NCBI RefSeq assembly: GCF_040807025.1
Contig: NC_090947.1
Span: 10,354,001-10,418,000 of the forward strand
Direction: 5' to 3'
Length of the DNA stretch: 64,000 nt
DNA from: Struthio camelus
Lineage: Eukaryota; Chordata; Aves; Struthioniformes; Struthionidae
Part shown: positions 1-64,000 of the stretch, one piece after another
Position numbering within the stretch: position 1 is the first letter of the stretch
Layout of the letters: every line of letters begins with the position of its first letter
Translations under genes and position numbers: made by a program
The notes under the pieces: model-generated
What the model saw: the letters and a program-made list of their open reading frames with translations, nothing else
Told to the model about the DNA's origin: nothing
The model's database searches: none

Positions 1-2254
1 CACTGTTTCTGCCTTTGCAGACAGTGATCCTCCCCAACTCTTCTCTCCTTTTCAAACAGCATCACTTTGATCTTGTCTGATTTCAGCTTAAGCCTGTAGG
101 TCTTCAACTCACTGGCCTCACTTTCCTACCAACTTTCTGACTCCACTTTCTAGTGATGATACTTCTGCTGGCTGCAAACAAACACAGACTTGAGTGCCAG
201 CATTGTTTTACTATAGCATTTGGCCTGCCCGCCAGGAGTCAAAGAAAACAGAAGACAGGTGAATAACTGTAGCTGAGGACCTTTGCAGAGGAGAGGAAAT
301 GGCTGCTCACTATTCTCCAAGCTCTGCTATCAGAAAAGGTAGAGAAAGAGGAAAAACAGAGCCCGAAAACTGTAGAGCCAAACAGTCCTAGGGGGCTTGC
401 CTCAGTCCTACAGGGAGGGCCACAAGTATGTGCAAAGACTTATCAGCCAATCTCCCATAGGAGTCTGTGAATCATACTTTGCTCAAGACCACAGAATTGA
501 GAGTGCGTTTTCTCCCTGATCACTGCACGAGCCACAGTGGGCATACAAATTCCTAGTATGGCTGCTTCCTGCAACGGCTTGCAACTATGATTCTTTTCGT
601 AACTTATTCTTGATGGAATATTTCAATATGCATGAGGCAAAGGGGACGAAAACAGATCGTGTCAGTGCCAGAGTTCAAGGCCTGTAAGAACCAAAGCTCC
701 TAATTCTCGTTGCTGTGCCTGGACATGGACAGAACAGCCGAATCCAACAGTGTGTCCAAGAACAGACTACAGGCATTCTTCTCTGCCACCAGTCCTTGTC
801 TGTATGGCCACAATCACTTTCTTTTCTCATTATCCTCCCAATACATTAGCTCCTAACACATTTCCCCCTTCTTCCACCCCCACCTCACTTTCCTTGACCT
901 TTCTCTGGTCTTAGAAAAACACTGCAATACAGTCAGTAGCACAAACCAATGTTAAAAAAAACTGATAAGGAAAACACTTAAGTTTTCATTGCAAGTATGC
1001 CTTTTGTACAAGCTAGAGATGCCTTCTGAGACATTAATGAAATTAACTGCAAATATTAACCTGGGTGCTTTCAGAGATAAGCCCTTTTACTTCTTTGCTC
1101 ATTTGGACTTGCTTGATTTGCTTACCTGTTCATAGTAACTCATAAGCCTGACTATGAGGCAACAGTTCATTGGTACAAGAGAACTACTGCTTTAGAGGAT
1201 TTTCACTGGCTTTTTTCTCTTTTAGTGGCTCTTCATGAGCAGGCAATAACACTGGCTGTGGAGATGAGTGGTCACAGCTTAATAGGTAGAACAAAACACC
1301 ATGCAAGGCTGATGATGGGGGAAGTAATATGAAGAAAAAGAAATACTGCAGATGCACAAGTTCACCAATGACATTTTCTCAATCTTAGCCGTCATCTTCT
1401 AGTAAGTTTCTCCCAGAGGATGCAGTTACCCTGTTTAAGCTTCATTTCTGTACCATAAAACATTCACAAATCTAACTACTAACTTCATAGCAGGGCCTCA
1501 TTTATGAAAACACTATAAGAAGGTAAATAAATTGATGCTAGATGTTTCATTAAATGGTTTACCAAATGTCAACCACAAAACTGCACCGTAACTAACAACA
1601 CTTTCAGCAAATATTTGCCACAAACACCACACTCATTTACATAGTGGTTGTAACTTCTATTTACTATGTATGAAACCTGTATGAACAAAGCTGTAATTCT
1701 AGGAATGGACATTCTCCCTTTTACTTGGGAGGTGAAAAAGATTAAGCGGAGCAAAATGCAACTGCCGACACGTTGCCTGGAATTAAGGGGGGGGAAAAAA
1801 AAAGTCTCACACCAAGAACACAAGCATGATCGAGTGAAGAACCCCTGTATTATAGCTTAGACGTGATCTCCGAGAAATTTAATCTAAAACAAGCAGAAGT
1901 TAGGAAATGTCTCAGATCCATCCTTTACCTTGTTGTAAAGCTCAAAAAGGATGCAGCCTTTAGAATCCCACACAGCTCCCCTAAGCCACTACTCATTGCT
2001 GAAAGATGCAAGAAAAAAAATGAGCTTTACTCGCAGCAGCTGATACAACCATGAAAGTCCTGAATTTTAGCTCACTCTTCTCTACCATTTCTCCATTTGC
2101 TAAAGAAGGGATATCAATCTGCCACCTCCCAGGGTGACTGCCATAGAACACTTCAATGAGAGCAAAGATAACTTTTCCAGAAGAAGCAAGGTGTTTGTCA
2201 TGCTGAACATGCCTCAGTCAACTCATCCGAGAAATACCACAGTGACAAGGGTGA
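1..2254. other. Left flank, no gene seen
   Basis: I see no DED, caspase or other recognisable exon on either strand. Open frames here are short and have no supporting splice sites. If the first gene in the window is CASP18, this stretch should be the spacer towards CASP8 beyond the edge. That is inference from the conserved cluster order, not something visible here. Confidence 0.5.
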
Positions 2255-2271
2255 CAGAGAAACCAGGCGTA

Positions 2272-2277
2272 TTTATT
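2272..2277 (-). terminator. Candidate poly(A) signal of the caspase-8-like gene
   Basis: AATAAA on the minus strand, about 820 nt past the stop codon at 3094. It is followed by a U-rich and GU-containing stretch. It implies a 3'UTR of roughly 3093 to 2250. Other sites further left cannot be excluded. Confidence 0.4.
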
Positions 2278-3093
2278 ACAAAAAGCCCATGGCACCTAGA
2301 GTCAGTTGCCAGGAGGGGAAGCCATCTCAGAACTGTGGTTCTAAAGGAGTGAGACCTTCCTTCCACATGTCTGACAGTTATTCAATACAGACTGCCCTTA
2401 AGCGCGCCAAGAAAAAAAAAAACAAACCACAATCAGAACCCATATTATCAAAAAAAACTTACAAATCTCAGTGCTTTTTAACTGAGTTAATTAATAACAG
2501 GAAGCAAATAAAACTTTGGAGGGAAAGAATCAGAGAAGTGCAGACTTGTATCATGATTGTTGTCATCACCACCTCTTTTTGGTCCTTCTTGGCAGAGACA
2601 TTATTTTTTGTGAAGAATACAGCTTCCAGATAGCCCATGATTCACTGCTGATGTATCTGTTAAAACCTTACTTGGACTCCCTGGGAAGCGATCCTTGCAC
2701 TCTGCATCTAATTGCTGTTTTCTTCAGATTTCAAGGATGTATTCTCTTAACAACACAGACTGAAAATAGTATTTCCACTGACATTTCCAACAACGCTTAA
2801 GAATCATACTGCTCGGAAATGCTTCCTCACTCGAAACAAGGACTGAACAGACTACACTGCTTCTGCAGGACAGGAAAGCAGGTCCGTACTTCTCCCCTGC
2901 TCTACTAGGCTGCTACAAACTCAGGTGCCAGGAGACTGAATAAGCATGGGAATCAGAAAATTGAGGCCACGCGGCCCCTTGCAGGATTGTGAACTAACTA
3001 CATAGATGCAGATAATTCCTCTTGCAAATTCTCTTGAATTCCATGAGGAGACGCCTTCCAGAGTGATTCCTAATTGACCGTGTCCTTATTTTT

Positions 3094-3244
3094 CTAATTT
3101 TCAGTTGACTGGGACTGTGGAATTTGGAAGATCAACTGCTTCCTTAGGGTTGATGATATCTTTGGCATCTGCTTCCATCCATTTAGTACTGCTCTTCCCA
3201 CTTCCTTGTTCACTTCTGTCAGGATGGTTACCAGGTCCTTGCGC
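3094..3244 (-). CDS. CASP18: Caspase-8-like gene, last coding exon: p10 end
   Basis: Acceptor TTTGTTCAAG. It encodes RKDLVTILTEVNKEVG, KQMPKISSTLRKQLIF and a short tail, ending in TAG at 3096-3094. The LTEVN and TLRK motifs are typical of initiator caspase C-termini. Confidence 0.93.
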
Positions 3245-6200
3245 CTTGAACAAACATGAAGAAAAGGTACATTGAAATACATGGTACTTTCAACTAGGCC
3301 AAGAAGTTGACCTATGTTTACTCCAATAACATGAGATCTTGGGGAATGTTGGTATCTTCCCGTCATCCTGTCTGTCACTGAAATTGCGCGCTCTGTTGTG
3401 TAATCACAGCATTCAGTATGTACTGGGGAATAAAGTAACCTCTGTGTAGAATCACTTTACAAACAAACACACTCCTTTACCTTGGTTATGGTCAAAAGAC
3501 AGCACTAAGATGACACAGAAGCAAATTTATGCATTTTCCAAGCCGTCCGCTGGACTTCACGAGAAAGCGGTGCCTGGAGAGAAATGTTATTTTCTAAATC
3601 AAGTTTAGGGTTGGGAGGTGGACATGGGCGAGGAAACAGGGAAAAGTACGAATAAAGGGTACTAATTTTTTGCCTGTGTACTCAAGCAACAAATTTGCCT
3701 GTCATCAGGTGTCACTGGAAGAAAGATCCCTTGTCATTTTAAAGATACATTAAAACAACATGTTCACACTTGTTTTTATGTATTAAACACTTGTTTACAC
3801 ACTTGTTTTACATGCTTTTTATGTTTTACACACTTGATGATGTGTGTTCAAATATATAAACACAAACTTGCTTATATGTAATGTTCCAACATTACAATTC
3901 TGGTTCCGTAACAGACAAACTAGGTAAGTCACTTGAACTTTGCTTCATCTGTAGAAGAAAAATAACAGTGCCCACTTCCGGAATAATTACTAAGCAGACA
4001 CTGCTCTGCAGGTGAAAAGCATTATATAGAGCAAATGCAAAACAGCCATGTTTCAGCACAGCATGCTTAAGTATGTATTTCAACAATACCCCAGTTGTAC
4101 CTGGGTTAAAAACAGTACTTACAGTGGGCAAAGCAACTCCATTTTGTCACAGAGGCACTGAATGTAAATACTGCCTGTCTTTGCGTGGCGGTAGCACTCA
4201 AAGTCTTCCACAGTAGCCATGCCAACCAGAATATCAGCCTGGTCGGGAATGGAAACCAGAGGAACAGCGTCTGTCTCAAGATGGTCAGAAAAGTCTTCTT
4301 TTAATGTGACAGCTGGATGACCTACAGACCCTTGGCAAGCCTGGATGAAAAACAGCTTGGGTTTTCCAGCAAGAGAAGGACAGTTAGATCCACTAAAGCA
4401 AGAGAGCAAATCTTTAATATTTACAAACTCCCCATCAACGCCTTTTATTTTGTCTTTTTCACCATGTGAAAGGACGAAGCAAACAAAACAGTCCATTTTG
4501 CTATGATCTTTCTTGCTGTATTCTTTAACTTTTGCATACATTTGGTTTGCTTCTAGATCCATGTACTCAACTGTCTCAAATTGAAGCCACTTAAAGACTC
4601 TCTTCAGCGCCTCTGTAAAAAGAAAGTTGGAAGGCACTTGTTAAACATGAACAGTGATAAGGAAGATGAGGAAACTGAAGGCTCTGTGTGGTAGGATAGA
4701 TACTGGCAGAAGCATTCAGATCCCACCAATAAACTCACCTGACTGACACTCAGCCTGCCAAGTTTTAAGAAAAATCAGGGATGCCTAATTTTTTTTTTTT
4801 TTTTTAAACACAACAGAGGTGAACATCACACTGTCTAAAACAAAAGTGGATTTCAGATTATCTGATTAATCAGTACAATTTAGTGAAGCTTAGTGTGTTA
4901 TGCAATGTGTTTAACCGTACGCTGCATAGCAATCTCAGATGCTTAAGAACAGCCCTTAGTTAGATAAAGAAGAAGTATTTCTTTAGCATGATAAATTCTG
5001 CCACTCTTAAATGATGTAGGTTCCTTATTATGTGAGAATGATCAGTGCAGAGAAAAGGAAAGGCCACTAACAAAGACAAGGTACCATGCAGACTTCTCAG
5101 CAACCGCTGACTTGGTGTTGTGTTGGCAGAGAGAAAACAGCTGGGAAACAAGAAGGCTGCAGACAGGTTAAGGTTAAAATGTTAGTGATGTATGCTTTTA
5201 TAAGACAGATTTTAGTTTATCCAGATAAACAAATGACTCTCGCAGGAAGAAAGACTTAAGGAAAATGATAAAGCAATAGAATTGCATTTATTTGAGCACT
5301 GCTGCAAATAAATGCAATGCTGACTAGATCAGAATGCTTTCTCAGCTGATAGCATGGCAAAGCTACACCTTTCACTCAGTAAATTAAGCAAAGAAATCAT
5401 TAAAGAGAATTTAAGGACTTAAAAAGTGTTACTTTATGATAGTTAAGAAGTAAAAAAAAAAAAAAAATCAAAACCTGAGAAGACGGAATAGTAATCCCTC
5501 CTTCACTATTTGATATATACACAAACAATTAAGATGATACTCTTTTTTTTCAACCTTCCTTGAGCCATCACCAAAATTGTTGGAAGTGGCATATTTCCAA
5601 TTTTTGCAGTGACTGTCACTCTAGTTACTTATTCTGGAAGCAAAGGAGCTTAGTCAAAGTGGCCGTTCTTCACAGGAAAGATTAGGCAATTCTTTCGGAG
5701 GGTAACACAAAAAACCAAACCAATAGTTGGATTTTAAAAAGTACTTACCTCCATCTTTCACTGTTCCTTTCCTCATGCCTTCAGGATTTTTAAAAATGTA
5801 GTTGTTAAGAATCACACAGTAACCATGGGGGTTATTTTCCATCCTATATGATTCCACAAGCTGTAGAAACACAGAAAGTAGGTAAGAAAGCAGTGCCAAA
5901 CATCCAAGGGATGTATGCTCTGCAGAGATCTTTGCTCTTCCGTGCCCAAACACGAAAAAATCATGAGGGCCAAGATACAAAAAAGGAAAAGCCCAGACAT
6001 ACGAACCAGCCCTGGGTACAGGGGAAAAAATGCTGCTTCCTTTTCCTGAAATCCCTTCTCTCAATCTGTGGCTGCAATTTGATTTTGGAATGGAAAGTGG
6101 ATATCCTGAAACATGTGCAGAGGAAAGGTTCCTGCACCATACCATTTCCTCTCAGAATCTTGCTGAGTTTCTCGTTAGGCAACTGATGCTGCGGGTCCCT

Positions 6201-9200
6201 TCCCATCTGTTCAGCTTGAGCTGGAAGAGGATGGGATACTCTTACTTTTGCCCATCCCAGTCTCTGTCATCTTTAAGATTGTTTTTCTTCCTATGACAGC
6301 TACTCTTTCATTTCTTGTCTACAAGGTTGCAGGCAGCCAGGTCCTCACCAAGGGACAAGGCCTGGTCTTCTTTTGAAAATGAAAATCCTTCCAAAGCCTA
6401 TATATGAAGCCAAGTCCTCTCCCTTTTACCCCTTCTCCCTTCAGTTTTAGGGATCTGTGCTCCCACGAGCTGGATGAACACTTCAAAGGCACTCTTGAGG
6501 CATTTCTCACCAGGCGTGCTTGTGTTCCCTCCTCTGCTCCTTGTCCTGCCGGATTCACAGACATGCATGTTGGATAGCAGAGCTTTTCCTCAGAAACATT
6601 CCCTAAGAGGAGGATAAACAGGACACCTTAGGAATAAAAGAATAAGTCTTCCACTTAGCATATTTCAACACCAAAAGAACAATGCAAGGAGTGAGGCAAG
6701 GGGTGGTTTTCACACCATTATTTTGCAGAGATTGTGTCAAGGAAGGTTCCATTTTTGCAAACTGCTGGAGAGTGAAACTGCGCAGAGCGTTCCTTGGAAC
6801 AAAACATACATTTGTGTTAGACTGCTACATCCCATTGCAAATACTGCCAAAATTACAGCCATTAGGTAAAAATGAACTTCCAGCCCCCAGGCACAGCCAG
6901 ATGCTTGAGACTGGAAGACAGTGTGCGCTGCATTCCCACAATAATCGTATCGCATTCCAGTCCTTCCCTGCCCTTCGGCTGGCAGCAAGATCCAGGAAAT
7001 CTAAGTCGGGATACGAGCACTCACCCCAGGCAGGCCATTCACTGGCATCCGCACTACAGGATACAGAAGTGAAAAAGACGACCTATTTTTGTACAGTGAT
7101 ACAGCTCAGTGATACACTCAGCTCATTCACTTCTGAGGCCGTCACCTCGTCTCCAATGCATTTTAATTGCTTGGGTGGACAAACCAATGAGGCAGAACAT
7201 CAACATAATGGAAGACTTCCTCAAAACAACAAAATGCTGCCTTGAATACAACTGCCTGAAACAAGTGAATAAACTCTCACACCCAAGACTACACTCAAGG
7301 AGATAAATCACAATACCCCTTTTACAAGTCAGTTATATAGATGAGTTTAAATGAAATTTGGTTGTAAAGGCCGTAAGTGCTCTTTTCGTACTTATCAAGG
7401 GGGACAAAATAGTAACAATACTACTAAAAAAATACTCTCCTGGCAGAGGGGTTGCCTAGACCCCTCTAAACATCCTTAGTAATTCTTTGGCTCTTGCGGA
7501 GAGACAAGCACACCTCAGCAGCACAAGGACATGCCCTGGAGCGACTAGTCCATATCTCCACAGGTTAACTGCCCAGCTGTACAGGTATGTCTAAGGAAAC
7601 ACACCATACTGAGTCAACTGAAAGGAGGCTCCGGGGAAAAAATTAACAGGTCTCAGTTGTTTGTGGTTGACGCTCCCTGTTTCCCAAAGTCTAAGCCCAT
7701 CTGTGGCGTCAAAAGTCACCACCTCAGCTGCAGATAAACCAAAGTTCTTGAAATTTCACATTCGGTACAGAAAGCGAATGGTTAAATTTTAGCCAAGTAC
7801 CTGGTCTCCACTAACTTTTCTGTCTGCTAAGAGCAAGCAGCCTGGCTAACAGAAAGCAATGCTGACAACCTCCCAACACAAGGCTGGTTCCCCAAAGGCA
7901 ATTGCCTGTCACCTCTGTTCTCTTTTAGTGACTGAAAAGCTAGACTGGTCCAAAAACAGCACTATGCTGTTTCTTGAGGAGGAAGACTGCATTTAAGGCA
8001 AAGAGGAGGGAGATCCAGATCATTTACAAGGCACAGAATATATTTCAGGGAGAGGTTCAAGAAGATATAACGGGATAGCGAAGTATCAGACAATTTAGGA
8101 AATCACAGCTACCAAGAGCCGCTATGCCTGTCCTAGGATACTGTAAAGTCTCTCTCTTAACTCTGGACTCCTCAGCTCCCAAGGACTGAGCCCAGAAATG
8201 ACAAAACCCAGCTCTATGCTAAATCAGCAGATTATATAATTTACCTTTTGTTTCTTCTTCATAGGTATCGATTTTTTTCTTTAGGTCAGCTCTAAATCCC
8301 TTTAATATATCCTTCAGCGTCGTCACATCATCTTCTTTAATTACTCCATTTCTTTCCATTTCCAGTAAGACCGTCAACATTGGCTGGTAAAACAAAAACA
8401 TACAACCCAAACACACACATGACCTTCAACGACTGCATCAAGTAACACTCCAAATATCTGGCACTTCTGGACAGCGCAGAAGACAACATCCTCGTTTCCA
8501 GAGACTGGTCATCTAAAAATCAGTTTCTTTTTCCTCCAAACTTCATTGGGACTGAAGAAAGAAATCAGTTAGTTAAGACAGGATCTTTAGAAATTGCCTA
8601 TACTTGGCTTATCCTGCTTGGTTTCAACAATGTAAACCAGTGATGTGGATAATAATGTGGCAATCCTGTTAAGTGCCACTGCATTCAGATAAACTATTAT
8701 AAACCATTTAGCTGAAGTGTTATACATATTCTAATACAGAAGAGGCCTTCAGGAATAATATTCATTTTTAAAGCTGATTAGTCCACTAAATTGGAAGTAA
8801 ATCTGCCATTTTTCCTATAGGTACCGCAACACAAATAGGACTTCTTAACAAATAGGAAGCTTCTTAACAGTATCAAGCATTTCTGTAACACTGATCATTA
8901 TTGTCAAGGCAGGCATTCAACTAGCTTACCAAACCTCTTAGTACTTTTGAGGGGAAGTTAACAAAAGCGCAGCTATCCCAAATTTCCCAAATAAAGAAAG
9001 AAACGTACCCACGGACATAGAAAAATCTGTTGTGGAACTCAGGTTAGAACTCTGTTTCCTGGCTCCTAAACATCCTGTTTTTTCCTCCAGCACCCACCAT
9101 TCCTCCCGGATACAGCATATGCACAAATGTTTTTAAAAATGCCAAGCAAAGACGAAAGGAAGAGCATGATGGGTTTTCCAAGAAGAAAAGACGGGGAGAA

Positions 9201-10467
9201 AGGTGGTGCAGAGAAAATAAGAACAGGAGAGCAAAAAAAGACAGACAGAAGACAAGACAGAGAGAAAAGGGTCCGTTCTGTCACAAGAGTAGTTGTCAGC
9301 TAACATCCTACTTCTCTGAGCAACAGAATTTTAGCAAGAGCAGATGCCTCCCTCCTTACAAGAGGCAGACTCTGAACTAGCCTTGCACGAAACTTATCAA
9401 GATTACTGTGCCTACAGCATTATCCTGGAGCTTGCTCTTTGGTATTTGTTTTTGCAGCAGGAATTTCACGCTGTCGACATCTTCTGGAGTTAAGTCTTCC
9501 GCAATTCCATATAGCAGTTGCCTGGCAAAAAAGGATAGCGAAAGACTGGTTAAGAAAGTTATGACGATTAAATAAAGGGTATGGGACAAACCCTTCTCAT
9601 CTTCCTCTCCCAAATACCCACAAGCACCTGAAATATACCTGATAACAGCTCCAATCATTTCTAGGTAGAATACCCATCAATGCATTAAGGTCATCTAAGA
9701 AGAGCGTCATACAGTAAACACAGTTAGTAGCAACAAGGGAGACACTATGTTTAGGAGCACTCTTCTCAAAACATGATATAGTCTGGCTCACAATCATCAC
9801 ACAGTTAATTTAAGGAAAGACTGGATTCTCTCTGTGGTTCCAGTTGTGATGTAGGTCAAACACAGTCAACCCTTCTAATACTAAATAACTCTGGGGGAAA
9901 AAAAGCTTGCTCAGAAAAATTAGGAAAACAGAGCAGCTCTGTCTGTCTCAGAACCACCACAGGCATACACTTGAACTGAAAAATATGAAACATGGTCTCA
10001 AAACTCAGAAGGGCTGACAGTCATGCTGTAATAAATACAGTTACACTGAGATATGCATAAGATGACAGCGGAGACAGAAAGCAAGAAAGATGGCACACAA
10101 CAGAACCATTCTGCGCGAACCTTCTCCTTGCAAAGGTTTACTACTGCTGTGCTTACCTGTAGGCTGACACCTTTGCCTTGCCTGGGATCTGAAGCTCCCT
10201 CTCCATCTCCTCTCGGCTGGAGAGCAGGAGTTTACCCAGGATGTCCATGCGATTGATCCGGTAGATCAGCTCCTTCAGGAAGGCCAGATTCCCCACCTCG
10301 ATCAGGCCTTTCTCCTGCAGCGCTTGGAAGAAGGCCTTGGGCTCCTGAATGGCTTCCTGCTTCCTCAAGGGGATGTGCTCCAGGCTGAGGAACTTGAGAG
10401 CTGCCAGGTCATCCTCGACCAGTGCCTCAGAAACGCGAAAAAGGAGTTTGTGGATATTTGTGCTCAT
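3094..10467 (-). CDS. CASP18: Caspase-8-like initiator caspase with two DEDs (probable caspase-18)
   Basis: Cysteine protease of the extrinsic apoptosis pathway, predicted to bind FADD through its DEDs. Coding exons by eye: 10467-10157, 9521-9416, 8383-8245, 7826-7801 (tentative), 5860-5749, 4612-4123, 3244-3094, giving 444 aa with every phase closing. DED1 is about residues 3-80 and DED2 about 104-180, both close to caspase-8 (start MSTNIHKLLF; EEMERELQIPGK). The protease domain has Arg224 (RKGT), His281 (LSHG), Cys324 (QACQG) and Arg373, so it looks active. LETD at 343-346 is a likely p20/p10 processing site. The p10 half is unusually divergent: CYRHAKTGSIYIQ where caspase-8 and -10 have GTWYIQ, and KQMPKISS instead of KQMPQPTF. 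That divergence, plus the position beside CASP10, argues for CASP18 rather than CASP8. The alternative is a fast-evolving CASP8; a tree would settle it. No CpG island lies upstream. Confidence 0.68.
4123..4612 (-). CDS. CASP18: Caspase-8-like gene, p20 exon with His and Cys
   Basis: Acceptor CTTTTTACAG and donor CACT|GTAAGT, 490 nt, phase 1 to 2. It holds [25 protein letters not shown], the LETD linker motif and the start of p10 (ADILVGMATVEDFECYRH). Confidence 0.93.
5749..5860 (-). CDS. CASP18: Caspase-8-like gene, exon starting the caspase fold
   Basis: Acceptor TGTTTCTACAG and donor GGAG|GTAAGT, 112 nt, phase 0 to 1. It encodes the first strand (SYRMENNPHGYCVILNN) and the RKGT motif whose Arg224 should bind the P1 aspartate. 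The CASP10 counterpart is also 112 nt. Confidence 0.9.
7801..7826 (-). CDS. CASP18: Caspase-8-like gene, tentative linker micro-exon
   Basis: A 26-nt stretch with acceptor TTGCTCTTAG and donor CAG|GTACTT. It reads on in frame from exon 3 (phase 1) and joins the next exon in phase 0, giving ADRKVSGDQ. Some exon of length 2 modulo 3 is required here, and this is the best candidate seen. A second acceptor AG follows 3 nt inside (TAGCAG). Other linker exons of length divisible by 3 could have been missed. Confidence 0.45.
8245..8383 (-). CDS. CASP18: Caspase-8-like gene, coding exon 3: DED2, second half
   Basis: Acceptor TTTTACCAG and donor AAAAG|GTAAAT, 139 nt, phase 0 to 1. It encodes LLEMERNGVIKEDD and FRADLKKKIDTYEEE. 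The RADL stretch matches the RxDL motif used in DED contacts. Confidence 0.85.
9416..9521 (-). CDS. CASP18: Caspase-8-like gene, coding exon 2: DED2, first half
   Basis: Acceptor TTTTGCCAG, then QLLYGIAEDLTPEDV and KFLLQKQIPKSKLQD, the first helices of DED2. The exon is 106 nt, phase 2 to 0, the same length and phase as the CFLAR equivalent. Confidence 0.85.
10157..10467 (-). CDS. CASP18: Caspase-8-like gene, coding exon 1: DED1
   Basis: Carries the ATG (A at -3) and all of DED1, including the RxD-type motif RINRMDI. The acceptor TTTAG lies at 10488-10487, so about 19 nt of 5'UTR is on this exon. The donor CAG|GTAAGC leaves phase 2. At least one upstream noncoding exon is implied and was not located. 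Confidence 0.85.
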
Positions 10468-10474
10468 TTTCCAT
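10427..10474 (-). promoter_or_regulatory. Overlapping upstream ORF at the caspase-8-like start codon
   Basis: An out-of-frame ATG lies 7 nt before the main ATG, inside the same exon. It opens a 15-codon frame that stops within the main coding sequence. Its context is weaker (C at -3, G at +4) than that of the main start (A at -3), so leaky scanning is expected. Confidence 0.4.
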
Positions 10475-10486
10475 CAGGATTTGGAT

Positions 10487-13400
10487 CTAAACAGAGAGAA
10501 GTTAACTGGGTTTGTCAGTTAACTAGTGCAAAAGCATGATTATAAAAGGTATTGTATCATGTAGAATAGCCCAGAATAAATATATACAGTCAAAAATACT
10601 TCACTAGAAAGAGGATATCCTGCTATCATAGTTTTGAGGCTTAGCTCTTTCAGTTCACCAGACTTGGAAGGAGCACAAGAAAGTCTTAACATAAGTGAAA
10701 TTGACAGAGAAAGTCGCAGATCTGTCTTGCTTTCTATGGTGCGTGCAGACAGCAGGGTGACAAAGGTACAGGGTGTGCAGTCCTTGGCAGATTGCAGATG
10801 GCTCCATCCACCTGGCTTCTCTTCCCTAGGGCTGCCAGTTTTTCTTTGTCTCCCCTCCCCGAGATGTGATCCAATTTGGGAGCAAGAGAAATCTACAGTC
10901 TCCAAAGTTTTATAGTGGCCATAGAGTAAACCAGATCCCCAGGTTTTGTGCCATACCAAAGATAAGGGCCTGCATTATTAAAACTTTTCTAAACGACATA
11001 GCTTCTGCTTTCCTTAGGCATTGCTTCTGACCCAGATCCATGTAACCAATACACCTCTTTTTGTTTTGGTTTGTCTGCATCAAGTAAAACCCAGTTCCGA
11101 GTTCTCAGCTGATTAATTCCTTGCCTGTAATAATCAAATCAAACAGAGATTGTGTCAACCCTTTTAAAAATGCCAGGATTCTTGTCACACCACTTCCTTT
11201 TCACTGAGCATCAAATACACCCCTCTCCACCACACCCTCCATCAACATTAGAAATCTTAACCTTGGCTTATGGATCCACTTCTTGAGCATAAGAAAAAGT
11301 TTGAAAATACAAAGTGCACGCCTCCTATGCTATCTCACTCTGATACTTCGCCTGCCCTCACTGTAAGAGGCCCAGCTGGGGCTCTCTTCTCTCTGCCTCA
11401 GAGAAGAAATCTCTGAAATGAAACTGCATAGGGATGCATTTGGTGGAGGTCTCCTGTCTCACCGAATTCACTGGGAGACTGAAAAGTTAACGACAAATCA
11501 AGTCATGAAAGCAAAACTTCCTGATCCTACATTAGCAGAATAGTAGGCAATCTGTTCTACTGTTATTGGACGCTGCACTTGTATTAATACTAGGGCTAAC
11601 AACTCCCAAGTAGTCCGGCTGACTGCTAACTAAATTAGTATTACTGTAAATGCTCCAGACAGTTAGCAAACACTCGCACTCCACCCTCACCCAAGGGCCA
11701 TGTCGCAGCAGAGCACCCCTTGGAGGGCACATTCCAGTCAGCATTCTTAGTGAGCAGGAGCAAACAGACAATAGAAGCCTAAACCTTGGTCTAGCCAGAA
11801 ACAAAGCGAAAGAGCAAAACAGTCTCCGTGATGCAGCACGCATGATTCAAGCTCTGCCCACAAATATTGCTTCCTTTAAATCCATTCAAAATGAACTCTT
11901 AAACAGACAAGAATCTGTATCATTCAGCCGAAACCAACACAAAACCACTGATATCTGAATGAATCATACGTGCTTAATCTCATGACTCAATGATTTCAGG
12001 TATCTGAATGTATATTTTTATATCCACACAGGAAAGAGTATACTTTCTTTGTGGCTAATTATGAAGTTACCTTCTTTCTCACCTATACTACGCCTTCAGT
12101 TTAAGATACAAGGCGTGCGCTCACGACAGTGAATCTTCCTGGTACAAGAAATTTTCTTTTTCACTTTTGAAAAGCTGTAAATTTCAAAAACACAAGATTA
12201 CCGCAATTAGAACAGCTGTGCCACCTACACACCGTATTTAAGCCTGTCTGTAAATACAGGGAGCACACTAAAACAAAATTTAACTACTTTTTTATCTTCT
12301 TCTACCACTTTACTAAAACAAAGATGCAACTGATGCAAATATAACAAGCAAACTCTTTTACCACATTAAAAATAATTAATTTTACTTCACTTACATGGAA
12401 AAGACAAGCTGAAGGACCGCCGAAATAACTCTGAAAAAAGTGAAAGGACAGCTGTGAGCTCTAAAGTTCCAGGAAAAGTACTGGCTTTTCCTGATATGCC
12501 TATATTGTCACATGACTTACAGAAAAGTAACGTATGCCAGAGCAATAAGCTGAGATCTTAACGCCAGAGTTCCCTACCCAACTTGTCACTGCTCCAGTTT
12601 CAGCAAATGAACTCCTACAGTGCTTGTGATAAAAATGGCTAAACAGTCCACTGTCCTGTGGCATCACTAGATCCTCCATGTCCTACCCTTTCTCTAAGTC
12701 CCTCTCCAATTCACCTAGCCCATTTCTAACATGCATTTTAATGGAAGACTATTTCCTAAATGAAAAAAGTGAACTATCAGCGCCAGCTTCAGTAGCAGTA
12801 CTCAGTAAATACAAGGAACTGAAAGTCTAAACACTACGTTGTAACTATTTACTTGGTATACCTCCCTTTTTACAAAATAATTTAAGCAACATTTAACTTT
12901 TGACATTTTTAGCCACTTTGAAGCATATAACTCTGCCTTCAACGGCAAGATACCCAGTATCCTCTACTGGTCACTGATATTCTTCCTGCAGCAGGAAATA
13001 TATAAATAGTTATCAGTATACCTATGAGACTTCCCCATCCAAGGCCAAAGCTCAGGAAGTCAGCATTATGTAGTGACGCAGTTAGGAGAACTGAAACCTG
13101 TTGGAACTTTGCAATGAAAATAATATTTAACTGATTTCAACCTGTCTACCTTTATAAACTCAAAATTATAACACATCCTCTGATACAATGAGGCATACAC
13201 AAAAAGGCCGGCAAATTCCTCCCAAAAGGCACACTCCCACTCTATGATTACAGCTCAGAAAAGGCATTTGACTTAACTTCACTGATATGAGTCTTTTTAT
13301 TCAAAGGCAACAACAGCACAGAGAGACACCAGAAGCACTCCTACCTGATCGTCAGGAACAAAACAGTTCTTTCTCCATGTCAGCCCATGCCTCAGCATCT

Positions 13401-16335
13401 GTCTCCCTGTACCAGTTCCCCTCTGTCTCAACCAAAATCAAGACTCCACTTGCAGGATGGAAGAGGAAACACACAGGTGTTTCAGTACCACATGAAAAAT
13501 ACTTACAGACAGGACCAGCCCTAGGCTGGCTCTTGACGAGTACAGGCTTCTCCCAACACGCAGCAGCTCCAAAGACCAGCCCTCCCAGCACTGTTCTTCC
13601 TTTTTTGTCTTTGTTTCACTTCTCATTGCTTCCTCCTTGTCCTTTTCTGAAATGTTCCTGTTTCTCTGTTAATTTGGAGTATCTCCACTTCCCCCCTTCT
13701 CCTTCACCCTAGTTTCGTCCCTCTGGCTACCCGTAGAACCTTCTCAGTGACCCAATCAATTCCTTGTAAGCAGCCTGCCAAAAATTCTCTCCCTGAAAGG
13801 GTGTGCTTCGGAAAGGGAAAATGCTGAGGCTAGTGACTACTCAGCAACTGGAGCGACTGAGGCCTCTACTGGTTCAGCCAGAATAAACAGCTCCTGCACA
13901 AAAATTGGCAGGCAGTGGGGACAGCATAACAGAGACTTGGTGAACATTACAGATCCTGCTTTAAGATCACCATCTGCCCAGGATACAAATTCCACAACAG
14001 GAAGACACTTTTTACACTGGTTCCACTTAAATCTGTCTAAACAAGAGTTGAACAAGTGGCAACCACTCTTTAGTTCCGTAGGTTGAGCACACGCATATGC
14101 ACATATGCCTCTGTATGCCACCAATAAACCCTGACAGAAGCCAACCACCATTTTTTCGGTTTTAGGCTGATTTCTCTCTAGCACAGCTCTGTGTTACTAG
14201 AGTTACACTGAAGGAGTGCAGCAAGCACTAATGAACATCCACGTTGGGTAAAACCTACTCACTTTTCCTCAAGACTGCTATCCTACAATACACCACAGGA
14301 GGTCACATGGACACTTCCAACAACCTTGCTGAATGGCAACCACAGTCACCTGCCTGTGGGCTTGAACTGACACAAGAGTACCACGTGTGCATCCAAGTAT
14401 TAGAGTGCACAGCCATACAAACAAAGCTCTTAATGCATACAAGCAAAATAGTCTCAGTGAACAGTATAAACCATAGCAGAGCAACCTGTGTTTGGAACAA
14501 GCCATATTATGGGTGAGGAAAACTTCACTATTCCACAGGCATAGGCCCTCTCCTAGGGAACTCAAGGCAGAAGTCGATCTAGACTCTTCTGACTAAAAAG
14601 GTAGGCTATTACCTACCTTTATCATTTAACTGGAGACTACCCAGACAGAAGCTCTCCAGAGAGAGTAGGAGAACATGATGATTTTGTTTACTACGCTTAC
14701 AAATGAAACTAGGACTCCCCGAAACAATGCCAAAATGTTTGCCTATGTTTACTCCATACTGATAAAACTTCAGTTGTTATCTAAATGTACAAAAAACAGT
14801 GCAACACGTCCCAACAGTAGCTGCAAGCCAGATGCTTGCTGATTCTAATAGATGTGACATAGTCTACTAACAGATGCAACAGATTTTCTGCCTGTGGCAC
14901 AAATGTGACTTCAAGTATGGTATTAAGAAGGCTCAAAAGGGTCACAAAACTGTCAATTTATGGTAAAAAGTGACTGCTACAGTTTTGGCAAATTAGTTGT
15001 AATTTAATGCTCTGGACGATGCAAAACCCTCTTCCTAAAAATCCTGAATAGTACAAACTAAAAATTGCTTTCACCAACATTTGATGGTACTCTCTTTCAA
15101 ATCCTAATCCTAAGTTTGGAGCTGTTTTAGGACTAGCAAGTACAGATAACAGTCAGTGTTTTGCTGAAATAAATCAAGTTTCACTTCTGTTTAAACTCTG
15201 AGGCAGCTCAAACCCCACCGATTAATGCAGCCCAACACCGTCACAGGGGCCAGTTACAAACCGGGATAAACCTTAGCCCAGTATACCATTTTTATCTCCC
15301 CAAACCCTTAAAGAGATGTATAAATTTAATGCAATAACGAACAGGAAGGACATGGACACACATAGTAAATGCAAATGCTCATAACAAAACAACATGACAT
15401 TCTCTCAGTTAAACTCAAACACGCTTGATCAACAAGGACCCTTTTCTCCCATATGGCTGCAGTTTAGGTCTTAAAACAAGAAATGACTTATCAGAACTTT
15501 TAATGCTTACAAAGGTAATTAATCCGATAAACCTATACAGATACACTACTGAGTGCTGTGTTTCACAGTGAACAACTCTTCTACCTTAACTTTTCTTCCC
15601 AAAAGTGACGAGGAAATGATAGTTTGCAAGGTGGTTTCACAGAAGGAATACTATACTGCATTTTTGCAATGCAGTTTTTTCCAATTTTGTAAAGAATTTC
15701 ATTGCACAGGAGGTTCGTGGTAACTGTTGGAAGACATCACCGCACACGGTGAACAAAACTGCTGACTGCAATAGTTAATCGGCTCCCCCATACAATTAAA
15801 AATAATTTAAATTAGAGAGGGAAGAAATCCTTCTCCACCTACTATTTAAGCTTTCTCCCCTACTACATTCCCACCTTGGTCTTTTCTCTCTGTAAGACTC
15901 TTACGCAGAGTTAGTGGTCTTAGAGGCAGGATTTGACATTTTTAGCATGTAAAATAAAACATGATGAGCCTAAACCAGACTATTAACATTCTGGTTTAGA
16001 CAGAGAAGGCTACATGCAACCCTTATGCTGACACAAAAGTACTTACATAGCTATAGTCTGCACAAGTACAAAAAACATTTAACACGATAGAAGCATGCTT
16101 CTGCAAGTGGCCATCCCAACCCTAATTACTCTGAAAATAGAGATAATGTGAACAGCTGGCACATGGATTGTGTTAATTATGTCTCTTTAGGTTTCACATT
16201 TTGTTCTGCAAACATTTATGAGGCCTTGCCTTGAAGCTAGCTGTCCTCAGGAGTCTGGGTAACTGACTTAACTAGGTAGCGTGGTGAATTGCATTTAAAT
16301 GAGATGTGCCCATGAAAGGATGTATTCAGAAAGCC
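10487..16335. other. Spacer between CASP10 3' end and the caspase-8-like gene
   Basis: About 5.8 kb of AT-rich sequence without recognisable coding exons. The right part should hold the CASP10 3'UTR; a weak ATTAAA on the minus strand at 15503-15498 is one possible end. The left part must contain the promoter and noncoding first exon of the caspase-8-like gene, but no CpG island or clear core promoter is visible. Confidence 0.5.
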
Positions 16336-16498
16336 TCAGTGTTGCTGTGAGGGAGGAGGGTCTCTAGGCACCGGGAATATAAATTTTCTTCTTAAGGTAT
16401 AAGCTGGCTGGGGCATCTGCTTCTTTGTTCCCAAGCTGTCAGCACGCCTGCTCACATCGTCATTAACTTCTGTAAGAATGGACAAAATATCTTCACCC
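16336..16498 (-). CDS. CASP10: CASP10 coding exon 10: p10 end
   Basis: Acceptor TGTCTGCAG, phase 2. It encodes [32 protein letters not shown] and a Pro-rich tail, ending in TGA at 16338-16336. [10 protein letters not shown] is the clearest caspase-10 signature in the window. Confidence 0.94.
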
Positions 16499-19400
16499 CT
16501 GCAGACAGAAAGCAAGCAAACAGAAAAACTGATTTATTAATGAGCAGGTGGCACTTGCTTCTCTATCTAACACCTCCTAGAGCACCTAGGAGATACAGTC
16601 TAAACATTTGAAAGACAGACGGAAGAAAACAGGCCCTTTTCTCCAAAATTCTCTTCTTGTGTTCTCATTTAGGTCATATTAAAAACAAGAGACCTTTTCT
16701 TACCTTAAATTGCTTGATTCAATCAGCAGGGAAAACAAAAGAAAGAAAGAATTTTTTTTTACCTAAACCCACTCAAGAAAGAGATGGTTGTGTCTAACAG
16801 GCAGAGCGGAGGTTTAGAGATTTTGAGTTTTTAAATTAAACTTCACATTCTCTAGACTGTCTCTACAGTACTAGCAGCGTTAACATAAATTTACCAGAAC
16901 CAGGCAAACAAATCATCAGCTTAACTAAGTTTGTCCAACTCAGAGCGTGGCTTAGCTTTCCTATTTGAATTTGCCTTTGAAGAGTTAAAAAAAAAAAAAA
17001 GGGAGGGGAGGTGGGGGTTCTTCCTATTTCTTCAATGAAGAGCTAAGTAGAGTAGTCAAATATTTACCTGGGTACTAACAGCTGTAGCTTACTGCACAGG
17101 GCCTGAATATACCAAGTCCCCTGTTGAACATGCCGGAAAGAGGCGTAGCCGTCGGTTGTGGCCATGCCTAGGAGGAAATCAGCTTCTTCAGGAATACTTT
17201 CAGAAGGAGAAATTCTCTGTTGCATAGAAGACAAGTCAGGAATTTGTGCATCAGGTTCAACACAGACAGCACGCTGTATCTCTTTACCTTGACATGCCTG
17301 AATAAAAAAGAGTTTGGGCTTTTCAGCAAGCGCTGGACATTGTTGGGCAGTGAAGTAGGACATGATCGTGCGGATTGATACACGCTCCCCATCTGTCCCA
17401 TAGATTGCTCCTGACTCTCCATGAGATAGAATACAGCAAATAAAACAGTCCCTGTCTTTGTGATCTTCCAAATTCTGCCAAGCCTGCATGAGATCTTTAA
17501 TTTGCTCAGATGTTAGATCTCTGTGAATCGTCACGTCAAGACCAAGCCACGTGAATACTTGATTCAGTTCCTCTGTAATTAAAAGAAAGATAAAAATATA
17601 AAACTGGGGCAGCAGAAAAACATTTTATGAAGTTACCATGCAAGCAAATCTAAACTGCAGAAGAACCTCCCACTTCATGCTTCTGCAGATTCATCCTTGT
17701 CCTAGTATCAACTAAAGGTTAGCGGGAATAAAGATGGAATCAGCTTAAACACAAGAGTCCTTGAATTTTTCTCAACAAGTTTCAGAAAATAAGACCTAAG
17801 GCACTTTCTTAACTCTGTGACAGGTGCAATGCGTACAATGTCACGCTAAGTGAGCTCATGAATGACACCTGGAAATACGAGGAGTCTCACCAGAGTTCCA
17901 GATTAGATTTCTTTCAGAATCTTCCTCAAGTCATTATTTTCCAATTGCAGTTACGACTGCTGCAGAGTTTCATTAGCAAGACAGATAGAACAAAACCAAT
18001 CAATGAAAACCTATACACAGAAGTGCTGGTATAAGCAATTTTGGATTATATTATGTAGAATGGTGGCTTAGTTTTCGTTCTTTATTACAGCTATAGATCC
18101 AGACTGAATGAGAAAAAGGGATTCTTAACATGATTCAAGAATGATCCAACTGCACGGCAAGTTCGGTGTTTACTCATCTTTTAGTCCTTCCCCCTCTAGG
18201 ATACACAAGCGACACTCATCAGAAACCTTTACCATTTAAGAATATTAACTAAAATATGGACAATAAGACACAGAGCAAAGAGAGAATCAACTCATGAAGG
18301 GGAAACAGAGAGGCTAACATACCAAAAAAAAAAAAAACAAAAAACCCTCACTTCAGTAACTTACCAGCATCTTTGCAAGAACCCTTTCTCTCCTGAAGAT
18401 CCCCATCAAATTTAACATTATTAATAACAAGACAAAATCCTCTCTGTGGTCCATCCATTTTGTAGCTTGTCAAATTCTGTAGAAAGGAAAGAGGAAAAAA
18501 AGCTTATAGCTTCAATGAATATATTCAGCACTGAAGAAGTGATGAATGTCTGATCTCCAGCAATCCTATTTCCTTCACATGTCTCGAAATGGGCATCCAA
18601 AATTAGAGGCACCTTAAATTGAGGTTACTTTTGAAAAGTTGGAACTCAGTGGCGTCTCCTTGTGTGAAAAGACACAGGTGAAGCCCCAAGCAAGCACACT
18701 ATGTCACCATATTCTCAAACTGCAGAGCAAAGGTTTAGCAACTGCAAAAATACCATTTAATTCATCAATTAAACTCTGCAATCTGAACAGGCATTGGGAA
18801 TAACAGTGTCCAGCTGCTTCTGAGGCCAGGAACGGCTTTTGACTCCAGGCAGTAGAGGGGTCACACTGACACTACGGCATGTTAGACATCTCAGTTTATT
18901 TGTCAGAGTACAGTAGTGAGGAGTACCTGGAGTGGGTGGTTCATACCGATCCACTGAAAAGGGATGCGAACAGAACAGAGATCTCAGAAGTGCTGAATCC
19001 TGTGACAGTACCAGGTTTGCCAAGGTGTAAAGTTACCTCCCACTCTTCAGTAAGAATGTTTTAAAAACTGAGAAGTCACCAAAACGTCAAGTACCATCCT
19101 TTCAAATCCAACCTCAGGTTAACAGCAGCAAGTCCATTCTAATAACAGACACTCCAGCTCCTCTCCTCTCACTAGAGAGAGCAACAAAAAAACACCTAAT
19201 TTTGTGCATTTTAGTGGAACCAAATGAAGGGCAGCTTTCCAAGCTCCTTCAACAGCAGCAAACAGTACTTTTGCTACAGCAGTCTGGACATCAGTAAAAA
19301 AAAGGACAAACAAGGCTTCTAAGAAGGGATCACACAAAAGGGAGCTTCATCTGAACCAAGACCTCCGGATTGTTATGACAGTCATATGCCTGCAGAACAC

Positions 19401-22400
19401 ACTTGCCTTCTTTCATCTTCCTTACAAGGTCTTTGCATGCTATCCCTTATCCTTTTTTAATTTTAGGATACCCTGAAGCTTTTCCTAAGTCAGATATAGA
19501 GAGGGAGAGAACTGCTAAGCTACATTCATCCATGCCCACCTGCATATTCTGCTGCCATGTCCAAAACATGCAACTTAAGATAATGCCAAATGATTTGCCT
19601 GCATCAGGAGGATTAGCAGATGCACTGATGTGTGGATAGCATTAGAGACATTATGCCTGTTTCCCCTCCACCACACCTTTCAATATTGGTAAGCTTCTGG
19701 CCTCCAAAATTAAAATACGCTCTGAAATATTCCAATTGATCAGACTGCTTAAAAGGCTCACTGAGACCCACAAACATCTCACAAGTCCTTGCATGATAAA
19801 CGTCATTACAGGCACGAAGACTTCACACCTTCAGCTATTCGAAAAGAAGGATGAGATTGTCGCAAACCTTGGATTCATTCTCTGCATTGATGAACTTTGC
19901 ACGCAGCTCCAAGTTCATTTCAGAGACGCCTTGTATAACATTAGCTGCTTTGTCACCTAGGAAAAAAAAAACAGAACAGGTATTTATTTATAAGGAGAAA
20001 ACTAACACCGGTGGATGCAGCAAAGAGTTCAGCCACAGTGCAGCACTTCTTGTATTTTAAATGCTATTACACGAAAGGAATGATTCCTCTGTATGAGACA
20101 GCACTATCCTGTTCAAAGGATCTACTCGGGCCATGTCTCCAGTAATTTTTGGTATATTCTTTCGTGACAGAAGTAAGGTTTCTGTTTATACTGGTTCTGT
20201 GGAACAGAGATATCTATAGTACAAGGACACTCTACCTGAGACATTCAAATGAATTTTTCAATTGGAAATCAGCACAGAAATCAACTGCACTGTAAGAACA
20301 ATCTAAGACGTTACTACTGAAATTCCCATTACAGAATCCTCTTTTGTTCCTGAATCGTTTACAATAGCTCTCAGACAAACTTTCAGAAGAAGTTTGCACT
20401 GATGGAGCTAGAAAGCAAAAAAGAGCTGATGTTCTGTTGCTGCACTTTGCAGCTGTCCAATCTGATGTGGAGTCACAAAGATGGACGCAAAACATCTGCT
20501 GCCATTTTAAGGAATCCTTCTAGAGATACGATCCAAAATACAATTTTATTTATTGGTGAAGGAAATATTTTTCCCTCTGACTGGCCTAAAACTCTTGCTT
20601 CCTCCTGTACAAAAGCATTCACTATTTAATGCATTCAAAACACCCGTATCTACTACCCAGCACCTGAAAACTCTTAGCTGGTAATCTCAGTAACTTCACT
20701 TACTCCAGTAAGCTACTGGAAGATGTGCAAACATTAACCTTAATATATTTATGTTCTCTATAGTGGGTAAAGGTGCCAGGAACAGAAGCAATTTTTGTTT
20801 TGTTTGCCTCTTTATGTCCTCAGAGCTATTTTCTGCTTATTTAAACAGTCATTCTGGCAACGCCTGGGAAGAGCAGGCATAGGTCTTCCTGATGTCTACC
20901 GTGGTGAGAGAACTGGAATAAAAAGACAAGAAGCCATCCTGCTTCCAGGGCATTTTCTCATTTCCTCTGTAACAGTCCCTTGCAAAAAGGGCCACAAGAA
21001 CCGACTTGGCCCCTTTAAATAACATACTACATTTCAGGCAGCCCAAAATAAAAATAGCTTAATATGAAAGCCCTAAGAGAAGACAAACCTGGTCTGATAG
21101 GTATGGGGCGCACATTCCCAACATGCTCCCATAGGCTCCCAGGCTCTCCACCATAATGATCTACATAGCAAAAGAAGCCAGAGGTAAAATGCTTTCCTGC
21201 ACACAAAGAATTAACATTTGAGGTTTATAAACAGTCACAGCGTCCCCATTCTCTTACCCTTCCAGGGATGTTCAAACAGAAAACTTATTTTCAATCCTCA
21301 GGAAAGAAAGCAGCTTTTTACTTCTGATCAGACCAGCCCTTATTTCAGTTCCCAAAAAGCACATTAGTTAGTTTCTAGTTAATGACTGACAAAGTACACG
21401 GGATTTGCCAACTGTCTCTTTTATATAAGAATAGGTGTCTTTCAAATCAGTTTGTGCAGGAAGCAAGAGACCCTTCCAATAAGACTGCAAGGTAACTGTA
21501 CTACATTAAATAAAATGTTAGAAATTTCCCAGAGTAAGTCAAGACAGTTAGCACTATGTAACATTAAATATAATGATATTAAAAAAACAAAACAGAACAA
21601 ATAAAACTTTCCAGAAAGCCTTACCATTAATATTAGAACTGACAGCTTTGACAGAGGTCTCCTATTTTTCGGGTGGAGGAAAAAAATCTAGGTTAAAAAT
21701 CACTGTATATATAATAATTTTTTCACAACGATAGGCAAAACAAACTCAATAAACACCAAAGCTGCTTGAGTAGCGGGAGGAAAAATACTGAATTCCTAAG
21801 AGTAGCAAAGCATTTAACAATGAACTACAAATGACTTCCCCATTTAAAGTAAATCTCATGGAGCTGGAAACAACTGTATTTTCTCTTAAGGAGAAAGGGA
21901 AATCACAAAGAACTTTCTTTCACTTCCAAATGGTCTTCTCACTACAAGGGGTGGGGAGTCACTATAAACAAAATAAAGGTCTAATATAGTCCAATATCAA
22001 TTCTCTTGGATGGTCAATTATTTGATTCTAACTCATTGTACCTAATGATTCTAGTCCTGCCTAAGTGACCTCTTCCGGCAGTAAGTGTCAATGGTTTATT
22101 ATCCAGCACGGAAAAACTGTATAATATTTCATCATTTTTGTTAGGTGAGCCTGTCAGGAAAATCAAACAGGATCACAGAAATAGGTGTGGGTGTTTTTTG
22201 TTTGTTTTTTGTTTGTTTTTTGTTTTTTAAAAAAACGTACATTTTCTTAATACAACTGCATTCATTTTCTGGCCATGCCAAGTGCCATGTGTGAAAGCTT
22301 CCCCAAATCCTCTATACACGTAGAGCTAGTATACCTCAAGCAGCAGTAATACAAGCCCTTCTGACACTAAATAGCCCATTTTCCTTAGCTCTTGTCTACT

Positions 22401-25062
22401 GAGACTGTACTTCTTAGAAGTATCTTCAGGAAGATCACTGGCTTTACTCATTTAGAACTGATATGGGTATAACTTCCTCCCTTCCTCTCCTTTTCCCAAA
22501 AAAGAGATTAGTTATAGCCCAAGTAAGTTCCCCAATCTGATTCATCACGCAGCTGAAGGAAGACCCATGATCAAGGGCTGGGTACAGTTAAGACCACTTC
22601 CTTTAGCAGCAGCAGCTCGAACTGACCTTCAGACTATGGTAGGTAGCCTTTGGTGGCAGTTCAGTGACAATTGTCTGAAACTTTAAAAATCAGCAGCAGC
22701 TGACTGACCTATTCTCTAGAATGCACCTTTCTAACCTTCTCTCTCACTTCTCTTCCTAACATCGTTTTTTTTCCCCAGTTGCACACGACCAGCAGTAGTA
22801 TTTTTGACTTCTATTATTTGACGCTATCTACTGTTATCTCTTACAAGCTGAAGGAATATGTTTGCTCCCTTCCTAAATCAAGTAAGATTTAGCAAAAGAT
22901 CTCACAGACAGTTTGGTTTCAAAATAAAGGCAAGAAAAAAAAACAATCCCCCAAATCAGTAAAACCCAAGTAGGCAGCATGCACTCCAGTGTACCTGTGG
23001 GGAAGTGAACAGTCTGGTATCTCCAGTGTGAGGCAGCACAGATTCCTTGACTGGCAGAGTGTTCTCTTGCTGCGGTAGAGACACTAAAAGCAGACAATAA
23101 ATGAGAGAAGTCAAGTGCCTTTCAGTTAAACCAGTATGAATTTGCACATGAAGGCAAACGTGGATCTACACTTAGAGAGAGATGCATTAAAAAAGAAAGC
23201 CACTTTGAAACATGCTCAGGAAGTGTGGGGAACTGAACTCATAAAGCACTGAGTGACCTTGCACCCACTGGAGAGAAGTAGCTTTGCACTTCCCTGAATT
23301 TATTTCCCAGTGATTAAATAAATGAAACTAGAACCTTTTCCCAGTATGTTTATAATTACTCTACAGGACTTTACATGGAATAAGTTCACAAACTACAGGC
23401 TAACCCCCTACAACCTGAACCACTTAATTAATAAAAACTTATCCATGTATCAGATACACATGCACACATACCTTGCCTTACCAACTCATTAGCAAACACA
23501 ACTCCCTTGAGCAACTTAAAATACAGTAGTGTACCTCTGTAAATTAGAAAGTACCTTTTGCAGTATAGTAGCACGTCCTTACTGGAACTCAGCTAGGAGG
23601 CAATGCAAGCTAAAGACAGCTATGCTAAACCTGTGTGTGAAGGTGCTGAGTGATCCCACTCTAGTTTCTGCTGCAGCAGTGCACACATAGGATGTCCAGG
23701 TGCCAGCTTCAGTTGCCCAGACCCTTCCAGAGCTTCCTGCCTCTTAGCAAACCTGTGCTCTGACTCTGAATTTCTCACCTTTTTCCCTTTTATAGCTGCT
23801 TATTGCTTCCAAGAGATCAGGTGAAACACTCATACAGAGTTCCTCCAGCACTTGTACATTATTTTCAGTTAAAAGACCCTGTTTTTCCAATAAAATCAGC
23901 AACTCCAGAGCAGACTGACAGAAAAAAGAGAGAGTAAAATGCACTTATTGTTTCTTAGAACTTAAAACCACGGGTCTCGACCCTCTCTGCCTCATATAAT
24001 TACATTATCATCTGCTTTGCTTCTTGCCAACAAGTTCCGAACAGTCAATTTTACATAGCCAGGTGACAGGGGAAATGTTGCACCATGGAAAGCTACTGAC
24101 TGAATTACAACTTGGTATGTTCTTGCTTCAACAGATTTACCCAAACTACATTAATGAATTCTGGCCCTGAGAAGGCTTTATCGCTGTGAAACAGTACCAA
24201 CGACATATGGGCATAAATGTCCTCTGTTCATGGCTCAAGCAGGAAAAAAAAAAAAAAAAGATTGATATGTCACCTTGTTGTGGTCTAATGCAAGAGAGTA
24301 GACCATCCACGACTGTCCTTGGCACAAAGCTGAACCAAGTTCCACTCTAATCCTGCCATCAGCTTCCTCCTTGCTAACTCTATAAAACATCCATCAGCCT
24401 AGTTGCAATTACGCCTTATTCTGGCAAAGATTCTCTTCTCCGTGCTCTTCCGTGCCCCCATCTTCCCTCCATACTATATATACGTTTGTCTCTCTCCCTA
24501 CATACAATAGTTGTCTGTCGCTTTGGTAGCTGGTTCCTCAGGAGGAATATGATTTCCTTTAACATCTCGCTGGTAACGTTCTCTGCCAATTCATACAGCA
24601 TCTGCCTGTAACAGAGACCCAGTGAGATCAAAGTAGAACAGAAGAGGGTGTAGAAACACAACGCAATCTGAGAATTTAAAAACTGAAAGGGAAATAGCAG
24701 GCAACAGATGGCAGCAATGCAGCTAACAGAATCCCATTGGAAGCTCACCTGTATGAAGACACTCTTCCCTTCTCAGGCAGATATTCTTGCACTCTCTCCT
24801 TGGTATAGCCAAGTTTTTTGAGCAAGAAGTGACATTTAATTCTGTATAAGAGCTCAGCTAGTAGGAAAGTATCCTCCTCACTCAGATACTCTTCAGCCAT
24901 AAGAAACTGAAAGATGTCCAGTGCTGACTGCACACTTTCCAATTTTTTGAAGGGGATCAGGTCAATGCAGAGAAATTTTAAAGCTGCTACATCTTCGGTA
25001 CCCAGGTTTTCTTCAATGAGTAGAAGCTGCTGACGGAATTTCAAGCTGATATCATCCCCCAT
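16336..25062 (-). CDS. CASP10: Caspase-10
   Basis: Initiator cysteine protease of death-receptor signalling. Ten coding exons by eye: 25062-24749, 24605-24506, 23914-23779, 23083-22995, 21661-21625, 21160-21089, 19956-19868, 18476-18365, 17572-17068, 16498-16336. They join without a frame break into 538 aa (human about 521). DED1 is about residues 8-90 ([24 protein letters not shown]) and DED2 about 105-180 ([21 protein letters not shown]). A long linker (about 184-279) uses four exons. The caspase domain has Arg309 (ERKGS), His367 (LSHG), Cys410 (QACQG) and Arg463 with GTWYIQ. PEPD-like Asp sites VEPD (421-424) and QIPD (426-429) lie in the p20/p10 linker. The tail [17 protein letters not shown] and [14 protein letters not shown] matches caspase-10 specifically. 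The ATG context (A at -3, G at +4) is strong. Confidence 0.95.
17068..17572 (-). CDS. CASP10: CASP10 coding exon 9: p20 exon with His and Cys
   Basis: Acceptor TTAATTACAG and donor CCCAG|GTAAAT, 505 nt, phase 1 to 2. It contains [45 protein letters not shown] and GTWYIQALC. Confidence 0.95.
18365..18476 (-). CDS. CASP10: CASP10 coding exon 8: start of the caspase fold
   Basis: Acceptor CTTTCTACAG and donor GCTG|GTAAGT, 112 nt, phase 0 to 1. It encodes [16 protein letters not shown] and ERKGSCKDA. The paralogue to the left has an exon of the same size and phase. Confidence 0.92.
19868..19956 (-). CDS. CASP10: CASP10 coding exon 7: linker
   Basis: A T-rich tract with acceptor CCTAG and donor CCAAG|GTTTGC, 89 nt, phase 1 to 0. 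It encodes [16 protein letters not shown] then [10 protein letters not shown]. Only this phase is open, which supports the exon chain. Confidence 0.65.
21089..21160 (-). CDS. CASP10: CASP10 coding exon 6: linker
   Basis: Acceptor TTTTGCTATGTAG and donor CCAG|GTTTGT, 72 nt, phase 1 to 1. It encodes [18 protein letters not shown], which loosely resembles the human linker (LPQESWQNKHAGSNGN). Being 72 nt, it could be skipped without a frameshift. Confidence 0.6.
21625..21661 (-). CDS. CASP10: CASP10 coding exon 5: 37-nt linker exon
   Basis: A pyrimidine tract (TTTTTTCCTCCACCC) ends a little before acceptor AATAG; donor AATG|GTAAGG. It encodes [12 protein letters not shown], phase 0 to 1, which is exactly what the flanking exons need. 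Confidence 0.55.
22192..22228. repeat. T-rich (GTTTTTT/GTTT) simple repeat
   Basis: Runs of T6 and T3 separated by single G, followed at once by A7. It lies in the CASP10 intron between exons 4 and 5. It could be a decayed retroposon tail on the plus strand, but no body is recognisable. Confidence 0.5.
22995..23083 (-). CDS. CASP10: CASP10 coding exon 4: linker
   Basis: Acceptor TCTGCTTTTAG and donor CACAG|GTACAC, 89 nt, phase 1 to 0. It gives a Gln/Pro/Thr-rich linker segment ([14 protein letters not shown]...) with no domain. Support is splice sites and an open, phase-compatible frame only. Confidence 0.65.
23779..23914 (-). CDS. CASP10: CASP10 coding exon 3: DED2, second half
   Basis: Acceptor TTTTCTGTCAG and donor AAAAG|GTGAGA, 136 nt, phase 0 to 1. 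It encodes [28 protein letters not shown] and SSYKREK, close to human caspase-10 (FLEKQGKIDEDN, EKYKREK). Confidence 0.9.
24506..24605 (-). CDS. CASP10: CASP10 coding exon 2: DED2, first half
   Basis: Acceptor TCTGTTACAG and donor TATT|GTATGT, 100 nt, phase 2 to 0. It encodes [14 protein letters not shown] and [14 protein letters not shown]. Confidence 0.88.
24749..25062 (-). CDS. CASP10: CASP10 coding exon 1: DED1
   Basis: The exon begins at 25083 (acceptor TGCTTTCAG) with 21 nt of 5'UTR before the ATG. The donor CAG|GTGAGC leaves phase 2. The RxDL motif of DED1 is missing (RIKCHFLL), as I recall for human caspase-10. Confidence 0.93.
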
Positions 25063-27564
25063 GTTGCTGGGGATGCTCTCTGCCTGAAAGCAGAAAGCAA
25101 ACATTGTAACACTGTAGTCTTCAGTACAAGAATCCTTGAAATAAGGATTTCATCCAACACCTATTTGGAAGCCCTGAATACTCTGCAGAAGAGCAATTTC
25201 TTTTTGAATCCATTTGAAATGTACTTCCTTCTCCAAGCAAACAAATGCATCAGAGAGTAGATTTGGCAGAAGCTCTGAACAACCCAGTCTACCCTTGAAG
25301 TTAGCCCTGCTTTGAGCAGAAAGCGGAGTTAGATGACCTCAAGAGGTTCCTTCTTCCAACCTAAATTCCTCTATATCCTTCCATCAACTTTCATGTTCAG
25401 AGGAAGGAGTTCCCAACTACCTTCTGCCTCACAACTGCAGCTTTGTTCCTCTACATTGTCTGTGGCTGCAAAGAGTCCCTGCAGTAACTCTATTATAGCT
25501 CTTAGTGGAGAGGGGGCAGTGGTAAAATCACACATGTTCCTTGATCTGCAGTCTGAGGACTCTGCTGATTTTTGGCTGCAGCAGGCAGGCGCTCCTCTGT
25601 TTCAAGTCTGATATCCAAGCTGAAACTGTAAATAACCATCCACTCACAGTCATACCCTGCCACCAGATTGCGTCTTGCATTTCGCACAAGAAAAGCCTAA
25701 GACCTCCCTTATGAGAGTGTCTAATAAAACGTGATAAGAAATCAATCTAAAAGGACTCTGTACAAGCAACTCAACGTTATTGAAGCGTAACAGAAACTAA
25801 TCACGCTTCTGCTAAACCAACTTCCTCCAGGTAGCTTAGGCAGGTCTTTTCTGCTGGAGTGAGGTTACATAGGGAAACTTGTTTTGATTGGTAAGAAAGT
25901 GCTTCTGAAGTTCTCTGCCCAAAGAGTCAGGGAGGTCCTTAACCCTCCATTAAGTGCAGCTGGAAGTAGCAAAGCTCTCTGCATGAAGGAGCAGCAGAAA
26001 AAAAAACCCAGAGAAGTAGGGGTATGGACAGAAACTCTGAATCCAAAGCCTTTGAAGCATGTGGGAAGACTGGTCAGCAGATAAACCACAAAGGTTATCA
26101 TAGCATGTGGGGAGCACAAGGAAGACACTGTGGCAGTTTTGTGTTCAAGGGCACATAAGAAATATTATCCCAACTCCTGAAACCCAGTGAAGGATACAAG
26201 CACCATTTCATATTTCAACAACAGGTTTGACAGAACCCAGGAATCCTGAATTCTGTATTGGCCCTGTGTCACAAGTCAGAGACTGTGCAAGAAAAAAAGG
26301 TCGTATTGTTTTTGCCTGTATTCAAGCTTACTCTCCCATAGCTTACTAATTCCGTAACTCACATTGTTTCTCTCCTCAAATGAAATCCTGCGTATTGTGA
26401 CACCTTATTCACTGAAGAAACACGCTGCTATCAAAAAGGCTCAGATCTCAGTCATCTATCTACGCAGAGAAATCGTATCACTTCACATTAAATCAGGCTT
26501 TAAATCAATTTAGCTAAACTAGTTTCAAACCCTATCTAGATGCTTTAGTCAACTAAATTTAGCAGAATAATTTAGCTTAAGTTGATTCCTGTCTAACAAG
26601 CCTATATACACCAGATTCAAACTGCATTTGTGTCTATTCAGAGTTTGGAGACAATGACTTCAACTAAACTAGTTTAAAAATCATAGCTTTAGAGGAACAG
26701 GGAAAAGCTGTGCGTAGGTCAAGCGTAAGTACTCATTTCACCAGAAATCAAACCGAAAGAAGATCCAGCACCAATTCCTTCATCTATCTTTAAAATAGTT
26801 TTAAAATGTGCATTCCAGTCACCTTTGGAAAGCTTTTCCATCAAAACCCTTCCTGCTTGAGTTCCAAATAACCTCAAGGCCACCCAATCTGCGCTGTGTT
26901 TACTAGCCATGACCTCTCTTCCTTCCCCCCCTGTACTGAGAGCAGACCGGACTGTTGCTGATTCCTAGCTCTACTGTGAGAGGAGGTTCCGCGGACTTAC
27001 AGCCTGATCCAGTGTTCACCTTACTGTTACTGGGTTTCTGGAACAGTCTATGACTTCATGCGTTTCACAGGCAGGTTTTAAAACATTGCGGTGAAAGGCT
27101 CCTAAAAGCAGAGGAGGAAAAACAGCAAACACTCCCTTTTCCAGTAAAACTAGTTTGTAAAAAAAGACAAATGCTAACCACCCAGTGCTAATGCAGGGGC
27201 AGGACCTCCCTGCTCCCCAAGTTTGTCAGGGCTCACTCATTTATTTACAGACACAGCTACCAGGAGATCAGCAGGCAGACTGTCAACACACAAAAAAATG
27301 ATGGATCAGTGTCTCCAATTTGTGTTTTGCAAAATATCCAATTCCTCCAGGAAGGAAAGTCACATAAAATGAGAACTGAGGATTATCAAATTATTATTTT
27401 TTTTCCCTTTAACTTGTTATTGATTGGGGTGCTGCCCAGCTTCAAGGTTTAAAACTAAAGCAAAACCACGGGGCCCTGAGGAGTGCTGGGGCCCGGCCCT
27501 CAGCCCCAAAGCAAGCCCCTCAGCCCCCGGCCGGTGAGTTTCCCAGCAGCAGCTGCACGATACC

Positions 27565-27592
27565 GGAAGGAAGGAAGGAAGGAAGGAAGGAA
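27565..27592 (+). repeat. (GGAA)7 microsatellite
   Basis: Seven perfect GGAA units, about 70 nt inside the first CASP10 intron. GGAA arrays are known binding platforms for ETS-family factors. Here it may simply be a polymorphic repeat. Confidence 0.85.
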
Positions 27593-27660
27593 GGGGCTTC
27601 AGCTCCCGACTCGAGCGCTGAATCCCTCCTCTGTTCCCTCTCCATTTCGCTCCCTCTTAC

Positions 27661-27780
27661 CTCTCAAATAAATCCGCTCCCGCTCCCGTCCCCTCTCTCG
27701 GCGGCTCCCCCGTGCCTGCCACTCAGCGCCGCCCGAGGCCGAGGCCGCACCCAAGAGCACCGGTGCTGAGTCACGGCCCG
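27661..27780 (-). other. CASP10: Probable noncoding first exon of CASP10 (5' end uncertain)
   Basis: The minus strand shows GAGAG|GTAAGAG at 27661/27660, a near-perfect splice donor inside the CpG island. No other donor in the island is as good. The upper boundary is a placeholder. An alternative noncoding donor (GGCT|GTAAGTCC) lies at 27001/27000. Confidence 0.4.
27764..27773 (+). promoter_or_regulatory. NF-E2/AP-1 type site in the CASP10 promoter
   Basis: TGCTGAGTCA contains an AP-1 heptamer and fits the GCNNNGTCA antioxidant-response core. It sits about 100 nt upstream of the likely first-exon donor. Function is inferred from the motif alone. Confidence 0.35.
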
Positions 27781-28320
27781 GGCCTGGCTGCCCGGCGCCG
27801 TGCGGGGGGAAGCGACATCCCCAGCGGCGGGGGCGGAGAAGGGGGCACGGCCGAACCGGGGAGGGGGCCTGGGGGCCGCCTCCGGCGCTGGAGCGGCGGT
27901 ACCGGGGCGTGGGCGGGGCCCCGCTGGCTGAGCCCGGCCGCGCAGGGCAGCCGGCCCCGGCGCTTGGCAGCCTTCTCCCCCCGCGCCAGGGGGCTCCGCT
28001 GCACAGTCGGGAAAAGCAACCGGCAAAGCAAAAGCAGCGCAGGAAGAAACTGTTTTCTCTCTCGGTTTTAAGCCATGTCTAAAGCTAGCTACACGGCAAA
28101 AAGAGACCCAAACATTTTGGGGAGGTTTCTTCACCTGACAAGAAGCCTTGAAGCTACTGCCTGCAAGTACAGTTTTTATGCAAGATCTCCCGCTCAGCAC
28201 CCCCGCTGCAGTAAGGGGGGGGGGGGGGGAAGACAGCGCAGGGTCCTCGCTGCTTTCAGCAACACCAGCATCATCTCCCCCGACCCTCCAGCTCAGGGCA
28301 GCGGGATGTGATGAGTCTCC

Positions 28321-31300
28321 TTGCTCCCGCCAAACAGCAGCTGTCCAACACATGCAACAGCAGACTTCTCTGCTGAAACTAAAAGGCTTCGCTGTCCTTT
28401 ATTCAGTCAGGTGTTGGGTTTTTGGTTTTTGTTTAAAACAAAGCTGTAGAAACTCAATAGCCAAATTTAACAAGCACCTGATGTCTACAGGATAAATGGG
28501 CCAACAAGGTAAAGGGTTACTCTGAGATTGGCAGGGAGATGTAGACAATCAGCCTGACTGCAGGCGCTTTCCTTGGCAAAATAAGGTGAAACCCCAACAT
28601 TTATGATTTAGGAGCAACAGGACTAAGCAGTTTTGCTTAACTATGATTCTATTTCAGTAATGGCACTGATTCAAATCATGTTTCCTATGATGCTATGTTT
28701 CTACAAATTAAACATACAAAATATGATGTCAGAGTAATACATATTTCAAACTAGAGTATGTACAGAAAGAGACAATTCACAAAAACAAAATTCCTGGAAG
28801 ACTGGCACTCTCTTATTGACCCTCTAACAAAGGAGATGAAGAAAGATTTTTTTGATATAGCCACAGAGAGAAGCTATCCAATAATTCCATAGAGGAAATA
28901 AAAGTTTAAAAGGAATATAACCACAAGTACAGCAAGCAGACAAGACTACAGAACATCATCCACAGACAGCAACTTTTTCAGAGCAATAGCATCTGGCACG
29001 TCAGAAATTTAAAGCTGTACATATCAGAAAAGAATTCTTATAAACTGTCATGTAAAGCTGGTACTGATTCAGGTATCTGTAACAGTCACTGTTACTTCTT
29101 AAAGAGCTGAAAGGGTGTATGCATCAGACACACAGTATGCTGCACCTGCAAGCGTGAGCACCATAACATCCTCTTGAATTTAACTTCTTTCCTGAATCAC
29201 AAGTTGGCAAACACCACAATCTCCTGCCTCACAGGTGCTTTTTCTGAGCCAGTGGTAAAGCACCATCTATATTCTGCCATTTCTCCTTTCCTTCTTCCAT
29301 ATATATGACGCAAACAGAAATGCAAGAAATGTCTATTACAGTTACTGGCAACTGAAGTTCTGTGCCACAGAGTCGGACGTTCCATGCGCTCACAAGCCAG
29401 GGGCAGAAAAGAGTGGCTTTCCTTCTCTTGTTCAACAGCGGGTTCAGAAAGCTATACGTTTTGGCAGACCACGACCATGAAAATCCACCACTATCTTTTT
29501 TGCTTGTTATGTTCCAGTGCTAACATCTTAGGCTTAATTCTGGATCCATCATGGAGGGTTTTTTTCCCCCCCCTTTTCTTTTGGCTACTGAATGGGAGTT
29601 TGATATTCAACCACTGCACCAGTAACAAACTGATCTGTAATGCATGTACAGCTTGATGCCATCCAGACCTTACATGCAGTCAGCTTCCAGGCTCAAATTT
29701 CAGGCCCACAGTAAAGCAAAACCAGACGATCCCAATCAAACATACCCAGGAGCACAGAAAGTTATGGGGGAAGTGACAGACAACTTCTGGCATCACAAAA
29801 TTCCTGCATGTTAGCAAATACCAACTTCATCAACATTGGTTTTCACAACGCACTTCGTCCAGGGAATGAGTCTATCCCATAAGCCACTCTTGAAGGCGGC
29901 ATCCAGGCAATTAATACTGCTTGGTACTTACATGATTACAGACTAAGTACTGCTCTGGGCCAAGAATCTCCTGAGCACCAAGACATCAGTGTAGAAACTC
30001 AGTGTCTGGCGTCCATGAACGCTGCAAGATGCGTGGAATGTCCCCACAAATCTTAGGACATCAGAGGACTGCAGTCACTGCTGCATCTAAGCAGCCAGAC
30101 ACAGAGACTCCTTTCCTTTTTACTGCTAGGATTATGTAGAATAATCTCCTCAATTTTTTTTTTTCAAAGTGTTTCCTCTTCATTTCTTAAGGAATAGGAC
30201 ACAGACTTTACTGACAGTGCCATAAACTAAAGTGAAGAATATGTATGCTTCTTGAACCCTCCTCTCCAACTTATGCTGTCATAAAACTATCAGAAACAGA
30301 ATACATCCTATCACTGATAGTTTAGTAAATAGTTATATTTTGCATCACTCAAAAAAAAGTTGGATCCTGTAAGGATATCCACTATTATTCTTACTTCCTT
30401 CCTCCCTTTTCTCCTGTCTTCTTCTTTCTCCTTCCAATTTTGATGTTGTATTTCTCCTCCAAATCTTCTTTTCCCTACTTTTTCTTCTCTTGGTTCTCCC
30501 TATCGTTCCCCTTCTCGTTCCTGCTTGAACTTTGAGTATTTCTTTCCCTCATCTCTCTGCCTCCTCTTGGTTCCATTCTCCCTGCTTTTGGTGTCTATGA
30601 AGCAGTGAAGTGCTCATCATACGTAACGGCTAATAAGGGAAACGGGAGAAAAAAGTTAATTTAATTTGTGAAGTGAAATCATATTTATTATCACATACGT
30701 CTGTACAATAACTAGGAAACACACCTTATTTCTATAGCCACAGAACAGCGTGTATTTGTTTTATACCATCTGCTTCATTTACCAGCTACTACAGGAACTA
30801 ACTTCTCAGATTCCAAATCCATCGTTTTATAATACTCCTCTCACCCCACGGAATATGAGCAAGGTAAAGTTTCAAAATTACACTTGCTGCATTTTATTCC
30901 AAGCTGGGCAGTTTATGAAAAAAACAGAGGTCAGAAATGAATGCCGTTTTTATTATCCATGACATATGATACAGACCTTTCTGGTGTTGCAAAGCAACAA
31001 GTTCTCTAGTTGAGTCTGTGGAGTACTTACAAACTCAAATTTAAGATACAAAATATTTTTAAAGCCGGAAGCAATATGGTACTAGTTTATAAAAAGAACC
31101 AATTTAAAAGGCCCTTTCTTACAAAGTAGGCAACTGGAGGAAGAACTGAGCTCCCCCACACCACCACTATGATATCTTTGTTTCTAGACCTGTAACATCA
31201 TGAAATGGGATTTAGTATTTTTAATTTAACACTTGTAGAGGAACAAGCTTTTAGAGAATGTCTAGATTTTGCAAAAGTTGATTTTATACCATTTTCTCCT

Positions 31301-32876
31301 CTTATTACCTTTGCCTACATAAAATTACACCAACATAAATAACACAGGTACTGATGATTTAATGTACCCATGATCTACATAAAATTTTGGGTTACATTTC
31401 CCAATTCTATATGCTTTTCCCAATTCTATATACTTTTATTAAAAAGATATACCAGCTTATGAAGTGGATAGAGAGAGAAAAAAAACATTATACACAGGCT
31501 TATAATATAGGGGAAGTATTTTTCTAACTTGTGCAAAAATTTCTTATCACAAATACATATTTCACTATGTATTCCATATCTAACATGCAAATAAAACTGA
31601 ACACAAAATAAAAAAAGACATAACAAGAGTGAAGATTTTTTTGAATATTTTTAAAGTGTAATGATATAAAAGGCTCGGTATATGTATTATACAAAATTAT
31701 ATATTAATATAAATAAATATGTTTTTGATCTTACAATTGTTTATGGATGCTTAAGAAAAGAATATAAGGTAATACTCGTTAAGCGGGTTTCTTCTCTTGA
31801 TAGACTCTAACAGTCCTCAATCAATCAGCAGTTTAGGAACCTCTTAGGTCAGGAAGAGAGTGGACTTGCACCATATAACAAGGAAGGACTCCTGAGTGCT
31901 TATCAGATATAGATATCTACTCTTTGCCAAATAATTGTGAATATCAGTTTCAATTATGAAAGTTACTTGTTTTTTCTGATGAAACTTAAGAACTGTAGTT
32001 TCCAAAAAAAAGGTTATTAAAAATAATGTCAAGCTAACACCTAGGAAATACAACAGGGTATTGAGGAAAAAAAGTCATTGCTACCAAAATAAATGTATTG
32101 GCCATGCCATCATGATTAGTAGCAATATACTACTACTAGCTGCCTGCGAGACCCAGCTGACAATGAAAAGCATTGTTGGCAAAATCATATAGATTACCAC
32201 ATGTGATTTTTATTCAAATCAAATACAGCTATACTAGTAAAAAGTCTTCTGCAGTTTTTTTTTTTTTGTTCAAGGAACTAGCATACACTGTATTAGCAAA
32301 AAAAACACCACCACCAAACAAAACTTTTCTTTTTGCTTGCATGACATACATATGCACCACAAGGATGCATGGCATAACTACACCAGAAACCAAGCAAGGT
32401 AAGCCAAGGTCTTGAAGTCCCTTCCCAGATAGAAGACTTAATTATTAAGAATACTGAAAGTTTGCAAGTGGCTTATTTTAGGAAGGAGAATGCCGTAAAT
32501 TCAGCAATAGTAAATCTCAATACAACTCATCCAGGTTGTAGTGTTATATAGCAATCAGGTCTGAATGTTGATGGTAGGCATCTGCCTTATTGAAAAAAAT
32601 ACTGCTACATTTTAGGCAATTTTCTCTCATGTCTTCTCCAGAAGAACAAAGGCAACTGAAAACAAGTTAATTGAAGACACACCCTTTTCCATAAGCAAAA
32701 GGAGGGAGGGAAGGGGAATGTAATCCTGCCTTAAGAGCCAGTGGTTGCTAAAAGACATTCAGGTTCAAATGTGATAAACAGCGTATTTTTATAGCTCTGT
32801 TTGATGTGGCAAGTATGAATCACGTTTCAGCTTTCACAGAACATCTGCCAAACACCACATTTTTAAACTGTGCAAC
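28321..32876. other. Spacer between CASP10 promoter and CFLAR 3' end
   Basis: No coding exon recognised on either strand. A strongly pyrimidine-rich tract runs from about 30391 to 30545 on the plus strand. AT-rich sequence from 31380 to 31800 includes another minus-strand AATAAA at 31440-31435, which could serve a longer CFLAR 3'UTR. Confidence 0.5.
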
Positions 32877-32882
32877 TTTATT
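32877..32882 (-). terminator. CFLAR: Candidate CFLAR poly(A) signal
   Basis: AATAAA on the minus strand, about 750 nt past the CFLAR stop. A GU-rich element (TGTGGTGTTTGG) follows about 20 nt downstream, the expected layout of a cleavage site. The 3'UTR would be 33628 to about 32860. Confidence 0.5.
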
Positions 32883-33628
32883 ACTGTAAGGCCCTGCCGT
32901 ATGAAGACTCTCTTGTACCAGCAGAAAGCAAAATTAGTCCAAGACATGGCAGACTGCCCGATTTAGAACCACGCAAACCCTTAGGTCCTGTGGAGAGCAC
33001 TGAGGACACAGGGGGTTCTGGATGAATCACAACCTCTAATGCAGCAGGCAGATGGAATTCAAATTATTTTAAAGACCATTTTTCTCTTCATTTTGTTTTG
33101 CTACAGTCTATGCAGGCATGCAAGCCAGACCATTGCTACAGGAGAACTAGAGCTGCTGGGAAGGCATTCTCTCCTGACAAGTTCTCCATTATTAGGTGCC
33201 GGGAAAGGTATTGAGTGAATATCAGTGGTTTGCACAGATTTGTCTTCACTTTAAACATCAGAAGAAGAGCCGAGATCAGTGCACTGCTAACAGGTATGCT
33301 AAAAAACAAGCAACAAAAACACAGAACTCTGAAAAACCCAACAGCTATAGTTTAGAGCTCTTTCCACACTGTTTACCTGTTGCATTTGGTTGCAAGATCT
33401 GTTGCAGTTTTATACAATAGCTGCCATTCTTATCCAAGTTTTCTGAGACTTTTGTATTAAAATACCAAATCTAGTGCCTTAACACTTCTAAATCCCCAGG
33501 TTGAGAAGCAACAGGCACTTGAGGTACGCAGGTAATAACAGTGCTTAAAGTGAAACTGCATGAAGGTGTGTCTGGACCTTAGCAAGTATTTCTTTTAGCT
33601 ATTTCAGACATGTACTTTCCAACAGCGG

Positions 33629-33767
33629 TTAAGTAGGAGAAAAAAAAAGTTTTTTCCTCAATGTGTGCTGGAGCAGAAGTGAGTATTGCCGGCTTGGGTC
33701 AATGGTCTTGTTCCACTCATAGACTTCTCTGTTCAGTTCTGTATGGATGTCTAACACAGAGAGTTTC
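33629..33767 (-). CDS. CFLAR: CFLAR coding exon 9: pseudo-p10 end
   Basis: Acceptor TCTTGCTGCAG, phase 2. It encodes [19 protein letters not shown] and [15 protein letters not shown], stop TAA at 33631-33629. Confidence 0.95.
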
Positions 33768-36700
33768 CTGCAGCAAGAGAAATACAAACTTTTCTTTAAA
33801 GAACGAAGCAGAACACATTTAAGAACCCAAAGGATGAAAGACAACTTCAAACTCAGCAAGAAGAAAGTTTCAAGTTTCAGTCTTTAGTAGAGGTTGCCAT
33901 CTTTAAAACCCAAGGCTGAAAATGCATTTTGGAGAGTATATGTTATATCCCAAATCACTATCATGCTATTTGTTATGCTCTCTTTTCCTGGTGACCTGTG
34001 ATTTGGTCATGAGGTTTTAGGATTTGTGCTAACTGCTGACCTACAGTTACCTTGGAAAACAGCTGCCAGCTGCCTGGTAGACCAAGCGTACAATGAAAAG
34101 CTTTGCCATTAAAGTTATATATGCAAGTACATCTGATTTTTACTCAAATCTCTTTTGATAATATCTTTAGACAGACTAGTCTCTTTTGATAGTTTCAACT
34201 CAAGATTATAAATTGACAATCTCGTGGATCCTGAAGGGAGGGTGAATTAGATCGCAAGAAAATAAAAAATTCCTCCCTCTCAACTGTCTTTTTCGCCCAG
34301 TTCAGGCCCTGGCTTTTTGTATTTGCAAGCAGAGCCCTTCTTAATGGCTTAAGAGGCAATCCTCAATTTGACAACTGCCTCGTGTACACCTTGCATTTTG
34401 GAGAAGAAAGACTTCAATGCTTGCCTAAAGCACTGAATTCTAGAGCACTGACAAACCTCACCCAGGTCAAGGCCTTCTCCTCATACTCTGCAAGCCCCAG
34501 TCCCATAACGCACTTTCATTTTACCATCCAGAATGAGAAGCTTCACTCCTACTCTAGGGTACCTTCCTCTGCCATCGTTCCAGAATGAGGTACATTTGTC
34601 TTTAATCCTATGACACAGCGTGAAGACACTTCTCAGGACCAGAAGGGATGAATCTTAACACAGCTCTCTCTCCAGGACAGTAGGCTGTCTTAGAAAAAGG
34701 GTTCTTTTTCCTCTTTTATTTACCTTTTATGGGGATCGCGGAGTAGCTCAGCCAGACAACGTAGATAATACGAGGATGGATTTGGAGAGCTTTCTAGTAT
34801 AGACACATCCACCTTGCACTGACTCCAAAAGATGTCTGCTACTTGGGGGATAGTGACTTTCCATGGGATTTTTGCATTAGCAATGATCTTCTCATCATTC
34901 CCATCTACTTCCAACAGACTAGTACATTCTTGCTCACTTTCTGGCACAATGTAGCTCTGAATGAAGAAGAGCTTTGGTTTTCCTAGGAGTTCAGGACATG
35001 AGTCTGCAGTAAAGTATTTCTTTATTTGCTCCAAAGGGAATCCAGAAAAGGTCTGGTCTGTACAGAATATGCTCTGAGGGCTTCCCCGGCTGACCAACAC
35101 ACAGATGAAACTGTCGCAATTTCTGTGCTTCTGTAACCTTGCAATTTCATGCAAGGTTTGATTCATGGTATCCATATTTAAATACCTGTAACAATGAACA
35201 TCATAGCCTAAGTCTCCGAAGGTCTCTTCCAACATATCTGGAAAAAAGCAAGACAATTAAATCAAGGCACAGCAACGCTCAGTCTCAGCTATCCTAAAGG
35301 ATTACAATATTTACAGTAGTTCACTATTGGAAATAAGATGTTCATTTCATCACAATAATTGAAAAATCAGGAGTCTTGATGTTAATCACATAGTACATTA
35401 TATATTTACGTGCTATATGCATGTTCTCTTTAATAGGAGTTACGTACTTCATGACAACTTCATGACACTAACATGTGGCACATAATCTGTTTCTAATTCC
35501 ACCAATTTTTGCACACTTTGGTTTAGAGCCAGCATCCTAAAGAACTGTTCTTAAGACTTAAAATATCAGGCAAGAAAAGACGATAAAAAAGGCTTCACAG
35601 GGAACAGGCTTGTAATGGCAAAGAGTGACCTGGGTAGTATGGGAAGTCTGTTTCACCTTTAACTTGTCTAAATTACTCTGAATGCTTATTATTGCAGATA
35701 TACAGACATGGATAGGAAAAGCAGATGCTGCCTTTCATCAGTCAAAAAGGAATCTGCAGCAGTCATTCACACTTGCTATCGTATAAAATGGACTTTAAGT
35801 GAATGAAGAGTTCTAGATGGAGAAGGGACACTGGAGTTTGGGCTGTGACAAGCCTGGTGACAGAATGAAATTTTTAGCCATGAAAAGCTAAATGCTGTTG
35901 ATGAGCCATTTCAAATGCATTAGAAATTAAAATTGTAGATAGCTAAAATCAAAATTTAACACAGTTGTATTTGTGTTAACCTGTATTGCAGGAAAGCGTG
36001 TTATGCTCTGAGTAACTACTTTGAATGTTTATTAATATGGGAGTGAAACCAAATTCATGGTGGTTAAAACCACAGGTATTGTTTAAGTGTTCTGTGAACC
36101 ACAGGCTACCACTATGACTTATAGCAGCTGCATCATATCTTTATTATAAAACACATATATACACGCACACATATATACACGCACACATATATACACGCAC
36201 ACATATATACATACATAGAGGGAGAGGGAGAGGGAGAGGGAGAGGGAGAGGGAGAGGGAGAGGGAGAGGGAGAGGGAGAGGGAGAGGGAGAGGGAGAGGG
36301 AGAGGGAGAGGGAGAGGGAGAGGGAGAGGGAGAGGGAGAGGGAGAGGGAGAGGGAGAGGGAGAGGGAGAGGGAGAGGGAGAGGGAGAGGGAGAGGGAGAG
36401 GGAGAGGGAGAGGGAGAGGGAGAGGGAGAGGGAGAGGGAGAGGGAGAGGGAGAGGGAGAGGGAGAGGGAGAGGGAGAGGGGGCACGCACCCATACACAGT
36501 TTCTAATATAATGACAGGAGAAAATGAGTGCCATATAGACACAGGAAGCAAGACTGCTCCTCGACTCCAGAAGTTTAGCAATTCCTAATTAGCAGAGGCA
36601 AAGGGCTGAGCTACTTCAGAGGTAACTGGCAGCAAAACAAGAGCTCTACTACTACGGTGTTCTCCTCAAGAAACACAAACAGTGAAAACGGAGAACAGAA

Positions 36701-39700
36701 CTCAAACTTCCTCAGCTAAAAGACAGGACCGACAGCAATTCTACCAACTCTACCACTATAGCAAGATGGTAAACAGGGACTATAGATTTTTCTTCCTGTT
36801 TTGCTAGACTGATTAAATTCTGTAAAATAATTCAAAAGTCTTTGTAGACATATTTTGGTTTGTAATTATACAGGAAAATCTCCTCTATTTAGGACAATAT
36901 GTCTTCAAAATTCAGGCAGAAGACAGGAGCTGGTACCAAGACATGAGTGACTTAGTATTAGTACCATTTAGCAGTTACATACTGGCTGAGGCACTTCATC
37001 CATTAGAGGGCAGTCGTGCGTACATAAAGTGAGAATTACAGAAACAAGAGTGCTTATTCTGTTACTTACATCACTGGTGCATACATTACGTACAGGAAGA
37101 TACAAACCTCTGTATCAATTTACAACCATTACACATTATAAATGTCACAGTTAAAGAAATAAACCCAAACAAACTCATAGAGGTGACATCTTTGTTTAGC
37201 AATGAATCAGAAGTTATACACTGTAAATTTTGGACACAGCAGTTTACGTTAAGATGCAACAAAATAAAGCACAATATGCAGCACCCTGAGACCAGAAAAC
37301 ATCTGTTTCTTCAACAGCAATTATCCCCCAACAAATCATCACAGACTTATAAGCTTTACCTAAAAATTACCCTTCTCTCCCTTTGATTGTTTAGACAGAC
37401 TTGCAACACAAGGATAAAAACCAGCTTCCAAATGGAAATGATAAAGTCAAGAGCAGTCAATAACTGATTTTTGCAAAACAGTAAGGGGTGTTTCAGTTTG
37501 AACTTTATCAGCATTTGATGAATTTGCACTGTGTGTACTGGACATCATTTTCAACTGTTGCACTTCTTGATCCTACATCATCTAACGTTGGTTCAGCTTC
37601 CTCAGATAAATCTTGGCACAGCTACAGACTCAGTGCAGATTACAGATTACTCATTTGCACGTTGTACATATGACTCCTAACATATTCTCCCTACTCTGTT
37701 TTTTATCTTTGTTATTTTCAGGCCTCAGAAGTAGTGTGGCATGACTCTAAAACAGTCAATGCCTTTCTAAAAATTCCTTTAAATAATATGATATACTTCT
37801 TCAGCCTCACTAGAACAGTAATGTATTTCAGTGAAAGTCCAGCTTTCCTTCAGAAGGTTAAAACGCTGATGTTGCATTGGTAACATTAAAAAACTGAGGC
37901 ACATGCATGCTGTAATTGGTTCTTCATGCAATGCAGACATGCATAGCGACTGAGACACACTAAGACTTGCTTCAGGTACAAGTGAGCATACCAGTAGCAG
38001 GGCCAAAATTTGCATGCACATCTGACATGCCAGATGCTGAATATTTAACCCATTTTTGTCCTTTCCAGTCAACAGAATCTTCCTCCATCGCACTTATACT
38101 TCCTGTTCTTCTGCAAATACTGAATAGCCCATATGAGCACGTAAAGAGCACATTACTGAATTTTTATTTTTACACACTCTGTGTTCATCTTTATGTTTAG
38201 TAGCAATTAGTATTCTATGGCAAAAATTTCCTTGCTATCTCTGTGCTCTACTGAGCATCTACTGTTCTCCAACTTACTGCAGCAAGAACTGTAAGTTGGT
38301 CTGTCTGGGCCATTAGTTACAAGAAATAAAAAAAAGACATGCCCACAAACCCTCTTCCCCTACATGTGTCCTAGCCTATCATAAAACTGACTGCAAGCAT
38401 TCTCATTCTCTCCATTTTTATTTTTAGCCTTATGTGCTCCACTGACTAAAGAGGTTTCTGCTTACGCAAGAACCCGATGCTTTGGATTCCACAAAGGCAA
38501 TCAGAAAAATTCAAACTCTAACCACAGCACCGACTACCTTGAATTCTACATGCAATTGTTAACTAAGCCAAGAGCAAAGAAACAAAACCATTTCCTTCCC
38601 CTCTAAAGCTGTAATGACAGTTTCAATTAAACTGTGCAAGATACAATAGAGGCCTAACTGCTTTTAAGATTATGCTCGTGTACCTTCAGCTACACAAAAT
38701 CTGTGGTAACCAATATGATTACACTTCAAGTCTGCAACTGTTTTTTTTTTTTTTAATGGTGGAAAACATCTTGTTTACCATACCTTCCAATAACCTGCTG
38801 TATGACTGTAGTTGAACTACTTTGTTGGTCTCTCCGAACACTATTTTTCCCTCTTCCCTAACCATCAGTCCATCCCCTTATAAATTCTTTTATTCAGAGA
38901 CTCTGAACCTAAAAAGTAAACATCTTTTGCAATAGTTAAGACAGTTGGTTTTAATTTCAGGTTGGGTCTTTCAACTCTCTGCTTTAAAAGACTCACTATA
39001 AATGATAGACTAGCTGACTAAGACAACATGACCCCAGTTTGGCTGGCAGATTTACATCATACTCTTTGTATTAAGTTATTCTAATTATCTGAAATTAACA
39101 AAGAAAGGAATTTCCATTTCCAGAGACTTACCTGAGTCATTGCCAATACAGTCTATGATCAGACACACTCCTAAAGGCTGACTTTGCATTCTGTATTGAT
39201 CATCAAACACCTGAAGAAAGTGAAAGGGCAAATATAAAGTTAGTGTCACTCCTTCAGCTCACAGACTTGCTTCTTTTCTCAAATTTAACCACCTCAAACC
39301 TATTAAATCACATTCTGCTGTTTTTTTTTCCAGAGAAGTTAACAGAAATCTAAGTACTAGGCTATAATGCATCTTATCTATGCAACAAAAAATTCAGAAA
39401 ACATCGATGGATTCATGATTTTTCTCCTAATTCTATTACAGGCTTAAGTTTTGTACCCTCATATCATGCAGTCTCACTATTTTAATCAAATGCTGAGACT
39501 GAACCAGGAAAGACAGAAATGTTAGACATGTTTGACACTGACCCTTAATTCTGGGCAGACCATAAAAAGCAGCTGGGGGGAGCTTTTTAAAGACGCACCC
39601 CCCATGAAAAAAATGGTCCTTCTACAGTACCTCGAAATTCATTTCCTTAAGTGTAACTACTGCTGAGATATTGGGAGCTATAAGCTTTCATACTGCCAAC

Positions 39701-42700
39701 ACAATAAATGTAGAAAACCTGTGTGTTCTTCAGCAGGCATTGCTCATCATTATTTCCTTAGTTAGCTGGCCAATGTAAAGCCTCCTCATTCCTAAATAAC
39801 CTGTAATGACTCAGTCTATTACAACCCCTTGCCCCTTTAAAAAGATAACAAATCCATTTGCTTTGAGTTTGGTAACTCCCTGCTCTTGGCCCCTAGCAGT
39901 GCTAGTGAAAGCTGCAGTAAGTCCACCTACTGTTAATAGGCAAAGCATGCCCCTTCCCTGTTTGGAAGGCCAGGCAAAAACAACCATTTTTTTTTTTGCA
40001 CACAAAGAGGCCTTGCCGTTTCTAACACAGATGCAAGAGGCCTGACTTTCAACAGGTTTTGACTTAGATCCTACTCATGAATTTACATATTCTGCATGCA
40101 CATCATATATACATGTATTTTGCACACTGTTGATTGCATATTAGGAGCTAATATTTCATATCAGAAGATATTCTCTAAGAGCAATTCATAGAACCTGCTT
40201 ATGGCACAGGAAGATACAGACGTACGCGTTCTGTTGGCATGCAATTAGAGGAAACTTCAAACTCAAAGAAACTAATGTAAATACATAGGGAGATTTATAC
40301 ATATACGTATGCACATGTACATACCTTGTGTAACATTGGTCCTGATTCCTGAATTGATAAATGGAATGGTTCTGCTGCGGTTAAGACATACAGAAAGTAA
40401 TCTTAGTACATAGGCATCAGTGGCACTTAGATACCAAATCATTTAGAAAGGAATCCATTTAGTTTGGCCAAGTTCTCTCTCATCTAGACCTTTTAGTTTC
40501 TATATATGCTACTGAAGTTCAGCAAATAAAACTTTACTTTCACCTCAAGTGTTACTTGGAATATAGTCTACGTTACTTGTGACACCACCACCACCACCAC
40601 CACCTCCCTCCTATGCCGAAAATTCAGCCAACTACTTTTAAAAAATCACTTCCAGAAAGAACACGAATATTCATGTCAGGAAGCTGGCACTAACTGGACA
40701 ACATGCTGGCTGGCCTGGTGGAGATGTCCTTAGTTAAACTGACACAAAAACTTCCTAGTCCAGACAACCCTATGGCGCACAAAATGGACACAGCTGCACA
40801 CTACAAAAGAAATGAATGCAGCTACACTACATGGGCGGCCAGGGAGGGCTGGTCAATGTCTTCCATAACTTTTCTTATAAATAAACCATTTATTCAGTTA
40901 AATGGTTGTGAAAGTGGAAGCCTCCAACTATTTCACAAAATTATTAAGACACGGCAACACCAGCAAAACAAATACAGGAGAAATAATAAGACAGGGCTCA
41001 GCTTTCAGAGGTACCAGAAACTCAGAAACTCTTGTTGATATTCATAAACACAACTATGAAACAACGTGTATTCCATTGTATTGAAAGGACCAACATGACT
41101 CTTTTTGATAATCAAAACTCCGACAGAATGCTCTTACCCTGAATAAGGCTTTGTCTGTTTTGTGTTTTGTGCTGGTTCACATTCTGGATCTAAAATAAAG
41201 AAAAAAAGTGTATTTTCCTCTCTTTCAGAAGCTCGTAATCATGTATTGCAAAACACCACAAAATATATTTTTATTTCTCAATAAAAAGATTACATGTTTT
41301 GTTTCCTATATACCTGCAAGGTCAAATTTTCACTCAATTCAAGAGGAAGTTATAACAATATTATGGCACTACAGAAAGCCAATCAAACTCTTTCCCGTTA
41401 CTAGCTCAGAAAACAAAGCTCTTGCGGCTCTGTCAGTAGAGACAAATTGAGTAATGTGCTTTGTATGTAAGCTTTGTACATACATATTTACTGAATACAT
41501 GGCAGAAAACATTTCTCTTCAAGGCTAAAGATTTTAAGAAAGGTCATATTATCAGAACATCAGACCTAACCCAAACATAGGAAGTTCTGCATGCAGTAAA
41601 ATTTGATTCAGAATAATTTAGTGGATGACTTCTGATATATTCAGAGAGCATTGCTAAAATGAGATTAAAACAAAACTAGAAAAGCTTTCCAAAAAAAGTA
41701 AGCCATAATCTGCAACTTCCAAAATTGAAAAGCTACTTTCCCTAGATATTGCAAAGTCCACAGGAAGAAAAATGCAATTTCCAAACAACAGTCAAGCAAA
41801 ACTTTTCACTTCCCAGAGAAGTATTAAAAAAAAAAAAAAAACTTTCAAGATAATGATTACATACTCTCAACTAACAGGAAAAAAAACACAGTTGTTCTTT
41901 AAAGGGGAGCTTTCTCAGTGTCAGAAGATTTAAACTGGGCCCTAAACCCAGCAAATAACAAGAACCAGGGAAATAAACCAGGTAATGTTCTGGTTGTTAG
42001 CAATCTCTCATTCCTTAGGTCCCGAGAAGATGAATCCCCTTTCAACATCTTGCAATATTTACAGACAAATAAAGGATCTTTTGATTTATTGCATACTTAC
42101 CCCTGAATTGTAAGGGGGATCAATCAGAGTGAGATTAGGGAGAGATGCCTGAAGTGCATTTACATACACTGGCTGAGAATGAACGGAGGACATTAAAGCT
42201 GAAAATTCAACAGAAACACACTGAAAAATACACTGTGATTTATTAACCATTTTAAAGCCTAATTCCTTGAAGCATAAAAACACTCCAACATGTAACTCAT
42301 ACTTTTATCTTCAGTAAGAGCTCATCTGATCCTTACTACAAGGACTACTCAGTTAAAAAAAAATAACCAAACCAAACAGAAATACCAAAAAAGCATTTTA
42401 CCTTCTTGTTTGTACTTCTGAATCTTCTTAATCAGGTCCATCCTGTGAATGTTTCGAAAACAGTCTTCTATCAAATCCAGTTGATTAGGAGCCACCAAAT
42501 TTAGTTTCTCCAGGTCAATCACAAGAGCTAGAAAACTCTAGAACCGCAACAGGAAAAACAACTACAAACTGTACTATCGGTAATTTGCTCTCTATCAGTA
42601 ACTGCGGGAAATGCAAGTCCACTAGTCAAACAAAGCAACCCAGGAAATACTCTGGGAAGGTGCTAAAGGTTGTATATTCAGGAATTAGACACACTAGCAG

Positions 42701-45373
42701 CTGAAACACTAGAAGAAAGGATTATCTGGAAAACATAAAAGTTCTCAGTATTATATCACAGGAGTAACTGGAAACTAGAAGGCAATATTACTAAAATAAA
42801 AAATAAAAAAATTCAGTTTTTCAGGAAGTATTTTCTTGCTGCTACAAAGCCAGACACTTGGAATTTAATCTCAGATGCCACAGAGTAATAGCTAAAAAAA
42901 AAAAAAAAAAAAACCTCGAGGGAATTTACAGGGTTCTCTCTCTCTCTCATTCTTCTGTGCTCAGTGGATGAGCTTTCTGAATCCTCTCTACCGAATCCCT
43001 TCTTTCTCAGAGCACTCAGAAACAGACATGCAGAATGCAAATAGGCTTAGAATGACTTTGTTAAAATAAAACCATTATTTTGTAAATGAAATAGAGTTCC
43101 AAAAAAAGTGATCTTATAATTCAGGATCTATTTTGAGATCCTACATATGGGAACTTGCAGATCAGGAATACTGAAGAAAGGCTTTATTTTATGGCTTCTG
43201 CCTGTGAGGTTCATGGTAATACCATTCACTACAGCAATTCTTCACTGTTCCCTCTTACTGTTTTCTAGCTTCTTTTACTGCATTAAAAAAAAAAAAATAA
43301 AGAGAGTCACTACTCCTTCCATACTTCCTGAATTTTGTCTACTTCTGCAGCACTATCCCTTGCGGTACTGTTTCTTCTCCTTACTGTCTAGCCGCTTCCC
43401 TTTTTACTTTAATCTCTCATTGTTCCAGAATAGAAGAATAGGAGACAGAAGTTACCTTATCTTTTGTCATTTTCATGCGAGGTGCATAATCTCTGAGGAG
43501 GAAAACAAGAGAATTCACTTCTTCTTTTTCCAGATTTTCATTAATCTCTACCATTAGTACCCTGAAATAAAGTTAAGACATTTCTGAAGTATTAGCTTTC
43601 AGTAAGATCCTATCCCTGCCCAACACCCCAACACCTCCCACGTTTTAGTCTCAATGCACCCTTCCTAATTAAACAACAGGAACAAACTGTACTCTGCTCC
43701 ACGATCCATTTACAAAAAATACCTACTTTTGCTCATCTATCTGTACCTGCATCTTTCTGTAATAACTGTGGCCATGACATCTTCAACAGTGACTGGAGTC
43801 TAGTGAACGGATACTAATGTAAAGAAACTAGTTAACAATCCGGCCAGGGTAGCCACTTCCCTTCCCTGGCTGAGAAAGAGGATTAAATCATTCTGTATTC
43901 TATTCTGTGCTGCTGGCTGAGGCAACTCTTAAGAATACTGTAACAGAACTGTGACTACGATTTCTGCGAAAGAAACAAAAAAATAAAGCAGATTCATTTT
44001 CCAGATGCGAGGTCGATATCTATTTTCAAATCTACCTCCTATAATTGTTTCCTGTTATTTTGAACTGTTTTGTAAATCGCCATTCAGAGAAATTCTAACA
44101 CCCTCAATGCTAAGTACTACACAACAGAATTATCACTGGAGTAGCCAGCACACAGTTTACCAACTGAAATCTGGATTTCAAAATGACTGCTGTTTTGCTA
44201 AATTCAGCCAGAACATGAAGAATCATGAAAATGCCAGTTTCTGCTTTAAGACGACAGTGAAATGTAGACTTTTCTCTGGCACGCTAAGACATCATGAACT
44301 TGGAACTGTTCATGGAACTGCTTGGCCTATACGATGCAGCATCACAAACACTTTAAAATATACAGGAAGGATTAAATGGTGAAAAGTATCCCAAAACACA
44401 AGAAGGGATAATGGCAGATTGCCTTTGCAATAGCCACTGCTGGTGAAACAGAAGTCTCCTTTGTATTTCAACGCAGCTGAAGTGAGAGAATACAGTATAG
44501 CAGAACACATCTTAAACTTATGTATCTAATAGATACAGCATTTTTTTTTTCTTTCAGTGATAAGTCAACACAGGAAAGTCCTCCTTATGAGTACATTTAT
44601 TTCTTTCTGAAGTCTCCCATAGAAAATAACTGGAGCCTCTTAACTTAAGCCCCTTAAAACTAAAGGGTAGGACATAGTTAGAGACAGGCCACCCAAGAAA
44701 AGCTACACCACAATGCTACAAGCCCAAAGTAAAAAAAGCTGGAAAAAAAAATGGAGAAAAAAAAATCACTAATAACATTCTGCTAAAGTGTTGTTCTACC
44801 TGCTCATCCAGAACTGAACAAACATCACTGTTGTCATTGATTAATAAACTTCTTAAAGATAGATGCTTGTAATGCCATGACTTATAAGAAGCCACGGAGG
44901 CTTATTTTCAGGACTAAACTTTAGATACTCTTTTCATTATAACTTGTGTATACGACGCCCTTTTCTGCTCATCTTTTACCTTTATCAAGACCTGTCTATT
45001 TCTACCCCCTCCCCCCCCCAAAAAAAAGTATTTAGAATAAAATAGAACAGCCTGGAAATCTGAAACACATATATTACCTGTAGTCGGGAACAAGTCTGGG
45101 ACACCTGGCAAGATTAGCTTCCACTGTTGCCTTCTCAGTCTTCAAGATCCTCCTCAGCAAGTCAAACCTCTTAACTCTGTACAACAGCTCAGACAAGCCA
45201 AAAGGAGACAGTTTCTCCCTCTCATTCAAACCCGCCAGGAGCTCTCTAAGGTCTGCAGTAGCTAAGTCAGGAGCAAGGTCTCGGCATAGGAAAATCATTA
45301 TCTCTTCTTCTTCTTTATCCAATTCTTGTTCAATCTGGTGAATAAGGGCAGCTGGCACTTGGCACTTGGTCAT
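33629..45373 (-). CDS. CFLAR: CASP8 and FADD-like apoptosis regulator (c-FLIP)
   Basis: Catalytically dead caspase homologue that joins FADD and caspase-8 filaments and sets the outcome of death-receptor signalling. Nine coding exons by eye: 45373-45078, 43561-43456, 42537-42402, 42198-42101, 41189-41138, 40374-40325, 39210-39132, 35237-34724, 33767-33629, giving 489 aa with all phases closing (human long form 480). DED1 is about residues 10-80 ([15 protein letters not shown]-type RVKRFDLL), DED2 about 99-175 ([27 protein letters not shown]). The pseudo-caspase domain starts at [15 protein letters not shown]. Histidine is replaced by Arg323 (LVSRG) and cysteine by Tyr368 (FFIQSY), the known c-FLIP substitutions. 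The caspase-8 cleavage motif LEVD is kept at 381-384. The C-terminus WLQHTLRKK-like LLQHTLRKK fits. The true ATG at 45373 is one codon inside a longer open frame. An intron of about 3.9 kb (39131-35238) carries the AGAGGG array. Confidence 0.96.
34724..35237 (-). CDS. CFLAR: CFLAR coding exon 8: pseudo-p20
   Basis: Acceptor TTTTTTCCAG and donor AAAAG|GTAAAT, 514 nt, phase 1 to 2. It holds [30 protein letters not shown] and [13 protein letters not shown], i.e. the dead active site and the internal cleavage motif. Confidence 0.97.
36151..36214. repeat. 16-bp minisatellite, four copies
   Basis: Three perfect copies of ACACATATATACACGC and one copy with a changed end. It abuts the hexamer array within the large CFLAR intron. 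Confidence 0.9.
36217..36480. repeat. (AGAGGG)44 perfect hexamer array
   Basis: 264 bp of uninterrupted AGAGGG, all purine on the plus strand and all pyrimidine (CCCTCT) on the CFLAR-sense strand. Each GGG is separated by AGA, which fits a G-quadruplex pattern, and the strand asymmetry fits a triplex. Open reading frames through it (Ser-Leu and Ser-Pro repeats) are artefacts. Confidence 0.97.
39132..39210 (-). CDS. CFLAR: CFLAR coding exon 7: start of the caspase-like fold
   Basis: Acceptor TTTCTTCAG and donor CTCAG|GTAAGT, 79 nt, phase 0 to 1. It encodes [20 protein letters not shown], matching human [20 protein letters not shown]. The segment that carries the substrate-binding Arg in active caspases is absent, which explains the shorter exon. 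Confidence 0.95.
40325..40374 (-). CDS. CFLAR: CFLAR coding exon 6: linker
   Basis: Acceptor CTTAACCGCAG and donor ACAAG|GTATGT, 50 nt, phase 1 to 0. It encodes [22 protein letters not shown] also occurs in the human linker. Confidence 0.75.
40581..40603. repeat. Short ACC/CAC triplet repeat
   Basis: About seven ACC units in the CFLAR intron between exons 6 and 5. It is too short to matter beyond being a possible length marker. Confidence 0.7.
41138..41189 (-). CDS. CFLAR: CFLAR coding exon 5: linker
   Basis: Acceptor CTTTATTTTAG and donor TCAGG|GTAAGA, 52 nt, phase 0 to 1. It encodes the polar segment [18 protein letters not shown] donor one base earlier would break the frame. Confidence 0.72.
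42101..42198 (-). CDS. CFLAR: CFLAR coding exon 4: linker
   Basis: Acceptor GAATTTTCAG and donor CAGGG|GTAAGT, 98 nt, phase 1 to 0. It encodes [17 protein letters not shown], comparable to the human RNVLQAAIQKSLKDPS segment. Confidence 0.82.
42402..42537 (-). CDS. CFLAR: CFLAR coding exon 3: DED2, second half
   Basis: Acceptor GGTTCTAG and donor GAAG|GTAAAA, 136 nt, phase 0 to 1. It encodes [16 protein letters not shown] and [16 protein letters not shown], nearly identical to human c-FLIP as I recall it. Confidence 0.95.
43456..43561 (-). CDS. CFLAR: CFLAR coding exon 2: DED2, first half
   Basis: Acceptor TTTATTTCAG and donor ATAAG|GTAACT, 106 nt, phase 2 to 0. It encodes [20 protein letters not shown] and [15 protein letters not shown] plus-strand open frame crosses it but looks like a shadow. 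Confidence 0.93.
45078..45373 (-). CDS. CFLAR: CFLAR coding exon 1: DED1
   Basis: Begins [16 protein letters not shown]. The ATG has G at -3. The donor CAG|GTAATA leaves phase 2. The acceptor is unclear: the likeliest AG (45412-45411) follows a run of about 12 A on the minus strand rather than a pyrimidine tract. Confidence 0.93.
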
Positions 45374-45410
45374 CACTTTGTTGCTGTCCCTTTAAAATTA
45401 TGTCAGCCTT

Positions 45411-48400
45411 CTGTTTTTTTTTTTTAAACAGGAAGCCAACATGACACGAAGCCCATTTCTACCACAGTGCTTCTCTGGTGTTCAGTCTTAACTAGACGTG
45501 TTTCTACAGAAGTTGTTCTGAGGGAGAGAATTAAAAGGTTCTGAATCAGTGATCTACCGCACAAGATCCCAATTAACATTTCTTTCTGAGATATTCCACT
45601 CAACTAAAATGCCAACTTAGTCTACAAAGACCTACTGTTCTCAAGGGGTTCTCCCAGCTGTTCATTACAGAACAAAAAGTAGTTGGTAGGTCATAAGAAG
45701 AACTTAAATTTTTTTTGATTAGTAAGTAAAACTACCTTAGCCCAAGTCTGTAAATTCCATAGGAAGTGAAACAAAAAATCATCAGCCTGCTGATAAGTGA
45801 TCACATTTTAAGTGTTTCTGGAAATAAGAGTCAAGTTGTACAGCACTTAAATCTAAATTTCTGACCTCTTCCCACCAACCTTCCCACCTGCCCACCACTC
45901 CCCTTTCTGCCCCAAAAGTCTCAAAGCATTTTTCAGGAAGCATTTTGAGCACTAAGGTGCAGTGTAATCCCATGTTATAGACAAAAGTACTTAAAAAAAA
46001 AAAACAAAACTAAACTAAAAAACAAACAACCGCCCCCACCCTACTATAAGATGTTTGCAACGTGCTTTGCCTTAAATGAAGTCAAAATAAAGGAAGTATT
46101 CACAATGTAATACTTTTCAGCAGATTAATTATCTTGAAGTTCCAGAATGGAAGATGGATTGTCTTATGAGTCAGTGTGGTTTTAAGGGCTTCTACCCACA
46201 CAACCTCTGGTGCTAAAAAAAAAAATCAAAGAACAACATAAAGAAAAAATTCCAACCTTCAGTATGCTAACTTATTATCTCTGAAGGTACAAATAGGCCA
46301 CAGGCTGCCTTTTCCTTCACTGTGACATTTGTGTTTCACAGCACTAAAAAGTGACATAAAAATTCAAAGTTAGTTAAAAAAAACAACAAAAAAAACCCCC
46401 CAACAACCTCTTGTGATTCAGGAAATAACTAGGGTACTAGGTTCAATTTCTCCTGTCACCAGCTGTGGAAATTCAATCTACCCTTCTCTGATTCCTATTA
46501 TATACATGGAGAAAGATGATTTAAGCAACCTGAAAATAAATCTTAGCCCTCACAAGGAGCTCAGTTACTATACTGAACGGTTTTGTGTAAATCCTTCTCT
46601 AAAGCAAAAGACCGTATGACTTTAAAGTCTAATACACTGAAAGCTTTTAACATCATAACATTTTCCAAGGCGGTTTCAGCCCTTTGTTATGCACTCTGGA
46701 AGTCATGACCAACAATGCCGCATATTGCATCCCTGCATTAAGTAGATGAGATGAACTCAGCTTCAAGCTATTTTCTTCACTCAGATGCTGTCTAAAAGAA
46801 AGATAACTCTTTCACATAATTAAACATCAACATGACTCATCTTTCCAGAAAAGGAGCGAGAGTTGGGTTCCATTAAACCCATAGGATAGGCTCCACTGCC
46901 CACTAAAAAGCACGTTAAAATCAAGTTCCTAAAGCAAAGTCTCTTTTACCTACATCCACCACTGCAGTGGCACAGTGGATTTTCCCTGCACTTTTGGCTT
47001 ATGCTGTTGTCAAGTATCACAATGACAGGAACAGGAAAAGTCATCATATTCTAAAGAAAGTATCATTTATCTTGCAGATAGTATGCCTGCATCACTAGGA
47101 GATTATAACACAAGTAGCTGCTATGACCTCAAGGTCCCATCTTCAGAAACACATCTGAAGGGCGAGGTAAGGGAGGGTAGCACTGACAAGTTTTAAAATA
47201 TCACAGAATCTACCACGTCAGAAGACGCAAATATAACTCAGCTTAAATACGCCTACACTTCCATACTGCAGCGTAAATGAAATCTAATGCATCTGTAATT
47301 GAGTCTTCAAATGGCACTTAGGCCACTTTGGCTTATTTTCAGAAGCAGAGAGCGTTCAACTGCAGCTGACAGTAATAAGGCTGCAGATACCCACCTTAGC
47401 CCATCAATGCCTCCTATTTGCATTCTACACATGCCATTCGACAAGTAAATACATAGTGAAAATACACAATTATAATACTCCTGCTATAGCACAAACCAGG
47501 AAAAAGCAACACCTGTCCTCTCTGATACATTTCTGTTCTTCAGAACCTAAAAGGGACAGACCAGAACAGTGCTTTCCCTCATCACATCATACCATTTAGT
47601 AATGTGGAAGAACGAAATTCACTCTTTGCTGGAAAACGTGTGGCAACATTTATCCCTACAGGCAAACAAATGTTCACAATGCAAGCAGCAAAAAACAAAC
47701 AAACAAACAACCCCTAGGCAAACAGAAATGCTGGCATGAAAGACCAGCAGAAGCTGCCCCTTTGTCTCTACAACACTCTTTCAAATACTCAAGACCTTAG
47801 CATTGTTAATACAGCAAGTTAAAAAGGAATTGAAGTGTTTCCAACAAAGATAATCTGGCTGGACAACATATCTGTACTTTTGAACCTGTTCTATCTTACA
47901 CATAGGCCTGCAATACTAACACTTGTATGGGTGGGATGAAAGGGCAGGGTGGGAAAATTTTCAGGCCCCTGATGAGCAGAGACCTCCCCCATGCCAGAAT
48001 TCGTTTCATGCAGTTTTCTGCTGAAGTATCATTATTGCAAACTTCTGATTTTCAAGATAGCATAAAACATTTGTGAGAATTCCACATTCAAATAAAACAA
48101 AAAAAGACAACTCTTTTTATGACATAATACAGTCAAGAAGGGGGAAGCACAAAACACTCCCAAAGGAAAACATCTTCTAGGTACATGCAGCTGGGTCTTT
48201 CAAAAAAGCTTGAGAATGTCATATACATGACTCACTTTAAAAGGAGCTAGGAATTTAATAATTTCCTTTGTCTATTTTAAGAAATCCCAGATAAACTTTA
48301 TTTTTTTAACCAATCTATTCTTTTTTTTTAAAATCTTTTTAGCTATTTTAAAAAAAGGGTGTATGCATGGGGGGGGGGGGGAGGAACTTCCTACAGAGTT

Positions 48401-51250
48401 AAGATTTCAGACATGCAAAATTACTATTTATACATCACCTCAAAAATAATCTACCTTTAGAAAATGCATATGAACTATTTATTTTCTTCAAATCCCTTCA
48501 TATAAGAGATATCTACATGCTCACTGTAGAAAAATGCTGAGCAGTACTTCCAGTGCCAAATCTCTTACCTGTATGTGATTCTACCCACAAGAACATTGAA
48601 AGACAGACACCTGATCATGGCTGTCTCACTGATACACATCCAGATCCAGCATACATTGGTTTTCATCCAGCATTTTCCAACGACGGTTCATATACAGAGC
48701 TGATGATCTCAGTTCATATTCTGTTGGACAAATAACAATATTACAAATATCAGCTGGGGGTTACTTGCTAATTTAATTGGAGGAAACTAAATAAAAATGA
48801 GCTAGGATCACACATTCTTTTGCTTGATTCCAGATAGTCTACTGAACCAGGACTCAAACATCAAACAACAGGAAAAACTACGGTGTACATATAGTCAATG
48901 CTCAATAGTGCACACCCCTGCAGAGTTTGGAGAATGAGTAAAAGCAACATGAAATAAGCATTCCAGTATCTGAAACTGTGCTTATGACCTTGTACCCAAA
49001 ATCATGCTGCCACATTTTGACAGCAGGAATTTCACATCACTTGGGCAAACCTGATGCATTCCATCTGCACGCGTTTTAGCCAGACCCACTTCTCCATGAG
49101 AGGTGAAGGGCATCTTGTTTCACCCTTCCATCTGATAACGATAGCTTTTGCAAACATCATTGGTGCAGTTATAGCTGAAACATGGACAACTAAAGAAAAA
49201 GAGAAAAGCAATGACAGAATGCATAACCCAGCAGTCTAGCCCTCAATTTTTAGATTACCTGGGCTCTGCAGCAAGAAGAGCTTCTGAACGTAAATTCTTT
49301 ACAAAATGGAGGGAGAGGAAAACAGCACACCTTTTGAGGAGAAAAGAAACAAGTTCACAGTCAGCAGAGAAAGCTGTTCCTGTAGTTTATGTGTTCATGT
49401 GTGCATGTAATTTGCCAATATTGCTGCAAGAAAATACTTAAAGACTTTCCTCTTCTGTTCCGTTCAGTGTTGCTTCCACTGCATAAAGATTTCGGCACAG
49501 AAGTTACAGAGCAGGAAGATATTTAAAAGAGACGGTGCTCCGTACCTTAAAAAAATCAGCTGTGCCTGAAGCACTACACTTATTTCCATTTAAATAAAAT
49601 CTAAAATCATTGCAAATAGCACAACTGTAACACAACAACCTACACCGCTGTTATCTGAGGATATTGCAAGGCTGCCTCAGTAATATCAGGGGCAGAGTGA
49701 GTGAAGGGGCCAAGCCTACACATGGAACAAAGAACTACTTTTTTGTTCCTGTAATCAAAGAACCAGGAAAGCCCCAGGCACCTCGAGGGAGAAGGACAGG
49801 GGAGGAGGCAGTTTTCTGTAAGTCTAGCTATTTCAGTTCACAATCACACCAAATTTTCACAGGGCAAGCGCTCTTGTGGAAAATAGTCATAAGGTCTTTG
49901 AAAAAATGACTGATTCTAGAGTGACTCATCAGTCACCTTGTCACCCCAAAAGAGGATTGAGAGAAAACATGTCTCAAGAGGATTACTACAAAAGCACACT
50001 CAAATACGAGTTACTGCTTTTAACTTTCCTTAAGGAAGTGGAAGATTTTAAGTCTGAATGGACATTCCTTAATGAATTTCTCACCTACTGCAATGGGAAA
50101 CCATCCTTGTCGAGGGCATGCTTATCTAAGTCTGCACTGACTTTTGACCCTGGATATTACACTGTAAGTAAGGATTTATTAAGATAAAATACCTGAGAAA
50201 ATTAGCAAGTATATTTCTCAGACCACAATAGTCATTTCCCTTCCACGCTAGGCAAAGAGCTAAGAAAATATCAGTATGTTAATTGGCTTCTATGAGAGTA
50301 ATAAAATGAATTATACTCCTATTTTCTGAACTTTCTCACTGCCCAGAATCCAGGCAGAATACATCCAAAATCAAGGACCAGGATTCTTTTTTTTTTTTTT
50401 TTTTGTTAAGGTGCGGGAAATAACAATATCCTAGAACTTCACAAAGACTTGTAAGGCTCTGTTAACTCCCCCCGTGTATGTACAAGGCTCAAGCAATTTT
50501 ACTTTTTGCAAAACAAATGCTGCACAACATACTAACATCAGTTCAATTAGCAAGGCAAAAAAGTGTCCTGTACTAATTATGACAAAGTCATCTATCAGGC
50601 CTCAAATTAAGAAGCAGAAGTCTTTCAAGAGAAGCAGGGAAACCTTTCACACTTTAAAAGTCATCTCCAATTACAGTCTGTCAGTTGAGACAGCATTTGT
50701 TTCTTGAACGTTTCACAACTGTAGTAAACATCTCTACAGCAGCAAAAACGGGATATATCATCAGTAAGTGTAGTTCTTGTTTGGAAAGCCCTCTTTGTTT
50801 CACAGGACGAGCCCAAGTAGGAGCCCCTACGCCAGGCAAAGAGAGCGGGTTACCTTGCTACAAGGAGGTACTACCTGTATGTTGTGGCCCCTCCCCCTGC
50901 TTTAAGATGCAGAGGTGGTCAGCGCTCATTTTGAGCATGTATCATCTGACGTCTTTCAAACTGTTGCATATGTCAGGGCGTGTTATACAAGTTTCAAATA
51001 CCCCTGTAAAGAAAGAGGATCTGCTACGAGGCATTCAGGGAAAGCCCACGGTAACTTCCACGTTCCTCATCATTGTATGAGGCCTAATGATTTGCTCTGG
51101 TGTAAACCAGTAGTGACTACACTCATTTCCATTTAAAGGTGAGCTAGTTTAACACTCCGGTCCTGATCAAAAATTGAAATAAACTGGCTTTACCCTAGGG
51201 AGTTTATACAGCTTTCCGCCCAATTTTAACTACGTCACTTTAACTCACAC
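45411..51250. other. Probable first intron of CFLAR
   Basis: Sequence between the first coding exon and the CpG island. No coding exon of CFLAR is recognisable. It contains a G13 run at 48369-48381 and a T21 run ending at 50404. A plus-strand open frame at 49876-50187 is discussed in the findings. Confidence 0.5.
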
Positions 51251-51267
51251 TTGAAAAATGAAGCGAA

Positions 51268-51277
51268 AGGAAACTCC
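51268..51277 (+). promoter_or_regulatory. Candidate Rel/NF-kB site at the edge of the CFLAR island
   Basis: AGGAAACTCC fits the c-Rel/RelA consensus HGGARNYYCC. CFLAR is an established NF-kB target in mammals, so a site here is plausible. It overlaps an imperfect interferon-response-like GAAA pair. Support is motif plus context only. Confidence 0.3.
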
Positions 51278-52072
51278 GCGCTGCAGGTCGAAAAGGTTTC
51301 ACCCGAAGGGCAGCGCCGGGTTTCGTTTCTCCTCACGAGCAAGGACGGGCTCAGGCCCCGCTGGCGCGGAGCGCCCCGGCTCGCCGCACCCGCCCAGGCC
51401 CGGCCCGGCCCGCCCTCCGCCGGAGCGGGCCGCAGCGGGAGGAGGGCCCGATCCCGCAGCAGGGCGCGTTGGGGGCGCCTGTCCTGAGGGCGCGGGGGGG
51501 GGTGACTGCCTGGGGGAAGGAGGAGGGGACGCATAACGCACCCGGGAGGTCTCGTCTACAGCGGCGGGGCCAGGTCCGGAGCAGGAAGCGGTGCCGCAGG
51601 GAGAAGGAGAGGGCGGTACCGGCCTCGCAACGGGCTCCCCCGCACCAGGCGTGGTTTCGAGCACGGGCGGGGGGAGGCACAAGACCCTGGGCGCTCAGCA
51701 TGGCCCCTTTTTCTCTTTCTAATGCGAGTTTCAGGATGAGACATCCGGAGCGTTTTCTGCTCCTCTTAACGCTGCTGCGACCAAAGCCGCCCCCACGCAT
51801 AGACAGTCCCTGCCCCAGGCAGAGAGCTCCGCTCGCCGAGGGAAGAGGGGACTGAATATTGCCACCTTCCCCTCACTGCACAGCTGCGGAGCCACACTCG
51901 CCAGCCCTCGCCAGCCCTTACGACTTTATCGCGACTCCAGCCATTAGGTACCCGGGGTCGAGGGAATGGTTATCAGCCGCCTACTTTTCGGTCGCGCAGC
52001 CAGCAGCTGCTCTTTAACCCGCCTCAGGAGAGGAACCGCCCAGCTCCGCTCCCACTGTGCGGACCAACCCCC

Positions 52073-52085
52073 ACAAAATGGCGGC
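52073..52085 (+). promoter_or_regulatory. YY1-type site, first copy
   Basis: ACAAAATGGCGGC contains the YY1 core AANATGGCGGC. Such sites usually sit just downstream of a start and point in the direction of transcription, here the plus strand, opposite to CFLAR. Confidence 0.6.
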
Positions 52086-52156
52086 CGGGGCGGCGGCGGG
52101 AGCGAGGCGTCCACCCGCGCGCGATCCACAGCGCCACCTGAGGGGGCCGTTTGCGC

Positions 52157-52169
52157 ACAAAATGGCGGC
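52157..52169 (+). promoter_or_regulatory. YY1-type site, second copy
   Basis: The same 13 bases as the copy 84 bp to the left, in the same orientation. The flanking bases differ, so this is not a plain local duplication of a longer block. Confidence 0.6.
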
Positions 52170-52619
52170 GCGCCCGCCTCAGGGCTGTGCGGAGCGGGGC
52201 CCTGGGGGGGAGAAAGGGCGGGAAAAGGGGGCCGAGAGGGCAGCGTGGGGCCGCTGGGCCCTTCTGAGAGGGCAGAGAAGGAGGGGGTGAGGACGGTGCT
52301 GTCCTATCAGTGAGATGGGCGCGTTTTTGTGTGTCTTGGGGGCTTCAGCTTGGAGGCCCAGAAAGGGAAGGCTGGGAATCGCATTGATAGGTAGCAGTAC
52401 ACACAGACATGCGTACATAATCTACGTGCATGTAGGCTGCAGGCTTCCTAAGCCGGTTTTCAGACGACGAAGGCCCACCTCAGGAGCCGCTGAGTGGCAG
52501 ATCCAGCAGTTGTGCAGTGCAGCAGGCTCTTCCGTTGAGCGAATGCAGACTGGTGAGCGCAGGGCACGTATGGCGGGGCGTTTTGGTGGGGGGTTACGCA
52601 GCAACAAATCTTTCCTGCG

Positions 52620-55600
52620 TTCCTCTCTTGTTGTACCCCTCTGAACTCATTCACGGCGAGGATAATGATTGTACAGGCACGTGAGAGTGTTGAGCTTCCG
52701 TTTGTTGTGTAATCTTCAATACTTCTGCCCTGTGCTGCTGTTCCCATGGTATACCTGGCAAGTCCCATCAAGTGACTTAGTGTGAGGCATTAGTGTCACA
52801 GCTGGAGCTGCTCTCTCTAAATCTAAAATTCTGGCCTGTTTTTGTCAACTGAACTAGACAGAAGCCTCATCCACCATGTATGGTGAATTTGGATGCAATA
52901 GATAGAAAATCTTCAAGAAAAAAGGACTTTGAAGTATTTACAACCCAGCAAACCGTTGTATGTGCTGCTAAAATGGAGCAGTTGAAGCATGGTTTTCTCT
53001 GGAATAATGCTCAGTTGTTTAAAAAAAAAAAAATAACGTACTCCTTGGAACAGCAGAGGAAAAACTCAGGGAGGCAGAAAGTAATTTTGCCTGAACTAGA
53101 ATTTGGTCAGATTCCAATTGACTGTTTTGTGCTCTGAAAAAGTACCTCGATTCTTACTGACCTGGTATGGTTAGGCTCTTGCCTCAGTATCTGTCATTAC
53201 AGGGTAGTAAGGGTATTGCAGTGTCCCTGCTGCCAAGCCTGTAGCCATAGCTGATTGAGAATGAAAAGGGCTGCCCACTGAATCTCTTCTCACAATCTCT
53301 CCTTGGACCTATTCCGTACAAATGCATAAGGCTAACAGAAGAGGTTATATATATATAATGAGATAGTATGGCTGCAGCCTTATGAAAGAAAAGAAGAACC
53401 TGCTTTTTGCAAAAATGACCATACAAATAGTCACATTCACCTACATTCACATTCATAATTAACATTCACCACATCCATTGCCAAAGAGATTGACTTACTA
53501 TTTTGTTTACTTTTTCCACTTTTTCCTTCACTTTCTTAATTCTTATATGCTTATGAAGCTGCTTTTGCATATTTATAGGCAATATTTATGAGCTGTGTAC
53601 AAGTTTTTTGAAGGGGGGGTGTCCAAGTTTCTAAGTTGAAATACTACATTGTCTTCTCCGATTGGTTCTCATGTCCTAGAACTGCAAATCAGTATGAGTG
53701 CAGAGCAGAGAGCGTTCTAGTAAGATTAGATAGGATTGAGAAGAGATGGTCCTATTTTGCTGTGATTTAGAGAGCTTTGGATTTATATCTCTGCCTCGAA
53801 TTGGATTTCTCTCCATCTACTTTCATAACAGGTTGGGGCTATTTTGTAGATTGTCCTAGTTAAGTAAAACAAAAAAAAAATTCCATGTATCTAAAAGTCA
53901 GATTTTGTATGATCAAGGTGAGTGCGTTACATCTGTTTATATAAGTGGTGTTGCTAATATCATTCATTACATGTCATAGTTCCTTATTTTAAAAAAAGGA
54001 GCTAATTCAGTAGGAGAAGTGTTGTTTGGTTTTTTTGTTGGCCTACAACTGAGGACAGAAAAGGTATAGGAAACAAACATAGAAGACTAGTCTGGAGGAT
54101 GATACAAATTTAGAATTTTATACTGAATGATGTAAAATTTTACAGTTGCTGTCAGCAAAAATAATAAATCACGAATATCTCTTGAGATGATGCAGATAGC
54201 TTTGTGAAGCACAGGTGAAAATCCTATGACCATCATCAGTGTTTTTCAAAACTTACTTACAGAATGAGCTTCCTGATTGTGCCATTACCATCATATGTTC
54301 TTCACCTGGAGGTGGCCACTGCTGTTTGTGACCCTGTTCTTTGCTCTGTAAAATAATCTTATGTGTGCTGGTAGGAAGCCTGCTTTAATTTTAGGACATT
54401 CATTGCTATGGTTACAGTGAAGACAGGTTTGGTACTTATTATCCTATTACATAGGAAATACTCCATTACCAGGAAGGATTAGTATTATTTTAGTAAATGT
54501 GAAATAAAAATCTTTTATATAAGAGTATTGTGTGTATAAGGAGTATTACATGCTACATCTGTTTTAGGGAATGAATGAAGACACGTTTTGATATTCCCTA
54601 ATACTGCCAAGGCAAGTTCACCATAAATTTAGGCAGCCATTGATGGCAGTGGCTGAAATACTTTCTGGTAATTAAATCACTGAATGACACCTTCTTAATC
54701 TATAAATTAATGAGTTTCACCTAAACCAGTCCAGTTTTAACTAACAGCGAATATGCCCAATATACTACTACGGTGTGGAATGTTCATAAGGCTGATTCCT
54801 ATGATCTTCCCTATACACAGCAGCATTTAAACATGAATATATGGAAGAACTGTATAAAATTGAGGTGACTTGCTTGTGTGCAAATTTTCTGGAAACTCTG
54901 GCTGAAATGAGTGAAGATGTGTAAGATTTCAACAGACTGATTCTTAACTTTCTTCATGTACTGTAATTGCCAACAAACCAGAATCTGGATAAACAAAGCT
55001 AACTGTTTTTTAAAAAATTGAGGAATGCATTAGGTTATATATCAATCAAGCTACGTTTCTGTATGCATATCTTACATCTTTTGGTCCAAGCAAAGTGAAT
55101 AACATACCAATATTATGTATGCTGAAAATAGGAGTACAGTAAGTTTTTCTCATATGTGTTTTTCTGCTAAGTTTGAAAAGAATGTGTGAATCTCTCTTCA
55201 GGTAGCGTAAATGACAAAATTCTGTTTAAAAAAAATAGAACTATATTTAGTCATACCAATGAAGCTGCAGGCTTGTATCATTTTAAAAGACTAATTCTAT
55301 AGGAGTCTGTGGCAACTTTACTGCAGACTCTGAAGCATTTTAAAAAAAAACAAAATAAAACAGCATGCATATAGAAGAACATGAAAACAAGGTTTCCAAC
55401 TGGAAACTAAATGAAACAGCAACTATTGATCAAGGTTATGTTAAGGTTTATGCTTCTGGAAAAGTTGCAATAGGGTTGGGGGGCAGGTAACCAGTCAAAT
55501 CAGCGTGCACACATACACAAGTCAGGGACACCATATTATAACTATAAAGGGCAGAAGTGAGCAGCACATACCTGAAGTGCAAGTTTCATCGATACCACTT

Positions 55601-57160
55601 GTAATGCCAGCTCTGCTAATCATGTGCTTCTGAACCACCACCGAAAGTTGAGCTTTCTTAATCCTTTTAATCTTAGACCTGGTTAGAACAAGCAGTGAAT
55701 ACTAGCCTTTGCAAATGCATATTCAGGGCAGGACTGCCTAAGGGATAATGTAGAAATGTTTTGTTGCAACAAACCTTACACAGTATGTTCGTGATTTGTT
55801 TTTCATGGAATGATGCAATAGCATAGGGATACTTGAGAAAGAATTAAGCAAGAAAACCAATTTAGTAAAACAGCTGTTTGTCCAATGAACAATGCCTTAG
55901 GCAACGTCATGCAGAGATGTAGAATTCTGTAGGAGTGCAGCTGTACTGTTCAGTAGTTTTATTGCCTCCAAAAATAAAACTCTGCTATAGCCTCACTGAA
56001 AGACTGTGCACTCTCTCTCTCTATATATAGAGAGAGAGGGAGGCATTTTACCCTCCTTTTTTTTTTTTATTTTTATTTTTTAAGAGCTGCAGTTGTTCTT
56101 GTAAAGCTGCAATTACAACTTCAAGGTACTCTACAGTTCTTCTACACTGGAAGTATACAACGTAATTGTCTAGTGGTATTTGAAGTTTACTTTTCTCTTG
56201 TCTGATTTTTGCTCTTCAGTTCACACAGATATGCTATGTCTGGATTGAAAACTGAGATATGGTAGCCTCCTTAGCTTATGTAACTAATGGCATAAAGATT
56301 TACAATATGATGTTTGGCTAGTTCTACTTTATAGCTCTGGAGAGCATGTATGCTGCCAACAGGCCCCCTTTTACTACTTTTTTCACTGTTGGCATTCTTA
56401 AGGCACTCTAGAAGCAGGTAATTTGAGGAAATATGTAAAACTTAACCCAAATTATAAAGAGGCTAGCTATGAAAATTCTGTACTATCACAAATTTGGTTA
56501 AATTCTACACCAGGGCAAGGAAGAATCAACTAATTTTTTTTTTTTTTTTTACTTTTTGCTAAAAATATACTCAGGTATATTGGAATTTGTATTAGGGTGA
56601 GGTACAGTTAAGGCTGAGTGAAACATGCTACTTTGCTTAATAAATGTGGCAGCAATGGGAATTTTAATTTCTGGATATTACACTGAGAGCAGATTATTTT
56701 GGTGCATGGGGTCTGCCAAACCAGTAAACACTTTAATAGGGTTAATTGTAAGCTTTAGTGTTTTCATATACTTTAAAGCAGTTTTTTTAAGCTTTATTGT
56801 AATGTTTCTCTTTATTATCCATTCTTACATGTCTCAAGAAGTTATACTTTTAAGAAATGGCAAACAGTTCATTGCCACTTACCAACAAATAACTTACTGT
56901 TATTAAACCTGTAATCAATACAGTACTATTTTTCTTAAAAACACCACACTTTTACAATCTGATTCAACAGACTGTTGACAGGGCTTGAAAGAGCCTACTT
57001 TTGTCTGTAGTTTAAAGGGAGGTACAGCATACGTATATCTTGGTTTTTCTCTAGTCTGAAGTCAGGTTTGGATTTAGGAATCGCTAAAGGTTACTTTTAA
57101 TCCTTCCACAAACATATAATAAAGTCAAAAGAAACATGCTTTTGTCTGTGATGGACAGAC
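52620..57160. other. Spacer between CFLAR promoter and NDUFB3 3' end
   Basis: About 4.5 kb of AT-rich DNA with no recognisable exon. It holds a T run near 56531-56550 and the CT/TA/GA palindrome at 56013-56038. Confidence 0.55.
56013..56038. repeat. 26-bp perfect palindrome
   Basis: (CT)5 then ATATAT then (AG)5, reading identically on both strands. It is built of simple dinucleotides and could extrude as a cruciform. No gene feature is attached to it. Confidence 0.9.
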
Positions 57161-57166
57161 TTTAAT
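57161..57166 (-). terminator. NDUFB3: Candidate NDUFB3 poly(A) signal
   Basis: ATTAAA on the minus strand, about 80 nt past the stop codon, implying a very short 3'UTR. A GTCTGTCC-containing stretch lies just upstream of it. Confidence 0.5.
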
Positions 57167-57247
57167 ATATTTAGTATAGGTATAGAATGAGCAGCAAGCT
57201 GTTGTACATTTTAGTTTAGAAACAATTAAGCTCTCAATACTTGATCT

Positions 57248-57404
57248 TCAGTGATGACCTCCATTCTTCTTCGGGGGAAACATTACATACTCAATACCAA
57301 GAGCTATGACAAAAGCTGCAAATCCCCACTTGAATCCTTTAGTAAGTACTTCTGTTAAGGTGACAGGTTTTGCAAAGCCACCCATAAACCTCCAGGCTTC
57401 ATTA
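57248..57404 (-). CDS. NDUFB3: NDUFB3 coding exon 2
   Basis: Acceptor TTTCTCCTAG. It encodes [14 protein letters not shown], the membrane helix and the basic tail; stop TGA at 57250-57248. Confidence 0.96.
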
Positions 57405-60075
57405 CTAGGAGAAAGACAACCAAAGAATAAAACAAGATCAATGGAGGCACTGTGATTAAATATCAGCAGGAATATCAGGGTGAGGAGGGGACTGGAGAGG
57501 TTTCAAGCAGATATACCTTGAGACTATAACATTTCTATAGTTAAAGTAACAGGAGTTGCCACAAGTAGGAAGGATCTGAACTGTAACCCTTTGTGCACAT
57601 CATGTTAGCTACAAGTAACCCTTGTAAACAGCATCTTCTGGTAACAGAATCACCACCCCAAATTTGTTATGTAACTGTTATTACTCTGTGTTTGTAAGAA
57701 AAACAGAACACATGAGTACATGCAAGGGATAGGGTAACTACAAGGGCTAGCCATTACGCTAGACGGTATCTAGCATAGTTGAATCTTAAAGTTTTTCCAT
57801 CCACTGAAAACTTATCCCGGTGTCAGATGTTTTCTGGCTTACAACAGGTTAGTTAAGTGTCAGGTAGGGCCAAAAAAGCCTCCTAAAAGCGGTTTTAAAA
57901 GGCTGAAGAGATGACCTTTGGCTAAAAAGATACAGAATATTTACAAAGCTGACAGTGTCTTATGTCACTGTGTTGCACCTACTTTATTAATGAGGTGTTA
58001 GTCATTGCTGTAACTGACTACAAGAGTTTACATGTACAAGTGTTTAAATATAAAGCTCTTAGTACAGGGAAAAAACATTTGCAGAGAAACAAGAAAATCG
58101 GATCCATCATTCCAGCAGGAGATACATTCTTAACAAGGGGGTCAAGTTCTGATTAGCATGTTCACAGATCATACTCCTGTGCAGATGGTTTCTGTGACTC
58201 AAGATGAAGGCATGTTAGCATAGAAGAGCATCTTCTAGTTCCTAGTGTAGGATACTTGTTGATAAGGCTTAGGTTTGCAAATACAACATCTTTCACGCAG
58301 CTTATTCTGTATGGAATATGTACATGAATGTACATTTGCTGTAAAGGTAGAAAGTTGATCCCGTGCTAGAAGGAACTTAATACATTAATAAAGGAGGACG
58401 CCCTAAAGAGGGTTACTATTTCAAGATTTCTAGTGTGAGATATTTCTAATGTGGTCTTCCTTCAGATTATTGAAACAAATAACTTGATACTTTAATTTCT
58501 CCTTTATAAAGGAAGATTGGCATGCACTAGTATTCAAAGCTTGTCCTTCTATGGAACTGAAATATTACTTCACATACATTTTGCATTAGGCAAAGCTTAG
58601 GAGGAATTATCTCATGCTTTAGGAGTTGCACTTTGTTCTTAATTTCAACTCCTCATGAAATTGGCTCAATTCCTTCCTTTCACTAGGGAAAGATTAATTT
58701 TTCATCTAGGAGGGGGAACAAACAGGACACAAGTTCTTTTCCAGTTTGCTCTTTTGCAGCACTTTGAGCAGTGTACTTGGATGTGTACGCACCAAAAGTC
58801 ATAGATTAATTTACACTAAATTTATTATATTAAACTGTGTCCACTTTTTTCTGGGAGTAAGCCTAATACTTGCTGAAGACGATTAGTTTTATCTGAAGCA
58901 TGGGAAGAAAAACTGTCGAAGGCTGCTCGTGTTCCACAGAACAAGAGGCAACATACCTGAAACAGGTGCCAGGAAAGTTTGGTAGTAGCTGATAATCCTA
59001 AGAGCTCATACCTCAAGTGACTCTTGGCATCATTAAAACCATATGCTCTACTCTATGTTTACAGCCTTAAACTGTTTCAAAGGAAGGGAAAAGTGCTTTC
59101 AATGCCAAACCCCTCACAGATTGCATTTTTCTATTCTTGTAGGGATTTGAAGCAAGAGCAAACAGGTGAAACCTTTTCTGTGAAAGCTCCTGGAATAGCT
59201 GCTGGTGCAGCTTTTCTCTTACAGAAGGACTGGGCTATACAGCACAAGACATTTAATGTTCCTATTCTGCAAGGTTAAAGAGTACTAGAGCAAGGTATTA
59301 CATAATTCATGCTGGGAGGAAGTATGTTAAGGCCCTTTTCTAACAGCTGCCTAAATAGTCCAGAGTTGCTCTGGGGAAGAAAGGAGGTATTAACTGTAGA
59401 ACAGGACAACTTAAGAGATAAAAACCTAATCTTCCATGACTTAGTTCACCCTATTTTCCAAGTTACATTCATTGCTTAGCCAAAAGAAAGGCAGAGCTGA
59501 ATCGAGTTCCACATCATATACTACTACATTTCTTCATTTCAAATAAAGGCCTCCATTGTATATGAATACTCCTACTCCTATTCAGAACGTCAATATACGT
59601 TCCACTGACTTGAGCAAGATCTGAGCACGCAATCTCTTTGCTGAAAACGGACATTCTCATGTGCAAGACCTGACATTACTTAACTGTTTTGGTCATTGTG
59701 CCTGATTGGTATCGTCACAAAACATCACAAAGTACAAGCGTGCCTTGCAAAATGCAAAGGCTGGTCAAGGTAATGCAACGGTACTAACTTCCGTACGAAA
59801 AAGTAAACAAAAACCTAACTAAAACATGCTAGATAAATTTTCCCAGTTTTTACTAAAGAAAGAATCCTCCGCAGTGACAAGTTTCGGCTGATGCTACAGG
59901 ACTATCAAGATTGTTTTTGAGGCTCTTGCACTTACCGAGCCCATGGATCCCTCAGACCCCGCCTAGCCAGCCTTTCCTGGACTTGTTCTAGCGGTGTACC
60001 TTCTATCTTCCATTGCCTGTAGTCAGGGAGTTCCATTTTGCCATGGCCATGGCCGTGTTCATTTCCGTGCCCCAT
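57248..60075 (-). CDS. NDUFB3: NADH dehydrogenase [ubiquinone] 1 beta subcomplex subunit 3
   Basis: Accessory subunit B12 of mitochondrial complex I, in the membrane arm of the inner membrane. It is not catalytic but is needed for assembly. Two coding exons (60075-59936 and 57404-57248) give 98 aa, equal to human. The N-terminus is His-rich (HGHGHGK), followed by [17 protein letters not shown] and [21 protein letters not shown], both near-identical to the family. One membrane helix lies at about residues 73-89 ([17 protein letters not shown]). The C-terminus is basic and ends GGHH. No cleavable targeting peptide is seen, as expected for this subunit. The start is fixed by a 2-nt lead after acceptor TTGTAG. 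The first exon is noncoding and lies in the GC-rich promoter at the right edge. Confidence 0.97.
59936..60075 (-). CDS. NDUFB3: NDUFB3 coding exon 1
   Basis: The exon starts at 60077, two bases before the ATG (acceptor TTCTTGTAG). The donor GCTCG|GTAAGT leaves phase 2, splitting Arg47. Confidence 0.96.
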
Positions 60076-60077
60076 AC

Positions 60078-63000
60078 CTACAAGAAAAGATAAAGAACTT
60101 TTATTTCTCAGAGAGTATCAGCTTATTTTCACACACTTCCAAAGACCAGTATCCTGTACAGGAAGAACAGGGAGGTTACAGTCAATAACTGTAACATTGC
60201 ACGTGAAGCATCTTCTACAGCATAACTGTGCATGTAAGAACAGAAAACAAAGAGGCTGAAGACTTCATGCTGCATTTCAGAAGTTGGTGATGAAGCACAA
60301 AAAGGCAAACTGTGCCATGTTGTATTAATTATTTCTCATTAACAGCAGTTAGCTAATTTGTCTGACGCTCTACATGTTTGGTTTACTTAATATCCGTGTG
60401 CCAAAAGGTGACTGCTGTAACGGATAATCATTGCAAAAGAATTAACAGCATTATGTTATTTACAGAAAAATGTGATTTTTTTGTTACTAATAAAGACCAT
60501 CACTATGGACTTTAAAATATACAGCTGAATATAATACAAACATTGCCCAGGAATGTGAAGAATCCATGTGTAATTTAAGCACAGAAAAGCAAACAGCTCA
60601 GGACACTAACATAATAGTTCATCCAAATTTGGTATCATAGTGTCTTTGTAATCCTTTTCACAGATGACTGATCTTGAAGACATATTAGACTGTGTAAACA
60701 TTTCTGAAGTGTGGTTTAAATATTCCACACTGGACTTTTTTTTTGGTATGTCAGTTAAGGATCAGCACTACAAGTTTTTCCTGAGACTAAGCCAATAAAA
60801 TATTCTTATTTGAATCATTAGAATTTAAACACAGTCCCATGGCTTGAAAAATATCAGACTGACTTCATAACTACAATTTGCTACTTAGAATACAAAAATC
60901 AATATATTCTAAAGCTAATGCTCTAGCTTCGCGTTTAGAAAATATTGTGCTACAGTTTATCACAATTCCTTTAAACATCTGGAATTACTCAATAAAATTT
61001 AATTGAATATACACTAACTGGTCATAGTTCAATTTCAAATTCAAAATAAAAATGTAGTCAGGGAAGATCCAGATGTAAATAGCAAAGAATAGGGCATTAT
61101 GGCAGACATTAAAATCCTTATCCAACAGTAGTTTATTAAAAACATTTATGATACAAAGATGCACATATGACAAATACTAAAAACATGCAAAACTACTAGC
61201 TTTTTAAACCAACCATATTAAAAACTTGGAAGATTTTCACATAATAATAATAACAAACAGATTTTTAATATTTTTGTCACAATCTCTGTAGTGATAAAAG
61301 TTTGGTCAGATCTACTTAGAGAAGAAAATACAAATGCAGACATTCCTAATTTAATTAAAGGGAACATACTGAAGAAAAAAGTGGTACACACCTTAAGCAC
61401 ACTAGTTAAAATGGCTAAGTGTTGCATTTGATAAGGTTGGGAACTATCTAGATTTATTTTAATCTTAGCCTAGACGAAATAGGGAAGACCAAAGTGAGCT
61501 ACATAGTTAAGCTAGACAGAAGCTATGTTAACTTCTCATTGACATCATGATTTTCCACTGTTGAGATAAACAGGAAATCACTGCCTTAAATCTTAAGAGG
61601 CTGAAGTTTGCTACCCCTACAAAGTTTTAAATACTGTGTGTGAATAACACAGGGCAGTATTTATTGTTACTGCAGTGGTACCTGTTTTGTGGCTCAACAA
61701 AGTGAGTCTTCAGTGCTGCTAGTGAAAGTAGTCTATCACAGGCCCTATAATACTGAACAAAAAAATTAACTGGTGAGATCAACTAAACTTTGGAATAAGA
61801 ATTCCATTAGCATTACTACGTTGTTGACTCAGAACAATTGGACAACACTATAGCCACTGCATTTTTCAGAATCTAGAAATGCACAAGTCTGTTGACCTTT
61901 ACAGTGTATTCATGCTTCCTTCTTTCTAAATTTGATTTCCAAGGAGGGGAGACTGGTTAGTTAAGGACTGTGAAAGCGAAGGCATTTAATTTAAGTTTTA
62001 GGTGCATTGGTTCTAGCACATGAGAGACATCAGCTGCATTTTGCTTGTTTGTGTATGAGTTCTAAAGAAACATAAAAACGTGCAAAACATCTTTATATGC
62101 CATTAGGGTGAACCAGGAATAATAATAACTTGTTCATACCAAAGTAGGTTAATAATGCCATAGTGAAAGCCTTTCGAAGCCCTGATTTAAATGACAGTTT
62201 GATTTTCAGGACAGAAGCAAGCTATTTGATAATCTAAAACAGGCATGTTTTAGACAAGTTATCGCCTTGTAAGTCACCACTAACATTACATTCATGAAGC
62301 AGTTGTATAAGTTTTCTTACATTGAATAATATTAGGAAAAACTTTTTTTTCAATGTCCATAAATGCACCTCAGCAGCACTAGGGCCCATCATTTTTCAAG
62401 CTCTCCAGGGTACATCCAGAAGGTTTGAGATCAGTTTGAAAATGTCTAATTTAGATAAATTACCTTTTAACGTCACACTTTAAAATCTTCTAATATGAAG
62501 ATACTTAGAATTAGAATACTTAGAATCAAACCCACAAGGTTTGATTAATTAAACATTTTTTCATTATTCTGGCTACAGATACTGATTTCCCCAGCGTCAT
62601 AACCCATCTGACCATTTAATTCACTGAAAAAAGCAGAGCTATGATAACCAAGCTCCAAGGGAAAACAGGTGTATATTAAAGAGCTGGCTCCTCAGCTCCT
62701 TTGTAAGTTGCCACCTTTTACATCAAACACAATTGTGGCCGTAAAAGGTACAGGACAAATCAGTAAGGAAGGGGATGCACCTTACTAGTTCTTTCACAGG
62801 GCTGGGAAATCCATGTTTTATTTAGATACGTTTGTAAGAATACTAAGCAAATATCAAGATCCTTATTTTAAAAAGTGATCAAGGTGGATAGGAAGATGAA
62901 CAGAGACCTTTTCAGTGAGATGGGAAAGGCTGGAAGAAAATGATGATGACTTCACAGTCTCTATTTTTACAAAGCACCTGAAAGTTCTTTCAGCCAGAAT

Positions 63001-63533
63001 TTCCCATTTTAACACACATCTGGTAGCAAAGAACAGATTCACCGTTCTTAATTTTTAGAGAACTATCGGGAATATAACATCGCTCCGAACACAGCCTCAA
63101 AGGTCTTCGCTCTTGAAAGCCGCGGGGGCAAGGAAGGAGAATTGTCTTGGAGCAGGAAACCTGAACGAGAGCTCTAACAGAGTATGTCATTACTCCAAAA
63201 GCCAAAAATCAAACCCGTCTCCACCCTAGCGTAAAAAAACGGAGGCGCCTCTCCTAGCACTATCTGCCTTTCTACTAGAAACGGTTTTCACGCGCGTAGA
63301 CGCGCTTTAACGCGCACAGCCAGCCAGCTGCACTGCAGCACCGGGCGGGCACTCGCCGCCACCAGAAACAAACTATTAACGCCTCTGCGGAACGGGGCCG
63401 AGAGGCGCCACCGGCACGGCACGGCACGGCACGGCACGGCACGGCACGGCACGGCACGGCGGCTCCCCGGGTGGCGGGGGGACCCCCCTCCGGGGTCGGG
63501 CCGGCCCGCCCACCCCCACCGAGGACCCGCTAC
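60078..63533. other. First intron of NDUFB3
   Basis: AT-rich for most of its length, becoming CpG-dense from about 63110. No other exon seen. The pentamer array lies near its 5' end. Confidence 0.6.
63412..63460. repeat. (CGGCA)9 pentamer array
   Basis: Nine perfect CGGCA units plus CGGC, about 75 nt inside the NDUFB3 first intron. Each unit carries a CpG, so the array adds to the island. The Cys-Arg-Ala-Val-Pro open frame through it is an artefact. Confidence 0.95.
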
Positions 63534-63620
63534 CTGCCTGCTCCGCGACCCTCCTTCAGGACACAACCGCCGCCTGGAAGCGGAAGTCGGGCTGTGGGAC
63601 GGCCTCTGCGGGAAGCACAG
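63534..63620 (-). other. NDUFB3: Noncoding first exon of NDUFB3 (5' end uncertain)
   Basis: Donor GGCAG|GTAGCG at 63534/63533 on the minus strand. It sits directly downstream of paired ETS sites. Splicing to 60077 would put G at -3 of the start codon, a good context. The upper boundary is a guess. Confidence 0.5.
63576..63587 (+). promoter_or_regulatory. Tandem ETS (GABPA/NRF-2-type) sites
   Basis: GGAAGCGGAAGT holds two GGAA cores 6 bp apart, i.e. ACTTCCGCTTCC on the NDUFB3-sense strand. Paired GABPA sites near the start are typical of nuclear genes for oxidative phosphorylation. Confidence 0.5.
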
Positions 63621-63884
63621 CCCGCTACGAAGGTTCCGGGCAGCTCCCGTTCTGCCCCCTCGAGCTCCCTCCCGGTGCCGTGGCGAAGGCGCCGAGGCCT
63701 CCTCCCGCCGCTCTTCCCTGCCGGCGGCACTCCCGGCGCCGCCGCGGCTTGACGAGACGGGTCGCGGAACGACCTGGAGCGACACCGCCGACCCCGGCGG
63801 AGGCCTGTGGGGGGGGGGGAAACGGAGGAAGAACGGCCAATCAGCGCGGTGCTTGTTGGGGGCGGGCGCGACCCAATGGGCGGG
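63621..63884. promoter_or_regulatory. Divergent promoter of NDUFB3 and a plus-strand gene
   Basis: GC-rich core with CCAAT boxes at 63837-63841 (in a GGCCAATCAGC context) and 63873-63877, and GC boxes at 63858-63866 and 63878-63884. In human, NDUFB3 and HYCC2 (FAM126B) are head to head, and this layout fits. Start points on either strand are not fixed by sequence alone. Confidence 0.6.
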
Positions 63885-64000
63885 TGCGTTGTTGAGCTGT
63901 GGGGCTGGCAGTGGCTGGAGGTGGCAGTGGAGGAGAAGAGGGTGAGGGGGCGGCGGTAATAGCAGTCGGTACCGGCGCTGTTGGGTGGCGGCTGGGGCTG
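63885..64000 (+). other. Possible 5'UTR start of HYCC2 (FAM126B), cut by the window edge
   Basis: G-rich sequence (GGTGGCAGTGGAGGAGAAGAGG) just downstream of the CCAAT and GC boxes. No coding sequence lies inside the window. The identity rests only on conserved gene order with human. Confidence 0.3.

Follow-up and report, generated by a model that had tools for sequence, protein, structure and literature searches.

Evidence for recent gene conversion between CASP8 and the first exon of a probable caspase-18 gene in the ostrich

Introduction

In chicken, frog and opossum, CASP18 is placed between CASP8 and CASP10, and its genomic structure resembles that of CASP8, CASP10 and CFLAR (PMC2779465). 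The cluster is also described in chicken, coelacanth and gar (PMC5965869). Among birds, CASP18 is recorded in chicken and zebra finch, and it is absent from placental mammals (PMC2865498). The chicken protein is given under the accession NP_001038154 in both PMC2779465 and PMC5965869, with further caspase-18 entries from opossum, frog and coelacanth. Expression of chicken casp18 is increased in virus-infected kidney (PMC3870970); by analogy, this is consistent with a role in immunity or cell death, but it proves nothing for the ostrich gene.

Here we describe a gene found in a stretch of 64,000 nucleotides of the Struthio camelus genome (NC_090947.1, positions 10,354,001 to 10,418,000), hereafter called the window. 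Like the caspase-18 genes of chicken, opossum, frog and coelacanth, it encodes two DEDs and a caspase domain and is located between CASP8 and CASP10. Most of its first exon is nearly identical to that of the neighboring CASP8.

Results

Gene model and organization of the cluster

The gene is read from the minus strand, from an ATG at position 10467 to a TAG at 3096-3094, and encodes a protein of 466 amino acids in seven coding exons (Table 1). All six introns have GT-AG boundaries, the frame contains no internal stop, and Pfam detected two DEDs and one caspase domain. The first-pass annotation, which had recognized a third two-DED caspase beside CASP10 and CFLAR, had therefore placed it at exactly the right coordinates. 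In the caspase-like exon of CFLAR, FIQSY occupies the position of the catalytic Cys and SRG that of the His.

The same annotation had proposed that the true CASP8 was located off the left edge of the window and, failing that, that the gene was the only CASP8-like gene of its lineage. As it had advised, the 20 kb to the left were read. An intact CASP8 of seven coding exons and 462 amino acids was found there at C6:10350938-10345690 on the minus strand (6938-1690 of sequence L010), with its ATG approximately 3.1 kb beyond the window edge. The first proposal was borne out and the second had to be given up, as this separate CASP8 resembles human caspase-8 more closely in DED2, p20 and p10. The four genes are arranged on one strand in the order CASP8, CASP18, CASP10, CFLAR.

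The gene differs from the separate CASP8 of the same genome. Its position between CASP8 and CASP10, together with the exclusion of CASP8, therefore supports the name CASP18 that had been suggested for it, and the gene very likely encodes the avian cell-death protease caspase-18. Its putative orthology to the published CASP18 genes was assigned from cluster position and from the exclusion of CASP8.

Genome-wide, 28 caspase-domain matches were obtained, 24 of them on contigs other than C6, the contig of the window. Four tandem p20 exons are present on C6, all on the minus strand (10346117, 10358137, 10371082 and 10388726); the second is that of CASP18 and the first lies to the left of the window. 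Four DED matches were located off C6 (C5, two on C30, and C39), and none shared a contig with the 24 caspase-domain matches off C6. No N was present in the window, L009 or L010 when these were checked for assembly gaps. Two contigs of 70 Mb and 90 Mb share a caspase-family gene near their ends, with 99.83% identity over 4.2 kb, as might be expected of a bird, perhaps a ratite, whose sex chromosomes are little differentiated.

Table 1. Features of the CASP18 locus, in window coordinates.
Feature	Position	Strand	Evidence
CASP18 coding region	3094..10467	-	splice sites, open frame, Pfam domains
CASP18 exon 1, encoding DED1 and the N-terminal tip	10157..10467	-	
CASP18 exon 2, first part of DED2, FL motif F124/L125	9416..9521	-	
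CASP18 exon 3, second part of DED2	8245..8383	-	
CASP18 exon 4, prodomain-protease linker, residues 180-219 without Asp	6511..6602	-	
CASP18 exon 5, beginning of p20, including R246 (counterpart of human R260 in the alignment)	5749..5860	-	
CASP18 exon 6, p20 with His303 and QACQG Cys346, LETD368 of the p20-p10 linker, first part of p10 (R395, I402)	4123..4612	-	
CASP18 exon 7, remaining p10	3094..3244	-	
Conversion tract, 280 bp, 94.6% identical, ungapped to CASP8 exon 1 (L010 6626-6905)	10149..10428	-	blastn
Tract core, 168 consecutive identical bases, codons 23-78	10234..10401	-	
Probably unconverted island in the tract (codons 79-82): 4 mismatches in 11 bases change 3 amino acids, none synonymous	10223..10233	-	
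Further stretch of identity, 57 bases, extending into codon 101	10166..10222	-	
CASP10, 514 aa in 9 coding exons, no conversion of the DED1 exon	16336..25062	-	
CFLAR caspase-like exon, catalytic Cys and His replaced	34726..35235	-	

Comparison of the protein domains

Protein identity between CASP18 and CASP8 was 93% in the DED1 tract (83/89), 39% in DED2 (30/77), 46% in p20 (69/149) and 52% in p10 (45/86). Human caspase-8 was represented by PDB chain 8ybx_A. Because the DED2 and p20 of this chain have been engineered, identities to it in those two regions come out slightly low for every gene. CASP18 was 58% identical to this chain in DED1, 32% in DED2 (25/77), 42% in p20 (63/149) and 50% in p10 (42/84). 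The corresponding values for bird CASP8 were 56%, 44% (34/77), 58% (93/161) and 74% (64/86). Thus, CASP8 is closer than CASP18 to the human protein in DED2, p20 and p10.

CASP10 is a tandem paralogue with the same domain order. Its DED1 is only 37% identical to that of CASP18 (32/86), and its linker is encoded by three exons, against one in CASP18. CASP10 was 44% (67/153) and 58% (50/86) identical to human caspase-8 in p20 and p10, respectively. The gene had been described as having caspase-8-like DEDs, which is accurate for DED1 and wrong for DED2. Its p10 had also been called far more diverged than that of CASP10. This was overstated: the p10 identity to human caspase-8 is 50% versus 58%, and the two p20 regions are about equal in this respect (42% versus 44%). 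The CASP18 branch in the catalytic tree is longer (0.85 versus 0.59, at a placement of low support).

Gene conversion in exon 1

When the left-hand 20 kb were compared with the window by blastn, five matches were obtained. The strongest paired the two DED1 exons over 280 bp, with 15 mismatches and no gap. The next two matched the CASP8 p20 exon to the p20 exons of CASP10 and CASP18, both at about 69%. When the columns of the 1344-site alignment were shuffled 10,000 times, no identical run longer than 32 bases arose, against the 168 observed. CASP8 and CASP18 are unrelated in the 5' flank, over roughly the first dozen codons and, except for a few splice-site bases, in intron 1. A genome-wide search for a third copy of the DED1 exon, in which only the best candidates were scored, yielded none beyond these two.

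Over codons 23-100, the two genes differ only at codons 79, 80 and 82, each time with an amino-acid change, and no synonymous difference was found in 53 synonymous sites. The synonymous distance was 0.085 over codons 14-103 (5 differences in 62.3 sites); it rose to 1.35 in DED2 and was beyond correction in p20 and p10. Where both genes encode the same residue by a fourfold-degenerate codon, the codons were identical in 30 of 30 cases over codons 23-100 and in 32 of 36 over codons 14-103. Elsewhere the proportions were 4/11 in DED2, 12/30 in p20 and 9/19 in p10. Most of CASP18 exon 1 is thus well supported as the product of a recent gene conversion with CASP8, a paralogue in the same orientation 13.5 kb away.

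The island at codons 79-82 is probably an unconverted patch between two tracts, its level of difference (4 positions in 11 bases) being about that of unconverted sequence. Alternatively, these codons may have changed adaptively once the conversion had taken place. The absence of differences in the 53 synonymous sites sets an upper dS of about 0.057 for codons 23-100. Avian sequences accumulate near 1-2e-9 substitutions per site per year, and at this rate the conversion would be younger than roughly 15-30 million years.

Trees were built under LG+G4 with ultrafast bootstrap from five to seven sequences, those of CFLAR and of two genes that we take to be CASP3 and CASP6 being partial. In the DED1 tree, CASP8 and CASP18 were paired with a support of 99. 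In the DED2 tree, CASP18 was placed apart from both CASP8 sequences, with a support of 78-79. This conflict was counted in favor of conversion, to which it points. In the catalytic tree, only the node of the presumed CASP3 and CASP6 reached 97. The placement of CASP18 in it was not used as proof, because supports around CASP18 were 43-58.

Direction of the conversion

Base composition and the comparison with human caspase-8 indicate that CASP8 was probably the donor and CASP18 the recipient. The CASP18 tract has a GC content of 0.575, falling to 0.42 and 0.41 in the adjoining 500 bp on either side. Around the CASP8 exon, GC is 0.64 upstream and 0.47 downstream; proximity to the promoter could explain part of the upstream value. 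In CASP18, the tract is more similar to human caspase-8 (58%) than is any of the other domains (32-50%). In CASP8, the tract (56%) stays inside the 44-74% range of its other domains.

Conversion from CASP18 to CASP8, or repeated conversion in both directions, appears unlikely but is the most serious of the competing explanations. GC3 is high in both DED1 exons (0.81 and 0.77, compared with a range of 0.27-0.61 across the remaining exons of CASP8, CASP18 and CASP10, where CASP10 DED1 has 0.47), which suggests repeated GC-biased conversion. However, GC-poor flanks are found on both sides of the CASP18 copy only, and the tract is CASP8-like when measured against human caspase-8. With CASP8 as the donor of DED1, the front of CASP18 would therefore look caspase-8-like and its enzyme half would not.

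Age and identity of the gene pair

The DED1 common to both genes might also mean that the gene arose more recently, by a tandem duplication of CASP8 confined to this lineage, and is not the ancient CASP18. We regard this as very improbable: outside DED1, synonymous sites are saturated or close to it, protein identity (39-52%) is of the same order as between CASP8 and CASP10, and the position matches the published place of CASP18 (PMC2779465). Even less credible is a fast-evolving CASP8 in a genome with no CASP18. DED1 is CASP8-like, and caspase-8 chains are the best PDB matches (the best 60 of 237 comprise caspase-8, -7 and -3 chains, a caspase-8 chimera and an ancestral effector caspase). This reading was nevertheless rejected when the intact CASP8 was found 3.1 kb past the left edge, nearer to human caspase-8 in DED2, p20 and p10. 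Finally, one could attribute the DED1 identity to strong selection on the protein in an ancient pair with no conversion, DED1 being the domain that binds FADD and partner DEDs (PMC7864959). This can practically be dismissed, since it requires synonymous saturation within the tract, where dS is 0.085 for CASP8-CASP18 against 2.4 for CASP8-CASP10, and where the 30/30 identical fourfold codons (codons 23-100) contrast with 6/13 for CASP8-CASP10 in that exon.

Active site, linkers and DED surfaces

In caspases, a His and a Cys carry out catalysis, and Arg and Gln residues form the S1 pocket. CASP18 conserves the catalytic His303 and Cys346 as well as the pocket residues R246, Q344 and R395. It possesses the residues expected of an active caspase (peptidase C14) and is predicted to be a protease. 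As in CASP8, the p20-p10 linker contains a motif ending in Asp, LETD in CASP18 and VETD in CASP8. The CASP18 motif ends at D368, near human site 384, and D360 is aligned with human 374. The substrate loop of p10 sets CASP18 apart from CASP8, with Ile402 in place of human W420 and Cys393 in place of S411. In caspase-8, this Trp belongs to the S4 side of the substrate pocket; CASP10 also keeps it. The linker between DED2 and the protease (residues 180-219) contains no Asp in CASP18 and one in the neighboring CASP8; human caspase-8 has D210, D216 and D223 in its prodomain linker.

Functional constraint acts on DED1, which engages FADD as well as partner DEDs. In human caspase-8, filaments use the F122/L123 motif of DED2 and a DED1 pocket at Y8, and the DED1 residues D15 and R52 have been studied by mutation (PMC7864959). 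CASP18 keeps the FL motif and has a Phe (F10) at the Y8 position. The D15 and R52 positions are V and G in both bird CASP8 and CASP18, so that transfer of the human filament model to the bird genes may be imperfect. CASP18 departs from CASP8 in the N-terminal tip, by F10 in the pocket of Y8, and at five later codons (79, 80, 82, 102 and 103). Given these differences, the binding properties of the two DED1 domains may differ.

Discussion

Taken together, we consider it very likely that the ostrich gene is an intact CASP18, a DED caspase of the initiator type, most of whose DED1 exon was recently converted with CASP8 as donor, and whose product would co-assemble with FADD and caspase-8 through DED1 while carrying an altered protease. 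As suggested by the residues described above, CASP18 would enter FADD/caspase-8 filaments through its near-CASP8 DED1 and the intact FL motif of DED2. It would then be activated by proximity and cleaved at LETD368 between p20 and p10. The protease would stay tethered to the prodomain, because the prodomain linker lacks Asp, and CASP18 would add to the filament a protease whose substrate loop is changed (W420 to I and S411 to C, human numbering).

A further idea is offered with considerable doubt. Repeated conversion might keep the DED1 of CASP8 and CASP18 near-identical so that both fit one FADD/DED filament. CASP18 might then be a built-in partner with diverged specificity, and codons 79-82 might set the filament position of each protein.

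The CASP18 gene is already known; the conversion of exon 1 is newly noticed. In the literature on CASP18 and on bird and reptile gene conversion, judged by titles and the beginnings of abstracts, no report of CASP8-CASP18 conversion was found. The one paper found to mention both CASP18 and gene conversion is PMC2779465, its passage on conversion being concerned with fish card-casp8.

CASP18 was lost in placental mammals (PMC2865498, PMC2779465) and is seldom discussed. DED-caspase trees constructed from whole proteins or from DEDs can misplace it. Limitation of the conversion to the first recruitment domain, with a divergent protease behind it, points to a testable co-assembly of CASP18 with caspase-8.

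Third-position GC was 0.77 in the DED1 exon (exon 1) of CASP18 and 0.81 in that of CASP8, and the remaining exons of CASP8, CASP18 and CASP10 all lay below both values (0.27-0.61). The raised GC of the two DED1 exons is possibly a trace of repeated GC-biased conversion. The prodomain and protease are linked by three exons in CASP10, versus one in CASP8 and CASP18. In the caspase-like exon of CFLAR, Tyr and Arg occupy the positions of the catalytic Cys and His, respectively, as expected for c-FLIP.

Coordinates of the features discussed
Feature	Location
CASP18 DED1 exon	window 10157-10467
CASP8 DED1 exon	L010 (DNA left of the window) 6634-6938
CASP10 linker exons	window 19868-23083
CFLAR caspase-like exon	window 34726-35235
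Caspase-domain gene, copy 1	G000 (whole assembly) C40:69919000-69924000 (L021)
Caspase-domain gene, copy 2	G000 C41:89380664-89385664 (L022)

Elsewhere in the assembly, a caspase-domain gene, probably MALT1, is present in two copies on contigs of 70 and 90 Mb (C40 and C41), displaying 99.83% identity over 4.2 kb. MALT1 is Z-linked in birds. This near-identical stretch fits what a region common to Z and W would show in a ratite-like bird.
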